Of a stretch of DNA of 64,000 nt, positions 1 through 64,000 are shown piece by piece. Each line of letters begins with the position of its first letter. The first letter of the stretch is position 1. Location: the NCBI RefSeq assembly GCF_009882935.1, contig NZ_WTVA01000003.1, positions 222,715 to 286,714 of the forward strand, given 5' to 3'. The translations under genes and the position numbers were made by a program. Under the pieces are notes generated by a model, which was given only the letters and a program-made list of their open reading frames with translations, ran no database searches and was not told the origin of the DNA. Source of the DNA: Sneathiella chungangensis (GTDB lineage Bacteria > Pseudomonadota > Alphaproteobacteria > Sneathiellales > Sneathiellaceae).

Positions 1-2
1 TC

Positions 3-143
3 TCGCGGCTGCTGCATGCCATCGCCTATGCGACGAAACAGTCCCACGAGATGCGCGCGACCTTCTATACCATCGGCAGCGTGATTGTGATTTATCTGGC
101 AATCCATGTTCTGGTTGTGGCGATCGCCCGCGCCGCCGGATAA
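3..143 (+). CDS. MAPEG-family membrane protein, C-terminal fragment
   Basis: This is the last 46 residues of a gene that starts before the window. The visible part reads RLLHAIAYATKQSHEMRAT and then a hydrophobic membrane helix ending in a short Ala/Arg tail. Both the His/Glu/Arg-rich stretch and the terminal helix are typical of bacterial MAPEG proteins, small four-helix membrane proteins related to microsomal glutathione transferases. Substrate and start cannot be seen. The reading frame begins at base 3 of the window. Confidence 0.72.
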   Translation, partial: SRLLHAIAYATKQSHEMRATFYTIGSVIVIYLAIHVLVVAIARAAG

Positions 144-229
144 AACCAAGTAATTGTTGCGGAGAGGGCCGATCGTGGGGCAGTATTGACGGTCTCAATA
201 CAATTGAACCAACAGCGGAGTAAAGAAAC

Positions 230-562
230 ATGGCAGGCAAATTCGAGCTTTACAAGGACAAGGCGGGAGAATTCCGTTTCCGGCTGAAAGCGGGCAATGG
301 CGAGGTCGTTGGCACCTCGGAAGGCTACAAGGCGAAAGCCAGCGCCGAAAATGGCATCGAATCGGTCAAGAAAAATGCCGGTGACGAAGGCCGCTACGAG
401 TTCAAGGAAGGCAAGAACGGCAAATGGTACTTCAACCTGAAGGCCTCCAACGGCCAGGTCATCCTTGCCAGCCAGGGCTATGCCGATGAGAGCGGCGCGA
501 AGGCCGGCACGGGCGCCGTGGGCCGCGCGGCGGACGGCGCGAAGACCGACGATCAGACCTAA
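230..562 (+). CDS. YegP/DUF1508-family protein with two repeats
   Basis: A 110-residue protein made of two copies of the YegP (DUF1508) unit, about residues 4-48 and 57-100. Each has the pattern F/Y-E-x-K/Y ... W/F-x-F-x-L-K-A-x-N-G-x-V followed by S-x-G-Y. The family is widespread and small; its molecular role is not settled. The ATG follows a GGAG at 216-219, which is rather far from the start. A strong terminator lies 22 bp after the stop, so the gene appears to be a single transcription unit. Confidence 0.9.
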   Translation: MAGKFELYKDKAGEFRFRLKAGNGEVVGTSEGYKAKASAENGIESVKKNAGDEGRYEFKEGKNGKWYFNLKASNGQVILASQGYADESGAKAGTGAVGRAADGAKTDDQT

Positions 563-583
563 GCGGCAGATATATCGCGAGCG

Positions 584-618
584 GAGGCCGGGGGGCGAAT
601 TTCCCGGCCTCTCTTTTT
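584..618 (+). terminator. Intrinsic terminator after the YegP-like gene
   Basis: GAGGCCGGG (584-592) pairs perfectly with CCCGGCCTC (603-611) across a 10-base loop and is followed by TCTTTTT. It sits between the YegP-like stop and the next gene. Confidence 0.88.
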
Positions 619-638
619 GAGTGAGTGCGGGTGAACAG

Positions 639-1067
639 ATGACAGAGACGACGATCGAGACAACGCTGGACAGCTATTACAAGGCCCTGCAATCCGGCAA
701 GGAAAGCGATCTTCGGGAAATTGTCGCACCGGATATCCTGGTTCAGTATCACGATGCGACAGGCTTGCTGCCCTGGGGAGGGACCTGGCAGGGGTTCGAT
801 GCCTTCCGGACCTTCCTCTCCCATGTGGCGGAGCATCTCGTCATCGAAAATGTGGAACCGCTTGAGAGGCTGATCGCGGAGGACTCGGTGGTTGTCGTGC
901 TGCGCGGGAGATGGCTGGCGAAGGCAACGGGACGCCGCATCGAGGCCGTCGTCAGCAATATCTTCACCATCCGGGAGGGACGCGTCGCCGGGTATCAGGT
1001 TTTCCCGGACAGTGCCGCCTTTGCCATGGCGCTGGACAGACTGGCTGTGGTAGAGGCAGGAACGTAA
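639..1067 (+). CDS. SnoaL-like / NTF2-like fold protein
   Basis: A 142-residue protein of the SnoaL-like (ketosteroid-isomerase-like) NTF2 superfamily. The opening helix has the form TLDSYYKALQSG, and the C-terminal strands include a V-V-S-N-I-F-T-I-R-E-G-R-V pattern typical of these alpha+beta cones. Members may be isomerases, hydrolases or non-enzymatic binders, so no substrate is assigned. I prefer the ATG at 639; an in-frame GTG at 621 would add six residues and lies right after the terminator T-tract. Confidence 0.72.
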   Translation: MTETTIETTLDSYYKALQSGKESDLREIVAPDILVQYHDATGLLPWGGTWQGFDAFRTFLSHVAEHLVIENVEPLERLIAEDSVVVVLRGRWLAKATGRRIEAVVSNIFTIREGRVAGYQVFPDSAAFAMALDRLAVVEAGT

Positions 1068-1098
1068 GCCCGAATGCGGGCAGGCAGGAACAAGTGAG

Positions 1099-1947
1099 AT
1101 GGAATTACCGGTTTTTCTGATCGTGCTGCTGGCGGCGCTGCTTCATGCGTCGTGGAACGCCTTCGTCAAGATGAACGGCGATCGCGTGCTGTTCATGGCG
1201 GTGATGATGGCGGCAAGCGGGCTGATCGCCTTTGCCGTTGCCCTCTTTCTGCCGCTGCCGGCGGTGGAAAGCTGGCCCTATCTCGCGACGTCGGTCTTGA
1301 TCCATATCGGATATCAGGTGTTTTTGCTGTCGGCCTATAAATTCGGCGATTTGAGCCATGTCTACCCGCTCGCGCGCGGCTCCGCGCCCTTGATCGTTGC
1401 GCTGGTCTCGGTCTTCGTGATCGGGGAGGCGCTGGACTCGCAGGCGATGATCGCCGTGGTGATCATGGCGCTCGGGATCATGAGCCTGTCGCTCACCCGC
1501 GGGGCGCAGAAGCTCTGGAACCCGCCCGCCGTTTTCTTCGCTCTCGGCACGGGCCTGTTCATCGCCTTCTATACCCTGACCGACGGAATCGGCGCGCGCA
1601 TTGCCGGCAACGCCCATAGCTACACCGTCTGGATGATGGGGCTGCAGGGGATTCCCTTTATCGCCTATGTCCTGGCAACGCGGCGGGGGCGGGCCCTGCC
1701 GGAAATTGGCCGGGTGTGGAAAACCGCCGCCCTGATGGGGCTGATGAGCCTGACCGCCTACTGGTCGGTGATCTGGGCGATGACGGTCGCGCCGATTGCC
1801 CTTGTCGCCGCGGTCCGCGAGACGAGCATCATCTTCGCGCTGCTCTTCGGCGTCTTCTTCCTGAAAGAACGGCTGAGCCTGCTCCAGCTCGTCGCCACCT
1901 TCATGACGCTCACCGGCGTCGTGCTCCTCAAGATAAACCGGAACTGA
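1099..1947 (+). CDS. EamA (DMT-superfamily) transporter
   Basis: A 282-residue, very hydrophobic inner-membrane protein with about ten membrane segments arranged as two EamA repeats (about 1-137 and 150-282). It opens with the family-typical LLAALLHASWNAFVK and ends in a G-V-V-L-L-K-I-N tail. Drug/metabolite exporters of this size usually efflux amino acids or metabolites; the substrate is not visible. AGGAA at 1087-1091 supports the ATG. It may be co-transcribed with the SnoaL-like gene 31 bp upstream. Confidence 0.88.
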   Translation: MELPVFLIVLLAALLHASWNAFVKMNGDRVLFMAVMMAASGLIAFAVALFLPLPAVESWPYLATSVLIHIGYQVFLLSAYKFGDLSHVYPLARGSAPLIVALVSVFVIGEALDSQAMIAVVIMALGIMSLSLTRGAQKLWNPPAVFFALGTGLFIAFYTLTDGIGARIAGNAHSYTVWMMGLQGIPFIAYVLATRRGRALPEIGRVWKTAALMGLMSLTAYWSVIWAMTVAPIALVAAVRETSIIFALLFGVFFLKERLSLLQLVATFMTLTGVVLLKINRN

Positions 1948-1958
1948 CGCGCGCAGAA

Positions 1959-1986
1959 ATGCCGGACGGAAATTCCCGCCCGGCAT
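1959..1986. terminator. Possible bidirectional stem-loop between convergent genes
   Basis: ATGCCGG(a)CGG (1959-1969) pairs with CCG(c)CCGGCAT (1976-1986), with one internal mismatch and a 6-base loop, between the convergent EamA and YciI-like genes. There is no T-tract on the plus strand and only TTT on the minus strand, so termination efficiency is doubtful. Confidence 0.4.
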
Positions 1987-2012
1987 CGCGCCTGTTGCCG
2001 AATCCGGCAGTC

Positions 2013-2324
2013 TTATATATTGATGGCTTCCACGACCTCGACGGTCCCGCCGCTTTCTGTAATAGGACAGCCTTTTGCGATGGATATTGCCGCGTCCATA
2101 TCGGCGGCGTTGACAAGGGCATAGCCTGAGAGCGGATTACTACCGCCGTTATCTTCAACACCTGTCGCAGTTACGGTTTTTGACATGCCGACGGGGTTGC
2201 CCGGGTCGAGGAAATCCTTCTCGTGTTTTTGCATCCAGGCGCCCCAGGCGGCCATCAATTTAGCGCCTTCTTCTTCTGTCTCGGGCATTCCACCACCATG
2301 ATAGGCAAATACAAATTTTGGCAT
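2013..2324 (-). CDS. YciI-related (YCII) domain protein
   Basis: A 103-residue YCII-domain protein of the YciI/DGPF type. It opens with MPKFVFAYHGG, has the W-x-x-W-M central helix and ends with G-x-x-E-V-V-E-A-I, all typical of the ferredoxin-like YCII fold. A canonical AGGAGGAG precedes the ATG. It is the last gene of an ArsR-AHSA1-YciI operon, a common trio in Proteobacteria; members have been tied to stress responses or left unassigned. No catalytic role is claimed. Confidence 0.88.
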   Translation of the reverse strand: MPKFVFAYHGGGMPETEEEGAKLMAAWGAWMQKHEKDFLDPGNPVGMSKTVTATGVEDNGGSNPLSGYALVNAADMDAAISIAKGCPITESGGTVEVVEAINI

Positions 2325-2357
2325 CTTTCTTCTCCTCCTGTTGGCTAAGGGTAAAGG

Positions 2358-2789
2358 TCAGCTTGCAAGTCGTTCCAGTTTGCGAAGGCAGGACGTCCAG
2401 CCCTCGTTATGGTTGGCGGCGCTTTCATCATCGGGCAGGTCGGAATGGATCAGGCGGAACACCGCGCCGCCGGACCCGTTCGGCTCGACCTCGAACCGCA
2501 CCCGGCTTTCATGGCCGCGCGCATCCGTGTCGTCATGCCAGCCCCAGGTAAACTCGACGGAGCGGGGCGGATCGACCTTGGTCACCTCGCCGGTCACCTT
2601 GTGGCGGCCGCCCTCGGCATTGACCATCACCGACATCCATTTGCCGGGCTTCGAGAGATCGAGATTATGTTCAGGGACGCTCATCCCCTCCGGTCCCCAC
2701 CATTTCAGCAGATGCTTGGTCTGGGTGACGAAATCGAAAACGGTTTTCGGATCGACGGGGAAGCTGCGTTCAAGGGTGAGTGTGCTCAT
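2358..2789 (-). CDS. SRPBCC / AHSA1-family protein
   Basis: A 143-residue START/SRPBCC-fold protein of the AHSA1 type. The N-terminal strand-helix has the form FPVDPKTVFDFVT, followed by L-L-K-W-W-G-P-E-G and the later R-F-E-V-E-P-N-G strand. Such proteins have a hydrophobic ligand cavity, but their ligands are mostly unknown. Its start codon overlaps the ArsR stop by 4 bp (ATGA), so the two are translationally coupled. Control by the upstream ArsR repressor is likely. Confidence 0.87.
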   Translation of the reverse strand: MSTLTLERSFPVDPKTVFDFVTQTKHLLKWWGPEGMSVPEHNLDLSKPGKWMSVMVNAEGGRHKVTGEVTKVDPPRSVEFTWGWHDDTDARGHESRVRFEVEPNGSGGAVFRLIHSDLPDDESAANHNEGWTSCLRKLERLAS

Positions 2790-3112
2790 TTTTTCTTGCT
2801 CTCCTTAATTAGGGCCATTTCAAGCCGGTCAAGGCTCTTCTGCCAGAAGTCGCGGTAGCTCATCGACCAGGCGCCGATCGCCTGCACCGCTTCGGGACGG
2901 ACGGAATAGAGGCGGCGCTGCGCATCGATACGCTGCTCGACGACGCCCGCCTTGCGCAGGACTTTCAGATGCCGCGAGATGGCGGGGGCGGAAATCTGCC
3001 CCACGGATCGCAGCTCCCCGGCGGGCAGCTCTCCCTCCTGAAGCAGCTTTTCGACAATCGCGAAGCGCGTGGCGTCACCCAGCGCGGCAAAGGTACTCGA
3101 TAAATTGGACAT
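2786..3112 (-). CDS. ArsR/SmtB-family transcriptional regulator
   Basis: A 108-residue winged-helix repressor. The recognition region reads I-S-A-P-A-I-S-R-H-L-K-V-L-R-K-A-G-V-V and is followed by the wing R-R-L-Y-S-V-R-P-E-A. I see no metal-binding cysteine pair, so it probably senses something other than arsenic, as do most ArsR proteins paired with AHSA1 genes. The ATG is preceded by AAGAG, and a perfect 16-bp palindrome lies 23 bp upstream. It is the first gene of the operon. Confidence 0.9.
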   Translation of the reverse strand: MSNLSSTFAALGDATRFAIVEKLLQEGELPAGELRSVGQISAPAISRHLKVLRKAGVVEQRIDAQRRLYSVRPEAVQAIGAWSMSYRDFWQKSLDRLEMALIKESKKK

Positions 3113-3134
3113 GGATGCTCTTTTGTTTAACTAT

Positions 3135-3150
3135 TATGTTAATTAACATA
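3135..3150. promoter_or_regulatory. Palindromic operator upstream of the ArsR gene
   Basis: TATGTTAATTAACATA is a perfect 16-bp palindrome in a very AT-rich stretch, 23 bp from the ArsR start codon. Its place and symmetry fit autoregulation by a dimeric winged-helix repressor. This is inference from position; no consensus was tested. Confidence 0.6.
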
Positions 3151-3323
3151 TTAGAAAAATAAAAAGAGTCAATGGAAATTTTGAACTCTCCGGTTAACCG
3201 GGTGCGGCGCGGGCCTTCTAAATAATTATAAATAAAAATAAATAAAAATTGAAAATTACATAAAGTAAACTAAGTAAAAAAAATCTATTTTTAATTTATT
3301 ATTTAATATATTGGGAAATTGAT

Positions 3324-3872
3324 ATGGCAATAATTTATGGAACCGACGATACTTTATATGCGGCGGCGGGAACGCCGGATCTGTACGGGGACGAGCACGA
3401 TATCTCCAGCGGCGATTATGCCGGCGGCGAGGACAGCCTCTACGGCGACAGCCAGTCGAACGGCCTCTATGGCGACGCCTTCAATATGTATAACATCACG
3501 AATTATATCAGCCTCATCGGCGGCGATGATTTCTTGGACGGCGCGGACAGCTTCGTCTATGACGGCGTCGCGCCGGATGCGGGCGGCGTTCTGACCATCA
3601 CCGAGGGCCATGACCGGATCATCGATTTCGACGCGTCCGAGGGCGATGTCATCGATCTTGACGGCATTTTCGATGCGCTGGGCGTCGCCGCGGCAGAGGA
3701 CCGCGCGGGCATGGTCAACTTTGACGAACAGGGAAGCCGGACCATCCTCACGGTCGAGGGACAGGCGGATTTCTCCGTCACCCTCGCGCATAGCAGTCTC
3801 GGAACGACCGAGGGCGGGCTTACGGACGCGGAGCTTCAGGGCCTCGGGATTACCGTCGGCGACGCGAGCTGA
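3324..3872 (+). CDS. RTX-like acidic protein, probable type I secretion substrate
   Basis: A 182-residue, very acidic protein with no signal peptide. Degenerate calcium-repeat-like units L-Y-G-D recur near residues 21, 39 and 48 and are followed by I-G-G-D-D-F-L-D-G-A. The stretch H-D-R-I-I-D-F-D-A-S-E-G-D-V-I-D-L near 95-111 matches the C-terminal secretion module of serralysin/RTX proteins (GxDxIxDFxxxEGDxIDL). No ABC/HlyD secretion genes are nearby. The upstream 140 bp are extremely AT-rich. Function is unknown; secretion through a type I system is inferred from the module. Confidence 0.62.
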   Translation: MAIIYGTDDTLYAAAGTPDLYGDEHDISSGDYAGGEDSLYGDSQSNGLYGDAFNMYNITNYISLIGGDDFLDGADSFVYDGVAPDAGGVLTITEGHDRIIDFDASEGDVIDLDGIFDALGVAAAEDRAGMVNFDEQGSRTILTVEGQADFSVTLAHSSLGTTEGGLTDAELQGLGITVGDAS

Positions 3873-3905
3873 CGGGGCGGCTTCACCGGAATGACAGACA
3901 GGTAA

Positions 3906-4649
3906 TCAGTCGTTCTTTTTCCCGGCGGGTGGCTTCAAGCGGATGCGCATGGAGCCGCCCTTCGGGGTTTCGATATCGAAGGCGTTTGTCTTGCGCACGA
4001 GGTCGCTCAGTTTCGGGACGCCGTAGTTGCGCGGGTCGAAGTCCGAATTGAGGTTGAGGAGCTGGTTGCCCACATGGCCGAGCGCGAACCAGCCATCGTC
4101 GCTGTCGAGCTCGGCAATGGCCTTCTTGATCTGCTGGGTTGCCTTGGAAATCGGTTCCAGCGATTTTTTCGGGGCGCCGCCACCTTTCTGGCTCTCCTCG
4201 GTGACGCCGCGCAGGTTTTCCGTATAGATAAAACGGCGGCAGGCCTGCCGGAAGCTTTCGGGGGTTTTCTGCTCCCCGAAGCCATAGACGTCGATCCCCT
4301 GTTCGCGGATGCGGGCGGCGAGGGTCGTAAAATCGCTGTCCGAGGAGACGAGGCAGAAGCCGTCGAAGCGCCCGCTGTGCAAGAGGTCCATGGCGTCGAT
4401 CACCAGCGCGATGTCGGAGGCATTCTTGCCCGTCGTATAGGCGAACTGCTGATGCGGCATGATGGCATGCTTCTGGAGCACATCGGCCCAGCTTTTCGAC
4501 CGGGCATGCGAGAAATCGCCATAAATCCGCCGCACGCTGGCCTCCCCGATCTTGGCGATTTCCTCGAACAGGCCATCGGCAATCCGGGCGGAGGCGTTGT
4601 CGGCATCGATCAGGACGGCAAGGCGGGGGGAGCGAGGTTCGGGCATCAT
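3906..4649 (-). CDS. NYN-domain protein with C-terminal OST-HTH/LOTUS domain
   Basis: A 247-residue protein. The N-terminal NYN (PIN-like) nuclease domain shows the acidic residues expected of a metal site: L-I-D-A-D-N-A-S near 13-20, G-D-F-S near 40 and V-S-S-D-S-D-F near 100. The C-terminal part (about 165-247) resembles an OST-HTH/LOTUS RNA-binding domain, with D-D-G-W-F-A-L-G-x-V-G-N-Q-L and P-R-N-Y-G-V-P-K-L-S-D-L. The family is thought to bind or cut RNA. Of TTG 4652, ATG 4649 and ATG 4646, I chose ATG 4649, preceded by AAGAG. Confidence 0.87.
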   Translation of the reverse strand: MMPEPRSPRLAVLIDADNASARIADGLFEEIAKIGEASVRRIYGDFSHARSKSWADVLQKHAIMPHQQFAYTTGKNASDIALVIDAMDLLHSGRFDGFCLVSSDSDFTTLAARIREQGIDVYGFGEQKTPESFRQACRRFIYTENLRGVTEESQKGGGAPKKSLEPISKATQQIKKAIAELDSDDGWFALGHVGNQLLNLNSDFDPRNYGVPKLSDLVRKTNAFDIETPKGGSMRIRLKPPAGKKND

Positions 4650-4727
4650 CAAATCTCTTGTCGGCTATAATGAAATTACTCCCCGGACAATGTCGCATTT
4701 ACCGCCGGAATTCAACTGTCTTCACAT

Positions 4728-4762
4728 AAAAACGGCCGCCCGCCTGCGCGCGCGACCGTTTC
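4728..4762 (-). terminator. Intrinsic terminator after the flavodoxin-family gene
   Basis: On the minus strand AAACGGtCGC pairs with GCGgCCGTTTTT across a GC-rich loop, 18 bp after the flavodoxin-family stop. The stem is imperfect (one mismatch) but is followed by a T-tract. Confidence 0.6.
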
Positions 4763-4779
4763 GGAGAGAAAGGGTTAAA

Positions 4780-5367
4780 TCAGGCGGCGAGGGCGTCTTG
4801 CGTCCGTACCGCGATTTGCGCGATCCGCTCCCCATAGAGCCGCGCGGTCTCGAGATCGCCCTTGCGCGGCGCTTCGTCGGGGGAGGCGTCGGAGGGGGAA
4901 ACCGCCAGCGCCCCGGCGAAACCGCCGGTCCAGTTCACGTCGTCCGGGCCGTGCTGCTTCTGGTTGGACGGAAGCAGGCCGGTGCCGACCCAGATCTGGC
5001 CATGCTGCTGCGACAGGGTGAAGAAATAATTGATCGTCGCGCCCTTGTCGCCGTTCACGGTGGCGGAGTTGGTGAAGCCGCCGGCGATCTTGTCCTTCCA
5101 GGCGGAGGCAAACCACGGCTTGGAGCTCTCATCGGCGAATTTCTTGAACTGCCAGGCCGGTCCGCCCATGTAGGTCGGGCTGCCGTAGATGATGGCGTCC
5201 GCCTCTTTCAACGTGTCCCAATCGGTTTCGGTAAGATCGCCCGTCTCGGGGATGCGGATGACGCTGACCGCGGCGCTGTTGACGCCGGCGGCGCCCTCTT
5301 TCACGGCCTCGGCCTGTTTTTCCGTGTGGCCGTAGCCGCTGAAATAGATGATCGCAATTTTCGTCAT
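4780..5367 (-). CDS. Flavodoxin-family / NADPH-dependent FMN reductase (WrbA-like)
   Basis: A 195-residue flavoprotein with the FMN phosphate-binding loop F-S-G-Y-G-H-T after the first strand (residues 8-14) and the second FMN loop G-S-P-T-Y-M-G-G-P, as in WrbA-type NAD(P)H:quinone oxidoreductases. It likely performs two-electron reduction of quinones. The ATG at 5367 has AGGAG (rc of 5373-5377); an upstream in-frame start would lack this. It is divergent from an HxlR regulator, a frequent pairing for electrophile-induced quinone reductases. Confidence 0.87.
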   Translation of the reverse strand: MTKIAIIYFSGYGHTEKQAEAVKEGAAGVNSAAVSVIRIPETGDLTETDWDTLKEADAIIYGSPTYMGGPAWQFKKFADESSKPWFASAWKDKIAGGFTNSATVNGDKGATINYFFTLSQQHGQIWVGTGLLPSNQKQHGPDDVNWTGGFAGALAVSPSDASPDEAPRKGDLETARLYGERIAQIAVRTQDALAA

Positions 5368-5451
5368 TTTGTACTCCTGTCTGGCGTGACGCCCTTTAAA
5401 ATAATTCGTGATATTCAACAGCTGGGCCCTTTACTTTCTTTTTGCAAGTAG

Positions 5452-5465
5452 TTACCTAATGGTAA
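5452..5465. promoter_or_regulatory. Inverted repeat, probable HxlR operator
   Basis: TTACC-TAAT-GGTAA is a perfect inverted repeat, 28 bp upstream of the HxlR start and 84 bp from the divergent flavodoxin-family start. Its place between a regulator and its likely target fits an operator. AGTTACCTAAT from this site recurs upstream of the DUF3422 gene. Confidence 0.6.
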
Positions 5466-5493
5466 GTATTGAGAAAGTTCGGAGAAAAATGCA

Positions 5494-5856
5494 ATGAGCC
5501 CGAAACATAACCCCAACCAATGCCCGATGGAGAGCATTCTCGGCCAGATCATGGGCCCCTGGACGCCCTATATCCTGTGGCTGCTGTCGAATGAAAACAG
5601 CCTGCGATTTGGCGAACTGGCGGCGCGCATTCCCGATATCTCGGCGAAGGTGCTGACCGATCGCCTGCGCAAGCTGGAGGCCTCGGGCCTTGTCCATCGC
5701 GACTATCAGCCGACGGTGCCGCCGACGGTTTATTATTCGCTGACCACGCGGGGATCTGAGCTGCATGGCGTGTTGCAGGGCCTCAATGAAGTTGCACTCC
5801 GCTGGGACGAGGAAGACAGGCTGACGGCGGACGATAGGAAAATTGCCGCCGAGTAG
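5494..5856 (+). CDS. HxlR-family transcriptional regulator
   Basis: A 120-residue winged-helix regulator. It begins with the HxlR signature N-Q-C-P-M-E and has the helix L-R-F-G-E-L-A-A-R-I-P-D-I-S-A-K-V-L-T-D-R-L-R-K-L, then the wing T-V-P-P-T-V-Y-Y-S-L-T. The single N-terminal Cys in QCP aligns with the redox-sensing cysteine of YodB/CatR/HypR-like members, so thiol-based sensing of quinones or electrophiles is plausible. It probably controls the divergent quinone-reductase-like gene. Confidence 0.9.
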   Translation: MSPKHNPNQCPMESILGQIMGPWTPYILWLLSNENSLRFGELAARIPDISAKVLTDRLRKLEASGLVHRDYQPTVPPTVYYSLTTRGSELHGVLQGLNEVALRWDEEDRLTADDRKIAAE

Positions 5857-5907
5857 GGAGCGTGCTAGCCTAGCCGCGCCATAACAAGAAAAAGGGAGGC
5901 CCGCGCC

Positions 5908-6792
5908 TTGGAAAAGATCCATATCCAGTTCACGCTTTTCTCGGCTTTTTACTCGCCGCTGATCTCGACCATGTCGGGCGGCTTTCTGAAGGCGGAGGGG
6001 CTTGAGCCTGTCTGGTCCGTCTCGGCGCCCGGGAAAAGCGCCATCGATGCGTTGAAGGACGGCAGCGCCCATGTGGTGCAATCGGCCCTGAGCCATGGCT
6101 TTGGCGCGCTCGCCCGGGGGGAGGAGATGACGATTTCCCATTTCGCGCAGATCAACGAGATGGATGGATTCTTTCTCACCGCGCGGGAGCCCGACCCCGA
6201 TTTCACCTGGAAGAAGCTGGAGGGGGCGGAGGTTGTCCTCTTTGGCGGCGGGCAGCCGCTCGTCATGTTCAAATATGCCTGCCACAAGGCCGGGATCGAC
6301 TATGACAGGATCAAGGTCATCAATGTCGGCGGCGCGGCGGCCATGGACAAGGCCTTCCGCGAAGGGCAAGGCCACTATGTGCAGCAGCAGGGCCCGTTCC
6401 CGCAGCAGCTGGAGGCGGAGGGTATCGGCCATATCGTCGCTGAGGTCGGCAAACAGATCGGAACTTGCGGTTTTTCCAGCCTTGCCGCCACCAAGGACTG
6501 GCTGAAAAGCGATATGGCGGCGGCCTTCATGCGCGCCTATCGCAAGACGCGGGCCTATATGACGGAAACCCCCGCCGCGGAGATTGCGAAGGCGGAGAAA
6601 CCCTATTTCCCGGATATCGACGAGGCGGCGCTCACGCGCTGTATCGCCACATACCAGACGCTCGGCTGCTGGACGCCGCATGTGGAAATCACGCAAGCCG
6701 CCTATGAGGCGACCATGGATATCTTCGCCTATAACGGCCTTCTCAAGGAGCGCTACGCTTACGATCTGATCTGCGGCCGCCCGCCCGCCTAG
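5908..6792 (+). CDS. THI5/NMT1 (SsuA-like) substrate-binding-domain protein
   Basis: A 294-residue periplasmic-binding-fold protein of the NMT1/THI5-like group, with the G-G-F-L-K-A-E-G-L opening and G-G-A-A-A-M-D-K-A-F hinge region. It has no signal peptide or lipobox, and no ABC permease or ATPase lies beside it, so it may act in the cytoplasm as an enzyme or sensor. The start is TTG, supported by GGGAGG at 5894-5899. The 3' end overlaps the convergent chromate transporter by 4 bp. Confidence 0.75.
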   Translation: MEKIHIQFTLFSAFYSPLISTMSGGFLKAEGLEPVWSVSAPGKSAIDALKDGSAHVVQSALSHGFGALARGEEMTISHFAQINEMDGFFLTAREPDPDFTWKKLEGAEVVLFGGGQPLVMFKYACHKAGIDYDRIKVINVGGAAAMDKAFREGQGHYVQQQGPFPQQLEAEGIGHIVAEVGKQIGTCGFSSLAATKDWLKSDMAAAFMRAYRKTRAYMTETPAAEIAKAEKPYFPDIDEAALTRCIATYQTLGCWTPHVEITQAAYEATMDIFAYNGLLKERYAYDLICGRPPA

Positions 6793-8087
6793 ACCAGATA
6801 ATCAAGGGCCACGCCGCCCGCCGCCGCGACCAGCAGGACCGGCGTGATCGGCCAGTGCCGGTAGAGCAGCAGGAAGCCGCTGATCAGCGCGAGTGCCAGG
6901 ACACGGGCATCGAAGGAGGCAAGCATGGGCTGCCAGAGGGTGAGGGGGCCGGCCTCCCGCATAGTCACCTCGGTAAAGAAGACATGCAGCGCGAACCAGA
7001 GGGAGAGGTTGAGGATCACCCCGACCACCGCCGCCGTGATGGCATTGAGCGCGCCCGCGAGCCGCGGCTGGTTCGAAATCCGGTCGATATAGGGCGCGCC
7101 TGCGAAGATCCAGAGAAAACAGGGCACGAAGGTCACCCAGAGGGTGAGCGCCGCCCCGGCAAGCCCTAACAGAAACCCACCTTCGCGAAAGGCCGCGAGG
7201 AAGCCGACGAATTCGGTCACCAGGATGAGCGGCCCCGGCGTCGTCTCGGCGAGGCCGAGGCCGTCCATCATCTGTCCGGCATTGAGCCAGCCGAAACTCA
7301 CCACTACATCCTGCGCCATATAGGCGAGCACCGCATAGGCGCCGCCGAAGGTCACCACCGCGAGCTTCGAGAAGAAGAGCGCGATCTCGGTGAGGATGGG
7401 GGTTTCGGAGAGCTGATCGATGAGGAGCACCGGCGCCCACCAGATCACCAGCCCGAGCGCGATGGTGAGCGCCGTCTGCAAGGGGGCGGTTTTCCGGACG
7501 GCGGGCAGCGTTTCGCTCTCATGGGTCTCATCGCGCCAGAAAAAGCCGAATAGCGCGGCGGCGAACACGATGAGCGGGAAGGGGAGCGCGAGGAAGAAGA
7601 TGCCGATAAAGGCAAGGGCGGCGATGATCCAGTAGATCATTTTTTTAAGCGCGCGGCGCGCCACCTTCAACAGCGCCTCGATCACGATGATGACCACGGC
7701 CGCCTTGATCCCGAGGAAGAGCGCCGCCATCAGCGGGACCGAGCCGAAATACGCGTAAAGGCCCGCGAGCGCGAGGATCACGGCGGCGCCGGGCAGGACG
7801 AACAGCAATCCCGCCATCAACCCGCCCCAAAGCCCCTTCAGCCGCCAGCCCGCATAGGTGGCGAGCTGCATTGCCTCGGGCCCCGGCAGCAGCATGCAGA
7901 AGCTGAGCGCATTCAGATACCGCCGCTCGGAAAGCCATCTCTTCTCATCGACCAGCACCCGGTGCATCAGCGCGATCTGCGCCGCCGGCCCGCCAAAGGA
8001 GAGCAGCCCGATGCGCCCGAAGGCGGCGAACAGCTCACCGATTTCCGGCGCCTCTTTCGCTGGTGTGGCGTCGATGTTCATGCTCAA
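6789..8087 (-). CDS. chrA: Chromate transporter, ChrA long form
   Basis: A 432-residue membrane protein with two CHR domains (about 15-190 and 225-430). Both open with the family motif around F-G-G: G-L-L-S-F-G-G-P-A-A-Q-I in the first and A-V-V-T-F-G-G-A-Y-A-V-L in the second. The P-G-P-E-A-M-Q-L and T-P-G-P-L loops are also present. Long-form CHR proteins exchange chromate or sulfate across the inner membrane and can give chromate resistance. No chrB regulator is adjacent. Confidence 0.92.
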   Translation of the reverse strand: MSMNIDATPAKEAPEIGELFAAFGRIGLLSFGGPAAQIALMHRVLVDEKRWLSERRYLNALSFCMLLPGPEAMQLATYAGWRLKGLWGGLMAGLLFVLPGAAVILALAGLYAYFGSVPLMAALFLGIKAAVVIIVIEALLKVARRALKKMIYWIIAALAFIGIFFLALPFPLIVFAAALFGFFWRDETHESETLPAVRKTAPLQTALTIALGLVIWWAPVLLIDQLSETPILTEIALFFSKLAVVTFGGAYAVLAYMAQDVVVSFGWLNAGQMMDGLGLAETTPGPLILVTEFVGFLAAFREGGFLLGLAGAALTLWVTFVPCFLWIFAGAPYIDRISNQPRLAGALNAITAAVVGVILNLSLWFALHVFFTEVTMREAGPLTLWQPMLASFDARVLALALISGFLLLYRHWPITPVLLVAAAGGVALDYLV

Positions 8088-8161
8088 AAGTCCTGTCGTT
8101 GCGATGCGGGCAGGTCGAGCATGATAGACGCAACAGCAGGGCTAATCTGTCAACCGGATTT

Positions 8162-8623
8162 TTATGACGCCTTGGTGACTTTCGCCTCGACATTGCGCTT
8201 GATATTGGCGAGGGAAACCTCGGCCTCCGCGTCCATCCGCGCGATTTGATCCTCGGTTGGCGGTTTGGGGCGCGCCGGATTGATCATTGTGCGGGTGAAG
8301 CGGACCTCACCATTGCCTTCCTCCTTTACGTCATAACGGACGATGATGGTGCCGATGAAATCCGTTTTCGTCTCGCCGATCCAGAGATGCGGCGGCTCGC
8401 AATCGGTCACCACCCAGTCAAGCTGCGCCGGACCGCTCCGCGTGCTCCATTGCTCGATAAAGGTATCGCCCTTTCGCATGGGGCGGTCGGGGCTGTCGAT
8501 CTCGTGGGACGAGGCGATCCATTCGGGCCAGGAATTGGGGTTGCTGACATAATCGAGCACGGCACTCGCCGGTGCCGTGATCAGGATATCGTGGCTGCGT
8601 TTGAAGGCGTGGGTTTCGCTCAT
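8162..8623 (-). CDS. SRPBCC-family protein
   Basis: A 153-residue START-like protein of the polyketide-cyclase/dehydrase type. The first strand-helix is H-D-I-L-I-T-A-P-A-S-A-V-L-D-Y-V, then N-P-N-S-W-P-E-W and later a charged C-terminal helix ending V-E-A-K-V-T-K. The fold encloses a lipid or aromatic ligand; the ligand is unknown. It stands alone between the chromate transporter and the acetyltransferase. Confidence 0.82.
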   Translation of the reverse strand: MSETHAFKRSHDILITAPASAVLDYVSNPNSWPEWIASSHEIDSPDRPMRKGDTFIEQWSTRSGPAQLDWVVTDCEPPHLWIGETKTDFIGTIIVRYDVKEEGNGEVRFTRTMINPARPKPPTEDQIARMDAEAEVSLANIKRNVEAKVTKAS

Positions 8624-8662
8624 TATTCTTATCCTTTTTTATGGGCGTTTTGTCATCATGAC

Positions 8663-9106
8663 TCAGAGTTCCTTCTCAAGCAACTCGAAGCCGGAGCGGG
8701 GGTGAAATCCGGTTTTGACATAGAAGGCGCGGGCCCTCGTATTCCGCTGACCGACCTGCAGCATTAGACTCCGGCATCCGCGTGCCCGGGCTGTCGCTTC
8801 CGCCGCCGCGAGAAGGGCCGCGCCGGTCCCTTTCGACCGATGCGCGTCAGCGATATAGAATTCGTCGATATCCGCCATCAGCCCGGCATGCTCGAGGCTG
8901 AAATTATAGACGAGGAGGAGATAGCCGATTGCCTGTCCGCGTTTGAGAGCGAGATGGACCTCGCCCGCATCGCGATGCCTAAAAAGCCAGTCAAGGTTTC
9001 GCCGGATGCGCGCCTCTTCAAAATTTGGAAATCCTTCAAATCGCCAGTACCCCTCGATCAATGGGAGGAGGGCGTCGATATCGCTTTTTTCAGCAAGTCG
9101 GATCAT
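8663..9106 (-). CDS. GNAT-family N-acetyltransferase
   Basis: A 147-residue acetyltransferase of the GNAT fold. The acetyl-CoA-binding motif A reads H-R-S-K-G-T-G-A-A-L-L (about residues 91-101), and motif B is in N-T-R-A-R-A-F-Y-V-K-T-G-F. The acceptor is unknown. It is the second gene of a two-gene unit: its start overlaps the acyl-CoA dehydrogenase stop by 4 bp. Confidence 0.9.
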   Translation of the reverse strand: MIRLAEKSDIDALLPLIEGYWRFEGFPNFEEARIRRNLDWLFRHRDAGEVHLALKRGQAIGYLLLVYNFSLEHAGLMADIDEFYIADAHRSKGTGAALLAAAEATARARGCRSLMLQVGQRNTRARAFYVKTGFHPRSGFELLEKEL

Positions 9107-10266
9107 CGGGGTCCGCTTTTCGTCTCCGCTTTTTTAAAGAGGGCGCGGGCGATGCGTTCGTTCTGGATTTCGGTTGTGCCGTCCACATAATTGGCGATGC
9201 GCGCGCAGGCGATCTGGCGACCGATCGGGTAGTCGCGTTTCAGCCCCGCCGCGCCCATCACCTGCATGCAGCGCGACAGCTGCTCATCGGCCATGCGGGC
9301 GGCGAATTTCTTGGCATGGGCGGCGGGAATTTCGGCCTCCGTCCCATTCTCCACCGCAAGCACGGCGCGATAGGCGAGAAGGCGCGCGGCCTCCACCTCC
9401 GTCTGGGCATCGGCAAGCCGCCAGCGAAGCCCCTGGAAATCGGCGATATGCCCGCCGAAGGCAGCACGCTCGCTTGCGTATTTCGCGGCCAGCTCGATCG
9501 CCGCCTCGGTCATGCCGCAGCACATGGTCGCAACATAGCTGCGCGCGGCATTGACGCCGGCCATGGCCGCCTTGAAGCCATCGCCCGGCGCGCTCATCAT
9601 CCGGATGTCGGGAACGAAATGATCTTCCAGCCTGAACCCGCCGGTGCCGATGGCATGGCCGCCCATGATCTGGAACGGCGGCACACGGGACACACCGTCC
9701 TCCCGCGCATCAACGAGGAAACCGGCCACCCCGCGCCAGCCCGCCGCCGGATCCGTCTGCGCATAGAGGAACATCAGGTCCGCATGCGCCGCATTGGTGA
9801 TCCAGGCCTTCTCGCCATTGAGGATCCAGCCGCCCTCAACCTTTTTCGCGCGGGTGGTAATCGCGGAGAAATCGCTGCCGGCCGCGGGCTCGGTCAGGGC
9901 GGTGCAGCCGATGGCCTCTCCCGCCAGCATTTCCGGCAGGTATTTTCCGGCAATCTCCCTGGGCGCGTCGCGGGCGATCTTCCCGGCGAGGCCCATATGG
10001 TTGATCAGGGAGAAGGAAAAGGCGAAGCAATGCCGCGCCATTTCCTCGGCGAGGCGGGCTTTGAGGCGGAACCGGCCGCCGAACCCGCCGAGATTCTCCG
10101 GCACTTCCAGTCCGGCGAAACCGGCGAGGGAGGCGGCCTTCAGCGCCTCGATCGGCTGGCGGCGGTCGTCTTCCCAGGCCTGCGCCTTCGGGGCGACCTC
10201 GATTTGTGCGAATTCCACGGCACGGGCGAGCATCGCCGATTCTGCATCACTTAGGGGTAAATCCAT
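9103..10266 (-). CDS. Acyl-CoA dehydrogenase family protein
   Basis: A 387-residue FAD-dependent acyl-CoA dehydrogenase. The flavin/substrate region reads C-T-A-L-T-E-P-A-A-G-S-D, followed by G-E-K-A-W-I-T-N-A and Q-x-x-Q-x-L/F-R-W-type helices. Near residues 360-368 the usual Y-E-G-T-x-E-I-Q is replaced by Y-V-D-G-T-T-E-I-Q, so an Asp occupies the place of the short-chain-type catalytic Glu. Some subfamilies carry their base elsewhere, so activity is not excluded. Substrate chain type is not deducible. Confidence 0.9.
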   Translation of the reverse strand: MDLPLSDAESAMLARAVEFAQIEVAPKAQAWEDDRRQPIEALKAASLAGFAGLEVPENLGGFGGRFRLKARLAEEMARHCFAFSFSLINHMGLAGKIARDAPREIAGKYLPEMLAGEAIGCTALTEPAAGSDFSAITTRAKKVEGGWILNGEKAWITNAAHADLMFLYAQTDPAAGWRGVAGFLVDAREDGVSRVPPFQIMGGHAIGTGGFRLEDHFVPDIRMMSAPGDGFKAAMAGVNAARSYVATMCCGMTEAAIELAAKYASERAAFGGHIADFQGLRWRLADAQTEVEAARLLAYRAVLAVENGTEAEIPAAHAKKFAARMADEQLSRCMQVMGAAGLKRDYPIGRQIACARIANYVDGTTEIQNERIARALFKKAETKSGPR

Positions 10267-10341
10267 GAGCCATCCCTGTTCTTCTTGTTCTTGCTTGGCA
10301 GCGACTATAGCCGAGGGCGCGCCGACGGGGAAGCCGCTCCG

Positions 10342-10812
10342 TCAATCCAGCGTTTTCTCCATGCGGAAATTGGCGAGGGCGACGCCGTTCCTTACCGGCT
10401 GTTGTTCGCGCAGGACCTGCCAGCCCTGGCGCTCGAAAAACGGGCGGGCGAGGAGGCTGGCGTCGCTGGTCAGCCGTGAAAGGCCCGATTGCCGCGCATA
10501 TTGCTCAACAGGGCCGTAAAGCGCCTTGGCGACGCCCGCGCCGATCCAGTCGGGATGAACGAAGGCTAGATCAAGGTGACCTGTGGGCGTCACCGACATG
10601 AAACCGGCCATTTTTCCCTCCACCTCGGCAATCCAGGTACGCAATCCGCCAAGCCGGTCGCGCCATTCCGCGGGGTCCGGAAGGTCCGGTGCCCAGGCCT
10701 GCCGCTGCGCCTCGCTATACCGGGTGGCGGCCCCACGCCGGACGCTTTCGAAGAAAAGCCGGGCGGTGGCCGCGGCGTCTTTTTCGTCAAAATCGCGAAT
10801 GGTTATTTCCAT
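10342..10812 (-). CDS. GNAT-family N-acetyltransferase
   Basis: A 156-residue acetyltransferase with the YafP-like layout: M-E-I-T-I-R-D-F-D-E-K-D-A opening, acetyl-CoA motif V-H-P-D-W-I-G-A-G-V-A-K-A-L-Y near residue 83-97, and C-terminal R-P-F-F-E-R-Q-G-W-Q. The target is unknown. The ATG at 10812 begins the conserved fold; an ATG at 10824 would add four residues. Longer upstream readings run into the promoter region of the divergent TRAP operon and lack GNAT similarity. Confidence 0.85.
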   Translation of the reverse strand: MEITIRDFDEKDAAATARLFFESVRRGAATRYSEAQRQAWAPDLPDPAEWRDRLGGLRTWIAEVEGKMAGFMSVTPTGHLDLAFVHPDWIGAGVAKALYGPVEQYARQSGLSRLTSDASLLARPFFERQGWQVLREQQPVRNGVALANFRMEKTLD

Positions 10813-10888
10813 CTTCCCGTCCATCCTGTGTCGCGCCGGAATATCCGAAATTTTTTGCTGCACTGCAACCTGAATTCCACCGGCTAAG

Positions 10889-10909
10889 TTTTTGTTGCAA
10901 AGACAAAAA
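10889..10909. promoter_or_regulatory. Inverted repeat in the GNAT/dctP divergent region
   Basis: TTTTTGT and ACAAAAA form a perfect 7-bp inverted repeat separated by TGCAAAG, in the AT-rich region between the divergent acetyltransferase and dctP genes. It may be an operator for the TRAP operon. No regulator gene is adjacent and no promoter elements were confidently matched. Confidence 0.35.
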
Positions 10910-11008
10910 ATTAGTGGAGAATAAATTGCAAAGACTATATTAGCCAATAAGACGCTGACAAAGCGCGTTTGATTCTTAGACCTACAATATTCGGGAGGAA
11001 TAGAAAAT

Positions 11009-12013
11009 ATGCGTAAAGCATTATTGGTCGCGGCTGCGACCGCATTATTGATGGCATCCGGCACCGCCGCCTATGCGCAGTGCGATGCGGGCGAAATCGT
11101 TATCAAGTTCAGCCATGTGACCAACACCGACAAGCATCCGAAAGGCATCGCCGCAAGTCTCTTGCAGCAGCGGGTGAATGACGAGATGCAGGGCAAGGCA
11201 TGCATGGAAGTCTATCCGAACTCGACTCTTTATAACGACGACAAGGTTCTCGAAGCCCTGCTGAACGGCGACGTCCAGCTGGCCGCGCCGTCGCTGTCGA
11301 AGTTCGAGCAGTTCACCAAGCAGTTCCGCATCTTCGACCTGCCCTTCATGTTCAAGGATATCGACGCGGTGGACGGATTCCAGAATTCCGACACCGGCCA
11401 GAAGATGAAGGAAAGCATGAAGAAACGCGGCCTGCTCGGGCTCGCTTTCTGGCATAACGGCATGAAGCAGTTCTCGGCCAACAAGCCGCTGATCCTGCCG
11501 GAAGACGCCAAGGGGCTGAAGTTCCGCGTGCAATCCTCTGACGTGCTCGTCGCGCAGATGGACGCCCTCGGCGCGAATCCCCAGAAAATGGCCTTCTCCG
11601 AAGTCTATGGCGCCCTGCAGCAGGGCACGGTGGACGGACAGGAAAATACCTGGTCCAACATCTACGGCCAGAAATTCTTCGAAGTCCAGGACGGCACGAC
11701 CGAAACCAACCATGGCGTGATCGACTATCTCGTCGTCACATCGACGGGTTTCTGGGATGGTCTTCCCGATGACGTCCGCACCCAGCTCGCCACGATCATG
11801 AAGGAAGTGACGGAAGCGCGGAATGCGGAATCGACCAAGGTCAACGCGGAAGCCAAGCAGGCGATCATCGATGCCGGTGGCGTCGTCCGCACCCTGACCC
11901 CGGAAGAGCGGCAGAAATGGGTTGATGCCATGAAGCCGGTCTGGGCGAAGTTCGAAGCCGATGTCGGCGCCGACAACATCGCCGAGGCGCAGAATTTCAA
12001 TATGACCAACTGA
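11009..12013 (+). CDS. dctP: TRAP transporter substrate-binding protein DctP
   Basis: A 334-residue periplasmic binding protein with a Sec signal peptide (residues 1-23, cleavage after A-Y-A). The family Arg that holds the substrate carboxylate lies in L-K-F-R-V-Q-S (R173), and V-D-G-Q-E-N-T-W is the standard DctP loop. Size and motifs resemble the C4-dicarboxylate group, but the ligand is not proven. GGGAGGA at 10993-10999 supports the start. It heads a dctP-dctQ-dctM operon. Confidence 0.93.
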   Translation: MRKALLVAAATALLMASGTAAYAQCDAGEIVIKFSHVTNTDKHPKGIAASLLQQRVNDEMQGKACMEVYPNSTLYNDDKVLEALLNGDVQLAAPSLSKFEQFTKQFRIFDLPFMFKDIDAVDGFQNSDTGQKMKESMKKRGLLGLAFWHNGMKQFSANKPLILPEDAKGLKFRVQSSDVLVAQMDALGANPQKMAFSEVYGALQQGTVDGQENTWSNIYGQKFFEVQDGTTETNHGVIDYLVVTSTGFWDGLPDDVRTQLATIMKEVTEARNAESTKVNAEAKQAIIDAGGVVRTLTPEERQKWVDAMKPVWAKFEADVGADNIAEAQNFNMTN

Positions 12014-12018
12014 TGTTG

Positions 12019-12059
12019 GCAACGGCTGGCGCGGATGACCTCCGCGCCAGTTGCTTTTT
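12019..12059 (+). terminator. Terminator/attenuator between dctP and dctQ
   Basis: CTGGCGCGG (12026-12034) pairs perfectly with CCGCGCCAG (12042-12050) and is followed by TTGCTTTTT. It lies between the binding-protein gene and the two membrane genes, where a partial terminator would keep binding protein in excess over the permease. Confidence 0.8.
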
Positions 12060-12083
12060 CGGTACCGGGCAAGGGGGGAGGCC

Positions 12084-12764
12084 ATGTCGGGTTTAAATCC
12101 ACATAAAGCGAGGACCTTTGTCGACAGGCTGGAGGAAACGCTGATCGCGATCATGCTGGGTCTGATGACCCTGATCACCTTCGCCAATGTCGTCGCCCGC
12201 TACGTTTTCAATTCCAATATTCTCTGGGGTCTGGAGACCACGTCGATCCTGTTCGCCTGGCTGGTGCTTCTCGGCGTCAGCTACTGCGTCAAGATGACGG
12301 CGCATCTGGGTGTCGATGCGGTGGTCAACCTGCTCTCGCCGCCGGTGCGAAAGGCCTGCACGCTGATCGCCGTTACCTGCTGTCTTGTCTATGCCTTCCT
12401 GCTGCTGAAGGGCGGATGGGATTTCTGGGCGAATTTCGCCAATCTCCCGGCGACGACCGGCCGCTGGTTCCCGACCGGGTTCCAGGAGAATTATCTCGCC
12501 AAGGGCTGGTATGAAACCAACGACGTCTTCATGCCGGACATGTTCCAGTTCCTCAGCAACTGGTTCAACGACGGGGAGCGGTACGAGAAAATCCCGCGTT
12601 TCATCCCCTATGTAATGCTGCCAATCGGCATGGGGCTGCTGTTCTATCGTTTTTTGCAGGCCGCCTGGGCCGTCTATACCGGCAGGCAGATGCTTATCAT
12701 CGTCAGCCATGAAGCCGAGGATGCGGTCGAGGAAGCCGCCGCCAAAGTGAAGCGGGAGGAATAG
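12084..12764 (+). CDS. dctQ: TRAP transporter small permease DctQ
   Basis: A 226-residue membrane protein with the four-helix DctQ plan: L-E-E-T-L-I-A-I-M-L-G-L-M-T-L helix 1, N-V-V-A-R-Y-V-F-N motif, and W-x-x-E-T-T-S-I-L-F-A-W-L-V. It is longer than minimal DctQ because of a loop of about 60 residues between helices 3 and 4, seen in some C4-dicarboxylate TRAP systems. The ATG at 12084 follows GGGGGGAG at the right distance. Confidence 0.92.
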   Translation: MSGLNPHKARTFVDRLEETLIAIMLGLMTLITFANVVARYVFNSNILWGLETTSILFAWLVLLGVSYCVKMTAHLGVDAVVNLLSPPVRKACTLIAVTCCLVYAFLLLKGGWDFWANFANLPATTGRWFPTGFQENYLAKGWYETNDVFMPDMFQFLSNWFNDGERYEKIPRFIPYVMLPIGMGLLFYRFLQAAWAVYTGRQMLIIVSHEAEDAVEEAAAKVKREE

Positions 12765-12767
12765 TCC

Positions 12768-14144
12768 ATGGAAGTCGTCCTCCTGTTCGTCATTATCATC
12801 GGTCTCCTGCTGCTCGGCGTTCCCATCGCCATTGCGCTGGGGCTCAGTTCCATCGTCTTCCTGCTGACGCTCTCCGACAGCTCGCTCGCCTCCGTTGCCC
12901 AGACCTTCTACGAGGCCATGGCCGGGCATTACACGCTGCTGGCGATCCCCTTCTTCATCCTCGCCTCCAGCTTCATGTCGACGGGCGGCGTGGCGAAGCG
13001 GGTCATCCGTTTCTCGATCGCCATCGTCGGGCATTTCAGCGGCGGCCTTGCCATCGCCGGGGTGTTCGCCTGCATGATGTTCGCGGCCCTCTCGGGCTCC
13101 AGCCCCGCGACCGTGGTCGCCATCGGCTCCATCGTCATCGCCGGCATGACCCAGGTCGGCTACAAGAAGGATTTCGCCGCCGGCATCATCTGTAACGCCG
13201 GGACTCTCGGCATCCTGATCCCGCCCTCCATCGTCATGGTGGTCTATGCGGCGGCGACGGATGTGTCGGTCGGGCGGATGTTCCTGGCGGGCGTCATCCC
13301 GGGCCTGCTGGCGGGCTTCATGCTGATGGTCGGCATCTATATCGCCGCGAAATACAAGGGCCTGCCGAAGGGCGACTGGCTGGGCTGGGGCGAGGTGTTC
13401 GCCGCCGCCCGCGACGCCGCCTGGGGCCTGTTCCTCATCATCATCATTCTCGGCGGCATTTACGGCGGGGTCTTCACCCCGACCGAGGCGGCGGCCGTCG
13501 CCTCCGTATATGCCTTCCTGATCGCCAATTTCATCTATTGCGACATGGGCCCGCTGCACCGCGGGGAGGGGCAGGATCCGATCCCGCTCTGGCGTAAACC
13601 GCAGGCGCTGATCACCGTGTTCTTCCACAAGGACACCCGCGACACCCTGTTCGAGGCGGGCAAGCTAACGGTCACCCTGATGTTCATCATCGCCAACGCG
13701 CTGATCCTCAAGCATGTGCTGACCGACGAGCAGATCCCGCAGCAGATCGCCGGCGCGATGTTGGACGCCGGGTTTAACTGGTGGGTCTTCCTGATCATCG
13801 TCAATGTCATCCTGCTTGTCGGCGGGCAGTTCATGGAGCCGTCGGGCCTCATCGTCATCGTTGCGCCGCTGGTCTTCCCGATCGCCATCGAGCTCGGGAT
13901 CAACCCGATCCATCTCGGCATCATCATGGTGGTGAATATGGAGATTGGCATGATCACGCCCCCGGTGGGGCTCAATCTGTTCGTGACCTCGGGGATAGCG
14001 GGCATGCCGATCATGCGCGTGGTGAAGGCCGCGCTGCCCTGGCTCGGCATCCTCTTCTTGTTCCTGATCATGGTGACCTACATCCCGTTCTTGTCGACCT
14101 GGCTGCCGACAACCTTCATGGGGCCGGAGCTGGTCGTGAAATAG
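12768..14144 (+). CDS. dctM: TRAP transporter large permease DctM
   Basis: A 458-residue, 12-helix-type membrane protein of the DctM (ion transporter) superfamily. Diagnostic stretches are A-L-S-G-S-S-P-A-T-V-V-A-I-G-S, G-T-L-G-I-L-I-P-P-S-I and T-P-P-V-G-L-N-L-F. It couples sodium entry to substrate uptake together with DctQ and DctP. It begins 3 bp after dctQ. A hydrophilic insertion near residues 260-290 (carrying R-G-E-G-Q-D) is longer than in minimal DctM proteins. Confidence 0.95.
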   Translation: MEVVLLFVIIIGLLLLGVPIAIALGLSSIVFLLTLSDSSLASVAQTFYEAMAGHYTLLAIPFFILASSFMSTGGVAKRVIRFSIAIVGHFSGGLAIAGVFACMMFAALSGSSPATVVAIGSIVIAGMTQVGYKKDFAAGIICNAGTLGILIPPSIVMVVYAAATDVSVGRMFLAGVIPGLLAGFMLMVGIYIAAKYKGLPKGDWLGWGEVFAAARDAAWGLFLIIIILGGIYGGVFTPTEAAAVASVYAFLIANFIYCDMGPLHRGEGQDPIPLWRKPQALITVFFHKDTRDTLFEAGKLTVTLMFIIANALILKHVLTDEQIPQQIAGAMLDAGFNWWVFLIIVNVILLVGGQFMEPSGLIVIVAPLVFPIAIELGINPIHLGIIMVVNMEIGMITPPVGLNLFVTSGIAGMPIMRVVKAALPWLGILFLFLIMVTYIPFLSTWLPTTFMGPELVVK

Positions 14145-14157
14145 GGAGGGCGGCGGT

Positions 14158-15474
14158 TCAGCTGTCGCGGTAGAGGCGTTTCTTGAAGCGCCGGAGCGCC
14201 AGCCAGACCGCCGTGATCACCACCGGGATCGAGGCGCCCTTCACCAGATCGACATTGACCGCCAGGCCGAGATTATGCCCGGCCTCGGCGCCGTAGCCGA
14301 TCAGGCTGACGAGATAATAACTGATTGCCGCGATCGACAGCCCCTCCACCGTTTCCTGCAGGCGGAGCTGGCGCTGCGCCCGCCGGTTCATGGCGGCGAG
14401 CTGCTGCTGGCTCTGTTCGGCGAGGGCGAAATCCGTCTTGGTGCGCAGCAGGTTGGCCGAGCGCGTCGCCCGCCGTGACAGGTCACCCAGCCGGTCGGCC
14501 ACCGAATTACAGGTGCGGACCGCGGGCGCGAGGCGGCGGTCGAGAAATTCCGCGACCGTCTGATAGGGATCGACCGGCATCTCCTTGAGTTCGGCGATGC
14601 GCGAGAGCACGATGGGGTAATAGGCCCGCGTCGCGCTGAAGCGATAGGCGGTGCGCGCCGACAGGGTCTCGATCTCGGCGGAAACGCGGGTGAGATCGCG
14701 CAGCAGCGCGGCTTCCATTTCGGCGTCGCCGGCCTCGCTCAACTGCTCGGTCAGGTCCGCAAGTTCGCTGTTGATCAGCGCGACTTTCAGGCTGACCTCG
14801 CGGGCGAGCGGCAGGGCGAGGAGCGCGAGATTGCGGTAGACGGCGATCTCGAATATCCGCAACAAAACCCGCCCGGCCTTGCGCGGCGTCATGCCATGGT
14901 CATAGACGAGGGTGCGGTTATAGCCGTCCTTGTCGATGCGCAAATCCGTCCAGAGCTGCGCGGCGTTGCCGCCGATGAGGCTGCTGACCAGGCTTTCGGA
15001 GACGAAATATTTCTCAAGCTCGCTCTCCTCGGGGCGCGGCTGGTCCTTCGCCAGGATCTCCGCCTTTATCGCCGTCAGCAGGAAGCCGGGCAGGCCGCTC
15101 AGCCATTCCTTGGGCACCTCGGCGCAGGCGGTCGTGGCGAAGGGCTCCGCCTTCCGGTTGGCACGAAAGAAGGTATAAGTGGTGAATTCCGCATGGCGTT
15201 CCCAGCGCAGGCGGAAATTGCCGAAATCGGCGGAGAAATGACTGGCCTTCTCGGCGGGCGGATGCAGGCCGTAGCGGCGGCAGAGATCGCAGATATGCCG
15301 GTATTCCTGCTCTTCCAGATGCTCCTCGTGAAACATCGCGTAATGGGTGGCCGTCAGCGGCGCGACGATCTGCTCGAATGGGCGCGCATGCAGCTCGTTG
15401 CTGATATCGAACCGCAAGGGGTGGGGCGTCAGCCCGGCGCAATCCCCGGATGCATTGACGGTGGTTTCCATCAT
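14158..15474 (-). CDS. DUF3422-family membrane-anchored protein
   Basis: A 438-residue member of DUF3422. Conserved features are the N-terminal N-E-L-H-A-R-P-F-E (about residue 26-34), a central L-S-A-R-T-A-Y-R-F-S-A-T-R-A-Y-Y stretch, long coiled-coil-like helices, and two C-terminal membrane segments (about 365-425) with a basic tail. The function is unknown; the layout suggests a cytoplasmic domain anchored to the inner membrane. The upstream region shares an 11-mer with the HxlR operator at 5450. Confidence 0.9.
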   Translation of the reverse strand: MMETTVNASGDCAGLTPHPLRFDISNELHARPFEQIVAPLTATHYAMFHEEHLEEQEYRHICDLCRRYGLHPPAEKASHFSADFGNFRLRWERHAEFTTYTFFRANRKAEPFATTACAEVPKEWLSGLPGFLLTAIKAEILAKDQPRPEESELEKYFVSESLVSSLIGGNAAQLWTDLRIDKDGYNRTLVYDHGMTPRKAGRVLLRIFEIAVYRNLALLALPLAREVSLKVALINSELADLTEQLSEAGDAEMEAALLRDLTRVSAEIETLSARTAYRFSATRAYYPIVLSRIAELKEMPVDPYQTVAEFLDRRLAPAVRTCNSVADRLGDLSRRATRSANLLRTKTDFALAEQSQQQLAAMNRRAQRQLRLQETVEGLSIAAISYYLVSLIGYGAEAGHNLGLAVNVDLVKGASIPVVITAVWLALRRFKKRLYRDS

Positions 15475-15490
15475 CTTTCGCCTGCGTCAT

Positions 15491-15501
15491 ATTAGGTAAC
15501 T
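15491..15501 (-). promoter_or_regulatory. Copy of the HxlR-site half sequence upstream of DUF3422
   Basis: On the minus strand AGTTACCTAAT lies 17 bp upstream of the DUF3422 start. The same 11-mer is part of the inverted repeat upstream of the HxlR gene (5450-5460). Here the second arm is missing, so it would be at best a half site. Confidence 0.35.
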
Positions 15502-15736
15502 GTAAAATCGGAATGCAAGCACTAGTCTTTCCGATATTCAATGTCAACCTGAGAGGAGGGGACGGCGGCTTTTTGCCCCGGGGACCGGTCAGCCTTGTGT
15601 GGATAACCTGTAAAACCCACTAAATATAGAGGGTTTATCCTTCTTTTTTATGAAATTCGTCGAAATAATTTGCGAATTAACTCTATTTGACTCATGATGA
15701 TTGACCTGGGGGAAAGTAAGCGTATGTGTAAGAGTA

Positions 15737-17998
15737 ATGATTACATCCGTTGAGGGTAAATCGCCGGTCCCGCCGGCGGCACGAAATTCACGTCTGTTCG
15801 GTCCGGCACCGAGACGGAAAGTCTTGCTGGTTTCAATCAACATTCCAAAGAATAATGATCCCTACGGATCGCTCGATACCTTTGTTTTCGGCCATGTGCC
15901 GGTCGTCTTCCTGATCGCCGAAACAGCGGCGGCCGCGGCGCAGATGCTGGAGGAAAATCCCGACATCGCGGTTCTTATCGTCGATGTCTCGGGCGAGAAG
16001 GGCGAAAGCGGCCTTGCTCTGGTCCGGAAGATCCGCGAGGAGATGGGCAACCGCACCGTTCGCGTGGTATTGCTTGGCGAAACGCCAGAGGATGGGCAGG
16101 CGCAGAACCGGTTCCTCGATTATGACGTCAGCGATTACCGGGACATTTCGGCGATCAACCTGCCGAAGCTTTTCACCAGCCTGACCATCGCGCTGCAATC
16201 CTACGAACGGCTGGTCTCGGAGGAGGACAGCAAGCAGTCCCTGCAGACCATCCTCGATATCACGCGGGAGCTTTACGGCGTGCGCTCGGTCGAGGATTTC
16301 TGCCTGACCATCCTGACCCAGCTCCAGGTCATCTGCAAGAATGTCGAGGATTGCTTCTTCGCCATTCCGAATGAACATTCCGGGGAACTTTCCGTGACGG
16401 CGGGCAAGGGCCGCTTCCTCGCCGCGAACAAACGGCGCGTCACCGAGACGGTCGATGAGGACCTGTTCGAGATGATCCTGGCCGCGTCGGTCGCCCGCGA
16501 AAATCTGTTCACCGATGCGGTCAGCATCCTCTGTATCTGCCGCGACGACCGGCTGAAGGGCGTTGTCGTGCTTGAAAACCGGGCGCCGCTCACCTTCCTC
16601 GAGACCCGGCAGATGGAACTGATCTGCGCGAATATCACCCTCGGTCTCGAGAATGCCGACATGTTCGAGGAGATCAAGCGCCTCGCCTTCAACGACAGCC
16701 TGACCGGGCTGGATAGCCGCGCGAAATTCCGCTCCGACGTGCAGTCCTATATCGAGACGGTGGCGAAACCGATGAAGAAGCGCTTCGCCGTCGTGCAGTT
16801 CACGCTCGAGCATCTGCCGGAGCTTAATATCGCGCTCGGCCATGACGCGGGCGACGAGTTGCTGCAGTTCGTGTCCGAGCAGTTGACGCAGCTGTTCCCC
16901 GATGCCATTTCGCTGGCGCGCACCTCGGGCAACGGGTTCGGCCTCTGTCTGCCCTATATGCGCAACCGCGAGCTCAAGGAAATCCCGAAGGTCATTCACC
17001 GCCTGTTCGAGCATGGCCCGTCATCGCGCGAGAACATGCCGCATATCAGCCCGCGCATCGGCCTTGCGCTCTATCCCGCCGATGCCGACAACGGCACGAC
17101 GCTCTGGCGCAACACCAATATTGCGCTCGCCAATCTCAAGGTCCGCAACGGCACCTATTTCTGTTTCTACAACAGCGCGATCGCCAATGACATCAACGCC
17201 CGCGTCGAGATGAACAATGCGCTCCGGGCGGGGATTATGCGCAAGGATCTTTCGCTCAATTACCAGCCGCAGGTCAATCTGGAAAACGGCGAGATCATCG
17301 GTGTCGAGGCGCTGATCCGCTGGCAGCGGGAGGCGGGGCAGTTCACCGCGCCCAACGAATTCATCCCGGTCGCGGAAAGCTCCGGTCTGATCATGCCGAT
17401 CAGCGAATGGGTGCTGTTCGAGGCCTGCCGCCAGCGCAAGGAATGGCTCGATCTGGGGGCGGACGGTTGGCGCGTTGCGGTCAATCTGTCGCTGTCGATC
17501 TTCCAGAATGACGACTTTGCCGAGCTGATCAAGAAGACGCTGAGCGAAACCGGCTGCCCGCCGCGGCTTCTCGAGCTTGAGGTGACGGAGAGCGTGATCA
17601 TGGAAAACCCGGAGCAGACGCTCGGCAATTTCCGCGATCTGCGCGCGCTCGGCGTCAGTTTCGCCATCGATGATTTCGGCACCGGATATTCCTCGCTCAG
17701 CTACCTCCGCCAGTTGCCCGTCTCGTCACTGAAGATCGACAAGGCCTTCATCGACGGCCTCACCGACAATGCCGACGATGCTGCGATTGCCCGGACGGTG
17801 ATCTCGCTCGGTCGCAGCCTCGGCCTCACGGTGCTCGCCGAAGGGGTGGAATCAATGGATCAGGTGGAATTCCTCTGGTCGGCGAAATGCCATCAGGCGC
17901 AGGGCTTCTTCTTCTCCCGGCCCGTCGCCGCGGACGAAATCCTGCCCTTTATCCGCAATCCCGGATTTTCAAGTTTCGGCCAGCCGACCCTATTTTAG
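15737..17998 (+). CDS. Receiver-like / degenerate GGDEF / EAL protein (probable c-di-GMP phosphodiesterase)
   Basis: A 753-residue cytoplasmic signalling protein. Residues about 30-160 form a receiver-like domain, followed by a DUF3369/GAF-like sensor (about 160-330), a GGDEF-like domain and an EAL domain. The GGDEF motif is S-G-N-G-F at 397-401, so cyclase activity is unlikely. The EAL domain keeps E-A-L (524-526), D-D-F-G-T-G (645-650), K-I-D-K, A-E-G-V-E and Q-G, so c-di-GMP hydrolysis is expected. ATG 15737 follows AAGAG; TTG 15701 is an alternative. Confidence 0.88.
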   Translation: MITSVEGKSPVPPAARNSRLFGPAPRRKVLLVSINIPKNNDPYGSLDTFVFGHVPVVFLIAETAAAAAQMLEENPDIAVLIVDVSGEKGESGLALVRKIREEMGNRTVRVVLLGETPEDGQAQNRFLDYDVSDYRDISAINLPKLFTSLTIALQSYERLVSEEDSKQSLQTILDITRELYGVRSVEDFCLTILTQLQVICKNVEDCFFAIPNEHSGELSVTAGKGRFLAANKRRVTETVDEDLFEMILAASVARENLFTDAVSILCICRDDRLKGVVVLENRAPLTFLETRQMELICANITLGLENADMFEEIKRLAFNDSLTGLDSRAKFRSDVQSYIETVAKPMKKRFAVVQFTLEHLPELNIALGHDAGDELLQFVSEQLTQLFPDAISLARTSGNGFGLCLPYMRNRELKEIPKVIHRLFEHGPSSRENMPHISPRIGLALYPADADNGTTLWRNTNIALANLKVRNGTYFCFYNSAIANDINARVEMNNALRAGIMRKDLSLNYQPQVNLENGEIIGVEALIRWQREAGQFTAPNEFIPVAESSGLIMPISEWVLFEACRQRKEWLDLGADGWRVAVNLSLSIFQNDDFAELIKKTLSETGCPPRLLELEVTESVIMENPEQTLGNFRDLRALGVSFAIDDFGTGYSSLSYLRQLPVSSLKIDKAFIDGLTDNADDAAIARTVISLGRSLGLTVLAEGVESMDQVEFLWSAKCHQAQGFFFSRPVAADEILPFIRNPGFSSFGQPTLF

Positions 17999-19393
17999 GA
18001 GCTTGCCCGGATTCATGATGCCGTCGGGATCGAAGGCCTTCTTGATCCGGCGCATCAGATCAATTTCGATCGCCGGCTTGTAATGCACCAGATCGTCCGC
18101 CTTCAGCCGGCCGATGCCATGCTCGGCGCTGATCGAGCCGCGCATGCTGACCGCGATATCATGGACGGCGCGGCTCACTTCCTCCCAATGGGAGAGATAT
18201 TCCTCCCGGTCCATGTCGGCGGGTTGCATCGGGTTGTAATGTACATTGCCATCGCCGATATGCCCGAAGACGACAGTGCGGAACGTCGGGATAATCTTGC
18301 CGACGGCAATATCGGCCTCGCGGATGAAATCGGCGTAGCGCGAGACGGGGACCGAGATATCATGCTTGATGCTGCCGCCCTCGGGCTTTTGGGCCGCCGA
18401 GATTTCCTCGCGCAGGCGCCAGAGATGCTGCTGCTGCGCCTCGCTCGCGGGCACCACGGCATCGACGACGATGTCCTGCTCATATCCCGCGGCGAGAATG
18501 CTCTCCATCAGGTCTTTTAACTCCGGCGTCGCGCTCGAGGACAGCTCGATCAGCACATGCCAGTCATAGCGGGCGGGCATCGGGTCGGTGAAATCCGGCA
18601 CATGACGCACCACCATATCGATGCAGTAGCGCGAGATAAGCTCGATCGCGGTCACCTGATCGCCGCTCATGGCGCGGGCGAGGCCGAGGAGTTCGATGGC
18701 CGCCTCGACCGAGGGCACGGCGGCGAGCGCGACCTGCTGGTATTTTGGTTTGGGATACATTTTCACCACGGCGCCGGTGACGATGCCAAGCGTGCCCTCC
18801 GCGCCGATAAAGAGCTGCTTGATATCATAGCCGGTATTGTCTTTTCGCAGCCCCGTAAGCCCGTCCCAGATCTGCCCGTCGGGGAGCACGACCTCAAGGC
18901 CCAGCACCTGCTCGCGTGTATTGCCGTAATGCAGGACCTGCACACCGCCCGCATTGGTCGAGATATTGCCGCCGATCTGGCAGCTTCCTTCCGAGCCGAT
19001 CCGGAGCGGGAAGATAAAGCCATTGTCCTCCGCCACCTCCTGCAGATTGGCGAGGATGCAGCCCGCATCGACGGTGAGCGTGCCGTTCCGCCGGTCAATC
19101 TCCCGCACCTTGTTCATGCGGGCGGTGGAGAGGATGATCTCGTCGCCGCCCATGAAGGGGATCGATCCACCAACAAGGCTGGTATTGCCGCCCTGCGGCA
19201 CCAGCTTGGTTTTCGTCTCCGCGCAGAGTTTGACGATGGCGGCGACTTCCGCCGTCGTTTTCGGCTGCACCACGGCGCGGGCGCGGCCGACGAACTTGTC
19301 GCGCCATTCGACGACGAATCCCTGCATGTCGGAATCCTCGGTAATGACATGCTTGGTGCCGACAATGGCCTTCATTTCGTCAAGGATATTCAT
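17990..19393 (-). CDS. FAD-linked D-2-hydroxyacid dehydrogenase (GlcD / D-lactate dehydrogenase-like)
   Basis: A 467-residue vanillyl-alcohol-oxidase-superfamily flavoprotein. The FAD-binding half has V-Q-P-K-T-T-A-E-V-A and V-P-Q-G-G-N-T-S-L-V-G-G-S. The C-terminal half carries H-I-G-D-G-N-V-H-Y-N and S-A-E-H-G-I-G-R-L-K, as in GlcD, LDHD and D-2-hydroxyglutarate dehydrogenases. It oxidises a D-2-hydroxy acid to a 2-oxo acid; which one is not certain. It overlaps the upstream sua5-like gene by 4 bp and runs 9 bp into the convergent EAL gene. Confidence 0.9.
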   Translation of the reverse strand: MNILDEMKAIVGTKHVITEDSDMQGFVVEWRDKFVGRARAVVQPKTTAEVAAIVKLCAETKTKLVPQGGNTSLVGGSIPFMGGDEIILSTARMNKVREIDRRNGTLTVDAGCILANLQEVAEDNGFIFPLRIGSEGSCQIGGNISTNAGGVQVLHYGNTREQVLGLEVVLPDGQIWDGLTGLRKDNTGYDIKQLFIGAEGTLGIVTGAVVKMYPKPKYQQVALAAVPSVEAAIELLGLARAMSGDQVTAIELISRYCIDMVVRHVPDFTDPMPARYDWHVLIELSSSATPELKDLMESILAAGYEQDIVVDAVVPASEAQQQHLWRLREEISAAQKPEGGSIKHDISVPVSRYADFIREADIAVGKIIPTFRTVVFGHIGDGNVHYNPMQPADMDREEYLSHWEEVSRAVHDIAVSMRGSISAEHGIGRLKADDLVHYKPAIEIDLMRRIKKAFDPDGIMNPGKLLK

Positions 19394-20358
19394 GTTCCTA
19401 CCGCTTCCTTCTCCTCCCGGGGGGCCGCAGCCCGCCGCAGGCGGTCGTTGATCGCCCGCCCGAGCCCGACTTCCGGGATCGGGCCGACGGCGATGCGTTT
19501 GAATTTCATCTCGTCAAGGAAATGCAGCGCCGAGAAAAGCAGCGCCGCCGCCTCGGTCAGATCGCCGGTCAGGCTCAAGTTGACATCGGCGATGGCGTCA
19601 TGGTCGCGCCCGAAGGCGAGATAGGCCTCGCCGGGCTCCTTGTTCGTCGCATTGAGGCGCACCGCCGCGTCAGGCGCGTAATGGCTCTGCAGCATGCCAG
19701 GGCTCGGGCTGGTGCCGTCCGCCTCATGGGTGAGGAGGGGACCGACGCAGGCCTCCAGTTGTTCGCGGGTGATGCCGCCCGGACGCAGGAGGACGGGCTG
19801 TCCCCCTTCCGCGAAGCCGACCACCGTGCTCTCGACGCCGACCGGGCAGGGGCCGCCGTCCAGCACGCCGGCGATCTTTCCGCCAAGTCCGGCAACGACA
19901 TGCGGCGCCGTCGTCGGGCTGATCCCGCCGGACGGATTGGCGCTCGGCGCCGCCAGCGGCCGGTCGCAGCTTTTAAGAAACTCAAGCGCGAGTTTATGCC
20001 CGGGTACGCGGATCGCCAATGTCTCCAGCCCGGCGCTGGCGAGGCGCGAGACGGGGCAGTCGTCCACGCGCGGCAGCACGAGGGTGAGGGCGCCCGGCCA
20101 GAATTTCGCGGCGAGCCGCTCGGCAATCTCGTTGAACGCGACATAGGTGCGCGCCGTCTCAAGGCACGGCACATGGACAATCAGCGGATTGAAGCTCGGC
20201 CGGCCCTTGGCCTCGTAAATCGCCGCAACGGCGCGGTCATTCGTCGCATCCGCGCCAAGGCCATAGACGGTCTCGGTCGCGAAGGCGACAAGGCGGCCTG
20301 CGCGAATTTCCCCCGCCGCCGCCGCAATTCCGTCCTTGTCCGCCTTGAAAATCCGCAT
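19390..20358 (-). CDS. sua5: L-threonylcarbamoyladenylate synthase (Sua5 type)
   Basis: A 322-residue long-form enzyme that makes threonylcarbamoyl-AMP for t6A37 of tRNA. The YrdC domain (about 1-190) has A-T-E-T-V-Y-G-L-G-A-D-A and K-G-R-P-S-F-N-P-L-I-V-H-V, with the K-x-R of the active site. The C-terminal Sua5 domain (about 205-318) begins with P-S-P-G-M-L-Q-S-H-Y-A-P. Its stop overlaps the GlcD-like start by 4 bp. Confidence 0.93.
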   Translation of the reverse strand: MRIFKADKDGIAAAAGEIRAGRLVAFATETVYGLGADATNDRAVAAIYEAKGRPSFNPLIVHVPCLETARTYVAFNEIAERLAAKFWPGALTLVLPRVDDCPVSRLASAGLETLAIRVPGHKLALEFLKSCDRPLAAPSANPSGGISPTTAPHVVAGLGGKIAGVLDGGPCPVGVESTVVGFAEGGQPVLLRPGGITREQLEACVGPLLTHEADGTSPSPGMLQSHYAPDAAVRLNATNKEPGEAYLAFGRDHDAIADVNLSLTGDLTEAAALLFSALHFLDEMKFKRIAVGPIPEVGLGRAINDRLRRAAAPREEKEAVGT

Positions 20359-20514
20359 ATGCCCGCATTATCTCTCGAAAGAATACCTCAACAAAGCCGC
20401 CCGGGCGCATCGCAAAGCTTCGAAATGCTTTTTTCCCGGCGCGGGATATGTCATAACAATTACTGTGACCTGACACAAAAAGGCAAGAATAACCAGATCG
20501 AAAGGGGTTCCTCC

Positions 20515-22314
20515 ATGGCTGAATATAGCGCGCCGGTAAAAGACATGCGCTTTGTTCTCGATAATATCGCCGGTCTTGACGACCTGTCCAAGCTAGATGG
20601 CTTCGCGCATGTGGAAGGGGATGTCGTCGATGCAATCCTGGAGGAGGCGTCGAAATTCGCGGGCAATGTGCTCTCGCCGCTGAACAAGCCGGGCGACCTT
20701 ACGGGCTCGCATGTGAAGGACGGCGTGGTGACGACGCCGCCGGGCTGGAAGGAAGCCTATCAGGGCTTCGTCGAAGGCGGCTGGAACGGCATCTCCGCGC
20801 CCGAGGAATATGACGGCGGCGGCCTGCCGCAGGCGGTCACCATGGCGACGCTGGAGATGTGGAACGCCGCCAATCTTTCCTTCGCGCTCTGTCCGCTCCT
20901 GACCCAGGGCGCGATCGAAAGCATCCGGGCCCATGGCACCAAGGAGCAGCAGGACAAATATCTTAAAAAACTGGTGAGCGGCGAATGGGCGGCGACCATG
21001 AACCTCACCGAATCCCAGGCCGGATCGGATGTCGGCGCGCTGCGTAGCAAGGCCGAGCCCGCGGCGGACGGCAGCTGGCGGATCTCGGGGCAGAAAATCT
21101 TCATCACCTATGGCGATCACGAGATGAGCGAGAATATCATCCATCTGGTGCTGGCCCGCACCCCCGGCGCGCCCGCCGGCACGCGCGGCATCTCGCTCTT
21201 TATCGTGCCGAAATATCTGGTCAATGACAACGGTACGCTGGGCGCGCGCAACGATCTTAAATGCGTCTCGCTGGAAGAGAAGATCGGTATTCACGCGAGC
21301 CCGACGGCGGTCATGTCCTATGGCGATAACGGCAATTGCGTCGGCTATCTGCTGGGCGAGGAAAACAAGGGCATGGCCTGCATGTTCACCATGATGAACA
21401 GCGCCCGCCTCGGCGTCGGCGTGCAGGGCCTTGCGGTTGCCGAGCGCGCCTATCAGCAGGCCGTTGAATATGCCCGCGACCGCCGGCAGGGACAGGCGCC
21501 GGGCATGCCCAAGGGCGAGATGACGCCGATCATCCATCATGCGGATGTGCGCCGGATGCTGATGACCATGCGCGCGAATATCGAGGCCATGCGCTGCCTG
21601 ATCTATCTGAACGGCGCCTGCCTTGACCGGGCGCATCACGGCCCCGATGCGGAGACCCGCGAGATCGCCATGGGCATGGCGGAGCTGTTGACACCGCTCT
21701 CCAAGGCCTGGTGCACGGATCTTGGTGTCGAGATTGCCTCCACCGCCGTGCAGGTGCATGGCGGCATGGGCTTTGTCGAGGAAACCGGCGTCGGGCAATA
21801 TTACCGCGATGCCCGCATCCTGCCGATTTACGAGGGCACGAACGGCATCCAGGCGCTCGATCTGGTGGGCCGCAAGCTCGGCCTTCGGGGCGGGGAGCCG
21901 GTGAAGCAGATGTTCGCCGATATGCAGGAGACGGTGAAAGGTCTGGCCGCGGCGGGGGATGAGATGGCGGCGATGTCATTGCAGCTCAACCTCGCGGTCT
22001 CGGCCCTGAAAGACGCGACCGACTGGCTCTACAGCAATGCGCCGAACGATCCCCATGCCGCGCCCGCCGGGGCGACGCCCTATCTTCGCATGTTCGCGAC
22101 CACCGTTGGCGGGCATCTTCTTGCGAAGTCGGCCCTCAAGGCGAAGGCGATGCTGGAGGGCGGGGCGTCGGATACGGACTTCCTGAAAGCGAAGATCGTC
22201 ACTGCCCGGTTTTTCATGGGCCAGATCCTGCCGACGGCGACGGCGCTCCTCGGTCCCGTTACGGAAGGCCCGGAGACCCTGTTCGCGATTGACGAAGAAT
22301 TGCTTTCCGCATGA
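20515..22314 (+). CDS. Acyl-CoA dehydrogenase, DmdC-like long form
   Basis: A 599-residue acyl-CoA dehydrogenase of the long bacterial group that includes 3-methylmercaptopropionyl-CoA dehydrogenase (DmdC). It has an N-terminal helical extension, [11 protein letters not shown], the V-Q-V-H-G-G-M-G-F loop, the catalytic Glu in I-Y-E-G-T-N-G-I-Q, and a C-terminal dehydrogenase-like domain. Group members act on various acyl-CoAs, so DmdC activity is not claimed. AAAGGGG at 20501-20507 supports the ATG; upstream in-frame sequence shadows the sua5 gene. Confidence 0.93.
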
Positions 22315-22327
22315 GCGGGAAGCAGAT

Positions 22328-22357
22328 TTGACACTAACGTTAACGTAAACGTAAAAT
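22328..22357 (+). promoter_or_regulatory. Promoter with repeated AACGTA operator
   Basis: TTGACA (22328-22333) and TAAAAT (22352-22357) are spaced by 18 bp. The spacer is filled by AACGTT-AACGTA-AACGTA (22336-22353), including the perfect palindrome ACGTTAACGT (22337-22346). This resembles MerR-type LiuR operators that control acyl-CoA and branched-chain catabolic genes. It lies 55 bp upstream of the MBL-hydrolase gene and would drive the three-gene catabolic operon. Confidence 0.65.
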
Positions 22358-22411
22358 AGTATAACAAGAGCGGCGGGCGTCCTGCCCAGCCGCCGATAGG
22401 ACGAGTTCTGA

Positions 22412-23470
22412 ATGACCCATAGCGAAATAACCTATCCCGTCGACGGCCGCCCCGGTGATGGCGAGGCACTTGAGTTGCGAGAGGGAATCTTCTGGGTGCG
22501 CATGCCCATTCCGATCCCGGGCCTTGACTATATCAATCTCTACCTGCTGGAAGATGACGACGGCTGGACAATGGTCGATTCCGGCCTGGCGACGCCGCAG
22601 ATCCGCGAGCTCTGGCGGGAAATCTACGGCAAATACCTCAAGGGCAAACCGGTCACGCGGCTGATCTGCACCCATTTTCATCCTGATCATATGGGGCAGG
22701 CGGGCTGGGTGACCTATAAATGGAACATCCCGCTGACCATGACCTTCTCCGAATGGACCTTCGGGCGCATGCTCTATCTGGAGTCGCAGGAGAAAACGCC
22801 GCAGTTCGCCCTCGATTTCTACGCCTCCATCGGCTTCGATGAAGAAATGCTGGCGCGGGTGCGGGATCGCGGCTTCAACCATTTCCGGCAGGCGATGTCA
22901 CCGGTACCCATGGGCTTCAACCGCATCGCCGACGGCGATATTCTCCGCATCGGCAAGCGCGACTGGCAAGTGATCGTCGGCAAGGGCCATTCGCCGGAAC
23001 ATGCCTGCCTCTACTGTGCGTCCGAGAAGGTGCTGATCTCCGGCGATCAGGTGCTGCCGCGGATCACGCCGCATATCGGGGTCTATCCGGCGGAGCCCTT
23101 CGCAAATCCGTTGAAGAAATTTATTGATTCCATTGAAATATTTAAGAAACTCCCGAGGGATGTTTTCGTTCTCCCGGCCCATAACGACGTCTTTTTCGGG
23201 CTGCATAACCAGCTCGACTACTATCAATCACACCATGATGACCGTCTTAACCGGTTAATTGACGCCTGCGAATCGCCGCAGTCGGCCTTCGACCTACTGC
23301 CGGTGCTGTTCGACCGGGAGCTTGGCGAGAATGACAAGGGCATGGGCATTGCCGAGGGGCTGGCGCATTGTCATTATCTGGTCGGCGAGGGGCGTCTTGC
23401 CCGCGTCAAGGGCGAGGACGGGGTGTGGAAATTCAGCAAATCCGGCGCCCGGCGCAAGGCCGTCGCCTGA
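22412..23470 (+). CDS. MBL-fold metallo-hydrolase
   Basis: A 352-residue metallo-beta-lactamase-fold hydrolase. The metal motif C-T-H-F-H-P-D-H-M-G-Q gives H-x-H-x-D-H (about residues 88-93); further ligands are in G-K-G-H-S-P-E-H and S-G-D-Q-V-L-P, and V-L-P-A-H-N-D-V supplies the last His. Bacterial members in beta-oxidation clusters often act as thioesterase- or lactonase-like hydrolases, but the substrate is unknown. It is first in an operon with a crotonase and an SDR. Confidence 0.88.
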   Translation: MTHSEITYPVDGRPGDGEALELREGIFWVRMPIPIPGLDYINLYLLEDDDGWTMVDSGLATPQIRELWREIYGKYLKGKPVTRLICTHFHPDHMGQAGWVTYKWNIPLTMTFSEWTFGRMLYLESQEKTPQFALDFYASIGFDEEMLARVRDRGFNHFRQAMSPVPMGFNRIADGDILRIGKRDWQVIVGKGHSPEHACLYCASEKVLISGDQVLPRITPHIGVYPAEPFANPLKKFIDSIEIFKKLPRDVFVLPAHNDVFFGLHNQLDYYQSHHDDRLNRLIDACESPQSAFDLLPVLFDRELGENDKGMGIAEGLAHCHYLVGEGRLARVKGEDGVWKFSKSGARRKAVA

Positions 23471-23519
23471 TCGGCACAAGATTCACGTCAACAACAAAAA
23501 TAAAAAGGAAAACAAAGAG

Positions 23520-24317
23520 ATGTCAGACGATCTTCTATATGAAAAGAACGGCGCGATTGCGACCATCACCCTCAACCGGCCGGAGGCGCGCAACGCGCTT
23601 AGCATGGATATGCGCGAGGGGCTGTTCCAGGCGTTCAGCGACGCCGAGGTTGATGACGCGATCCGCTGCGTCGTCGTGCGGGGCGCCGGCGAGCATTTCC
23701 AGGCGGGCGGCGACGTCAAGGCCTTCAACGAATATGCCAAGCTGTCCCCGACGGAGCGTCAGCAGACGTTCGAGCGGCGCATCCATGGCCTGCATCCCAC
23801 CGTTTTCACCATGATGCGGATGCCGAAACCGATCATTGCCAGCGTGCGCGGCGGCGCGGCGGGCTTCGGCCTGTCGCTGATGATGGCCTGCGACATGGTC
23901 ATCGCGTCGGAGGATGCCTTTATCACGCTGGCCTATATCGGCATCGGGACGACGCCGGACGGCTCGGGCACCTATACGCTGCCGCGCATTGTCGGCTTGA
24001 AAAAGGCGATGGAGATTGCCATGCTGGGGGACCGGATCAAGGCGGCGGAGGCGAAGGATCTCGGCCTCATCAATTTCGTGGTGCCGACGGGCGAGCTGGA
24101 GGCGGAGACGGCGAAACTCGCAAAAAGGCTGGCGAATGGCCCGACGGTCGCGCTCGGCCGGACGAAGCAGCTCCTGAACGCCTCGCTCAACAACAGTCTG
24201 GAGGCGCAGCTCTCGCTGGAGGCGCAGAATTTCGCGGCCTGCGCGGCCAGCAACGACTGGGTCGAGGGCGTGACGGCTTTCAAGGAAAAGCGCAAACCCG
24301 ACTATCAAGGCAACTGA
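23520..24317 (+). CDS. Enoyl-CoA hydratase/isomerase (crotonase family)
   Basis: A 265-residue crotonase-fold enzyme. It opens with L-N-R-P-E-A-R-N-A-L-S and has the first oxyanion-hole region A-G-E-H-F-Q-A-G-G-D-V-K and the second G-G-A-A-G-F-G-L-S-L. The active-site loop reads G-T-T-P-D-G-S-G-T-Y-T-L-P, with Asp where hydratases carry Glu and with no first catalytic Glu. This is more like PaaG-type isomerases than classical hydratases. ATG 23520 follows a purine-rich AAAGAG. Confidence 0.9.
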   Translation: MSDDLLYEKNGAIATITLNRPEARNALSMDMREGLFQAFSDAEVDDAIRCVVVRGAGEHFQAGGDVKAFNEYAKLSPTERQQTFERRIHGLHPTVFTMMRMPKPIIASVRGGAAGFGLSLMMACDMVIASEDAFITLAYIGIGTTPDGSGTYTLPRIVGLKKAMEIAMLGDRIKAAEAKDLGLINFVVPTGELEAETAKLAKRLANGPTVALGRTKQLLNASLNNSLEAQLSLEAQNFAACAASNDWVEGVTAFKEKRKPDYQGN

Positions 24318-24336
24318 CACAAAGGGAGGAACAGCG

Positions 24337-25161
24337 ATGGCGGATCTCAAGGGCAAGACACTCTTCATCACCGGTGCGAGCCGGGGGATCGGCCTCGCCA
24401 TCGGCAAGCGGGCGGCCATGGACGGCGCGAATGTCGTCATCGCCGCCAAGACGGCGGAGCCGCATGCCAAGCTGAAAGGCACGATCTACAGCGCCGCCGA
24501 GGCGATCGAGGCGGCGGGCGGCAAGGCGCTTCCCATCGTTGTCGATGTGCGCGAGGAGGAAATGGTCGAGGCGGCGATGAAACAGGCGGCGGAGACTTTC
24601 GGCGGCATCGATATCCTGGTCAACAATGCCTCCGCCATCAGCCTCACCGGCACGCTGGAAACGCCGATGAAGCGCTATGACCTGATGCATCAGATCAATA
24701 TTCGCGGCACCTTCCTCTGTTCGCAGAAGGCGATTCCCTATCTCAAAAAGGCCGAGAACCCGCATGTTCTCAACCTGTCGCCGCCGCTTAATTTCGAGGC
24801 CCACTGGTTCGCGCCGCATGTCGCCTACAGCATGGCGAAATACGGCATGAGCCTCTGCGTGCTCGGCATGGCGGAGGAATTCAAAAAAGCGGGGATTGCC
24901 TTCAACGCGCTCTGGCCGCGCACGGCAATCGCGACGGCGGCGATGGACCTGATCGGCGGACCGCAGGTGCGGAACAGATGCCGCAAGGATACGATCATGT
25001 CCGATGCGGCGCATGTCATCCTGACCAAGCCGTCCCGGGAATTCACCGGCAATTTCTGTATCGATGACGAGATATTGAAAGAAGCCGGGGTAACGGATTT
25101 TTCGAAATACCGTTTTGAAGGCGTGGAGGAGGGGGACCTTCTCCCCGACTTCTTTGTCTGA
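24337..25161 (+). CDS. Short-chain dehydrogenase, HSDL2-like
   Basis: A 274-residue Rossmann-fold SDR. The cofactor motif is T-G-A-S-R-G-I-G (residues 13-20), followed by N-N-A-S, catalytic Ser in L-N-L-S-P-P and Y-S-M-A-K as the Y-x-x-x-K pair. Sequence features such as A-K-T-A-E-P-H-A-K-L and W-P-R-T-A-I-A-T-A-A match the hydroxysteroid-dehydrogenase-like-2 group, without an SCP2 domain. It is third in the acyl-CoA operon and abuts the convergent hemA with no gap. Confidence 0.9.
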   Translation: MADLKGKTLFITGASRGIGLAIGKRAAMDGANVVIAAKTAEPHAKLKGTIYSAAEAIEAAGGKALPIVVDVREEEMVEAAMKQAAETFGGIDILVNNASAISLTGTLETPMKRYDLMHQINIRGTFLCSQKAIPYLKKAENPHVLNLSPPLNFEAHWFAPHVAYSMAKYGMSLCVLGMAEEFKKAGIAFNALWPRTAIATAAMDLIGGPQVRNRCRKDTIMSDAAHVILTKPSREFTGNFCIDDEILKEAGVTDFSKYRFEGVEEGDLLPDFFV

Positions 25162-26376
25162 TCAGGCGGCCTGACGCAATTCCAGGCGGAGCCAGACATC
25201 CTTGAGCGCGCTCGTCAACTCGGCCATCATCGCATCGTCATGGAACGGCGTCGGCGTGATGCGCAGGCGTTCCAGACCGCGCGGCACCGTCGGATAATTG
25301 ATCGGCTGGATATAGAGGCCGTAATCATCGAGCAGCATATCGCTCGCCTGCTTGCACAGCTCCGCATCATAGACCATCAGCGGCACGATATGGGTGACCG
25401 AGGGGAGGACGGGTAGACCCGCCTCCGCGAGCAGCCGTTTCAACGTGGCGGCGCGTTCCTGATGGCAATCCCGCTCAACCTGGCTGTTCTTGAGATGGCG
25501 GACGCTGGCAAGCGCGCCGGCGCTCATCACCGGGGAGAGGGTGGTGGTAAAGATAAAGCCCGAGGCGTAGGAGCGGATGGCATCGACAATGCACTGCTTC
25601 GCCGTGATAAAGCCGCCGACCACGCCGAACGCCTTGCCAAGCGTGCCCTCGATGATGTCGATCCGGTGCATCAGCCCCTCGCGCTCCGCCACGCCGCCGC
25701 CGCGCGGGCCGTAGAGGCCGACCGCATGCACTTCGTCAAGATAGGTCATGGCGTTGTATTTATCGGCGAGATCGCAGAATTCCTTGATCGGCGAGATATC
25801 GCCATCCATGGAATAGACCGATTCAAAGGCGATCACCTTCGGCCGGTCGGGGGCGATGGTTTTCAGCTTGTCCTCGAGGTCGCGCGCGTCGTTATGGCGG
25901 AAAATCCGCTTCTCGCAGCCCGAATGGCGGACACCGTCGATCATCGAGGCATGGTTGAGCTCATCGGAGAGGATCACGCAGCCGGGCAGCAGCTTGCCGA
26001 GGGTGGAAAGGGTCGCGTCGTTGGACACAAAGCCCGAGGTGAAGACGAGCGCCGCCTCCGTCTGGTGAAGGTCGGCCAGCTCGCGCTCAAGTTCGCAGAT
26101 CATCCGCGTGTTGCCGGAGATATTGCGCGTTCCGCCCGCGCCCGCGCCGTAGGTATCGGTGGCCTCCTTGATGGCCTGCAGCACATCCGGATGCTGGCCC
26201 ATGCCGAGATAGTCGTTGGAGCACCAGATGGTGATATCCTGCGTGCTGCCGTCTTCGAGATGGCGGGTGGCTTTGGGGAAGTTACCGGCGTGGCGGCCAA
26301 GTTCGGTGAAGACGCGATACCGCTTCTCCTGTTTCAGAGCGGCGATCGCCTGCTCGAACATGCTTTCGTAATCCAT
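25162..26376 (-). CDS. hemA: 5-aminolevulinate synthase
   Basis: A 404-residue PLP enzyme that condenses glycine and succinyl-CoA to 5-aminolevulinate, the first step of the alphaproteobacterial C4 haem pathway. Signatures are the [11 protein letters not shown]-terminus, [17 protein letters not shown] and the PLP lysine in G-T-L-G-K-A-F-G (K248). Length matches family norms. I found no clear FNR or Irr box in the 154-bp upstream gap. Confidence 0.96.
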
Positions 26377-26530
26377 GGGCCGCGTTCAACCTCAATTCGT
26401 GTCACTCGACTGATGAAACCCTAATACCGCTTCGACGGCGCGCCTGACAAGGGACAAATGGTCGCAATGTGACGGCGCTCTCGTTGATGTGAACGGCGGT
26501 TCGCACCGGCCGCGTTACCCTCGCGCGCGC

Positions 26531-27415
26531 TCAATGCGCCATAAAGACCGGGATCGGGCAGTTGTTCAGCACTTCCTCCGTCACCGCGCCGAAAAACAGG
26601 CGGCGCAACCGGCTCCGCGTATAGGCGCCCATCACCAGCAGGTCCGACTCGCTTTTCGCCGCCGCCGCCAGGATCGATTCGGCCGTTGATTTACCGCTCG
26701 ATCCGGTAATCTCGCAGCGGTCCGCATGCACCCCGTACATGGTCAGATAGCGCTGTACCGCAAGCGGGTGAATATCCTCATCGAGGTCATCGACCGCGGA
26801 GATCAGCATGACCTTTTCGGCCGTCTGCAGGAAGGGCAGCGAATAGGAGAGGGCGCGCGCCGATTCCACGGAGCCGTTCCAGGCGAAGGCCACCCGCTTG
26901 CCGACATCCTTGGCGAGCGGCTTGTCGAGCAGCAGCACCGGCCGCCCCGTCTCGCGGAGTGCGGTATTGATCAGCAGCGAGTTGTTGATCTGCTCCTCGC
27001 CGTCCTGCTTGCAGATGATAATCAGGTCGAACAAGCGCCCGTAACTATGCAAGGTATCTTCGCTATTTCCTTGCTTCTCAACGAAGCGCGTGGACGGTCC
27101 TTTATCGTCCTTGCGATCGGTGATATCGGTGATCACCGGCACCCCCATGCGCCCCGACATTTCCTTGAACAGGGTGCGGGCGCGGGTGCGGCGTTCCTCG
27201 CCGTCCTTTTCCGCCATCTCGATGACGCTCTCGATCATCGTTGACGTCATGCCCTCGCCGACGAAGGCGGCGGCCGAGCGCGGGTCGATCTTGATATGCA
27301 GCGCATTCACATGGGCGCCGAAGCGGGTCGCCAGATTAAACGCGCTTTCCAGCGCCGCGGCATCGCTGTCATTGGCCGCGCCGGAAAGGGGAACAAGAAT
27401 GTTTTTAAAATGCAT
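26531..27415 (-). CDS. Universal stress protein, tandem-domain
   Basis: A 294-residue protein with two UspA folds (about 1-150 and 155-294). The second domain ends with the nucleotide-binding pattern D-L-L-V-M-G-A-Y-T-R-S-R-L-R-R-L-F-F-G-A-V-T; the G-x2-G-x9-G type loop is only partly recognisable. Tandem Usp proteins in alphaproteobacteria are often induced by oxygen limitation or stress. I found no FNR box in the 79-bp gap upstream. Confidence 0.9.
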   Translation of the reverse strand: MHFKNILVPLSGAANDSDAAALESAFNLATRFGAHVNALHIKIDPRSAAAFVGEGMTSTMIESVIEMAEKDGEERRTRARTLFKEMSGRMGVPVITDITDRKDDKGPSTRFVEKQGNSEDTLHSYGRLFDLIIICKQDGEEQINNSLLINTALRETGRPVLLLDKPLAKDVGKRVAFAWNGSVESARALSYSLPFLQTAEKVMLISAVDDLDEDIHPLAVQRYLTMYGVHADRCEITGSSGKSTAESILAAAAKSESDLLVMGAYTRSRLRRLFFGAVTEEVLNNCPIPVFMAH

Positions 27416-27494
27416 GGAATACCTCTGCCTGCGAATTTTCTTTTAAATGTAACATTAACGCACTGGCATATAAAGGTTTATGTCCAATGCCGCG

Positions 27495-28436
27495 TCAGTC
27501 GTCGCCCGACCGGTTCTCCGCCTCGTTCTCCACGAAGATCGGGTCCTGATGGATGATCGGCTCGGCTTCCGGATATTCGGCCATCAGCCGCGCCTCGACG
27601 GCGTCCGAGATGGTATGGGCATCGCGCAGGGAAATGCGTCCGTCCATGTCGATATGCATCTGCATGAAGACCTGCTGGCCGGAGCGGCGCGTGCGCAAAT
27701 CATGGATGCCGAGGACGCCCGGCTGCTTGAGGACGATCGCCTTGATCGTCTCGCGGTCCTCGTCGCCCAGCTCCTCGTCCATCAGGTCGGCGAAGGAGGC
27801 GCGCATGATCTGCCAGGCGCTGTAGATCAGGACGAGGGCGATCAGGATGCCGAAAACCCCGTCGGCGTAATGCCACTGGAAATAGCTGCTGAGGATCAGC
27901 GCGGCGATGACGCCGCCATTGATCAGCACATCGCCGACATAATGCAGGGAATCGGCGGAAATGGCGACGGAGCGGGTCCGCCGGATGACGAAGCGCTGAT
28001 AGACGACGAGGCCGATGGTGAGGCCGATGGACACCACCATGACGATGATGCCGATGCTTTCCGCTGCCAGCGGCTTGGGATTGAGCAATCGCTCGCCCGC
28101 CTGGAACAGCAGGAAGACCGAGGATCCGGTAATAATCGCCGACTGGAACAGCCCGGCCAGCGCCTCCGCCTTGCCATGGCCGAAGCGGTGATCGCGGTCG
28201 GCGGGCACCAGGGAATGACGCACGGCGACAAGATTGATGAAGGAGGCAACGAGATCAAGCAGGGAATCGACGAGGGTCGAGAGCATCGCCACCGAATTGG
28301 TGGCGAAATAGGCGAACAGCTTGATGGCGATCAGGATCAACGCAACGCCGACCGCCGCATAGGTGGCCGAGCGCATCAGGCGGGCATTGCCGTCATTGCC
28401 ATTTTGCTGAAATACTTTATCCGGGTCGGCTGTCAC
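27495..28436 (-). CDS. Cation diffusion facilitator (FieF-like)
   Basis: A 313-residue inner-membrane proton/metal antiporter. Membrane helix 2 carries D-S-L-L-D (DxxxD-type metal ligands), followed by D-H-R-F-G-H-G-K-A-E-A-L, and helix 5 has H-Y-V-G-D. The C-terminal cytoplasmic domain (about 215-300) has Q-V-F-M-Q-M-H-I-D-M-D and A-H-T-I-S-D-A-V-E. The D-D/H-D tetrad fits FieF-like Fe/Zn efflux pumps. Metal preference is inferred only. Confidence 0.92.
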   Translation of the reverse strand: MTADPDKVFQQNGNDGNARLMRSATYAAVGVALILIAIKLFAYFATNSVAMLSTLVDSLLDLVASFINLVAVRHSLVPADRDHRFGHGKAEALAGLFQSAIITGSSVFLLFQAGERLLNPKPLAAESIGIIVMVVSIGLTIGLVVYQRFVIRRTRSVAISADSLHYVGDVLINGGVIAALILSSYFQWHYADGVFGILIALVLIYSAWQIMRASFADLMDEELGDEDRETIKAIVLKQPGVLGIHDLRTRRSGQQVFMQMHIDMDGRISLRDAHTISDAVEARLMAEYPEAEPIIHQDPIFVENEAENRSGDD

Positions 28437-28493
28437 GAAACATCACCTGCTTTTCGGCTCCGGCGGCGCGGCGCGCGCGGCTCTTTCGCCATC

Positions 28494-29084
28494 TTAGGGG
28501 AAAAGAATGCTCTCTGTCCAACCGCTGTCGGTTTTCTCATAATGCCGCCGCTCATGCAGGCGGAAGGGCCGGTCGCGCCAGAATTCCATCCGCTCGGGCA
28601 GGATGCGAAAGCCGGACCAGTAGTCGGGCCGGGGAATATCACCGAGGGCATATTTCGCGGCATATTTCGCAACCTCCGCCTCCAGCTTGAATCGCCCTTC
28701 CATCGGGCGCGACTGCTGGCTCGCCCAGGCGCCGATGCGGCTGTCGCGCGGGCGGCTGTTGAAATAGGCGTCGGCCTCGGCATCGGTGACTTTCTCGACG
28801 GTGCCCTGGACGCGGATCTGCCGGCGTAGGCTTTTCCAGTGAAAACAGAGCGCCGCCTTCGGATTTTCAAGGAGTTCCTGCCCTTTCTGGCTGCCGAAAT
28901 TCGTGTAAAAGACGAAGCCCCGCTCATCGGCGGCCTTCAGCAGCACCATGCGCACCGAGGGCTGGCCATCCTTGTCGGCCGTCGCCAATGCCATGGCCGT
29001 CGGATCGTTGGGCTCGCTTTTTTCCGCTTCCGCCATCCAAGCGCGGAATTCGGCCAGAAGGTCGGTGAAGTTTTTCACAGTCAT
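28494..29084 (-). CDS. pdxH: Pyridoxamine 5'-phosphate oxidase
   Basis: A 196-residue FMN enzyme oxidising PNP/PMP to pyridoxal phosphate. Conserved parts are [26 protein letters not shown] and the C-terminal W[10 protein letters not shown]. The usual R-L-F-P terminus is S-I-L-F-P here. The start lacks a strong Shine-Dalgarno sequence. It may be co-transcribed with the cation exporter 57 bp downstream. Confidence 0.94.
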
Positions 29085-29308
29085 TTTCGGTTACTCGTCA
29101 TATGTCACTGCTTTGCCGCAATTGGTTGCCAAACTTAATCCGCCGCGACGGAATTGTCGACCGGTCCCGTATAAACTAAGATAGGTATCTGAAATTATTT
29201 GTGATGTGCCTGTCGCTATTAATCTGCGAACGGACCCTATATAGTATGAGAAGATAAGGTCCCGGCAGGTTGTCAGGGGTAGAAATTGCGATGACAAGGA
29301 TTGAGAAC

Positions 29309-29788
29309 ATGCAGAAATCGAGAATGATGATGGTGGTGACGATGGCGGGCGCGCTGGCGCTTGCGGGCTGCGCGGATGCGCAGAACAACCCGAAAACAAC
29401 CGGAGGCGCCATTATCGGCGGTATCGGCGGCGCACTGCTGGGCTCGATGTTCGGCAAGGGCACGGGACGGCTTGTCGCCGTTGGCGTGGGGACGCTCGCC
29501 GGTGCGATGGTCGGCAGCGAGGTCGGCAAGACGCTGGATGCGGCGGACCGGGCGCAGATCGACCGCGCCGAAAAGCAGGCGACGACCGCGCCGATCGGCC
29601 AGACGATCGCCTGGAATAACCCGCAGAGCGGCAATTCCGGCACGATCACCCCGGTACGCGACGGCAACCATACGGATGGCCGCTATTGCCGGGAATTCCA
29701 GCAGACCATCGAAATCGGCGGCAAGCTTGAAAAAGGCTATGGCACCGCCTGCCGTCAGGCCGACGGCTCCTGGCAGATCATGAATTAA
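29309..29788 (+). CDS. Glycine-zipper outer-membrane lipoprotein (17-kDa antigen-like)
   Basis: A 159-residue lipoprotein precursor. The signal peptide ends with the lipobox L-A-L-A-G-C. It is followed by a glycine-zipper region (G-G-A-I-I-G-G-I-G-G-A-L-L-G and a second G-T-L-A-G-A-M-V-G-S) and a C-terminal part with Y-C-R-E-F and Y-G-T-A-C, the two-Cys 17-kDa surface-antigen module. It probably resides in the outer membrane. AAGGA at 29296-29300 supports ATG 29309; ATG 29291 is an alternative. Confidence 0.88.
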   Translation: MQKSRMMMVVTMAGALALAGCADAQNNPKTTGGAIIGGIGGALLGSMFGKGTGRLVAVGVGTLAGAMVGSEVGKTLDAADRAQIDRAEKQATTAPIGQTIAWNNPQSGNSGTITPVRDGNHTDGRYCREFQQTIEIGGKLEKGYGTACRQADGSWQIMN

Positions 29789-29848
29789 GGGGTGGAAATC
29801 GGCCTGTCTGTTCAAGCGATGGACGCCAAGGGCCGGACAACAGCGTCA

Positions 29849-31345
29849 ATGAAACGAAATAAGATACTCACAGCGGCCCTGGCGGCAGCGTTGCTGGCCT
29901 CGGCCGCGATGATTAATCCCGCTTGGGCCGGTTTCAACGACGGGGTCGCCGCCTATGAGGCCGGCGACTACAAGACCGCCTTCAATGAATGGCTGCCGCT
30001 CGCTCAGGCCAATGATCCGGCGGCGATGCGCAATATCGGCCATATGTACCGCCGCGGCCTCGGCGTCGAGCAGGACTACAACAAGGCGATGACCTGGTAC
30101 AAGCGCGCGGCGACCCTCGGTTTCGACCGGGCGCAGGCCAATGTCGCGGGCATGTATCTGGCGGGCGAGGGGGTCGATCAGGACTATGCCCAGGCCGCCA
30201 GCTGGTTCGCCCGCGCCGCCCAGCAGGGGCATGTCGTCTCCCAGTATAATCTCGCGCTGCTGCTCGAAAACGGGCTTGGCGTGAAAAAGGACGAGGAGCG
30301 GGCGCTCGGCTGGTTCGTGATCGCCGCGAAATCTGGACATCCGGCGGCGCAGAAGAAGGCGATGGAGCTCGCGGCGGCGCTCAAGAACAAAAAGGGCGAT
30401 GACGTAAAGGATGTCGCGGAGGATGCCGCGCCCGGCACCGGCGGCCCGCTGATCGCTGCGGCGGTGGACGAGGAGAGCGAGACGACCGCTGGCAAGACGC
30501 CGGAGACGGCGAGTGACCCCGCGACCGCGGAGACGGCGGCAAAAGCAGAGGCGCCAGCCGCAGAGAAAGCGCCTGACGCCGAGGAGGCGAAAACGGTTGA
30601 GACCGTCGCCGCTGAGCCGAGCCAGGGCGTTCAGAAAAAAGGATTTTACGAGGCGCTCCGTTCCCTGATCATGTCGCCGGACGCCAAGGATACGGCCGCC
30701 GCCTCTACCGCGCCGGCGACAGAAACACCGCCGGCGGATACCGCTGCGGCGGCGACGGCGGCACCGGCGAAAGACAGCGGGAAAGATACCGCGAAAGAGA
30801 TGGCGGCTGCCGCGAAAAAACCGGCGGACACGGTCGCGGTCGCGAAAGCCGAGCCGGTCATTGCCCCGGCGGATGGGGGCAAGTCTGAGGCCGCGAGCGC
30901 CCCGGTAATCGTTCCCAAGCCGCAAGCGGCGGCCAAACCGGAGGTCGTCGCCGTGCCCGTGAAAAAGGTGGCAAGCGCGCCGGTCCCGCCGCCCGAGCCG
31001 AAGACCGAGACGGCCTCTCTCTCAGGGGCGACCGGCCTGCCGCCGGGAACCGGCCTCTCGACGGCGGAGAAGCTGGAAATGGCGGATCTTGCCTATACGC
31101 TCAAGCAGTATCAGCAATCGCTCAGCATCTGGGCGCAGCTGGCCGAAGCGGGCAATGCGGAGGCGCAATACCGCCTTGGCGGGCTGTTTAACGCGGGCGT
31201 TGCGGTTCCCGTCGACCGGGTGCGGGCCTATTACTGGTGGGACAAGGCGAAGGCCAACGGCTCCGCCGAGGCCGCGGCCGCCCTTGCCGATCTCCAGCAA
31301 ACCCTGACTTATCTTGAAAAAAGACAGATTGAACGCGTGAATTAG
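29849..31345 (+). CDS. Secreted Sel1-repeat protein with long Ala/Pro/Glu/Lys linker
   Basis: A 498-residue protein with a Sec signal peptide (about 1-27, ending P-A-W-A). Four Sel1-like helical repeats (about 28-180) include R-R-G-L-G-V-E-Q-D-Y and G-E-G-V-D-Q-D-Y-A-Q-A. A roughly 220-residue low-complexity A/P/E/K/T linker follows, then a C-terminal Sel1 pair (about 410-480) with A-Q-Y-R-L-G-G-L-F. Sel1 proteins are scaffolds; the linker may span the periplasm or bind peptidoglycan. The start has no good Shine-Dalgarno sequence. Confidence 0.85.
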   Translation: MKRNKILTAALAAALLASAAMINPAWAGFNDGVAAYEAGDYKTAFNEWLPLAQANDPAAMRNIGHMYRRGLGVEQDYNKAMTWYKRAATLGFDRAQANVAGMYLAGEGVDQDYAQAASWFARAAQQGHVVSQYNLALLLENGLGVKKDEERALGWFVIAAKSGHPAAQKKAMELAAALKNKKGDDVKDVAEDAAPGTGGPLIAAAVDEESETTAGKTPETASDPATAETAAKAEAPAAEKAPDAEEAKTVETVAAEPSQGVQKKGFYEALRSLIMSPDAKDTAAASTAPATETPPADTAAAATAAPAKDSGKDTAKEMAAAAKKPADTVAVAKAEPVIAPADGGKSEAASAPVIVPKPQAAAKPEVVAVPVKKVASAPVPPPEPKTETASLSGATGLPPGTGLSTAEKLEMADLAYTLKQYQQSLSIWAQLAEAGNAEAQYRLGGLFNAGVAVPVDRVRAYYWWDKAKANGSAEAAAALADLQQTLTYLEKRQIERVN

Positions 31346-31433
31346 TTAAATCCTAAGACAAAAGTTTTATATATTGGTTTCTGGGTATTTTTGGCATTTG
31401 GTGAGGGCGCGTTGGCGCCCGGCATGACAACGA

Positions 31434-32324
31434 ATGAAGAATTTATACGATATTCTTGGAATTTCGAAGGGCGCGAGCCAGCAGGAGATTAAATCCGCCT
31501 ATCGCAAGCTCGCGAAAAAGCATCATCCGGACGCCAATCCCGGCGATACGAAGGTGGAGGAGAAATTCAAGGAAATCTCCGCCGCCTATCATATCCTCGG
31601 TGATGAAAAACTGCGCGCGCGCTATGACCGGGGCGAGATTGACGAGCATGGCCAGGAGAAAATGGCCGGCTTTCGCGGCCAGCGCGCCTCGGCCTCCGCC
31701 GGGTTCGGCGGCGCGGAGGATATCTTTTCCGAGATTTTTGGCAATTTCCGGGGTGGCGGCTTTCGCGGCCGGGTTCCCGAAAAGGGACGCGACCGCAAAT
31801 TCGCGATCGAGATCGATTTCATGCAGGCCGCCCTTGGCGACAAGCGGCGACTGACCATGGGCGATGGCGGACGCACGCTCGACGTGGCGATCCCGGCGGG
31901 CGTCACCGACGGTCAGCAGATCCGCCTGCGCGGCCAGGGCGAGCCGGGCATCGCCGGCGGGCCGAACGGCGATATCCTGATCAATGTCACCGTCAAGCCG
32001 CACAGCTTCTTCCGCCGCGAGGGGCAGAATGTCCTGATCGAACTGCCGATCAGCCTGCCCGAGGCCGTACTCGGCGCGACGGTCAAGGTGCCGACGGTGG
32101 ACGGCACGGTGAATTTGAAGGTGCCGCAGGGTTCGAATACCGGCACGACGCTCCGCCTCAAGGGCAAGGGGATCGCCGGGTCCGGCAAGGGCGCGCGGGG
32201 CGACCAGCTGGTGAAGCTGAAGGTCGTGCTGCCGGACAAGCAAGACAAGGAACTGCAGGACTGGGTGGAGAAATGGGCGGAAAAACACGCCTATGATGCC
32301 CGCTCCAAGCTGAAGGCCGACTGA
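31434..32324 (+). CDS. DnaJ C-terminal-domain protein (CbpA-like, type II Hsp40)
   Basis: A 296-residue J-domain co-chaperone. The J domain (about 1-70) carries the H-P-D motif in K-K-H-H-P-D-A-N. A Gly/Phe-rich linker (about 75-115) and two beta-sandwich C-terminal domains follow, with A-I-P-A-G-V-T-D-G-Q-Q-I-R-L and L-R-L-K-G-K-G. There is no Cys-rich zinc domain, so it is type II (CbpA/DjlA-type), not DnaJ proper. It should stimulate DnaK. Confidence 0.92.
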   Translation: MKNLYDILGISKGASQQEIKSAYRKLAKKHHPDANPGDTKVEEKFKEISAAYHILGDEKLRARYDRGEIDEHGQEKMAGFRGQRASASAGFGGAEDIFSEIFGNFRGGGFRGRVPEKGRDRKFAIEIDFMQAALGDKRRLTMGDGGRTLDVAIPAGVTDGQQIRLRGQGEPGIAGGPNGDILINVTVKPHSFFRREGQNVLIELPISLPEAVLGATVKVPTVDGTVNLKVPQGSNTGTTLRLKGKGIAGSGKGARGDQLVKLKVVLPDKQDKELQDWVEKWAEKHAYDARSKLKAD

Positions 32325-32365
32325 TCCGCGACGCCCATCGGCGGGACCGGGCGCGAATAAGTCTT

Positions 32366-32394
32366 TTGACTGCCCCCTCCAAGCGCGATAAAAA
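32366..32394 (+). promoter_or_regulatory. Possible promoter of fabI
   Basis: TTGACT (32366-32371) and TAAAAA (32389-32394) are spaced by 17 bp, 43 bp before the fabI start. The match to sigma-70 hexamers is fair, not perfect. Confidence 0.4.
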
Positions 32395-32436
32395 GATAGA
32401 ACAATTGGTTTCGTAGATGGTAACGAGGGGATGCGG

Positions 32437-33246
32437 ATGACGCAGCACAAGGGTTTGATGGCTGGCAAAAAGGGCCTGATCATGGGGGTCGCCAATAATC
32501 ATTCGCTGGCGTGGGGAATTGCACAGGCGCTACATGAACATGGCGCGGAGATCGCATTTACCTACCAGGGCGAAGCGCTCGGAAAACGGGTTATACCACT
32601 GGCGGAAAGTCTCGGATCGGACACGGTTCTGGAATGCGATGTCACCAACGACGCGTCCATGGACGCGGTGTTCGCGGCGCTCAAGGAAAAATGGGGCAAG
32701 ATCGACTTTTTCGTCCATGCCATCGGCTTCTCCGACAAGACGCAATTGCGCGGCAATTTCTCCGACACCACCCGCGATAATTTCAACATGACGATGGAGA
32801 TTTCCTGCTTCTCCTTCATCACGCTGGCCAAGCGCGCGGCGGATCTGATGACCGATGGCGGCAGCATGGTCACGCTCACCTATTACGGGGCGGAGCGGGT
32901 GATTCCCCATTACAATGTCATGGGCGTCGCCAAGGCGGGGCTGGAGGCGGCGACCCGCTATCTCGCGGTGGAGATGGGCAAACGGAATATCCGCGTGAAC
33001 GCGCTGTCGGCCGGGCCGATCAAGACCCTGGCGGCGAGCGGGATCGGCGATTTCCGCTATATCCTGAAATGGAATGAATATCATTCACCCTTGAAGCGCA
33101 ACGTCACCATTGACGATGTCGGCGGATCGGCGCTCTATCTGCTCAGCGATCTCGGCGCCGGTGTGTCCGGGGAAACCCATCATGTGGATGCCGGGTATCA
33201 TGTTGTCGGCATGAAGGCGGAAGACGCGCCCGACATCACCAAGTAA
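32437..33246 (+). CDS. fabI: Enoyl-[acyl-carrier-protein] reductase, FabI
   Basis: A 269-residue SDR-type enoyl-ACP reductase of fatty-acid synthesis. It has the FabI-specific cofactor loop G-V-A-N-N-H-S-L-A-W-G-I-A, then H-A-I-G-F-S, and the active-site Tyr-x6-Lys in Y-N-V-M-G-V-A-K. The ending G-E-T-H-H-V-D-A-G-Y-H is diagnostic. GAGGGG at 32425-32430 directly abuts ATG 32431, so I chose ATG 32437, which gives normal spacing. Confidence 0.95.
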   Translation: MTQHKGLMAGKKGLIMGVANNHSLAWGIAQALHEHGAEIAFTYQGEALGKRVIPLAESLGSDTVLECDVTNDASMDAVFAALKEKWGKIDFFVHAIGFSDKTQLRGNFSDTTRDNFNMTMEISCFSFITLAKRAADLMTDGGSMVTLTYYGAERVIPHYNVMGVAKAGLEAATRYLAVEMGKRNIRVNALSAGPIKTLAASGIGDFRYILKWNEYHSPLKRNVTIDDVGGSALYLLSDLGAGVSGETHHVDAGYHVVGMKAEDAPDITK

Positions 33247-33269
33247 GCAAGCTTTAGGCGGAAGACCCT

Positions 33270-34343
33270 ATGTCCCACAATAGTTTCGGCCACCTGTTCC
33301 GGGTGACAACCTGGGGGGAAAGCCACGGCCCCGCGCTCGGCTGCGTGATCGACGGCTGCCCGCCGTTGATCGAGGTGAGCGAGGAGGAGCTTCAGCACTG
33401 GATGGACCGGCGCAAGCCCGGCCAGTCGCGCTTTACGACCCAGCGCAAAGAGCCCGACCAGGTCAAAATCCTCTCCGGCGTGTTCGAGGGGAAAACCACC
33501 GGCACGCCGATCAGCCTGATGATCGAGAATGTCGACCAGAGGTCCAAGGACTATGGTGACATCAAGGACAAGTTCCGTCCGGGCCATGCGGATTTCACCT
33601 ACCAGACGAAATACGGCATCCGCGATTATCGCGGCGGCGGCCGGTCGAGTGCGCGCGAAACGGCGGCGCGCGTCGCGGCGGGCGGGATTGCGCGCAAGGT
33701 GCTGGGCGAGGGGGTGTCCATCAAGGGCTATCTCATCCAGATCGGCGACAAGGCGATCGACCGTTCCCGCGCCGATTTTTCCGAAATTGACAACAACCCC
33801 TTCTGGTCGCCCGATCCCGGCATTGTCGAGGAATGGACGGTCTATCTCGATGCGATCCGCAAAGCCGGTTCCTCCGTCGGCGCGATTATCGAGGTCGTGG
33901 CCTCCGGCGTGCCCGCCGGGCTCGGCGCTCCGGTCTATGGCAAGCTCGATTCCGATCTCGCCATGGCGATGATGACGATCAATGCGGTGAAGGGAGTGGA
34001 AATCGGCGACGGCTTCTCCGCCGCCGCGCTCACCGGCGAGACGAACGCGGACGAGATGCGCGCCGGCAATCAGGGCTTTCCCCGGTTCCTGAGCAACCAT
34101 GCAGGCGGGATTCTGGGCGGTATTTCATCCGGGCAGGATATTATTGTTCGCTTCGCCGTAAAGCCCACATCCTCCATCCTGAAGCCGCGCGATACCATCG
34201 ATATCGCGGGGAACGAGACCGAAATCCAGACCAAGGGCCGCCATGACCCCTGCGTCGGCATTCGCGCCGTGCCCGTGGGGGAGGCGATGATGGCCTGCGT
34301 GCTCGCCGATCATCTTTTGCGTCACCGCGGCCAGAACGGCTAA
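33270..34343 (+). CDS. aroC: Chorismate synthase
   Basis: A 357-residue FMN-dependent enzyme converting EPSP to chorismate, the last shikimate-pathway step. All three signatures are present: [14 protein letters not shown] at the N-terminus, [15 protein letters not shown], and [21 protein letters not shown] precedes the ATG. It follows fabI by 23 bp. Confidence 0.97.
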
Positions 34344-34377
34344 GATATAAAAACAAAAGCAACCAGAGGAGAGCGCC

Positions 34378-34962
34378 ATGTCCCACCAGCCCAAATATGT
34401 TCATGCCCTGAAGGGGGTTCCGGTTCCGGCCCGTGAGGAACTGGATGCGGGAACGCAGAAATATTTTGCGCTTTGCGATGAAAAACTCGGCATGGTGCCG
34501 AATGTGCTCGCCTCCTACAGCTTCGATGCGGTGAAGCTGCGCGCCTTTTCGGATATGTATGGCGATCTGATGCTGGGCAACTCCGGCCTCTCCAAGCTGG
34601 AGCGGGAAATGATCGCGGTCGTCGTCTCCTCCGTCAATCATTGCTACTATTGCCTGACCGCCCATGGCGCGGCGGTGCGGGAACTGTCGGGCGATCCGAT
34701 CCTCGGCGAGCTGATGGTGATGAACTACCGCGCGGCGGAGTTGCCCGCGAACCAGCGCGCCATGCTCGATTTCGCCTATAAGCTGACGAAAACGCCCAAC
34801 GAGATCGAGGAAAGCGACCGCCAGGCGCTCCGCGATGCGGGCTGGACCGACCGGGATATCTGGGACATCTCCGCGACGGCGGCCTTCTTCAACATGAGCA
34901 ACCGCATGTCCGCCGCCATCGACATGATGCCGAATGAGGAATATCACGCCCAGGCGCGTTAG
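34378..34962 (+). CDS. Peroxidase-related enzyme, carboxymuconolactone-decarboxylase (AhpD-like) family
   Basis: A 194-residue AhpD/CMD-fold protein. The redox motif C-Y-Y-C-L-T-A-H-G gives the C-x-x-C-x3-H typical of alkylhydroperoxidase-like members (about residues 83-91). The N-terminus (E-E-L-D-A-G-T-Q-K-Y-F) and C-terminus (N-R-M-S-A-A-I-D-M-M-P-N-E-E-Y) match the 'uncharacterised peroxidase-related' subgroup. GAGGAGAG precedes the ATG. Its stop overlaps the convergent LysR gene by 4 bp. Confidence 0.9.
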   Translation: MSHQPKYVHALKGVPVPAREELDAGTQKYFALCDEKLGMVPNVLASYSFDAVKLRAFSDMYGDLMLGNSGLSKLEREMIAVVVSSVNHCYYCLTAHGAAVRELSGDPILGELMVMNYRAAELPANQRAMLDFAYKLTKTPNEIEESDRQALRDAGWTDRDIWDISATAAFFNMSNRMSAAIDMMPNEEYHAQAR

Positions 34963-35849
34963 GGGGTCGTCACCGCTCTTTTCCGGAACAGATCGGCGAG
35001 GAGTCGCCCGGCGGGGCCGAGTTTCTCCGGCGCCGGGATGACGAGGCTGAGCGGTATCAGCGCCTCCAGCTTGTCGCGGGTATCGAGACGGCAGAGATTG
35101 CCGCCGTCAATATCCTCCTGAAACAGATGCGCGGGCAACCAGCAGAACCCGATACCGGAGAGCAGGATGTCGCGCGCCTGGTGAAACCCGCTGACGGTCC
35201 AGCGCTGCTCCGATTTCAGCCAGCCGACGGTGATGGGCAATTCCGTTTTGGTCCCGTCACTGATGACAATCTGCAGATGCCGCTGCAATTCGCCCGTCTC
35301 GATCGGGCTGTTCTGGGCAATCAGCGGGTGATCCTTCCCGGCGAAGGGGCTGAGCGGCACCCGCATCAACGGGGTGCCAAGGAAGCCGGAGGGAACGATC
35401 GGACTGACGACCATGTCTGCCGCAGCCGTCCGGATCGCCTCCACCGCGCCGTTGAGAAAGACATTTTCGATCTTGAGCCGTGTCCCGTGCCCCTGTTCGT
35501 GAAATTCCCGAAGAACCTCGATTAGGCGGTCTTTGGGGTAGATACCCTCGACCGCCACCCTGATTTCGGTTTCCCAGCCCTGCAGCGCCGTTTCGGCAAG
35601 CCGTTCCAGATCCTTCGCATCCTCAATCAATTGCAGGGAGCGCCGCCGCATGACCTCCCCGATCGGGGTGAGGCGGACCTGCTTTCCCGCGACGGTGACA
35701 AGCTGCATCCCGAGCTGGTCCTGCAGTTTTTGCACCGCGTGATGGAGGGAGGAATGGCTGCGGTTCAGCTTTTCGGCCGCCTGAAGATACCCGCCGTGAT
35801 CGATGACGGCGTTGAAAATCTGCCATTGTGTGAGGGTCGCTTTTAACAT
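34959..35849 (-). CDS. LysR-family transcriptional regulator
   Basis: A 296-residue regulator. The N-terminal helix-turn-helix (about 5-60) reads F-N-A-V-I-D-H-G-G-Y-L-Q-A-A-E-K-L-N-R-S-H-S in separate helices and continues V-Q-K-L-Q-D-Q-L-G. The remainder is the LysR effector-binding domain. It is divergent from a DoxX gene, which it probably controls. A perfect 19-bp palindrome with the T-N11-A LysR core overlaps its own start codon. Confidence 0.93.
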   Translation of the reverse strand: MLKATLTQWQIFNAVIDHGGYLQAAEKLNRSHSSLHHAVQKLQDQLGMQLVTVAGKQVRLTPIGEVMRRRSLQLIEDAKDLERLAETALQGWETEIRVAVEGIYPKDRLIEVLREFHEQGHGTRLKIENVFLNGAVEAIRTAAADMVVSPIVPSGFLGTPLMRVPLSPFAGKDHPLIAQNSPIETGELQRHLQIVISDGTKTELPITVGWLKSEQRWTVSGFHQARDILLSGIGFCWLPAHLFQEDIDGGNLCRLDTRDKLEALIPLSLVIPAPEKLGPAGRLLADLFRKRAVTTP

Positions 35850-35866
35850 GTCTAATAATTAGACAT
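35848..35866. promoter_or_regulatory. LysR-type palindrome overlapping the lysR start codon
   Basis: ATGTCTAATAATTAGACAT is a perfect 19-bp palindrome that includes the T-N11-A core TCTAATAATTAGA. Its first bases are the regulator's start codon on the minus strand. Position suggests autorepression and, 72 bp away, control of the divergent DoxX gene. A wider repeat TGCCGAA...TTCGGCA (35871-35918) lies beside it. Confidence 0.7.
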
Positions 35867-35937
35867 TATATGCCGAAATTATTCAATTTATATTCTAAAA
35901 AGCAGACATATATTCGGCAAATAACGCTTGATGTAGG

Positions 35938-36345
35938 ATGGAGTTGATGTCGATGTTAGAAAAATTGAACCCCTTATTTGACCTTGCGGGTCGGATATTT
36001 ATCGCGATCCTGTTTGTCCCGGCAGGAATCAGCAAGATCACCGGCTATAGCGGCACGGCCGGCTATATGGAGTCTGTGGGTGTGCCGGGCATCCTGCTGC
36101 CGCTGGTTATTTTGGTCGAGCTTGGCGGCGGACTTGCCATTCTCGCCGGCTGGCAGACGCGGATCGTGGCCTTTCTGCTTGCTGGTTTCTGCCTCGTTTC
36201 GGCGCTGATATTCCATTACCAGCCCGCCGAGCAGATGCAGATGATCCTGTTCATGAAGAATATCGCGATCGCGGGCGGCCTGTTGTTCCTTGTCGCGAAC
36301 GGCGCCGGCGCCTACAGCCTCGATGCGCGGTTGAAGAAAGACTGA
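35938..36345 (+). CDS. DoxX-family membrane protein
   Basis: A 135-residue, four-helix DoxX-family protein. It carries the usual opening G-R-I-F-I-A-I-L-F-V-P-A-G-I-S-K and the later V-E-L-G-G-G-L-A-I-L-A-G-W. DoxX proteins are often part of oxidative-stress or quinone-linked membrane complexes, but no activity can be read here. Translation may start at the ATG at 35938, 35947 or 35953; the exact start is uncertain. It is divergent from the LysR gene and ends before a strong terminator. Confidence 0.9.
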   Translation: MELMSMLEKLNPLFDLAGRIFIAILFVPAGISKITGYSGTAGYMESVGVPGILLPLVILVELGGGLAILAGWQTRIVAFLLAGFCLVSALIFHYQPAEQMQMILFMKNIAIAGGLLFLVANGAGAYSLDARLKKD

Positions 36346-36366
36346 TCGACAATCGCTTTTATTAAA

Positions 36367-36404
36367 GGGGCGGCGGGATGGCAATATTCCGCCGCCCTTT
36401 TTTT
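36367..36404 (+). terminator. Intrinsic terminator after the DoxX gene
   Basis: GGGCGGCGG (36368-36376) pairs perfectly with CCGCCGCCC (36389-36397) and is followed by seven T residues. It separates the DoxX unit from the FNR-box promoter that begins right after the T-tract. Confidence 0.92.
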
Positions 36405-36444
36405 GATCAGGATCATGGCGCCCCGCCGGCGGGAAGTCTAGATT
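36403..36444 (+). promoter_or_regulatory. FNR/FixK box and -10 for the Met-rich periplasmic gene
   Basis: TTGAT-CAGG-ATCAT (36403-36416) differs from the FNR/FixK consensus TTGAT-N4-ATCAA in the last base only. TAGATT (36439-36444) starts 29.5 bp from the box centre, which is the class II (-41.5) arrangement. The gene starts 28 bp further on. Confidence 0.65.
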
Positions 36445-36472
36445 TCAGGCTTGGCAACGAAGGAGTGCGACA

Positions 36473-36847
36473 ATGACTTTCACAAGAAAAATCACGATGG
36501 CTGCCGCCGTCCTCGCGCTCTCGCTCGGGTTGCTGGGCGGCCCCGTCGGGACCGCGCAGGCCCAGCAGAAGGACGAGCCGATCTACGGCAGTCAGATGAT
36601 GACGGAACAGGAGCGGATGGAATACCGCAACCAGATGATGAACGCCAAGTCCGATCAGGAACGCGAGCAGATCCGCATGGAGCATCACACGCAGATGCAG
36701 GCCCGCGCGAAGGAACGCGGCGTCACGCTCCCCGAAAACCCGCCGATGGGCAAGGGCATGGGGTCAGGCATGGGGCCCGGCAAGGGCATGGATTCCGGCA
36801 TGGGAACGGGGTCCGGCATGGGAATGAAGAAAAAAGGCGGCGGCTGA
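36473..36847 (+). CDS. Small periplasmic protein with Met/Gly/Lys-rich tail
   Basis: A 124-residue precursor with a Sec signal peptide (about 1-30, ending A-Q-A). The mature core has M-T-E-Q-E-R-M-E-Y-R-N-Q-M and E-R-E-Q-I-R-M-E-H-H, a pattern I recognise from short uncharacterised periplasmic proteins of Rhodospirillum-like bacteria. The tail (about 90-124) repeats G-M-G-S-G-M-G-P and ends in lysines and glycines; its methionines could bind soft metals. No function is assigned. A near-consensus FNR box precedes it. Confidence 0.78.
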   Translation: MTFTRKITMAAAVLALSLGLLGGPVGTAQAQQKDEPIYGSQMMTEQERMEYRNQMMNAKSDQEREQIRMEHHTQMQARAKERGVTLPENPPMGKGMGSGMGPGKGMDSGMGTGSGMGMKKKGGG

Positions 36848-36848
36848 T

Positions 36849-37715
36849 CTAGTCATGCTGCGGGCTGCGCCAGCCCGCGGCGAGGGCGTCGCTCTCTGAG
36901 CAGAACCAGCGCTCCCCCCGCTTTTCGTTGATCTGCGTGTCGTCATACCAGCGGCTGCCCGGCAGATGGTAGATTTTGCCGTTTTTGCTGATATTGCCCT
37001 TGATATTGCAGTCGCGGCGCACAACCGAGGCGGTGCGCTGATCCTGCCGCCAGGTCCAGGGCATCCGGAAATTTCCCTGCCAGAGCCCGGCGCCCTCCGC
37101 CTTGGCGGTCCGTTCCTCGGGCAGGTAGCGCTCGCTATAGCGGCGGAAGGCGACGGCCCAACCCGCGCGCACCATCTCGGCATTGAGATTGACCTCTCCG
37201 GCGAAGCAGGTCGCCAGCAGTCGGTGATATATATCCTGTTCCGTGCCCTCGCAGCGGAGGGTGGCAGGGCCCGCAAGCGCCGCGAGGTGGGATTTTGCGC
37301 GCGCCCCGCAAGGATAGGAGCTGCCATCCCCGGCGAAGCAGCTCTGGTCCCTCTCCGGCGCATCGATCCCGACAAGCCGCACGCGCGTTCCCTTTATATC
37401 CAGCGTATCGCCATCGATGATCCGGGCGGGGCCGACAAGGCCGTTGCCGCTCTCCTCATGTGCAACGACGGGGCGGGAAGGGGCCATGCCGCTCATATCT
37501 GAGGGGAGGGTGGCGATGACGACACCCGCGATCACGCTGAGGGCGGCCACAAGCGCGAAGGGAGAGACGGGCTTCCGGCGCCGCTTGTGTCTTTCACGTG
37601 AAAAATCTATCGGCTGTTTGAAGACAGATTTGCGCCGCCGCTCGGCCTTTGCCCAGGGGCTTTGGGATGGTTTTTTCCTAGATACACTCACAAATCGCAT
37701 AACCGCGTCGTCCAT
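36849..37715 (-). CDS. Thermonuclease-family (SNase-like) protein
   Basis: A 288-residue protein with a basic N-terminal cytoplasmic part, one membrane segment (about 48-70) and a staphylococcal-nuclease-like domain (about 100-235). The fold motifs are I-D-G-D-T-L-D-I-K, V-R-L-V-G-I-D-A-P-E-R and A-E-M-V-R-A-G-W-A. The basic catalytic residues are only partly conserved (R-L-V-G, E-R), so nuclease activity is plausible but unproven. The C-terminal portion has a Cys-containing conserved extension, found in alphaproteobacterial relatives. The stop is 1 bp from the convergent gene. Confidence 0.86.
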   Translation of the reverse strand: MDDAVMRFVSVSRKKPSQSPWAKAERRRKSVFKQPIDFSRERHKRRRKPVSPFALVAALSVIAGVVIATLPSDMSGMAPSRPVVAHEESGNGLVGPARIIDGDTLDIKGTRVRLVGIDAPERDQSCFAGDGSSYPCGARAKSHLAALAGPATLRCEGTEQDIYHRLLATCFAGEVNLNAEMVRAGWAVAFRRYSERYLPEERTAKAEGAGLWQGNFRMPWTWRQDQRTASVVRRDCNIKGNISKNGKIYHLPGSRWYDDTQINEKRGERWFCSESDALAAGWRSPQHD

Positions 37716-37789
37716 TGCAGAAAGACGTCTGCGGGTCGATTATGTGACGGGGTGGGTTAAGAAACCGTTTGAGGGGCGGAATTTGGCCG

Positions 37790-38758
37790 TTAGCGGGTCC
37801 TGGTGGCCGCCTCGGTCAGGACATTGATATCGGCGCCCTTTTTATGCGCGTTCTCGGAGAGATGACGCCGCCAGGCGCGGGCGCCGGGCCGTCCTTGAAA
37901 GAGGCCGAGCATATGCCGCGTGATCGAGTTGAGCGGCACGCCCGCCGCCATTTCCCGCGCGACATAAGGGAGCATCTGATCGATCACCTCGCGCCGCTCC
38001 GGCGTGTCATCCTCCACGCCATAGTAGCGCCGGTCGATCTCGGCGAGAAAATAGGGGTTCTGATAGGCCTCGCGCCCGATCATCACGCCATCCACCTGCT
38101 GAAGATGGGCGTCAATCTCCTCATGGCTCGAAATCCCGCCATTGAGGATGATCTCCAGCTCCGGCATGTCCTGCTTCAACCGGTAGACGCGGTCATAATC
38201 GAGCGGCGGGATGGTGCGGTTCTCCTTCGGGCTCAGGCCCGTGAGCCAGGCCTTGCGGGCATGGATGATGAAGGTTTTGATGCCCGTCTCCGCCACCCGC
38301 TCGATAAAGCCCTTGAAATAGTCATAGCTGTCGAGATCGTCGATGCCGATGCGCGTTTTCACCGTGACGGGGAGGGAAGTCGCCCCCTGCATCGCCGCGA
38401 CGCAGGCCGCCACCGTCTCCGGCTCCGCCATCAGGCAGGCACCGAAGCGGCCGTTCTGCACCCGATCGGACGGGCAGCCGACATTGAGATTGATCTCCTG
38501 ATAGCCATAGCCTTCCGCGATTTCCGAACATTTGGCCAGCGCCTCCGGCTCACTCCCGCCGAGCTGCAGGGCAAGCGGCTGCTCCGCCGGATCAAAGCGC
38601 AGAAAGCGGTCCGTATCGCCATGGATAATCGCCCCCGTCGTCACCATCTCCGTATAGAGCAGCGCACGCGAGGAAATCAGGCGCAGAAAATACCGGTCAT
38701 GCCGATCCGTCCAGTCCATCATCGGGGCTATGCTGATTGTGCGGTCGAGTTTGGTCAT
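37790..38758 (-). CDS. dusA: tRNA-dihydrouridine(20/20a) synthase
   Basis: A 322-residue FMN enzyme reducing U20/U20a in tRNA. The N-terminus [11 protein letters not shown] is DusA-type, and the catalytic Cys is in [21 protein letters not shown] supports the DusA subgroup. No Shine-Dalgarno sequence is visible before the ATG; the upstream bases belong to the 3' end of an AT-rich gene that stops 5 bp away. The dusA 5' end is a known integration hotspot. Confidence 0.95.
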
Positions 38759-38763
38759 TTCTG

Positions 38764-39576
38764 TTATTCAACATTGCTTCTTAAATTATCATTATATCTT
38801 GTTTGGAATGATCGCAGTACTCGATTGTGCGGTTCTAGTCTTCTATCTTTGAATCTGCATGTTTGAACTTTCCATGGCCTGCGTCCGTATTTTTCATTAA
38901 TTGAATTATATAGCCAATTATCGATCGCTATTATTTGTCGTTTTGTTAGTTCCGAATAGTCGTCGATTTCATGTTTCCGTACATCGGGAATATTACCATC
39001 ACCGTGCGCAATACCTCCTCGGCGCGATACAAGATCGTCAATAAATATTCCATTCGACCTTCCTTCATTACTCAAATAGTCCCAACAATTGCCACGAATC
39101 CATGGAAATTCATTTTTCGAGACACCAGCTATATTTGAGAAAATTTTTTCAACCTGCGGTGACTTCGGGGTATTGAATTTCACTAACTCTTCATCAACCA
39201 AGCCTTTCACATTTTTTACCCAATCATTTTCTATTAAACTCATCGCTTTGTCAGAGAGCTTTGCATTATTGGAAGCAAATGCAGATTTCAAATGGTTATT
39301 AAGATATACAGATAAATGACTTAAGCGTTCATCTGAAAGCGAACTGCACCTTTGACAAATAAAGATAGTAGATTCTCTGATTATGTCCTCAATATACACT
39401 TGCCAAGCGGAACATAAAATTACTACGGCACTTTTTGTGATGTGCCCTAGAGCAACTCTTCCTCGTTGATTGTTATTGCCTTGGGCTTCCCGAACAATTT
39501 CATACGCTTCGAGAAGACCGGAAACTTCACCGAAATTTCTTTCAAATTTTCTTAGAGCTTGAGACATTGTATTCAC
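38764..39576 (-). CDS. HEPN-domain protein (RiboL-PSP / MAE_28990-like), AT-rich
   Basis: A 270-residue protein of low GC content compared with its neighbours. The stretch [16 protein letters not shown] (about 50-65) is typical of RiboL-PSP/MAE_28990-type HEPN domains, and S-R-R-G-G-I-A-H-G gives the catalytic R-x4-H motif of HEPN RNases (R186, H191). Proteins of this kind act in toxin-antitoxin, abortive-infection and other defence systems. No partner antitoxin is visible. Base use and position 5' of dusA point to horizontal acquisition. Confidence 0.75.
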
Positions 39577-39810
39577 CCCATTCAGTATTTTTATATTACA
39601 TTATAACTAAAGGGAGAATTTATCGTAGTGAATTATACTAAGTGGTAGAAGTTCACAAATTTAGTAAATTAGTGAAGCGCATTTGATTTCAACGTGCTTT
39701 GGTGAAGAAAGCTAAAATGAAAAGTTGGGGGGCTTCGCTGTAATATATCTCACGGCACTTGCCGAAAGGCGGCGACAGGCGCTACACTTCTTCGCAAAAA
39801 GGAGAAGAAA

Positions 39811-40698
39811 ATGGGAGAAACCCTTCGGTCCGTTGGCGGCTTTACGGTCGAGCCGCTGGATAAAAGCTTCGGCGCGGTGGTGCGGGAGATTGATCTGCGC
39901 ACTCTCGATGCGGCGACCTTTGACGATCTCTATCAGGCCTGGCTGACCTATGGCCTGCTGATCTTTCCGGAGCAGGGGCTCGGAAAATCCGAGCAGGTGG
40001 CCTTTGCCCGGCGCTTTGGCGATCTGATCGAGGAGCTGAAGGCCGTCGAGATCAGCAATGTCAAGCCGGACGGCAGCCTCCGCGATGCGCCGGACGATGA
40101 CATGATGAAGATCATCCGCGGCAATATGCACTGGCACCAGGACAGCACCTATATGCCGGTGCAGGCGAAGGGCGCGGTGTTCAGCGCCCATGTCGTGCCG
40201 AAGCGGCAGGGCGATACCGCCTTTGCCGATATGCGCGATGCCTATGATGCGCTGGATGACGAGACGAAGGCGCAGATCAGCACGCTTTCGGCCTTTCACT
40301 CCCTCGAATACAGCCAGCGGGCCGTGGGGGAGGAGACCAAGAAGGAAAACAGCGAATATATCGGCTATGGCCTGAATGTGGGCGAGGTGCCGCTGCGGCC
40401 GCTGGTGAAGATCCATCCGGAAACCGGGCGCAAGGCGCTGGCCGTCGGGCGCCATGCCTATGGTATTCCGGGCCTGTCAGAGGCGGACTCGGAGGCACTC
40501 ATCGCCCGGCTCAACGACTTTGCCGTCAGTGATGAGCGGCGGATCTATCAGCACCGCTGGAGCGCCGGGGATATCGTCGTCTGGGATAACCGCTGCCTGA
40601 TGCATAAAGCCTGCGAATGGGATTTCTCCGAACCGCGCATCATGCTGCATTCGCGCATCGCCGGCGATCCTTTGAGCGAACGGGCCTTAGCGCCGTAA
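39811..40698 (+). CDS. TauD/TfdA-family Fe(II)/2-oxoglutarate dioxygenase
   Basis: A 295-residue dioxygenase. The iron site is H109-Q-D111 in M-H-W-H-Q-D and distal H265 in L-M-H-K-A-C; the 2-oxoglutarate Arg is likely in H-S-R-I-A-G-D. The sequence resembles the TfdA branch, which hydroxylates and cleaves aryloxy or other carboxylate substrates; the real substrate is not known. AGGAGAA precedes the ATG. It overlaps the convergent GlxA-type gene by 12 bp. Confidence 0.9.
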   Translation: MGETLRSVGGFTVEPLDKSFGAVVREIDLRTLDAATFDDLYQAWLTYGLLIFPEQGLGKSEQVAFARRFGDLIEELKAVEISNVKPDGSLRDAPDDDMMKIIRGNMHWHQDSTYMPVQAKGAVFSAHVVPKRQGDTAFADMRDAYDALDDETKAQISTLSAFHSLEYSQRAVGEETKKENSEYIGYGLNVGEVPLRPLVKIHPETGRKALAVGRHAYGIPGLSEADSEALIARLNDFAVSDERRIYQHRWSAGDIVVWDNRCLMHKACEWDFSEPRIMLHSRIAGDPLSERALAP

Positions 40699-41688
40699 CT
40701 CATCAGCCGGGCGGCGGAACCTTTTCCGAAAAGCGCCCGGCGTTGTTTGCGTGTATCGCTCAAATAGACGGCGGAAGGCGGAGATATCCTCATATCCGAT
40801 GTCATTTGATATCTGCTGCAGGCTTCTGTCGCTCATCCTCAGCAGTTCCTTGGCTTTGCCAATTCTTTCCGATTGCAGATATTCCAATGGCGTCATCCCG
40901 CGCTCTTTCTTGTACCGCCGCTGCAGCGTTCTTGGTGTAACAGCCGCATAGTGCGCGAGATTTTCGAGGGAATAGGATTTTTGCATATTCGCAACCAGCC
41001 AGTTTTCCACTTTCGCGATGAAGTCGGATCGCTTGCGGGTAAACAGGGCTTGGTCGGCGTAGGGCCCCTGGCTCGTCCGCGCACCGTCCAGCAACCCGAG
41101 GTTAAGGGTCTTTTGCGCGGCGTCTGCGCCAATAAATTTTTTGATCAGATGGATTGCGACATCAAAAGCGGCGGAAAAGGCGCCGGAAGTTGTGATATTG
41201 CCGTCCGTGACGATCAGCGCGTTCGCTTTCACTTTCGCGGCCGGGACCATTTTTTGCAGCAAAGACGCCATAAACCATGCCGTCGTACATCTGACGTCCG
41301 TCAGCAAGCCTGCCTTGCCCAATAAAAAGGCACCGCCGCAAATGGAGACGAGTTCCGTCCCGTCTTTGGGGGCATTGGCCAGCAGCCTTGTTTCCGCATC
41401 CAGCCGGTCTAGTCGGCTTTTGAAATCGTGAATATTCACAAACATGAACGCCGGGACGAGAATGATGTCGAACGCCGGGCGAGGGACATAGGGGCAATCC
41501 AGTGTCTCGCCGCCGGACAGTTTGACCTTCTGCCGCCGTGCCCGGAACAGGGAGATATCGATTTCCGTTTTTGCCGAGGCGGCGGCCAGGGCATTGGCGA
41601 TTTCAAGGGTGTCCCGGAACCCGAATACCTCTGAGCCGAGGCAGCCCGGATAAATGAGAATGCCGATCGATAGATTTTTCTTCATCAT
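40687..41688 (-). CDS. GlxA-family regulator (DJ-1/PfpI domain + AraC HTH)
   Basis: A 333-residue regulator with an N-terminal DJ-1/PfpI domain (about 1-185; nucleophile elbow in V-S-I-C-G-G-A-F-L-L-G) and a C-terminal AraC helix-turn-helix pair (about 225-330; L-A-H-Y-A-A-V-T-P-R-T-L-Q-R-R-Y and S-N-D-I-G-Y-E-D). Start is ATG 41688 or 41685. No Shine-Dalgarno sequence is seen; the first base lies next to operator-like inverted repeats, so the mRNA may be nearly leaderless. It probably controls the divergent PfpI/GST genes. Confidence 0.9.
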   Translation of the reverse strand: MMKKNLSIGILIYPGCLGSEVFGFRDTLEIANALAAASAKTEIDISLFRARRQKVKLSGGETLDCPYVPRPAFDIILVPAFMFVNIHDFKSRLDRLDAETRLLANAPKDGTELVSICGGAFLLGKAGLLTDVRCTTAWFMASLLQKMVPAAKVKANALIVTDGNITTSGAFSAAFDVAIHLIKKFIGADAAQKTLNLGLLDGARTSQGPYADQALFTRKRSDFIAKVENWLVANMQKSYSLENLAHYAAVTPRTLQRRYKKERGMTPLEYLQSERIGKAKELLRMSDRSLQQISNDIGYEDISAFRRLFERYTQTTPGAFRKRFRRPADELRR

Positions 41689-41724
41689 GACATATTGTCT
41701 ATATTGACACTAATAATGTCAATA
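41689..41724. promoter_or_regulatory. Two inverted repeats in the GlxA-type/PfpI divergent region
   Basis: GACA-TAT-TGTC (41689-41699) abuts the regulator's start codon. TATTGACA-CTAATAA-TGTCAATA (41702-41724) follows and contains TTGACA on both strands, so it likely includes a -35 element for each direction. Both are perfect repeats and are probable operators. Confidence 0.65.
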
Positions 41725-41795
41725 ACGCCTTTTGATTTAGCGCGCCCGCCTTGCCAGACTGCGGATCTGACATGGACAGATTTGAAAGGCTTCAG

Positions 41796-42464
41796 ATGAA
41801 AATCACTTTTGTATTATTCGACGGATATACCGCCCTCGATTTTATCGGCGGCTATGAAGTGCTTGCGCGGCTGCCGGGCGCGACCGCGAATTTTGCCGCA
41901 TTGGAAACCGGGATAGTAGCCTCTGATACAAGACGGCTGGGTGTCGTTGCCTATCAGAAGCTGGAGGATATCACGGAGCCGGGCATATTATTTATCCCCG
42001 GTGGCCCGGGCGCACGGGTGGCGCTTCAGAACCGGCAACTCCTCGAAGAAATTCGCCGTCTGCATAAAACCAGCGACTGGACCGTCGGTGTCTGCAATGG
42101 CGTGGAACTGCTCGGCAAGGCCGGGTTGCTCGAAGGCGTCACTGTTACGACGAATTATTTCTCCCGCGATGATGTTACCGGATATGGCGCGAATGTGGTG
42201 CCGGAGCGCTTTACGGCCGATGGCAAGATCGTCACCGGCGCGGGCGTTTCGGCCAGCATTGATACGGCATTTTTTCTTGCCGCCAAGATCGCCGGTGAGA
42301 GCACGTCGCGGGCGCTGCAGCTTGGCATTGAATATTATCCGGCACCACCATTTCCGGACACTAAAGCTGTTGATGAGGCGCCGGATTTCATCAAGCAGAT
42401 TATCGGAGCCTTTGAGGATTCCGATGCCGAACGCGCCATGCTTGCCCAACCCACACCTTTTTAA
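41796..42464 (+). CDS. DJ-1/PfpI-family protein
   Basis: A 222-residue class I glutamine-amidotransferase-like protein. The sequence L-F-D-G-Y-T-A-L-D-F-I-G opens it, and the nucleophile elbow is in V-G-V-C-N-G-V-E-L-L-G (Cys about residue 105). The lack of an HTH domain separates it from the divergent GlxA-type regulator. Isonitrile hydratase and DJ-1-like hydrolases belong here; activity is unknown. ATG 41796 has AAAGG six bases upstream. Confidence 0.87.
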   Translation: MKITFVLFDGYTALDFIGGYEVLARLPGATANFAALETGIVASDTRRLGVVAYQKLEDITEPGILFIPGGPGARVALQNRQLLEEIRRLHKTSDWTVGVCNGVELLGKAGLLEGVTVTTNYFSRDDVTGYGANVVPERFTADGKIVTGAGVSASIDTAFFLAAKIAGESTSRALQLGIEYYPAPPFPDTKAVDEAPDFIKQIIGAFEDSDAERAMLAQPTPF

Positions 42465-42479
42465 ATGGGAGAAAACCCG

Positions 42480-43127
42480 ATGACCATCCTCTATTTCAGC
42501 CCCATGGCCTGCTCGCTCGCCAGCAGGATTGCCCTGCTGCTTGCCGGCGCAGAGGCGAATTTCGTCAGTATCGATCTGAAAACGCATAAATTGAGCGATA
42601 CGCAGGCGGATTACTTTGACGTGACGGTGAAAGGGAAGGTGCCGGTCCTGGATAGGGAGGACGGGGGAAGACTTTCAGAAAATGCAGCCGTATTGCAATA
42701 TATCGCCGATCTCAATCCGACGGCCGGGCTTGCGCCGCCGGCCGGAAGTCCGGAACGGTATAAATTGCAGGAATGGCTGTCCTTTCTGGGCACGGAACTG
42801 CATAAAGCAATCGTGTTCCTTCTTTATGCGCCGGATGTCCCGGAAGATGTTCGCCGGTTTGCCGTATCAAAAGCGCCTGAAATCCTGGCGGTTGTTGAGG
42901 ACGCATTGACGGAAGGTCCGTTTCTGCTTGGAGATAATTTCTCCGTCGCGGACGCCTATTTGTTCTGGGCGGTCCTGTTGCTGCGCAACAAGGGTATCGA
43001 TCTCTCGGCATATTCCCATCTGGCGGCCTATTTCGAGAAGGTCTCCGCGATCCCGGAGGTTCGGCAAGCCGTGGGAACGGAAATGGCGCTTATCGCCCAA
43101 GCAAGACAAACGCGGACAGCCCGCTAG
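42480..43127 (+). CDS. Glutathione S-transferase family protein
   Basis: A 215-residue GST. The N-terminal thioredoxin-like domain has Y-F-S-P-M-A-C-S-L-A-S-R-I, with the Ser/Cys region of beta-class GSTs, then V-K-G-K-V-P-V-L and E-N-A-A-V-L-Q-Y-I for glutathione binding. The C-terminal helical domain ends with F-S-V-A-D-A-Y-L-F-W. GGGAGA at 42467-42472 supports ATG 42480. It follows the PfpI gene by 15 bp, so the two form an operon. Confidence 0.9.
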   Translation: MTILYFSPMACSLASRIALLLAGAEANFVSIDLKTHKLSDTQADYFDVTVKGKVPVLDREDGGRLSENAAVLQYIADLNPTAGLAPPAGSPERYKLQEWLSFLGTELHKAIVFLLYAPDVPEDVRRFAVSKAPEILAVVEDALTEGPFLLGDNFSVADAYLFWAVLLLRNKGIDLSAYSHLAAYFEKVSAIPEVRQAVGTEMALIAQARQTRTAR

Positions 43128-43140
43128 TCTGAATGCGGCG

Positions 43141-43163
43141 CTGCCCGGCGGGAGGCCGGGCAG
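43141..43163. terminator. Perfect stem-loop between convergent GST and cytochrome genes
   Basis: CTGCCCGGC (43141-43149) and GCCGGGCAG (43155-43163) form a perfect 9-bp stem with a 5-base loop. No T-tract follows on either strand, so it may be a weak bidirectional terminator or an mRNA 3'-end stabiliser. Confidence 0.45.
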
Positions 43164-43184
43164 GCTGTTGGTGGGGGCCGTCCG

Positions 43185-44036
43185 TTATTTCGGGCTGGGC
43201 TTGGGCTCTATCTGGCGGAGATAGGCGATCAGCGCGGCCATGTCCTCCTCCGTGATATTGGCGTAGTAATAAACACCCATCGGCGGCAGCAGGCGCGAGC
43301 CGTCGGGCCGGACGCCGGTGCGGATCACCGTCTCAAGCTCGGCGTCGCTGTAATGGGCGATGCCGTCCTCATGCGGGGTGATATTGGCGGAAATCGATAC
43401 GCCCCAGGGTCCGGGAAACGACAGGCCCCCGGCGCCAAGCTGATGCTCGACATCCGGCTTGCCATTGGCCATCGGGCTGTGGCATTCGATGCAGTGCCCG
43501 GCCGGTCCGGCGAGATAGGCGCCATAGGCGATGATGTCCGCGCGTGGCACATCCGGCACCTGGGTGACCGGCGGCCCGTAGGACGGCGGCAGCGGGATCT
43601 GGTAGATCGATTTCTCGACGACATTCTTCACCGGCGTCACCTGCCGGAGATAGGCGACGATCGCCTTGACGTCGGTGTCGGACATGTTGCGATACTGCTC
43701 GATCGGCATGGGCGGCCCGATGATCGTGCCGTCGGGGCGCTTGCCCTCGCGGATGGCGGCGATGATCTGCTCATCGGTCCAGTTTCCGATCCCGGTTTCC
43801 TTGTCCTGGGTGATGTTGGGCGCGAAGACCTTGAAGAGCCCCGGCTCCTCGATCAGGAACTGGCCGGCCAGTTCCATGCCCGCCGCCGGACCGGCCGGCG
43901 TTTGCGGTGTATGACAGTTGCCACAGGCAACGATACTTTTCATCAGATAGGTGCCCCGCTCCAGCGGGGACTCGGCAGACATTGCCTGGGACTGCACGGT
44001 GGCAGCTAGGGCAAAGGCAATAACCAGCTTCTTCAT
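43185..44036 (-). CDS. Diheme c-type cytochrome
   Basis: A 283-residue precursor with a Sec signal peptide (about 1-20). Two haem-attachment sites are present: C-G-N-C-H near residue 37-41 and C-I-E-C-H near residue 178-182. Methionine ligands may lie in P-P-M-P-I-E-Q-Y and P-P-M-G-V-Y-Y. Such periplasmic dihemes pass electrons from dehydrogenases to terminal oxidases, as in alcohol dehydrogenase cytochrome subunits; no partner enzyme is adjacent. The 259-bp upstream region also carries the FNR box of the divergent phasin-like gene. Confidence 0.9.
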   Translation of the reverse strand: MKKLVIAFALAATVQSQAMSAESPLERGTYLMKSIVACGNCHTPQTPAGPAAGMELAGQFLIEEPGLFKVFAPNITQDKETGIGNWTDEQIIAAIREGKRPDGTIIGPPMPIEQYRNMSDTDVKAIVAYLRQVTPVKNVVEKSIYQIPLPPSYGPPVTQVPDVPRADIIAYGAYLAGPAGHCIECHSPMANGKPDVEHQLGAGGLSFPGPWGVSISANITPHEDGIAHYSDAELETVIRTGVRPDGSRLLPPMGVYYYANITEEDMAALIAYLRQIEPKPSPK

Positions 44037-44218
44037 GTGCGTATCCTGAAAAAGGAAAGTTGACGTATTTTTCTTGAATTATTTTAGCCCCGAATCCGCA
44101 GATTCTTGCGCGGAGTATCTTAGAGAAATCGAATTTGCGCAATGGATTTCATGGGGATGGCACTGTGAACGCCGTCACAAATTCAAAATTTTTTTGGCCG
44201 GATTGACGCGTCACATCC

Positions 44219-44260
44219 TTGACCTAAATCAAAGCTATTCTCCGCGTATCCGGTTATGGT
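44219..44260 (+). promoter_or_regulatory. FNR/FixK box and -10 for the phasin-like gene
   Basis: TTGAC-CTAA-ATCAA (44219-44232) is a near-perfect FNR/FixK box. TATGGT (44255-44260) begins 29.5 bp from its centre, giving class II spacing. The gene starts 36 bp after the -10 element. Confidence 0.75.
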
Positions 44261-44295
44261 TAACAAATGGACAGGCAAAACGATGGAGGCGACAG

Positions 44296-44637
44296 ATGAC
44301 GGATAAAAAAGTTTCATCAGAAAAAGGCGAGGAACTGCAGGGACTGGGCATGCCTTTCGATGTCGAGGCCTTGTACGGGATGAACCAGAAATTCTACAAG
44401 ATGATGTTGTCCTGCAACGAGGAACTGATGACCTTCGGCCGCAACCGCCTGAAGGAGGATCTTGACATGCCGCAGAAGCTTGCCGAATGCAAGACGCCAC
44501 AGGATATGGCGAATGTCTGCATCGGTTTTTACCAGACGGCCTTCAAGCAATATACCGATGAAGCAACCCAGATTTCCAAGATCTGCGCCGAAGTGACGGC
44601 GGAGGCGCCGGAAATTTTCAAGCTGCCCGGCGACTGA
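44296..44637 (+). CDS. Phasin-like small helical protein
   Basis: A 113-residue protein, all helical in appearance. The core F-D-V-E-A-L-Y-G-M-N-Q-K-F-Y-K-M-M and the heptad-like L-A-E-C-K-T-P-Q-D-M-A-N-V resemble phasin-family proteins, which coat polyhydroxyalkanoate granules. I rate this as a structural similarity only; no PHA synthase is nearby. GGAGG at 44285-44289 supports ATG 44296. It has a strong FNR-box promoter. Confidence 0.68.
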   Translation: MTDKKVSSEKGEELQGLGMPFDVEALYGMNQKFYKMMLSCNEELMTFGRNRLKEDLDMPQKLAECKTPQDMANVCIGFYQTAFKQYTDEATQISKICAEVTAEAPEIFKLPGD

Positions 44638-44669
44638 TCGCGGGGAAGGGCGCTGGTTCGGTTGACTGT

Positions 44670-45671
44670 ATGCCGCGCAGAATGAAAGCCATGGTTCTTG
44701 AGAAGGCGGGCACCCGGCTCGCCCTTCAGGACCTGCCCCGGCTCGAGCCCGGCGCGGGCCAGATTCTCATTGATGTCAAGGCCTGCGCCGTCTGCCGGAC
44801 CGATCTTCATGTGGTCGATGGCGACCTCCACGATCCCAAGCTGCCGCTGATTCCCGGTCATGAGGTGATTGGCCGTGTCGCTGAACTGGGGAGCGGGGTG
44901 GACGCCTTCGCCCTCGGTGATCGGGTCGGCGTGCCCTGGCTCGGCTGGACCTGCGGCACCTGCCGCTATTGCCGGCGGGGGCAGGAGAATCTCTGCCCCG
45001 AGGCGCGCTTCACCGGCTATACCCTCGATGGCGGGTTTGCCGACTATATGGTCGCGGACGCGCGCTATTGCTTCGCCGTGCCCGATGTCTATTCGGATGT
45101 CGAGGCGGCGCCGCTGATGTGCGCCGGGCTGATCGGCTTCCGGTCCTACCGCATGGTGGGGGAGGCAAGGCGCATCGGCCTTTACGGGTTCGGCGCGGCC
45201 GCCCATATCATCGCCCAAATCGCCATCGCCGAGGGGCGGGAGATTTATGCCTTCAGCAAGGACGGCGATGTCAAGGCGCAGGACTTCGCCCGCAGCCTTG
45301 GTGCGAGCTGGGCGGGCGGAAGCGGCGATGCGCCACCTGAGCCGCTTGATGCGGCGATCCTGTTTGCACCCGTCGGCGCGCTGGTGCCTGCCGCCCTCCG
45401 TGCGGTTGAACCGGGCGGGACGGTTGTCTGTGCCGGCATCCATATGAGCGATATACCGGGCTTTCCCTATGACCTGCTCTGGCGCGAGCGGACGCTGCGC
45501 TCGGTCGCCAACCTGACCCGGGAGGATGGGGACGCCTTCCTCGCCGCCGCGCCGAGGGCCGGAGTGAGCACGACGACCCATGAATATCCCCTGTCCAAGG
45601 CGAACGAGGCGCTGGATGATCTCCGCGCCGGGCGGTTCGAGGGGGCGGCGGTGCTGACCATGGGCGACTGA
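44670..45671 (+). CDS. Zinc-dependent alcohol dehydrogenase family protein
   Basis: A 333-residue MDR-superfamily enzyme. The catalytic zinc site is in C-A-V-C-R-T-D-L-H and G-H-E-V-I-G; the structural zinc cysteines are in C-G-T-C-R-Y-C-R-R-G-Q-E-N-L-C. The cofactor loop is G-L-Y-G-F-G-A-A-A-H. It resembles the AdhP-like branch. The 32-bp gap to the FNR-box-controlled phasin-like gene suggests one transcript. Start ATG 44670 has no strong Shine-Dalgarno; 44682 is an alternative. Confidence 0.9.
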   Translation: MPRRMKAMVLEKAGTRLALQDLPRLEPGAGQILIDVKACAVCRTDLHVVDGDLHDPKLPLIPGHEVIGRVAELGSGVDAFALGDRVGVPWLGWTCGTCRYCRRGQENLCPEARFTGYTLDGGFADYMVADARYCFAVPDVYSDVEAAPLMCAGLIGFRSYRMVGEARRIGLYGFGAAAHIIAQIAIAEGREIYAFSKDGDVKAQDFARSLGASWAGGSGDAPPEPLDAAILFAPVGALVPAALRAVEPGGTVVCAGIHMSDIPGFPYDLLWRERTLRSVANLTREDGDAFLAAAPRAGVSTTTHEYPLSKANEALDDLRAGRFEGAAVLTMGD

Positions 45672-45680
45672 CACGGAATT

Positions 45681-45721
45681 TTGATAAGGATCAATGCGCA
45701 GGCGCGGGTTATGGTTAATAT
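45681..45721 (+). promoter_or_regulatory. Consensus FNR/FixK box and -10 for the host-attachment gene
   Basis: TTGAT-AAGG-ATCAA (45681-45694) matches the FNR/FixK consensus at all ten defined positions. TAATAT (45716-45721) begins 28.5 bp from the centre, close to class II spacing. The gene starts 35 bp further on. Confidence 0.85.
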
Positions 45722-45755
45722 GGCAGATACGGGATAGGCTCAGGGAGGTTTTGAC

Positions 45756-46208
45756 ATGCCCCATCGCAGAAACAGGGAATGGATTGTGCTCGCCGACAAG
45801 GCGCATGCGCGCATCTATGTCCGCGACGGCGTGAACGGCCCGCTGAAACTGCATCTTGACGAGGCGCATCCGGCGGCGCGGCAAAAGCAGAGCGAACAGG
45901 GCACCGGTCGGCCGGGACGCGGCTTCAAATCGACGCAGCCGGGCCGCTATGCCTATGAGGATCACGCCGATTTTTCCGAACAGGAAAGCGCGGCCTTCCT
46001 TGGCGAAATTGCCGGACGGTTGAATGACGCGGTCGCGCATGACAAACTGGACAATATCATTCTCGTGGCCCTGCCCAGGTCGATGACCCATATCAAGTCG
46101 GCGATGACCGCCGCGGCGAAGGGGAAAATCGGCGAGGAATGGGCCAAAAACCTGATCGGTGTCGCCGAAACAAGTCTGGCGGATCGGTTAATTGCTTTAA
46201 AAGCGTAA
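45756..46208 (+). CDS. Host attachment protein family (Rcc/baeRF-like)
   Basis: A 150-residue member of the 'protein required for attachment to host cells' family (PF10116-like). It has the conserved W-I-V-L-A-D-K-A-H-A-R-I-Y-V opening, the G-R-G-F-K-S-T-Q-P-G-R-Y region and the central I-I-L-V-A-L-P-R-S-M. The family is linked to eRF1-like archaeal/bacterial (baeRF) folds, and its name comes from Agrobacterium work; the true molecular role is not clear. GGGAGG at 45742-45747 precedes the ATG. An exact FNR box precedes it. Confidence 0.88.
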   Translation: MPHRRNREWIVLADKAHARIYVRDGVNGPLKLHLDEAHPAARQKQSEQGTGRPGRGFKSTQPGRYAYEDHADFSEQESAAFLGEIAGRLNDAVAHDKLDNIILVALPRSMTHIKSAMTAAAKGKIGEEWAKNLIGVAETSLADRLIALKA

Positions 46209-46224
46209 CAAAGGAGTGAGACCA

Positions 46225-46554
46225 ATGAGACAATTCGTATCCCCGATATCCGCAGGAACCATGCGGGCCGCTATGGTCGGCGTCCTGTGTCTTGGGCTGG
46301 CCGCCTGCGCGACGGAAATGACCGAAACCGAGAAGATGGCCATCGACGGGGCCAAGATGGATGCGGCCCAGGCGAAAGCGGATGCGGCCAAATCCCTGAT
46401 GATCATGGAAGAACTGAAGGCGATGAATGCTGAAACCATGATGGCCAGCAAGGAAGCGGCGGCCGCGGCCGTTGCGGCGCAGGAAGCAGCGGACCGGGCA
46501 GTCCGGATCGCGGCGGAACTCGAAGCCATGTATAACAAGCAGCTCCGGAAATAG
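46225..46554 (+). CDS. Small Ala-rich coiled-coil lipoprotein
   Basis: A 109-residue lipoprotein precursor. The signal peptide ends with the lipobox L-G-L-A-A-C. The mature part (about 28-109) is Ala/Met/Glu/Lys-rich with heptad-like spacing (K-M-D-A-A-Q-A-K-A-D-A-A-K), as in Lpp/OprI-type murein lipoproteins, and ends with lysine K-Q-L-R-K, so peptidoglycan attachment by L,D-transpeptidase is possible. AAGGAG at 46211-46216 supports ATG 46225. It follows the host-attachment gene by 16 bp, so both probably share the FNR-box promoter. Confidence 0.8.
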   Translation: MRQFVSPISAGTMRAAMVGVLCLGLAACATEMTETEKMAIDGAKMDAAQAKADAAKSLMIMEELKAMNAETMMASKEAAAAAVAAQEAADRAVRIAAELEAMYNKQLRK

Positions 46555-46563
46555 GGCGCCGGT

Positions 46564-47487
46564 CTACTCGGCGATCTTTTCAGGAACTCCGCGCCTTTCC
46601 CGGACGATGCGCCGGAACGCGGCCCAGTCGATACGGGAAAGGCCAAGGTCGCGCGCGCGTTTGACGGCCTCGCGCGCGATCGCCGTCGTCTCGACGGGGG
46701 CGGGGGCGAAGTCGCCGGTAACCTCGATCTGGTCGGCCTCGGCGCCGGTCGGATGCGATTCCAGATAGAGTGCGTCGCCGTCATAGCCCAGCTTGACCGG
46801 CTCGTCGACGATGGTGACCGGCATGCCGACCCTGGCGAGCCCGAAAACCTCCCGGATATCCGCATCATACAGGCGCAGGCAGCCGCTGCTGACCCGTCGT
46901 CCGACGCCGGCCTGCTTGTTGGTGCCGTGGATGACATAACCCTCCCAGCCGATCCGCACCGCATATTTCCCGAGTGGATTGGCGGGCCCCGGCGGCACCG
47001 CGGCGGGCAGTTCGGGATCCAGCGCCCGCATCTCCTTCGTCGGCCGCCAGGTCGGGTTCTCGCGCAGCTCCGTGACGCGCAGGTCCCCCGTCGGCGTCCG
47101 CCGTCCTTCCCGGCCGATCCCGACCGGCCAGGAGCGGATGTCGGTGCCGTCCGCATTGCTGTAGTAAAGTCGCATGTCGCCGATATTGACGGTGAATCCG
47201 GGCTCGAGATCGCGCGGCAGGATATGCCGGTCCGGGATCAGCAGCTTCGTTCCCGGCGCCACCGCCCAGGGATCGACATCGGGATTGACGACGCGCAGCT
47301 CGACAAAGCCGACGCCGGTCTTGATGGCGATGTTGGAGAGGATTTCGGGCGCGCCCACCCTGTAGACGGTCTCCTTGCCGATGATGTCGGCCGCCGCGAC
47401 GGGAAAGCTCCAGACAAGGAGGAGCAGCGCCGCCAGCGGGGCGAGAAGACGCGCTTTTTCTGCCGATTTGATGCTCACTGGCCTCAC
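46564..47487 (-). CDS. L,D-transpeptidase (ErfK/YbiS/YcfS-like)
   Basis: A 307-residue periplasmic enzyme with a signal peptide (about 1-33). A LysM-like region (about 35-95) with N-I-A-I-K-T and P-G-T-K-L-L-I-P precedes the YkuD catalytic domain (about 100-240). The active site is H-G-T-N-K ... S-S-G-C-L-R-L with Cys203. It links peptides in peptidoglycan or attaches lipoproteins; the lysine-ending lipoprotein gene ends 9 bp away in convergent orientation, which is suggestive. A C-terminal extension follows. Confidence 0.92.
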   Translation of the reverse strand: MRPVSIKSAEKARLLAPLAALLLLVWSFPVAAADIIGKETVYRVGAPEILSNIAIKTGVGFVELRVVNPDVDPWAVAPGTKLLIPDRHILPRDLEPGFTVNIGDMRLYYSNADGTDIRSWPVGIGREGRRTPTGDLRVTELRENPTWRPTKEMRALDPELPAAVPPGPANPLGKYAVRIGWEGYVIHGTNKQAGVGRRVSSGCLRLYDADIREVFGLARVGMPVTIVDEPVKLGYDGDALYLESHPTGAEADQIEVTGDFAPAPVETTAIAREAVKRARDLGLSRIDWAAFRRIVRERRGVPEKIAE

Positions 47488-47577
47488 CGCTACCGTTTGT
47501 TCCGGAATTCAGGGACACTTGTTGGTCTCTGAAGGTCAGAATAGGCGGTCTGGGGCAATTTTCAACCGTCAGGCCGG

Positions 47578-47778
47578 TCAGGAAAGACAAATAAATTCAA
47601 CGACAATCATGATCTTGTCGACGGTCTCGTGATCGAAAGCGAGCGGCATGGCCAGGGATCCGATGCCGATGAAATCCCGGTTCGGCCCGACATAGGGCAC
47701 GCCCTGCAGGCGCGGCCTGGCGGTCGTGGCGATGGCTTTCAGATTATCGAAAACCCGCGATCCCGCATATATCACCAC
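47578..47778 (-). pseudogene. Truncated second copy of the PAS-domain gene
   Basis: This 66-codon reading corresponds to only the last 60 or so residues of the intact PAS gene directly upstream. Both share V-P-Y-V-G-P-N-R-D-F, V-D-K-I-M-I-(L/V)-V-E-F-I and a G-S-(K/R)-(I/V)-F start, about half identity overall. The N-terminal two thirds are absent, and the only start is a GTG with no visible Shine-Dalgarno sequence. I read it as a decayed tandem duplicate. A functional short peptide cannot be fully excluded. Confidence 0.75.
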
Positions 47779-47820
47779 AAATGCCTGAATATATGGCTGC
47801 TAACAGCAGTTAGAGATGCA

Positions 47821-48357
47821 TTAGAAACTGGGAATGAACTCAACCAGTATCATAATCTTGTCGACATTATTCCGGTCTTCCGCAAAGGGCAGGGCGAGGG
47901 TGTGGATGGTCTTGAAATCCCGGTTCGGCCCGACATACGGGACCTTCAGCAGGTTTGGCTGCCCGGTTTCGACGATAAATTTCAACGTCTCGAATATTTT
48001 TGAGCCAGGGCCCTTGCCGGGAACCTCGGAAATTGCCTTGCCGGTAAAGTTCGATGTGAAGTTGTTCAGCGCTTCCTCACCGATGATCTTGTAAATAAAG
48101 TCTATCGGGTTGGTCTGAACGGAAAAAAGTACGATATTCGGCAAGACCGGGATTAACACAGCCATATCGAGATCGGCTTTCGCCGGAAGCAGATACGGTC
48201 CCCTTACCTCCTCCCAATAGGCAAGCAGCCGCTTGTGAGCGTCGGTTGTTATATCTAGGTATAGGGGCGGGCGGCTATTCTTGCCGGGAGCCGGGATTGC
48301 GTGCTCATATGACAAATCAGTAAATTCCTTCATGCCTTCAGCACGACTATTATCCAT
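47821..48357 (-). CDS. PAS-domain protein (PAS_5 type)
   Basis: A 178-residue single-domain protein of the alphaproteobacterial PAS_5 (PF07310-like) family. The helix Y-W-E-E-V-R-G and the A-D-L-D-M-A-V-L-I-P-V-L-P-N-I segment are typical, followed by Y-K-I-I-G-E-E-A and the C-terminal beta-sheet. No output domain is present, so its partner is unknown. AAAGGA upstream supports ATG 48357; an ATG at 48384 is possible. A truncated copy follows. Confidence 0.85.
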   Translation of the reverse strand: MDNSRAEGMKEFTDLSYEHAIPAPGKNSRPPLYLDITTDAHKRLLAYWEEVRGPYLLPAKADLDMAVLIPVLPNIVLFSVQTNPIDFIYKIIGEEALNNFTSNFTGKAISEVPGKGPGSKIFETLKFIVETGQPNLLKVPYVGPNRDFKTIHTLALPFAEDRNNVDKIMILVEFIPSF

Positions 48358-48540
48358 TTGATATCCTTTGCCCGTGTGTCCCAAGCTCCATCATTCTAGT
48401 GGTAGCTGTCATAAGTTCACATTTGGTTAACGCCGGAAAATGGGCTTTGTCGCATGGTTTGTTTTGCCCCGCTCCCTATCTTCCTGTAAAAGAGCGCAAC
48501 AACGTTCAGCTTACAGAAGAATCAGGAAGCAGCAGACAAG

Positions 48541-50232
48541 ATGACCCGGCACCTTATTACCTCCGCCTTGCCCTATATCAATGGCGTCAAGCATTTAGGG
48601 AACCTGATCGGGTCCATGTTGCCCTCCGATCTCTATGCCCGATATTTGCGCGCCCGCGGGGAAGAGGTGCTGTTTATCTGCGCCACCGACGAGCACGGCA
48701 CGCCCGCCGAGCTCGCCGCCCGTGAAAAAGGGCAGGATGTGGCGGAATTCTGCGCAGAGCAGCATAAAGTGCAGGCCGATCTTGGTGCAAAATTCGATCT
48801 TTCCTTCGATTACTTCGGCCGTTCCTCTTCACCACAGAACAGGGAATTGACCCAGCATTTCGGCAACAAGCTGTTCGAGAACGGCTTTATCGACGAGCGG
48901 GTGACGCGTCAGGTCTATTCGATTGACGATGACCGCTTCCTGCCGGATCGTTACGTGGAGGGGACCTGCCCGCATTGCGGCTATGACAAGGCGCGCGGCG
49001 ATCAGTGCGAGAACTGCACGCGGCTGCTCGATCCGACGGACCTGCTGGAGCCACGCTCGGCGGTCTCCGGCAGCACCAATCTTGAAATCCGGGAGAGCAC
49101 GCATCTCTTCCTGCTGCAATCAAAGCTGGCGGGTGAAATCCGTGTCTGGGTCAACAAGCATCAGGATTGGCCGGTGCTGGTGTCCTCCATCGCGCTCAAA
49201 TGGCTCGATGAAGGGCTGCATGACCGCGGCATCACCCGCGACCTCAAATGGGGCGTGCCGGTCGACCGGCCGGGACTGGAGGACAAGGTCTATTACGTCT
49301 GGTTCGACGCGCCGATCGAATATATCGCGGCGACCAAGGAATGGGCCGATGAGGACCCGGCGAACCGCGACTGGAAAAGCTGGTGGTATGAGGCCGAAGA
49401 CGTGCGCTATGTGCAGGTGATGGCGAAGGACAATGTGCCGTTCCATACGGTCACTTTCCCGGGCACCCTGATCGGCAGCCGCGAGCCCTGGAAAATGGTC
49501 GATTATATCAAGGGATTCAACTGGTTGAACTATTACGGCGGGAAGTTTTCAACCAGCCAGAAACGCGGCATCTTTATGTCCGACGCGGTCGAGCTGCTCC
49601 CCTCCGACTACTGGCGCTATTACCTGCTCGCCAATGCGCCGGAAACCTCCGACGCGAGCTTCACCTGGGAGGGGTTTGCCAGCACGGTCAACAAGGATCT
49701 TGCCGATATTCTTGGCAATTTCGTCAACCGGACGCTGAAATTCTGTTCCTCCAAATTCGGCGATCAGCTTCCCGAAGGCGGGGAGGCGGGCGAAGCCGAG
49801 GCGGCGCTGGCAAAAGCGCTGAGCGAGCGGCTTGCGGCCTATAACACCCATATGGGCGATTTGCAGATCCGCAAGGCAATGCAGGAGCTGCGGGCGATCT
49901 GGGCGCTGGGCAACGAATATCTGACCGAAGCGGCGCCCTGGACGGCCTTCAAGACCGATCCGGACGCGGCCGCGCAATCCCTTCGCATCGCCATCAACCT
50001 GATCCGCATCTTCGCGACCTTAAGTGCGCCGGTGATCCCGAACGCCGCGCAGAAAATGGCGGCCTGCCTCGGTCTCGAGCTGTCGTCCGGTGACTGGATC
50101 GAGGGCGAGATGATGGCGGAATTGCAGAGCCTCAAGGCCGGGCATGGCTTCGAGATCCCGGAGGTCCTGTTCCGCAAGATTTCCGATGACGAGGTCGCCG
50201 CCTGGGAAGAGCGCTTCGGCGGCACGGAATAG
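48541..50232 (+). CDS. metG: Methionine--tRNA ligase
   Basis: A 563-residue class I aminoacyl-tRNA synthetase. The HIGH-type site is in [13 protein letters not shown]; a zinc site is seen in C-P-H-C-G-Y-D-K-A ... C-E-N-C. The usual KMSKS loop reads K-F-S-T-S (335-339), which I recall from other alphaproteobacterial MetRS, so activity is expected. There is no C-terminal tRNA-binding (Tyr-anticodon/EMAP) domain. It is separated from the Tad locus by about 120 bp without a recognised terminator. Confidence 0.96.
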
Positions 50233-50349
50233 CCCGCCGCCGCGCCCGCCGTTCCGGCTAATTTTATCCAATTTAACCTTAGTTCTTAACGGGGCTTTAA
50301 GGGGCTTTCGCTATCCTTATGCATATTTTTGCAGAAGGGTCGATCGGCT

Positions 50350-50967
50350 ATGACGATAGGTAAGCTTCTAAAACGTAAGGTTTTGAACGCCTTTGCCCAG
50401 GATACTCTTGGCGCGACCGCTGTTGAGTTGGCGATGATCGCGCCGGTACTGATCCTTGTTCTGGTGGGCGTTATCGAGCTCAGCATGGCGATGTTCATCA
50501 ATACCGTGGTGGAGGGCAGCCTGAAGGACGCCTCCCGTCTCGGTCTGACCGGGCAGATCCAGGAAGGATCGAGCAATACCCAGGCCCTTGTCGATATGCT
50601 GAACGAGGCGTCCCTTGGCCTTCTCGGTCTGACAACGGCGGATGTGACAACCCTCGTCTATGAGAATTTCGCCTATGTCGGCCAGGGGGAGGAATTCACC
50701 GACCTTGACGGCGATGGCAGCTGGACGCCGGGTCCCTATACCCATACCGACGGCACCGTCTATCTCGACGGCGAGCCTTGGGTTGAAGTGAACGGCAACG
50801 GTGTCTATGATGAGGATTTCGGTGTCGCCGGCCTCGGCGCGCAGGGCGATATCGTGCTCTACACCGTTGAATATAATTGGAACTTCCTGAGCGGGCAGGT
50901 GATCCCGATCCTCGGCGGCATCATCCCGATGCGGGCGTCCATCGTTGTACGCAACGAGCCCTATTAA
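50350..50967 (+). CDS. TadE-like minor pilin with Ca-binding-type loops
   Basis: A 205-residue TadE/TadG-type pseudopilin. The N-terminal helix has G-A-T-A-V-E-L-A-M-I-A-P-V-L (cleavage after the first Gly by TadV/CpaA, E at +5). The globular part carries two EF-hand/dockerin-type loops, D-L-D-G-D-G-S-W (118-125) and N-G-N-G-V-Y-D-E-D (148-156), unusual among TadE proteins and suggestive of calcium binding. It lies upstream of the second TadE-like gene; both likely form one unit. Start ATG 50350 has no strong Shine-Dalgarno. Confidence 0.85.
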   Translation: MTIGKLLKRKVLNAFAQDTLGATAVELAMIAPVLILVLVGVIELSMAMFINTVVEGSLKDASRLGLTGQIQEGSSNTQALVDMLNEASLGLLGLTTADVTTLVYENFAYVGQGEEFTDLDGDGSWTPGPYTHTDGTVYLDGEPWVEVNGNGVYDEDFGVAGLGAQGDIVLYTVEYNWNFLSGQVIPILGGIIPMRASIVVRNEPY

Positions 50968-50995
50968 TGCGCTATTCCCTTAGATTGAGGTCGAA

Positions 50996-51625
50996 ATGAA
51001 GCGTTTACTCCAAACTACAGGCAACCGGATGCTCAGGCGCGTCGGCGGCTTTATCCGCAACCATCGCGGCGTCGCGATGGCGGAATTCGCCCTGATGCTG
51101 CCGGTTCTGATGCTACTGACGGCAGGTAGCTTCGAAGTTGCCCGCTACGCCTTGATGACGCAGAAGCTGGACCGGATTGCGGCGACGCTTTCGGACCTGA
51201 TCGCGCGCTCGAATGTCGAGAATATCACCGAGACGGAAATCTCGAACATCATCGACAGCGCGCTCTATATGGCGCAGCCTTTCGATATCGCGGGCGAGAA
51301 TATGATCATTCTGACGTCGGTCCAGGGGCGCGCCGGTGAGGCGCCGGAAATCCTGAGCCAGCGGATCTCCGGATCAATTCCCAGCACCAGCAGCGTCATC
51401 GGCAGCACGATTGGTGGCGATGCGACCTTGCCGGCCGCTTTTCCCGATGCCGGATCGGGCGAGACCCTGGCGGATGGCGAGACATTGATCATCGCCGAGG
51501 TCTACTATAACTTCTCGCCCTATCTTGTTGGTGATATTGGATTTTTTGGAGATATGAAGATCCGCGCCAATGCCTTCTTCCGGCCGCGCTTCACCGATAC
51601 CATTACCTTCCCCGCCGCTCCCTAG
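50996..51625 (+). CDS. TadE/TadF-like minor pilin
   Basis: A 209-residue minor pseudopilin. N-terminal helix: G-V-A-M-A-E-F-A-L-M-L-P-V-L-M-L (cleavage after G, E at +5), followed by a beta-rich globular domain with E-V-Y-Y-N-F-S-P-Y-L and F-F-R-P-R-F. It should be processed by the prepilin peptidase and incorporated in the Tad pilus machinery. It ends before two consecutive terminators. Confidence 0.88.
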   Translation: MKRLLQTTGNRMLRRVGGFIRNHRGVAMAEFALMLPVLMLLTAGSFEVARYALMTQKLDRIAATLSDLIARSNVENITETEISNIIDSALYMAQPFDIAGENMIILTSVQGRAGEAPEILSQRISGSIPSTSSVIGSTIGGDATLPAAFPDAGSGETLADGETLIIAEVYYNFSPYLVGDIGFFGDMKIRANAFFRPRFTDTITFPAAP

Positions 51626-51637
51626 GCGATCCTGCTG

Positions 51638-51669
51638 GCCCGGCCCTCGCGAGAGGCGCCGGGCTTTTT
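51638..51669 (+). terminator. Intrinsic terminator 1 after the minor-pilin genes
   Basis: GCCCGGCCCTC (51638-51648) pairs with GAGG(c)GCCGGGC (51653-51664) around a GCGA tetraloop with one bulged C and is followed by TTTTT. Confidence 0.88.
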
Positions 51670-51684
51670 AATTCAGACATCAGT

Positions 51685-51712
51685 AAGGCCACTCTCTCCG
51701 GGTGGCCTTTTT
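51685..51712 (+). terminator. Intrinsic terminator 2 after the minor-pilin genes
   Basis: AAGGCCAC (51685-51692) pairs perfectly with GTGGCCTT (51702-51709), followed by a T-tract. It is a second terminator in series with the one at 51638. Confidence 0.82.
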
Positions 51713-52077
51713 CATGCCGTTTCGAGGTGGCGTCGAAGAGGGGCAGGGACAGGATCCGCTCCGGTCTTCCTGCGCCTTGCCTGTACATGTCGGGACAAGC
51801 GGTCGGATTCCTCTCAGCATGTCTATACAGGCGGGCCGTTGTTGTCTTTACCTGCCTGTACAACGGCACGGACAGTCCCTGCGGTCTTGGCCGCGGCTGC
51901 TGCTGCATTTGTCGATGCCAGGTAAGCCGGACCGGGACATGAGCGGGGCAGGGCGGAACGGCACGGAGCAGAGCCGAACCGAACGCAACAGAGCGGGAGA
52001 TTAGAAAGCAGGAGGGGTCAGGGAGCGGAAAGCGCACTGGGCATAACGCATTCCTTACCAGGGCGAATAATGCCGAC
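51713..52077. other. Gene-free region between minor pilins and TadG
   Basis: About 365 bp with no credible gene. It contains GCCTGTA three times (51779, 51854, and inverted at 51826-51832), an inverted repeat CCGTTG/CAACGG (51836-51841 and 51861-51866) and a purine-rich run of short GAACGG/GAGC-type repeats near 51953-52000. I could not assign any of these; short readings here lack recognisable motifs. Confidence 0.45.
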
Positions 52078-52109
52078 AAAAAAGGGCGGTAGCCGCAGCC
52101 ACCGCCCCT
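52078..52109 (-). terminator. Intrinsic terminator after the TadG-like gene
   Basis: On the minus strand GGGCGGTgGC (rc of 52098-52107) pairs with GCtACCGCCC (rc of 52084-52093), with one mismatch and a TGCG loop, followed by TTTTTT. It lies 20 bp after the TadG-like stop. Confidence 0.88.
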
Positions 52110-52128
52110 GGTTTCCTTGACCAGACCG

Positions 52129-53775
52129 TTACTTCGAGATCCGCAGGTTGCTGAGCTCTTCACCGATGGTGTTGAAGTTATCTTCGAGCTCCGCGGCGGA
52201 TGTTGCGACAAAGGCGTGCTTGGGCGATGTCGCGCAAGCCTCCATCATCGCGGAATCGCCATCAACGAGCAGCACGGTATAGATAATGATCCCGGCGCTC
52301 TTCATCGCCGAGCAGGTGGCCAGCACCTTGGCATCCAATATTTGGGGATAGCTTGAATAGCCACTGCCGCTGAGGGCGCTCTGTTTCAGAAAGCCCCGGT
52401 AATCATATTTGCTGGATGTCGGGGTCAAATCGAAGCGTTCCTGCCGGGCAAAGGCATGATAAATATCGTAGGAACTGCTGTTTGTTCCAAGGGTGTTCAG
52501 GCCGTCGGTCATCAGCACGACGACCTTGTCCATGAACTGCTCGCCGTAATTGAGCGGCAGCGCCGTATAGCCGGAGGGAAGATTCAGCGTCGAGGATCCG
52601 TACCACAGGCCATTCCAGTTCGGAGACAGGGCGCGCCAGCCCCAGACCATGCCGATATTGATGGCCGTACCGCCGTCCGCCACCATCGAATCGATATGAT
52701 TTTTAATGGTGGTTTTTTCAGACGTCAGCGGTAGTATTTTGGCCGTAGGGCAGTATTTGTTCGGGCCGCGTTCGGATCCGATCGTGGTGGAAATAGAGTA
52801 GTAATTTCCGCCTTTTGACGATTTATATCTCTTCCAGTCATTTTCCATTACGGAGGCGTCGTTTTCGAAGCTGTTGTCCGAGTTACGATGATAATCGTTC
52901 CAGAAGTAGGGCACAAAATCATCGTTTGGCGCGTCGTCGGAAATGTCGACAGTACCATTGAGCAGGTGATCGCGCATCTCGACGCAACCCCGCCAGCCAT
53001 AGACCGTGTCATTGACGCCGTCACCGGTCACGTCGCGGCCAAGGGTGGTATTTGTGGAATCCTGCGTGAAGATACTCGTCGAGTTATTGGTGAGATTTGT
53101 TTTGTAGGTGTTTTTAAGCCAGTCGATATTCTGCGGACCGACATTAACGGCCATGGTGTAGGGAACGATACCGACCCAGAGTTTCTCCTGCGTCTCGTCA
53201 TTGCCGTACAGAATGTCAATCAGGTTCTTGGCGGAATTTTTCAAGACCGACATGCGCGTGCCGCTGCCCAGGCTGTAATCCATGGATCCCGTATTATCCA
53301 GAACCAGGACCAGTTCCATGCCGCGGTTGTCGCGCTTGATCTCGGTCACCGCACCGACAGACAGGGAGGAATGTCCGAGAACATTCATGAAGGTGGTGCC
53401 CATGTCCGCGCGGACGGTGAGGGAGATATTCTCGCGTGTCGAATCCCAGGTTACGGTCGAGGAATCCATCGTAATCGGAGAGGTGCCCATAAAGCCCGAC
53501 GGGAAATTGGCATCGAAATATTTCTGGGCGTCAGCGTAGATTTCCGCATCCGTTGGCGCGAAGATGTTGCGTCCGACCGCGAGGCCCGCCGCATCCAGGG
53601 CCGTTGACAGCTTCGATTTCAGGACGTAGGCCCGGCCGAGATCGATGGAAAGGCCGACAGCGCCGAAAATGGGAATTGCCAGAAACGCTATGATAACCGC
53701 AGACGCACCGCGATTGCTTTTTGTAAAACGTGCGACGGTCCGGCGTAGCGAACCGAAAGTAATTTTCTTGGTCAT
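52129..53775 (-). CDS. tadG: TadG-like pilus-assembly protein with VWA/MIDAS domain
   Basis: A 548-residue TadG-type protein. An N-terminal TadG_N helix has N-R-G-A-S-A-V-I-I-A-F-L-A-I-P. The VWA domain follows with a complete metal-ion adhesion site: D160-N-T162-G-S164, the Thr in D-G-G-T-A-I-N and the Asp in L-M-T-D-G-L. The C-terminal part contains W-Y-G-S-S-T and long polar stretches. It is likely the largest, perhaps tip-located, minor pilin. It is divergent from the pilin genes, unlike canonical loci. ATG 53775 begins the conserved region. Confidence 0.9.
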   Translation of the reverse strand: MTKKITFGSLRRTVARFTKSNRGASAVIIAFLAIPIFGAVGLSIDLGRAYVLKSKLSTALDAAGLAVGRNIFAPTDAEIYADAQKYFDANFPSGFMGTSPITMDSSTVTWDSTRENISLTVRADMGTTFMNVLGHSSLSVGAVTEIKRDNRGMELVLVLDNTGSMDYSLGSGTRMSVLKNSAKNLIDILYGNDETQEKLWVGIVPYTMAVNVGPQNIDWLKNTYKTNLTNNSTSIFTQDSTNTTLGRDVTGDGVNDTVYGWRGCVEMRDHLLNGTVDISDDAPNDDFVPYFWNDYHRNSDNSFENDASVMENDWKRYKSSKGGNYYSISTTIGSERGPNKYCPTAKILPLTSEKTTIKNHIDSMVADGGTAINIGMVWGWRALSPNWNGLWYGSSTLNLPSGYTALPLNYGEQFMDKVVVLMTDGLNTLGTNSSSYDIYHAFARQERFDLTPTSSKYDYRGFLKQSALSGSGYSSYPQILDAKVLATCSAMKSAGIIIYTVLLVDGDSAMMEACATSPKHAFVATSAAELEDNFNTIGEELSNLRISK

Positions 53776-54273
53776 GCTGACACCATGCAATTCAAAATAA
53801 ATTTTTCTGCATACAGCATCAGACAAAACTTTTAAGAAATCCTTAAAAACAAAAACCGATTTCAATAAAATTATACTAATTACATTAAAATATTTCGGAT
53901 AATAGACAAATTACACGTTATTATATATAGGAAAGAAATACAAAAGTAATAAAATGTAAATATAGTTAAAAAAATAAATAAAAAAATGTAAACGAATACT
54001 ATTTTTAATAAAATTTTATGAAGTTTTAGTTTCCCTGCCTTATGAAAAAAATTGAATTCTTTAACTATTGATTAATGAATTACGGTTTAAATGTGGCTCA
54101 AGGCGCGAGGCAAGACGAACTTGGGAAGCGCTTTAAACTATAAGGGCTTTTCAGGTTGCGGGTTTAACGCGGGCTAAAAAGTCTGGATACCAATGGGTCT
54201 GTAAAACCCGGCGGGACAAAACCAAGTTTTGTTAAGTGTCAGGAAATATTTCCTGAATTTTAGGAGACTCAAA
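53776..54273. other. AT-rich regulatory block upstream of the Flp pilins
   Basis: A 498-bp gene-free region between the divergent TadG and pilin genes. Bases about 53800-54060 are extremely AT-rich, then the composition rises. Near the pilin start lie ACAAAAC-CAA-GTTTTGT (54216-54232) and the perfect 18-bp palindrome TCAGGAAATATTTCCTGA (54239-54256). It probably holds promoters in both directions, a long pilin leader and perhaps a nucleoid-protein binding site. I could not place confident -35/-10 hexamers. Confidence 0.7.
54239..54256. promoter_or_regulatory. 18-bp palindrome before the first pilin gene
   Basis: TCAGGAAATATTTCCTGA is a perfect palindrome, 17 bp before the first flp start and just upstream of its TAGGAG ribosome site. 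It may be an operator or, as RNA, a translation-controlling hairpin. Confidence 0.55.
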
Positions 54274-54492
54274 ATGATTAAAGTTATCCGTTCTTTTGTA
54301 ACTGACGAGTCTGGTGCTACGGCTATCGAATATGGCCTGATTGCTGCTCTCGTCGCTCTGGTTGGTGTTGTTGCCTTTACGGCACTCGGTGACACTGTTT
54401 CTATCGCATTCAGCGATATTGCGCAGGCGCTCTGTGAAGGCACCGGCGGTACCTATTCGCTTACGGCAAATGGCGTTGGCAGCTGCACATAA
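54274..54492 (+). CDS. flp1: Flp/Fap-type pilin 1
   Basis: A 72-residue pilin precursor. The leader of about 14 residues ends in E-S-G, followed by the Flp motif A-T-A-I-E-Y-G-L-I-A-A with Glu at +5 and Tyr at +6. The mature 58-residue protein has one hydrophobic helix and a C-terminal loop holding two cysteines (L-C-E-G-T-G-G and G-S-C-T). Two Cys in the tail are unusual for Flp pilins and could form a disulfide. TAGGAG at 54261-54266 supports ATG 54274. Confidence 0.94.
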   Translation: MIKVIRSFVTDESGATAIEYGLIAALVALVGVVAFTALGDTVSIAFSDIAQALCEGTGGTYSLTANGVGSCT

Positions 54493-54514
54493 GCTTGCCC
54501 TGCCTTGTTTATTG

Positions 54515-54544
54515 GAGTGGGGCGCGGACACTTGCGCCCCACTC
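54515..54544 (+). other. Perfect stem-loop between the two pilin genes
   Basis: GAGTGGGGCGC (54515-54525) and GCGCCCCACTC (54534-54544) form an 11-bp perfect stem with an 8-base loop. No T-tract follows, so it looks like an mRNA-stabilising or attenuating hairpin that separates expression levels of the two pilins. Confidence 0.75.
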
Positions 54545-54548
54545 AAAT

Positions 54549-54565
54549 ACCTACCCAGGGTAGGT
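54549..54565 (+). other. Second perfect palindrome between the pilin genes
   Basis: ACCTACCC-A-GGGTAGGT is a perfect 17-bp palindrome five bases after the preceding stem-loop and 43 bp before the second pilin. It may be a second hairpin or a protein-binding site. Confidence 0.55.
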
Positions 54566-54608
54566 CCGCCTTTCAAGACTGTTTTAATGTATTGATTCGG
54601 AGGTTGTT

Positions 54609-54827
54609 ATGGTTGACTTTATAAAGCATTTTATCGAAGACGAAACCGGTGCAACAGCCATTGAATACGGCCTCATCGCAGCCCTTGTTTCCATCGCGGC
54701 AGTTGTCGCTTTTGGAGCAACCGGCGATACAATTCTTACGGCATTTACAAATATCGCCGAGGGATTCTGTACGGCGACTGGCGGCAATTTCTCCATGACG
54801 GCTAATGGGGTCGGTAGCTGCACTTGA
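54609..54827 (+). CDS. flp2: Flp/Fap-type pilin 2
   Basis: A 72-residue paralogue of pilin 1. It has the same E-T-G / A-T-A-I-E-Y-G-L-I-A-A processing region, and the final nine residues (T-A-N-G-V-G-S-C-T) are identical. It again has two tail cysteines (F-C-T-A-T-G-G and S-C-T). The hydrophobic helix differs (V-S-I-A-A-V-V-A-F versus V-A-L-V-G-V-V-A-F). CGGAGG at 54598-54603 is a good ribosome site. Confidence 0.94.
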   Translation: MVDFIKHFIEDETGATAIEYGLIAALVSIAAVVAFGATGDTILTAFTNIAEGFCTATGGNFSMTANGVGSCT

Positions 54828-55073
54828 GTTTGTGCACCCGCTCCTTTTCTTTTTCTTCCCTTCGCGATTTCGGCATTCCGCCAGAACCCCCTCCCGCTTC
54901 GGCAAATCCGTCAAATTTTATGCAATTTTTACGTGCATTTTACGCCAGTTTTTAAGGCCCAATTTTACCCTGCTTCTCCGAAATTTAGTGCGTAAAACGC
55001 GACAAATTTAACCGGAAATTAATGTCTTCCGGTCTAGGCTGTCCCATATTTGAAACATGATGGAATTAACACC

Positions 55074-55970
55074 ATGGCGCGAAAAATTATTTTAATCGTC
55101 TTTGCACTGCTCATTACGGGCTCCACCGTATGGTTCGTTCGCAACTGGGCGGGCAGCCAGAAACCGGCCACTGTCGAAACGGCGGCTGTTGAAGTGCAAC
55201 CGGTCTCCCAGAATGTTAAAATCCTTGTCGCGGCCACCGATCTGCCGGCAGGCACCCTGGTGCAGGAGCAGCATCTGAAATGGCAGGCCTGGCCCGAAGA
55301 TGACGATATCGAGGATATGTATATCGTAGAAAAGGCCCGTCCGCTCGACGACTTTATCGGTACCGTCGTGCGCCAGGGTATCGTCGCCGGTGAACCGATC
55401 ACCGACGCCCGCATGGTCAAGCCGGGCCAGAGCGGCTTCCTCGCCGCGGTTCTCAACCCGGGCAAGCGCGCCGTTTCCATTCCCGTTGACATCACCTCCG
55501 GTATCGCCGGCTTCGTCTTTCCGGGCGACCGGGTCGATGTGATCCTGACCCATTCATTGGTTGCGGAATCGGAAGTTGAAGGCGAGACGAGCGCGGCCCG
55601 CCGGGCAAGTGAAACCATTCTTACCGATGTGCGCGTGGTCGCCATGGACCAGTCGACGAACGATCAGGAGCAGGAAGCCTCCGTCCGCCGCGTGGCGACG
55701 CTGGAAGTCTCTCCCAAGGGCGCGGAAATCATCGCGGTCGCGAAGGAACTGGGTCAGTTGACTTTGTCGCTGCGCGCCCTCGCGCGGATCGAGGATGAAG
55801 AGAAGAGCAAGGACGGCCAGGTGGCCTTCAAGGCCGAACGTGGCCGCGGCCACACCTGGGACAGCGAGGCGAGCCGCCTGATTACCGGCGGATCTCCGCG
55901 CATGGGTATCCCTACAACAGTCATCAATGTCGTGCGTGCTGGCGAAGCCAAGCAGAAGTTGTTCGACTAA
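55074..55970 (+). CDS. cpaB: Flp pilus assembly protein CpaB (RcpC)
   Basis: A 298-residue inner-membrane-anchored periplasmic protein. One N-terminal membrane segment (about 5-25) is followed by a SAF-type domain with V-L-V-A-A-T-D-L-P-A-G-T-L-V and later I-P-V-D-I-T-S-G-I-A-G-F-V-F-P-G-D-R-V-D-V. CpaB supports secretin assembly and may bind pilus or peptidoglycan components. ATG 55074 is chosen because it begins the signal anchor; ribosome-site evidence is weak. It begins the uninterrupted cpaB-tadC operon. Confidence 0.93.
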   Translation: MARKIILIVFALLITGSTVWFVRNWAGSQKPATVETAAVEVQPVSQNVKILVAATDLPAGTLVQEQHLKWQAWPEDDDIEDMYIVEKARPLDDFIGTVVRQGIVAGEPITDARMVKPGQSGFLAAVLNPGKRAVSIPVDITSGIAGFVFPGDRVDVILTHSLVAESEVEGETSAARRASETILTDVRVVAMDQSTNDQEQEASVRRVATLEVSPKGAEIIAVAKELGQLTLSLRALARIEDEEKSKDGQVAFKAERGRGHTWDSEASRLITGGSPRMGIPTTVINVVRAGEAKQKLFD

Positions 55971-55982
55971 GGAGTAGTTTCG

Positions 55983-57407
55983 ATGCTGACCAGACTTTTA
56001 CAACCATTGGCCGCACTCGGGCTGGGATTGATGTTGGCCTTGGGCGCTCCGGCGAAAGTCGACGCGGCGCAGGTGATCAACTCGAAGGGTGATATACTCG
56101 CGCTGACCCTGAATTCGGGCAAACTCGTTCAGCTCGACCAGCCGGCGACCTCTGTTTTCGTCGGAAATCCGGAACTTGCCGATGTGCAGATCCAGTCGCC
56201 GACCATCATCTATGTATTCGGCAAGGGCACGGGCAGCACGAATCTCTTCGCGCTCGACGCCAAGGGCCGGGTGCTTCTGAACTCGCCGGTGTCCATTACC
56301 CATGACGTGACGTCGCTGAACGCGGCGCTGCAGGATATCAGCCCGAACGGCGCCCTGCGTGCCCGCTCGACACCGACCGGCATCATGCTGACGGGCCGGG
56401 TGAAATCCGCGGCCCAGGCCGAAGATGCCCGCCGCATGGCGGAATTGTATCTTGGCGGCGGCACTGTTTTTAATCGCATCGAGGTGGCGGGCGCCATGCA
56501 GGTCAACCTGCGCGTCCGCATTGCCGAGGTGTCGCGCTCCGTCACCAAGCAGTTCGGCGTCAACTGGGAAGTCTTCGGCCAGATCGGCGATGCCTTTCTC
56601 GGATTTGCGACGCCGACCGACATCGTGAGCGATGCTGCGACCGGTACGCTGAACCGTCTCGGGTCCGGCACGAACTTCGTCTCCGGCTATTCCGACAGCA
56701 ACGTCGATATATTGAATGTCATTGACGCGCTTGATGAGGAGGGCCTCCTGACCATCCTTGCCGAGCCGAACCTGACGGCCCTCTCCGGTGAGAGAGCGCA
56801 GTTCCTGGCGGGTGGCGAGTTCCCGATTCCGGTTCCGCAGGAAGACGGCGCGATCACCGTCGAATATAAGCCGTTCGGTGTGTCGCTTGAATTCACGCCG
56901 ACGATTGTCGATGACAACCTGATCAACCTGCAGGTCCGGCCGGAAGTTAGCCAGCTGTCCTCCAACTCGGCGATCAATGTCGGCGGCGCCTTTATCCAGT
57001 CGCTGCTGACCCGCCGCGCGGAGACAACCGTGGAACTGGCCAGCGGGCAGAGCTTCGCCATTGGCGGCCTGCTCAGCAACGACGGGGACAACAATATCTC
57101 CAAGACACCGTTCCTCGGCGATATCCCGATCCTGGGTGCGCTGTTCCGCTCCTCCTCGTTCCAGCGGAACGAAACCGAGCTGCTGATCATCGTCACCCCG
57201 TATCTGGTGAAACCGAGCAATTCGCGGATCGCCGAGCCGACGGACGGGTACATCCCGCCGAACGACAAGGATATTTATGTCCGCGGCGAGAATTTCCGCC
57301 CGACGCTGGGAGAAAACGCCCCGGAGAAAGACGGCCGTGATACCGCCAAGGCTGCGGCGCCAACCGATGTCAAGCTTGCTGGCCCTGCTGGCTTTATCCT
57401 GGAGTAG
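55983..57407 (+). CDS. cpaC: Type II/III secretin CpaC (RcpA)
   Basis: A 474-residue outer-membrane secretin of the Tad system with a signal peptide (about 1-29). BON/N-domain region (about 30-170) includes V-F-V-G-N-P-E-L-A-D-V-Q; the secretin domain follows, with L-T-A-L-S-G-E-R-A-Q-F-L-A-G-G-E-F-P-I-P-V-P and V-S-L-E-F-T-P-T-I. L-S-N-D-G-D-N-N-I-S-K-T-P-F-L-G matches the closing gate region. It forms the pore through which the pilus exits. Confidence 0.95.
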   Translation: MLTRLLQPLAALGLGLMLALGAPAKVDAAQVINSKGDILALTLNSGKLVQLDQPATSVFVGNPELADVQIQSPTIIYVFGKGTGSTNLFALDAKGRVLLNSPVSITHDVTSLNAALQDISPNGALRARSTPTGIMLTGRVKSAAQAEDARRMAELYLGGGTVFNRIEVAGAMQVNLRVRIAEVSRSVTKQFGVNWEVFGQIGDAFLGFATPTDIVSDAATGTLNRLGSGTNFVSGYSDSNVDILNVIDALDEEGLLTILAEPNLTALSGERAQFLAGGEFPIPVPQEDGAITVEYKPFGVSLEFTPTIVDDNLINLQVRPEVSQLSSNSAINVGGAFIQSLLTRRAETTVELASGQSFAIGGLLSNDGDNNISKTPFLGDIPILGALFRSSSFQRNETELLIIVTPYLVKPSNSRIAEPTDGYIPPNDKDIYVRGENFRPTLGENAPEKDGRDTAKAAAPTDVKLAGPAGFILE

Positions 57408-57412
57408 ACCTG

Positions 57413-58093
57413 ATGCAACAGAAATTATTCATGAAATCCGCGACGCTGGCCGGCCTGATGGGAATGCTTCTGCTGACGGCGTCCTGCACCTCGCCGGAAG
57501 CTCTCTTCGGACAACTCGACGATACGGCGAGCCCGGAAAAAGCGAAACTTGAGAAAAAGATCATGGTCAGCGAACTGACGCCGACGATTGCCGTCGGGTT
57601 CGAATCGGGTCGCTCCGGCCTTGCGGATATCGAGAAGGGCCGTCTGCTTGGCTTTATCGATGCCCAGGAAATCGAATTCGGTGAAACCGTCGAAGTCGAG
57701 TTCCCGAATATCCAGGGCGCCGGCGGTCTCGGCGAACAGCGATTCGCGGAGGTTGCGGCCTTCCTGCAGGATCGCGGCTTTTCCGTCGCCCCGCGTCTGA
57801 CCGCGGAAAGCACGACCGATTCGCTGCGGGTCTTCTTCGTCAAATATGTCGCGACGGTCGATCCCAACTGCGAGAAGGGCTGGTACAAGCCGAAGGGACT
57901 CGGATACGAAAACCTGCCGCTTCCCTATATGGGCTGCGCTAATGCCAACGCGCTGGCCAACATGGTCGCCAATCCGCGCGATCTGGTCGATCCGTCCAGC
58001 GAGGATAACGCCCTGGGCGAACGGGCGGCAAAAGCCGTTCAGAAATATCGCGGCGGATCATCTGGCGGGGCCGCTGCCGCTGCATCGAATTAA
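57413..58093 (+). CDS. cpaD: Pilus-assembly lipoprotein CpaD
   Basis: A 226-residue lipoprotein precursor. The signal peptide ends in L-L-T-A-S-C (lipobox), followed by the CpaD core with E-V-E-F-P and the C-terminal Y-M-G-C-A-N-A-N-A-L-A-N-M-V-A-N-P-R-D-L, a diagnostic CpaD signature. It assists the CpaC secretin at the outer membrane. It follows cpaC by 5 bp. Confidence 0.93.
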   Translation: MQQKLFMKSATLAGLMGMLLLTASCTSPEALFGQLDDTASPEKAKLEKKIMVSELTPTIAVGFESGRSGLADIEKGRLLGFIDAQEIEFGETVEVEFPNIQGAGGLGEQRFAEVAAFLQDRGFSVAPRLTAESTTDSLRVFFVKYVATVDPNCEKGWYKPKGLGYENLPLPYMGCANANALANMVANPRDLVDPSSEDNALGERAAKAVQKYRGGSSGGAAAAASN

Positions 58094-58107
58094 GGGAGTC
58101 ACAGGAA

Positions 58108-59349
58108 ATGGCTAAATCATCATCTCTTAGTACGCTATTCGGTAATGCGGTCTGCGAAGACTATATGGCCTTCGTCGAGGATGATAAATCCCTGGAAGTC
58201 AGCCGCGAAGTCTGCTCGGCGCTCGAGTATTCCGCCGATGCGACGCAGGACGGCGGCATCGCCGCCGCGCTCAACCGGATCGAGCCGGGGCATTCGCCGA
58301 AGGTCGTTTTGGCCGATATCACCAAGAGCATCGATCCCGATGGAGACATTACCCGGCTGATCCGCAAGATGGGCCCGGAAAACACGCTGATCGTCGTCGG
58401 CGCGAACAATGATGTCGGCGAGTTCCGCAAGATGATGGCGCTTGGCGCCCGGGATTACCTGGTCAAGCCGTTGACAGTTGAGGTGCTGAAAGATGCGGTC
58501 GAGAATATCGATCGCCAGTCCCTTGCGCTGCAGGCCGCCCAGAGTGGCCGTCTCACCGTCCTTGTCGGTGTGCGCGGCGGTGTCGGCGCAACGACGATCG
58601 CGACCAATCTCGCCTGGATCATGGCGAATGAGGAAAAGCTGCCGACGGCGCTTCTCGACATGGATCTGCATTTCGGCACGACGACCCTGTCGCTTGATAT
58701 CGAAACGGGCGGGGGCTTCCGCGAAGCGCTGGAAAATCCGCATCGTCTCGACAAGCTGTTCCTTGACAGCGCCATCGTGAAAGACGGCGACCGTCTTGCG
58801 GTGCTTGGCACCGAGGAGCCGATCGACGAGCTGGTCGATGTCAGCGAGGAATCCATCGATGCCCTGATCGGCGAGATCAGCCAGGATTACAACCAGGTGA
58901 TTGTCGATCTGCCGCGGCATCTTCTGCCGACGCAGGGCGCGTTGCTCGGCTCGGCGGACACGGTCATTCTGGTTTCCGACCAGTCGCTGGCCGGTATCCG
59001 CGATATCAACCGCATCACCCAGGCGATGACCTCGCTGCAGACCAAGGGGCGGATCCTCAAGGTCGTTAGCCGTGTCGGTTCTGAACGGGCGGCGCAGGTG
59101 TCCAAGGCGGATTTCGAGCGCGGGCTGAACGAGGCCGTGGATTATGTCATTCCGGAAGATGCGAAAACGCTCACCGTTTGCGCTAATGCCGGCAAGGCCA
59201 TTGGCGAGGTTGCCGCGAAATCGGCTATCGCCAAGGTGTTGCAGGATCTGGCAGCGGATGTTTCCGGATATGAAAAGCCGAAGAAGAAGGGTCTGTTTAC
59301 ACTGGTCCCGGGCGGCAAGAAAAAGAAAGAAGAGGGACCTAAAGCGTGA
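58108..59349 (+). CDS. cpaE: Pilus assembly ATPase CpaE (TadZ)
   Basis: A 413-residue MinD/ParA-like protein. The first about 145 residues form an atypical receiver domain (A-R-D-Y-L-V-K-P-L-T end). The ATPase domain has a deviant Walker A with G-V-R-G-G-V-G-A-T-T (residues 154-163) that lacks the first Lys of the KGGxGKT motif, as usual for CpaE/TadZ. It targets the Tad machinery to its cellular site. Its stop overlaps the cpaF GTG start (GTGA). Confidence 0.94.
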   Translation: MAKSSSLSTLFGNAVCEDYMAFVEDDKSLEVSREVCSALEYSADATQDGGIAAALNRIEPGHSPKVVLADITKSIDPDGDITRLIRKMGPENTLIVVGANNDVGEFRKMMALGARDYLVKPLTVEVLKDAVENIDRQSLALQAAQSGRLTVLVGVRGGVGATTIATNLAWIMANEEKLPTALLDMDLHFGTTTLSLDIETGGGFREALENPHRLDKLFLDSAIVKDGDRLAVLGTEEPIDELVDVSEESIDALIGEISQDYNQVIVDLPRHLLPTQGALLGSADTVILVSDQSLAGIRDINRITQAMTSLQTKGRILKVVSRVGSERAAQVSKADFERGLNEAVDYVIPEDAKTLTVCANAGKAIGEVAAKSAIAKVLQDLAADVSGYEKPKKKGLFTLVPGGKKKKEEGPKA

Positions 59350-61241
59350 GTTTATGGCGTTCATCTTCATCGGACAGTAAGGATAAGGCCAAGCCGGTAG
59401 CCCCGAGCTCGGCCGGACCGCAGGCTGCTGACCTCGTGGCGAAATTCTCGCCGGAAGTCAGGGAAAAGCTGCTGCCGGAAATCGATGTCAATGAAAACCG
59501 GTCTGCTGTCGCGCAGATGGTCAAGACATATCTGCGCGATGCGATGAAACGCGAAAAGCTCGACCTGAACGTCCTCGAACAACGCACATTGGTCAACGAC
59601 CTGACCCAGTCGCTCTGGTCCGAGGTGGACAAGAAGAAACAGGCCAATGGGGCTGCCGCCGGGCCGCAGGCGCCATCCGCCGCTGAGGCGAATGGCACCG
59701 CCGTCGACGGGTCGTCCGAATCGTCCTATACCCAGATCGTCGAAGAGGGCGTGACAGTCTTCGGCGCCGATCCGGAAGCCCCGGTCGAGGTCCGTGCGGA
59801 AATCGATCGTCCGACGGAACTGGGAGGTTCGATCTCCGATTCCGATGACGATGAGGAAGAAATCGTGCCCGTCGTCCCGCTCGCCAAGACTGAACCGGAG
59901 GAAGAAGAGGAAGAGGAGGAGGACGACAGAGCCGCCTCGCTCCTGAATCTTTCCATGGCGCCCGAAACCACGGGCAAGCCGATGAACAAGCACCTTGAAA
60001 GCGTCAAGGAAACCGTTCAGCCGCTGCTGATGGAGCGAATCGATATCAGCGCCGCCGTGACGATGGACCGTCTGGATCTCGCGCGCGATATTTCCGACAT
60101 TATTTCCGACATCCTGATTGAAGAGCGTATTCAGCTCAACCAGCGCGAACAGCGGGAACTCTCCGAAAGCCTGATGCATGACATGCTCGGCCTCGGGCCG
60201 CTGGAACCGCTGCTGGCCGATGAATCGATCACAGACATCATGGTCAATGGGCCGAAACAGGTCTATGTCGAACAGAAGGGCAAGCTGGTGCTGTCCGACT
60301 GCCAGTTCCGCGACAATGCGCATGTGATGCAGGTTGCGGGCCGCATCGTCAGCCATGTCGGCCGCCGCGTCGACGAATCCAATCCGCTGGTCGACGCCCG
60401 TCTCGCCGACGGCAGCCGCGTGAACATCATCATTCCGCCGCTCGCCATCGACGGCCCGTCCATCTCCATTCGTAAGTTCGCCAAGCAGAAGATCACCCTC
60501 GACGTGATGGAGCGGACGCAGAACCTGTCCCCGGCAATGGCGACCGTATTGCGCGTCGCCGGCCGCAGCCGCCTCAACATCCTGATCTCCGGCGGTACCG
60601 GTTCCGGTAAGACGACGATGCTGAACGCCATTTCGCAGCTTATCGACCCGGGCGAACGTATCGTCACCATCGAGGACGCGGCCGAGCTGCAATTGCAGCA
60701 GCCCCATGTGGTGCGCCTGGAAACGCGGTCCGCCAACCTTGAGGGCGGCGGCGAGATTTCCATGCGCGATCTTTTGAAGAACGCCCTGCGTATGCGCCCT
60801 GACCGCATCATCCTCGGTGAAATTCGTGGCAGTGAGGCGATCGACATGCTTCAGGCCATGAACACGGGCCATGACGGCTCGCTCTCGACGATCCATGCCA
60901 ACCGCCCGCGGGAGGCGCTGACCCGGCTTGAAAATATGGTCGGAATGTCGAGCGTCAATCTGCCGGCGAAGGCGGTGCGCACGCAGATCGCCTCGGCCAT
61001 CGACCTGATCGTGCAGATCAGTCGCATGCGCGACGGTGTGCGGCGCGTGACCTATATTTCGGAAGTTGTCGGCATGGAAGAGGACGTGATCACCATGCAG
61101 GATCTTTTCTGGTACGAATTCCAAGGCGAGGACAAGGGTGGCCGTCTGCTTGGTGATTTCAAATCGACCGGGCTGCGCCCGCATTTTGCGCCGCGCGCCT
61201 CCTATTTCGGCCTGGAGAAAATGCTATTGGGAGCCATGTGA
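59346..61241 (+). CDS. cpaF: Type II/IV secretion ATPase CpaF (TadA)
   Basis: A 631-residue traffic ATPase. The N-terminal about 210 residues are poorly conserved and include an acidic run of Glu/Asp near 180-195. The ATPase core carries Walker A G-G-T-G-S-G-K-T-T (416-424), L-G-E-I-R-G-S-E-A-I and the His-box S-T-I-H-A-N. It powers both assembly and probable retraction of the pilus. GTG is the start, overlapping the cpaE stop; the coding length is longer than most CpaF proteins by the acidic N-terminus. Confidence 0.95.
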   Translation: MSLWRSSSSDSKDKAKPVAPSSAGPQAADLVAKFSPEVREKLLPEIDVNENRSAVAQMVKTYLRDAMKREKLDLNVLEQRTLVNDLTQSLWSEVDKKKQANGAAAGPQAPSAAEANGTAVDGSSESSYTQIVEEGVTVFGADPEAPVEVRAEIDRPTELGGSISDSDDDEEEIVPVVPLAKTEPEEEEEEEEDDRAASLLNLSMAPETTGKPMNKHLESVKETVQPLLMERIDISAAVTMDRLDLARDISDIISDILIEERIQLNQREQRELSESLMHDMLGLGPLEPLLADESITDIMVNGPKQVYVEQKGKLVLSDCQFRDNAHVMQVAGRIVSHVGRRVDESNPLVDARLADGSRVNIIIPPLAIDGPSISIRKFAKQKITLDVMERTQNLSPAMATVLRVAGRSRLNILISGGTGSGKTTMLNAISQLIDPGERIVTIEDAAELQLQQPHVVRLETRSANLEGGGEISMRDLLKNALRMRPDRIILGEIRGSEAIDMLQAMNTGHDGSLSTIHANRPREALTRLENMVGMSSVNLPAKAVRTQIASAIDLIVQISRMRDGVRRVTYISEVVGMEEDVITMQDLFWYEFQGEDKGGRLLGDFKSTGLRPHFAPRASYFGLEKMLLGAM

Positions 61242-62245
61242 TGTTAGATGCGGGATCTGGTGATGTGATGACCATGATGCTGGTGGTCGGCGGGGCGACG
61301 CTCCTTATTTCGTTGCTTCTGGTGTTTGCTTTCGCCGGTGGCGACAGCCACTCGCGCGAAGCCCGGCGCCGCCTCACGGAAATCAGCCAGGGCCAGAAAA
61401 CGGTCAACAAGGCGAAATCGCGGAGTTCCGCCCGCCGCGCCCAGGATACCAGCGGGATCAAGATTATCGACAGCCTGATCAAAACACTGGTTCCGAAGCC
61501 CGAACAGCTGAAGATCCGGCTGGAAAAGACCGGTTTCAAGATTTCCATGTTGCGCTATGCGACGGTAACCGCGATCACCATCCTGCTGATCATCGGCGTC
61601 TGTCATCTTATCTATAATCTTTCGCTGTTCCTGGCCATTCCGGTCGGGATCGCGTCCGGTCTGTTCCTGCCGCATGCCGTCGTCGGGTATCTTGGCAAGC
61701 GGCGGATTAACAAATTCATGAAGACCTTCCCCGAGGCGATCGAGCTTCTGTGCCGGGGCCTGCGCGCCGGCCTGCCGATCAGCGAGGCGATCGTCACCGT
61801 CGGTAACGACGCGCCCGATCCGGTAGGCAAGGAATTCCGCGGCGTCGCCGATGCGATGCGCGTCGGTCAAAGCCTCGAGCAGGGCCTGTGGGATGTCGCC
61901 CGGCGAATCGATCTGCCGGACTTCAAGTTCCTGATCATCGCCATCTCCATTCAGCGCGAGACGGGCGGTAACCTTGCCGAGACCCTCGGCGGTCTCGCCA
62001 ATACGCTGCGCAAGCGCCGCCAGATCAAGCTCAAGATCAAGGCGATGTCCTCGGAAGCGCGGGCCAGCGCCTGGATTATCGGCTCGCTCCCGTTCATCAT
62101 GTTCTTCCTCCTCTGGCTGGCGAATGACGCCTATGTGATGACCCTCGTCGAGGATCCGCGCGGCATGTACATGATCGGCGCCGGTCTCGCGATGATCGGT
62201 TCCGGTGTGGGCGTCATGGCCAAGATGGTCCGCTTCGAGATTTAG
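61241..62245 (+). CDS. tadB: Pilus platform protein TadB
   Basis: A 334-residue T2SSF-type inner-membrane protein with one N-terminal helix, two mid helices (about 105-150) and C-terminal helices (about 265-330). The cytoplasmic domain contains F-P-E-A-I-E-L-L-C-R-G-L-R-A-G-L-P and R-E-T-G-G-N-L-A-E-T-L. It forms the platform with TadC under CpaF. Its ATG overlaps the cpaF stop (TGATG), a tight translational coupling; an in-frame GTG at 61238 is possible. Confidence 0.94.
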   Translation: MLDAGSGDVMTMMLVVGGATLLISLLLVFAFAGGDSHSREARRRLTEISQGQKTVNKAKSRSSARRAQDTSGIKIIDSLIKTLVPKPEQLKIRLEKTGFKISMLRYATVTAITILLIIGVCHLIYNLSLFLAIPVGIASGLFLPHAVVGYLGKRRINKFMKTFPEAIELLCRGLRAGLPISEAIVTVGNDAPDPVGKEFRGVADAMRVGQSLEQGLWDVARRIDLPDFKFLIIAISIQRETGGNLAETLGGLANTLRKRRQIKLKIKAMSSEARASAWIIGSLPFIMFFLLWLANDAYVMTLVEDPRGMYMIGAGLAMIGSGVGVMAKMVRFEI

Positions 62246-62254
62246 GAGAGAGAT

Positions 62255-63238
62255 ATGGTCGATATCGCCACGCTGCTACCCGACTGGCTACGCTCCGAGA
62301 ACATGCTGGCGCTTATTGCCGGCGCGGCCTCCTTCATGGTCGTCCTGATGATGTGGAACGCCTTCCTCGTCAAGGACAACCTGCCGGGCCGGATCAAGAG
62401 TCTCGAAAAACGGCGGACCACGCTGAAAACCGACATCGCCAACCAGACGAAACAGCGCAGCAAGCTGGTGGTTCGCGAGAATTTCATGCATCGCGTCGTC
62501 AAGAAGCTGCAGCTGATGCGCGGCGAGCGGGCGCGGGTAATGGCGGCGAAGCTCGCCAAGGGCGGCTGGCGCTCCAAGGATGCGCTGGTGGCTTATCTGT
62601 TCGCGAAAATCTCGCTGCCGCTTCTCTTTACCGTGCTGACGGCCGTCTATCTGTTTGGTACTCATGCGGTGGAGTGGGGCGTCGCGGTCAAGCTGTTGGT
62701 TTCCGCCTTCGCCGGTTTTATCGGCTATCTGCTCCCCGATACGCTGGTCAAGAACAAGGTCTCGAAGCGCTACCAGGCGATTCGCAAATCCCTGCCCGAT
62801 GCGCTCGACCTGCTCGTCATCTGTACGGAGGCGGGCCTCAATCTCGACAGCGGTCTCGACCGCGTCTGCCGGGAAATTTCCAACTCGGCGCCCGAGCTAT
62901 CGGACGAACTCGGCCTCACCTCGATCGAGATCGGCTTCCTGCCCGACCGGAAGTTGGCGCTCGCCAACCTGGCGGCCCGCGTCGATTTCCAGGCCATGAA
63001 CACGCTGGTCAACACCCTGATCCAGACCGAGAAATACGGCACGCCTCTGGCGGTTGCGCTCCGCGTCCTTGCCGCCGAAATGCGCGAGGAACGCCTGATG
63101 AAGGCGGAAGAAAAGGCGGCGCGCCTGCCAGCCATCATGACCGTGCCGATGATCGTCTTCATCCTGCCGGCCCTCTTTATCGTGCTGATCGGTCCCGCTG
63201 TCCTCAAGGCCATCGACGCCTTTTCGGGTGGCGGCTGA
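62255..63238 (+). CDS. tadC: Pilus platform protein TadC
   Basis: A 327-residue T2SSF-type membrane protein, partner of TadB. The helical core includes S-L-P-D-A-L-D-L-L-V-I-C-T-E-A-G-L-N-L and T-E-K-Y-G-T-P-L-A-V-A-L-R-V-L-A. The last helix, P-A-L-F-I-V-L-I-G-P-A-V, is standard. It is the final gene of the Tad operon here; a strong terminator follows 44 bp later, and no tadD-like TPR gene is present. Confidence 0.94.
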   Translation: MVDIATLLPDWLRSENMLALIAGAASFMVVLMMWNAFLVKDNLPGRIKSLEKRRTTLKTDIANQTKQRSKLVVRENFMHRVVKKLQLMRGERARVMAAKLAKGGWRSKDALVAYLFAKISLPLLFTVLTAVYLFGTHAVEWGVAVKLLVSAFAGFIGYLLPDTLVKNKVSKRYQAIRKSLPDALDLLVICTEAGLNLDSGLDRVCREISNSAPELSDELGLTSIEIGFLPDRKLALANLAARVDFQAMNTLVNTLIQTEKYGTPLAVALRVLAAEMREERLMKAEEKAARLPAIMTVPMIVFILPALFIVLIGPAVLKAIDAFSGGG

Positions 63239-63282
63239 CGCTGCACCCCTTACCAAAAGATCCAGGCCGTCAGGCCTGCAGA

Positions 63283-63311
63283 AACGGTGCCCAACGGGCG
63301 CCGTTTTTTTT
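63283..63311 (+). terminator. Intrinsic terminator of the tad operon
   Basis: AACGG(t)GCCC (63283-63292) pairs with GGGC(g)CCGTT (63296-63305), with one mismatch and a 3-base loop, and runs into eight Ts. It closes the cpaB-tadC operon. Confidence 0.9.
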
Positions 63312-63604
63312 ATGTGGTGAGGCAGCCGCAGCAGGAACGGACGCTGGCGGGGAGGGGTTCGATAGGGACGACATCGTCGAGGGCGATGTCCTTCAGTCCT
63401 GCAGGCTAGGCAGGCTCCGCCGTCGCCGCCCGTCGCAACGCCCGCGCCACCAGGTACAGCGGAAGGCTCGTTGTCCCCCATGGACGTCCGTCCGGCAGCT
63501 TACGCCGGGCTCGAGGGTCGTTTGTCAAAAGAGAAGGAGCGTGGGCTCCATCGCGGGGGCATCGCGCCTGACGGCCGGGCGTCCGCCTTGTCGGGTACGG
63601 ACAT
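63312..63604. other. Gene-free region after the tad operon
   Basis: About 290 bp between the tad terminator and the terminator of the minus-strand SPOR gene. I see no supported gene. A minus-strand open stretch ending at 63310 reads K-D-I-A-L-D-D-V-V-P and ends in C-C-G-C, but it begins right after a stop codon and lacks a start, so it may be only a remnant. Confidence 0.5.
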
Positions 63605-63633
63605 AAAAAACGGGCCGGTGGTGAACCGGCCCG
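63605..63633 (-). terminator. Intrinsic terminator of the SPOR-domain gene
   Basis: CGGGCCGGT (63611-63619) pairs perfectly with ACCGGCCCG (63625-63633) around a 5-base loop; on the minus strand six Ts (63605-63610) follow. It lies 23 bp after the SPOR-gene stop. Confidence 0.9.
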
Positions 63634-63656
63634 CTTTGTCGCATATGGACGGACGC

Positions 63657-64000
63657 TTAGAGGGCGCCGAGATCTTCCTTGAAGTCGGCGATCAGGTCGC
63701 TGTCATTCTGCGTCTTGGGATCGCCGCCATCGACCATCCGCTGGTTCGGGGCGAGGGTGGGCGCATCCTTCTTGACCGGCGTCGCCGATTTCGGCGTCAT
63801 CGGCATGAAGCAATCGAAGCTGCGGTCGCGCAGGCTGCCGCAGAGCTGCATGGTCCGGGTCTTGTCGGTAAAGCCGCCGATCTGCAGGCGGTAGTAAAGG
63901 CCGCCGTTGTCATCGCCAAGATCGATTTCCTGGATGACCGGCTCGATGCCGCCGAGAAGGTCGACATTCTGGCTCTGGACGATCCGCCAGCCTTTTTCAG
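63657..64000 (-). CDS. SPOR-domain protein, C-terminal part
   Basis: The last 114 residues of a gene continuing past the window edge. The visible part is a classic SPOR (sporulation-related) domain: W-R-I-V-Q-S-Q-N-V-D-L-L-G-G-I, then D-L-G-D-D-N-G-G-L-Y-Y-R-L-Q-I-G-G-F and the closing C-G-S-L-R-D-R-S-F-D-C-F with its cysteine pair. A polar tail of about 45 residues follows. SPOR domains bind denuded peptidoglycan at division sites. The remainder, often with TPR or membrane segments, is not visible. Confidence 0.85.
   Translation of the reverse strand, partial: EKGWRIVQSQNVDLLGGIEPVIQEIDLGDDNGGLYYRLQIGGFTDKTRTMQLCGSLRDRSFDCFMPMTPKSATPVKKDAPTLAPNQRMVDGGDPKTQNDSDLIADFKEDLGAL

Follow-up and report, generated by a model that had tools for sequence, protein, structure and literature searches.

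Does a Tad pilus locus headed by two Flp pilin genes, each encoding a pair of cysteines close to its end, specify a single filament of two unequal subunits, and are the tails of these subunits closed by a disulfide? The locus belongs to the 3.81 Mb genome of an alphaproteobacterium of the genus Sneathiella, a marine bacterium, and was analysed within a 64-kb stretch of DNA (the window), to which the coordinates refer. Two 72-residue Flp pilins, both above the PF04964 cut-off of 32.2 bits, stand at the head of the locus, and their context by Pfam is that of a tad locus: TadE, a second TadE/TadF-like gene and a Tad/VWA gene lie on the 5' side, and cpaB (CpaB/RcpC), the secretin gene and cpaD on the 3' side.

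54274..54492, + strand: pilin 1 (Flp_Fap), probable major pilin; Pfam PF04964 E 3.7e-13, 49.5 bits
54433-54435 and 54484-54486, + strand: Cys codons of pilin 1
54609..54827, + strand: pilin 2 (Flp_Fap), probable minor pilin; Pfam PF04964 E 7.6e-15, 54.9 bits
54768-54770 and 54819-54821, + strand: Cys codons of pilin 2
55074..55970, + strand: cpaB/rcpC (Pfam)
55983-57407, + strand: secretin (Pfam)
57413-58093, + strand: cpaD (Pfam)

The two pilins are identical at 46/72 residues (62.6% nucleotide identity), and in both the prepilin peptidase site, G/xxxxEY followed by a hydrophobic helix, is present as G14/ATAIEY, where the family motif suggests that each would be cut. The pair could be fetched from 20/23 congeners, giving 21 genomes and 42 pilins with the window; the three that yielded none (G005, G012 and G016) are incomplete genomes (56-70% complete). 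Reading direction and gene order are the same in 21/21 genomes, and G018 (locus L050) has three identical tandem copies of pilin 1 followed by one pilin 2. The next long open reading frame 3' of pilin 2, in the region corresponding to 54828-55073, encodes 169-173 residues and by eye resembles the CpaA prepilin peptidase in 11/21 genomes; it is cpaB in the window and eight others, and the remaining genome is that of L042.

Phylogenetic analysis (60 columns, midpoint root) placed pilin 2 in its own group genus-wide with support 99/97, a group that also holds the pilin 1 of G003 and one distant outgroup row. Mean identity over mature residues 1-40 is 81% among pilin 1 sequences and 65% among pilin 2 sequences (190 pairs each, G003 left out), and mean dN/dS in nine close genomes is 0.12 for pilin 1 (35/36 pairs) and 0.07 for pilin 2 (23/36 pairs). 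These values imply that both pilins are kept by selection, and that they are distinct.

The initial annotation supposed that the two pilins are made at different levels. What lies before each gene lends support to this inference, for a CtrA-type box and a structured leader are found before pilin 1 only, and a hairpin occupies the gap in 21/21 genomes.

54061..54075, + strand: CtrA-type box TTAA-N7-TTAA (TTAACTATTGATTAA), probable pilin 1 promoter element, identical in 21/21 genus genomes
55008..55022, + strand: second CtrA-type box, upstream of cpaB
54096..54273, + strand: 5' leader of pilin 1, conserved and structured, with an inferred start; z -3.96; no Rfam family
54096..54186, + strand: leader stems I and II, covered by model R1; one site per genome, 15/60 genomes, all Sneathiella
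54239..54256, + strand: stem IV hairpin just before the pilin 1 ribosome-binding site; covarying pairs
54515..54544, + strand: hairpin 3' of pilin 1; stem of 11 perfect pairs, or 13 counting G-T

The consensus bound by CtrA is TTAA-N7-TTAA and this regulator drives pilA in Caulobacter crescentus, according to PMC11264516; in Sneathiella TTAACTATTGATTAA is found about 200 bases 5' of pilin 1 in 21/21 genomes, upstream as in a CtrA-controlled promoter, and CtrA may bind at 54061-54075. Four such boxes are present in the window against 0.17 expected, and together they are likely to form a CtrA regulon near the tad genes. All four (50286-50300, 53832-53846, 54061-54075 and 55008-55022) adjoin tad genes. 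None of the 21 genomes has TTAA-N7-TTAA in the pilin gap, and one further copy follows pilin 2 in every one. With both box and leader before pilin 1 alone, and no such box in the gap, we take pilin 1 as the probable major subunit, with pilin 2 as a minor one fed by read-through. The positions of box and hairpin are direct observations, from which promoter activity and levels are deduced.

The leader begins at about 54096 and extends approximately 175 nt to the start codon; it is conserved much more strongly than the gap, with 79% mean column identity in 15 genomes. The main leader type is present in 15 genomes and a diverged one in six. Stem I can form near the start of both types, its register shifted by two bases between them, and was for that reason left out of the covariation count. 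Both types also show paired changes in stem II (GGGCTTTT/AAAAGTCT or GGACTTCG/TGAAGTTC) and in stem IV (CAGGA/TCCTG), which adjoins the ribosome-binding site, and stem III is variable; for stems II to IV the best-pairing partners were taken, which biases the result towards pairing. RNAalifold gave covariation terms near zero, with a weak consensus at -0.58 for all 21 leaders and a slightly unfavourable +0.47 for the 15 of type A/C, and single-sequence energies can favour another long pairing, so that the fold is offered as a proposal. The R1 model found sites in 15/60 genomes searched, all Sneathiella, and in 0/36 genomes of other genera; two of the six diverged leaders were recovered at E ~0.001, two weakly, and two were missed. 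A search of Rfam 15 over 53700-55100 with E up to 10 returned no match for the leader and one chance snoRNA match elsewhere. A small coding frame beginning at an ATG near 54091 was rejected: by eye, ATG and frame are not preserved in several genomes (L048, L053 and L035 among them) and the conserved block has no synonymous pattern. The stretch is a candidate leader RNA, and the most novel by-product of the analysis.

The 11-bp perfect stem-loop that had been described between the pilins is real, being the sole perfect stem of at least 11 pairs with a loop of 3-12 in the 64-kb window. The gap folds with z -4.24, and we take the hairpin at 54515-54544 to be more than chance. A strong gap hairpin is present in 21/21 genomes, with z < -2 in 20/21 (L053, -1.3), against 4/21 for control regions after pilin 2 and 4/21 before pilin 1. 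In G018 the two gaps between the pilin 1 copies have no hairpin (z 0.2 and 0.0) and the last gap has one (-2.5). A stem of 12 pairs, followed through eight close genomes chosen from the 21, is 87.5% paired, compared with 48-60% when slid, and six pairs have changed on both sides. Such hairpins are nevertheless nothing special to this gap, as 68/99 pilin 3' flanks outside the genus also fold with z < -2. Since hairpins follow most Flp pilin genes elsewhere, the one described here is a usual end element, probably an ordinary terminator or mRNA-end element. The stem in the window gap is G+C-rich and has no T-run, and a terminator scan found no intrinsic terminator; by inspection, clear T-runs follow the hairpin in several congeners.

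Taken together, these features would describe a pathway in which a CtrA-type promoter, followed by the structured leader, expresses pilin 1 as the major subunit, and most transcripts are terminated or stabilised by the hairpin that follows; pilin 2, preceded by a good ribosome-binding site and by no CtrA-type box, would be supplied by read-through as a minor subunit of the same filament. Unequal production is likely, and a mixed filament of the two is plausible. Pilin 1 could instead be the minor subunit, and pilin 2 could have its own promoter, missed by the scans. We consider it rather improbable that the pilins are interchangeable and made at similar levels, the hairpin being a stability element of the mRNA only. 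The frequency of hairpins behind pilin genes outside the genus and the missing T-run in the window agree with such an arrangement, as does the finding that the tails of pilin 1 and pilin 2 resemble each other more in the same genome than across genomes (none of 5000 permutations, uncorrected for relatedness, was as high). It does not account for a leader and box that precede pilin 1 alone, nor for the T-runs of the congeners, nor for a difference between the pilins that is fixed throughout the genus, in the identity of residues 1-40 and in a loop of variable length in pilin 1 and fixed length in pilin 2 (20/21 genomes).

That loop lies between the tail cysteines. The initial annotation had reported that both pilins share their last nine residues and have a second tail Cys, a feature it thought unusual and suggestive of a disulfide. 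The common ending TANGVGSCT is confirmed, as is the second Cys, the two cysteines falling at mature positions 40 and 57. By inspection, exact identity of the nine residues occurs only in this genome among the 21 compared, and the trait kept across the genus is the Cys pair rather than this identity. The last ten codons of the two genes differ at 7/30 bases, which shows that the tails are not recent copies of one another; recent gene conversion was rejected as their origin on the same count. Exactly two Cys are present beyond mature residue 26 in 42/42 genus pilins, the first at mature 40 in all of them and the second ranging over mature 52-64 in pilin 1; in pilin 2 the second is at 57 in 20/21 sequences (50 in G003). 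The spacing takes seven lengths, from 11 to 23 residues, in pilin 1 and is 16 in 20/21 genomes in pilin 2. Four of the 42 have an extra in-helix Cys; in G018 (L050) an extra Cys at mature position 17 is common to both pilins. A second pilin pair in G010 (L044), which is unlike the main pair and was excluded from the genus counts, has two late Cys in each member (mature 38 and 47, and 33 and 45).

Outside the genus we assembled 253 distinct mature pilins (240 loci), a set that is mainly alphaproteobacterial and shaped by the queries rather than random, after dropping 31 matches without a usable motif or length, TadE-like proteins among them. Tail cysteines number none in 245, two in seven and one in a single row (L294), which was dropped as a judged frameshift, its post-helix tail being unlike any pilin. 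The tails of the Sneathiella pilins are thus indeed unusual, with two cysteines in 7/252 sequences elsewhere and none in 245/252, and 0/252 intact tails contain exactly one. Random dealing of residues predicts 0.38 tails with at least two Cys, and seven was never reached in 10,000 deals. In these seven the two cysteines stand closer together, at spacings of 6 to 11, and among them is G024, the only further genus of the family that was sampled. Two tail cysteines or none is the pattern expected of disulfide partners, and this pattern of pairs or nothing is the best evidence, drawn from sequence comparison, that a bond may form within one pilin. Profile A1, run on 190 genomes of the class, gave, among the matches listed, none outside the genus that reached beyond position 67 of the 72 in the model. 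A degenerate DNA pattern for EYG-x-Cys-x-Cys proved useless, matching 237/385 genomes of the class, with similar counts for a reversed control.

AlphaFold2 models of pilin 1 (mean pLDDT 84.9, pTM 0.50) and pilin 2 (83.4, 0.45) both predict a helix to residue 56 and strands at 61-63 and 69-71, with pLDDT 83-86 in that part, and the cysteines, residues 54 and 71, occupy the end of the helix and the last strand, respectively. A C-terminal beta-hairpin is thereby predicted between the cysteines of both pilins, added to the helix that is all of a usual Flp pilin (a property that is not defining in Pfam). Sequence relatives in the PDB at E <0.001 are confined to 45-residue Flp pilins (8u2b, 8u1k), whose alignment covers residues 15-57 and which have no such tail, and a Foldseek search with the pilin 1 model gave 15 weak matches, the best at E 5.4 and none useful. 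The source genome encodes the oxidising machinery, with eight DsbA and two DsbB matches. A prepilin peptidase gene near dsbB in this genome was put down to chance. The earlier suggestion of a disulfide-closed tail is supported by the Cys comparison, the predicted hairpin and the DsbA/DsbB genes, and we judge it likely. After the prepilin cut each pilin would be one long helix packed into the filament core, beyond which a 16-residue beta-hairpin loop would be closed in the periplasm by a Cys40-Cys57 disulfide (mature numbering), and the filament surface would bear small covalently locked loops rather than bare helix ends.

The cysteines might instead cross-link neighbouring subunits or stay reduced. 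Adjacent subunits have their tails at the filament surface, and a single in-helix Cys is known in some Flp pilins (9/253 outside the genus), but cross-linking would be served as readily by one Cys per subunit as by two, and not one intact single-Cys tail was found among the 252. The constant 16-residue loop of pilin 2 is as expected for a closed loop, and a retractable pilus has to disassemble again. We therefore regard these alternatives as unlikely and favour the loop within one pilin.

The gap also contains a palindrome, which had been noted together with the hairpin.

54549..54565, + strand: palindrome ACCTACCC-A-GGGTAGGT, possible weaker second hairpin; -9.0 kcal/mol as a 7-bp hairpin
54493..54502, + strand: arm that the predicted fold pairs with 54556-54565, in competition with the palindrome

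The palindrome exists but is weak alone, being one of seven distinct such places in the window (arms of at least 8, centre of 0-2 bases; eight rows, one place listed twice), or of six if the double-listed 54239-54256 is merged; its 3' half is taken up by pairing with 54493-54502 when the gap is folded. We found nothing in support of a switchable filament, and it is highly unlikely that the hairpins serve to switch from one pilin to the other. The two alternative pairings, as seen in the window sequence, speak for such a switch; hairpin sequences and gap lengths (57-145 bases) that vary freely between genomes speak against it, as do genes fixed in direction and order.

The Sneathiella pilins resemble Caulobacter crescentus PilA (PDB 8u2b, 8ucr, 8u1k; PMC11067988) in having the same ATAIEYGLI mature start, and that paper describes the Tad pilin family as being without the usual globular domain. 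They differ from PilA, the mature form of which is a helix of 45 residues, in having 58 residues with a predicted Cys-closed beta-hairpin, and in being encoded by two tandem genes. Type IVa and IVb pilins possess a C-terminal disulfide-bounded region, in which two cysteines enclose a surface segment. The Sneathiella tail similarly has two C-terminal cysteines around such a segment; unlike these pilins it forms part of a protein of 72 residues, predicted to be a helix with one beta-hairpin and no globular beta-sheet domain, its loop has 16 residues, and the PDB search by sequence gave no match to type IVa or IVb pilins. In Aggregatibacter, flp-1 and flp-2 head the tad locus and are reportedly transcribed in graded fashion through a tad 'termination cascade', as Kram and colleagues are said to have described in 2008; that pair is gammaproteobacterial, unlike the one studied here, and we know of no Cys tails in it. 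A further compared system has one major and additional minor Flp-type pilins, as we propose for Sneathiella, but its genes are scattered and its predicted disulfides sit in tip proteins.

As a whole, the proposal of a Tad (type IVc) pilus built from two paralogous, unusually constructed Flp pilins with Cys-closed loops, pilin 1 being the major subunit and pilin 2 a minor one supplied by read-through, appears reasonably probable to us, with the bond and the co-assembly as proposals beside the observed sequences, conservation and pairing pattern of the cysteines and the predicted fold. The pilin with a looped tail is an apparently novel form of the Flp pilin, conserved and modestly surprising; in the open-access literature we recognised no description of Cys-looped Flp pilins, and found nothing on Tad pili of Sneathiella. 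Contacts and phage binding are functions of the globular domain in other type IV pili, and Tad pili have, to our knowledge, the smallest pilins. If the disulfide-closed hairpin is true, it would show how a minimal-helix filament gains a stable, variable surface, and the pairs-or-nothing occurrence of the tail cysteines makes the bond directly testable; the conserved leader represents a second, separately testable layer of control. It is a tentative and somewhat doubtful extension of these ideas that two-component Sneathiella Tad filaments with disulfide-locked beta-hairpin loops constitute a third kind of pilus surface, intermediate between the bare helices of Tad pilins and the globular type IV pilins, with a new leader RNA of four hairpins, the last beside the ribosome-binding site, regulating the major pilin on top of CtrA.

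The source genome encodes two more Flp pilins besides the pair. A further Flp pilin on another contig (L056) has two tail Cys close to its end, and a second tad-type locus in the same genome (L057, 4309-7378) combines a prepilin peptidase with an Flp pilin that lacks Cys and with open reading frames resembling cpaB and a secretin gene.
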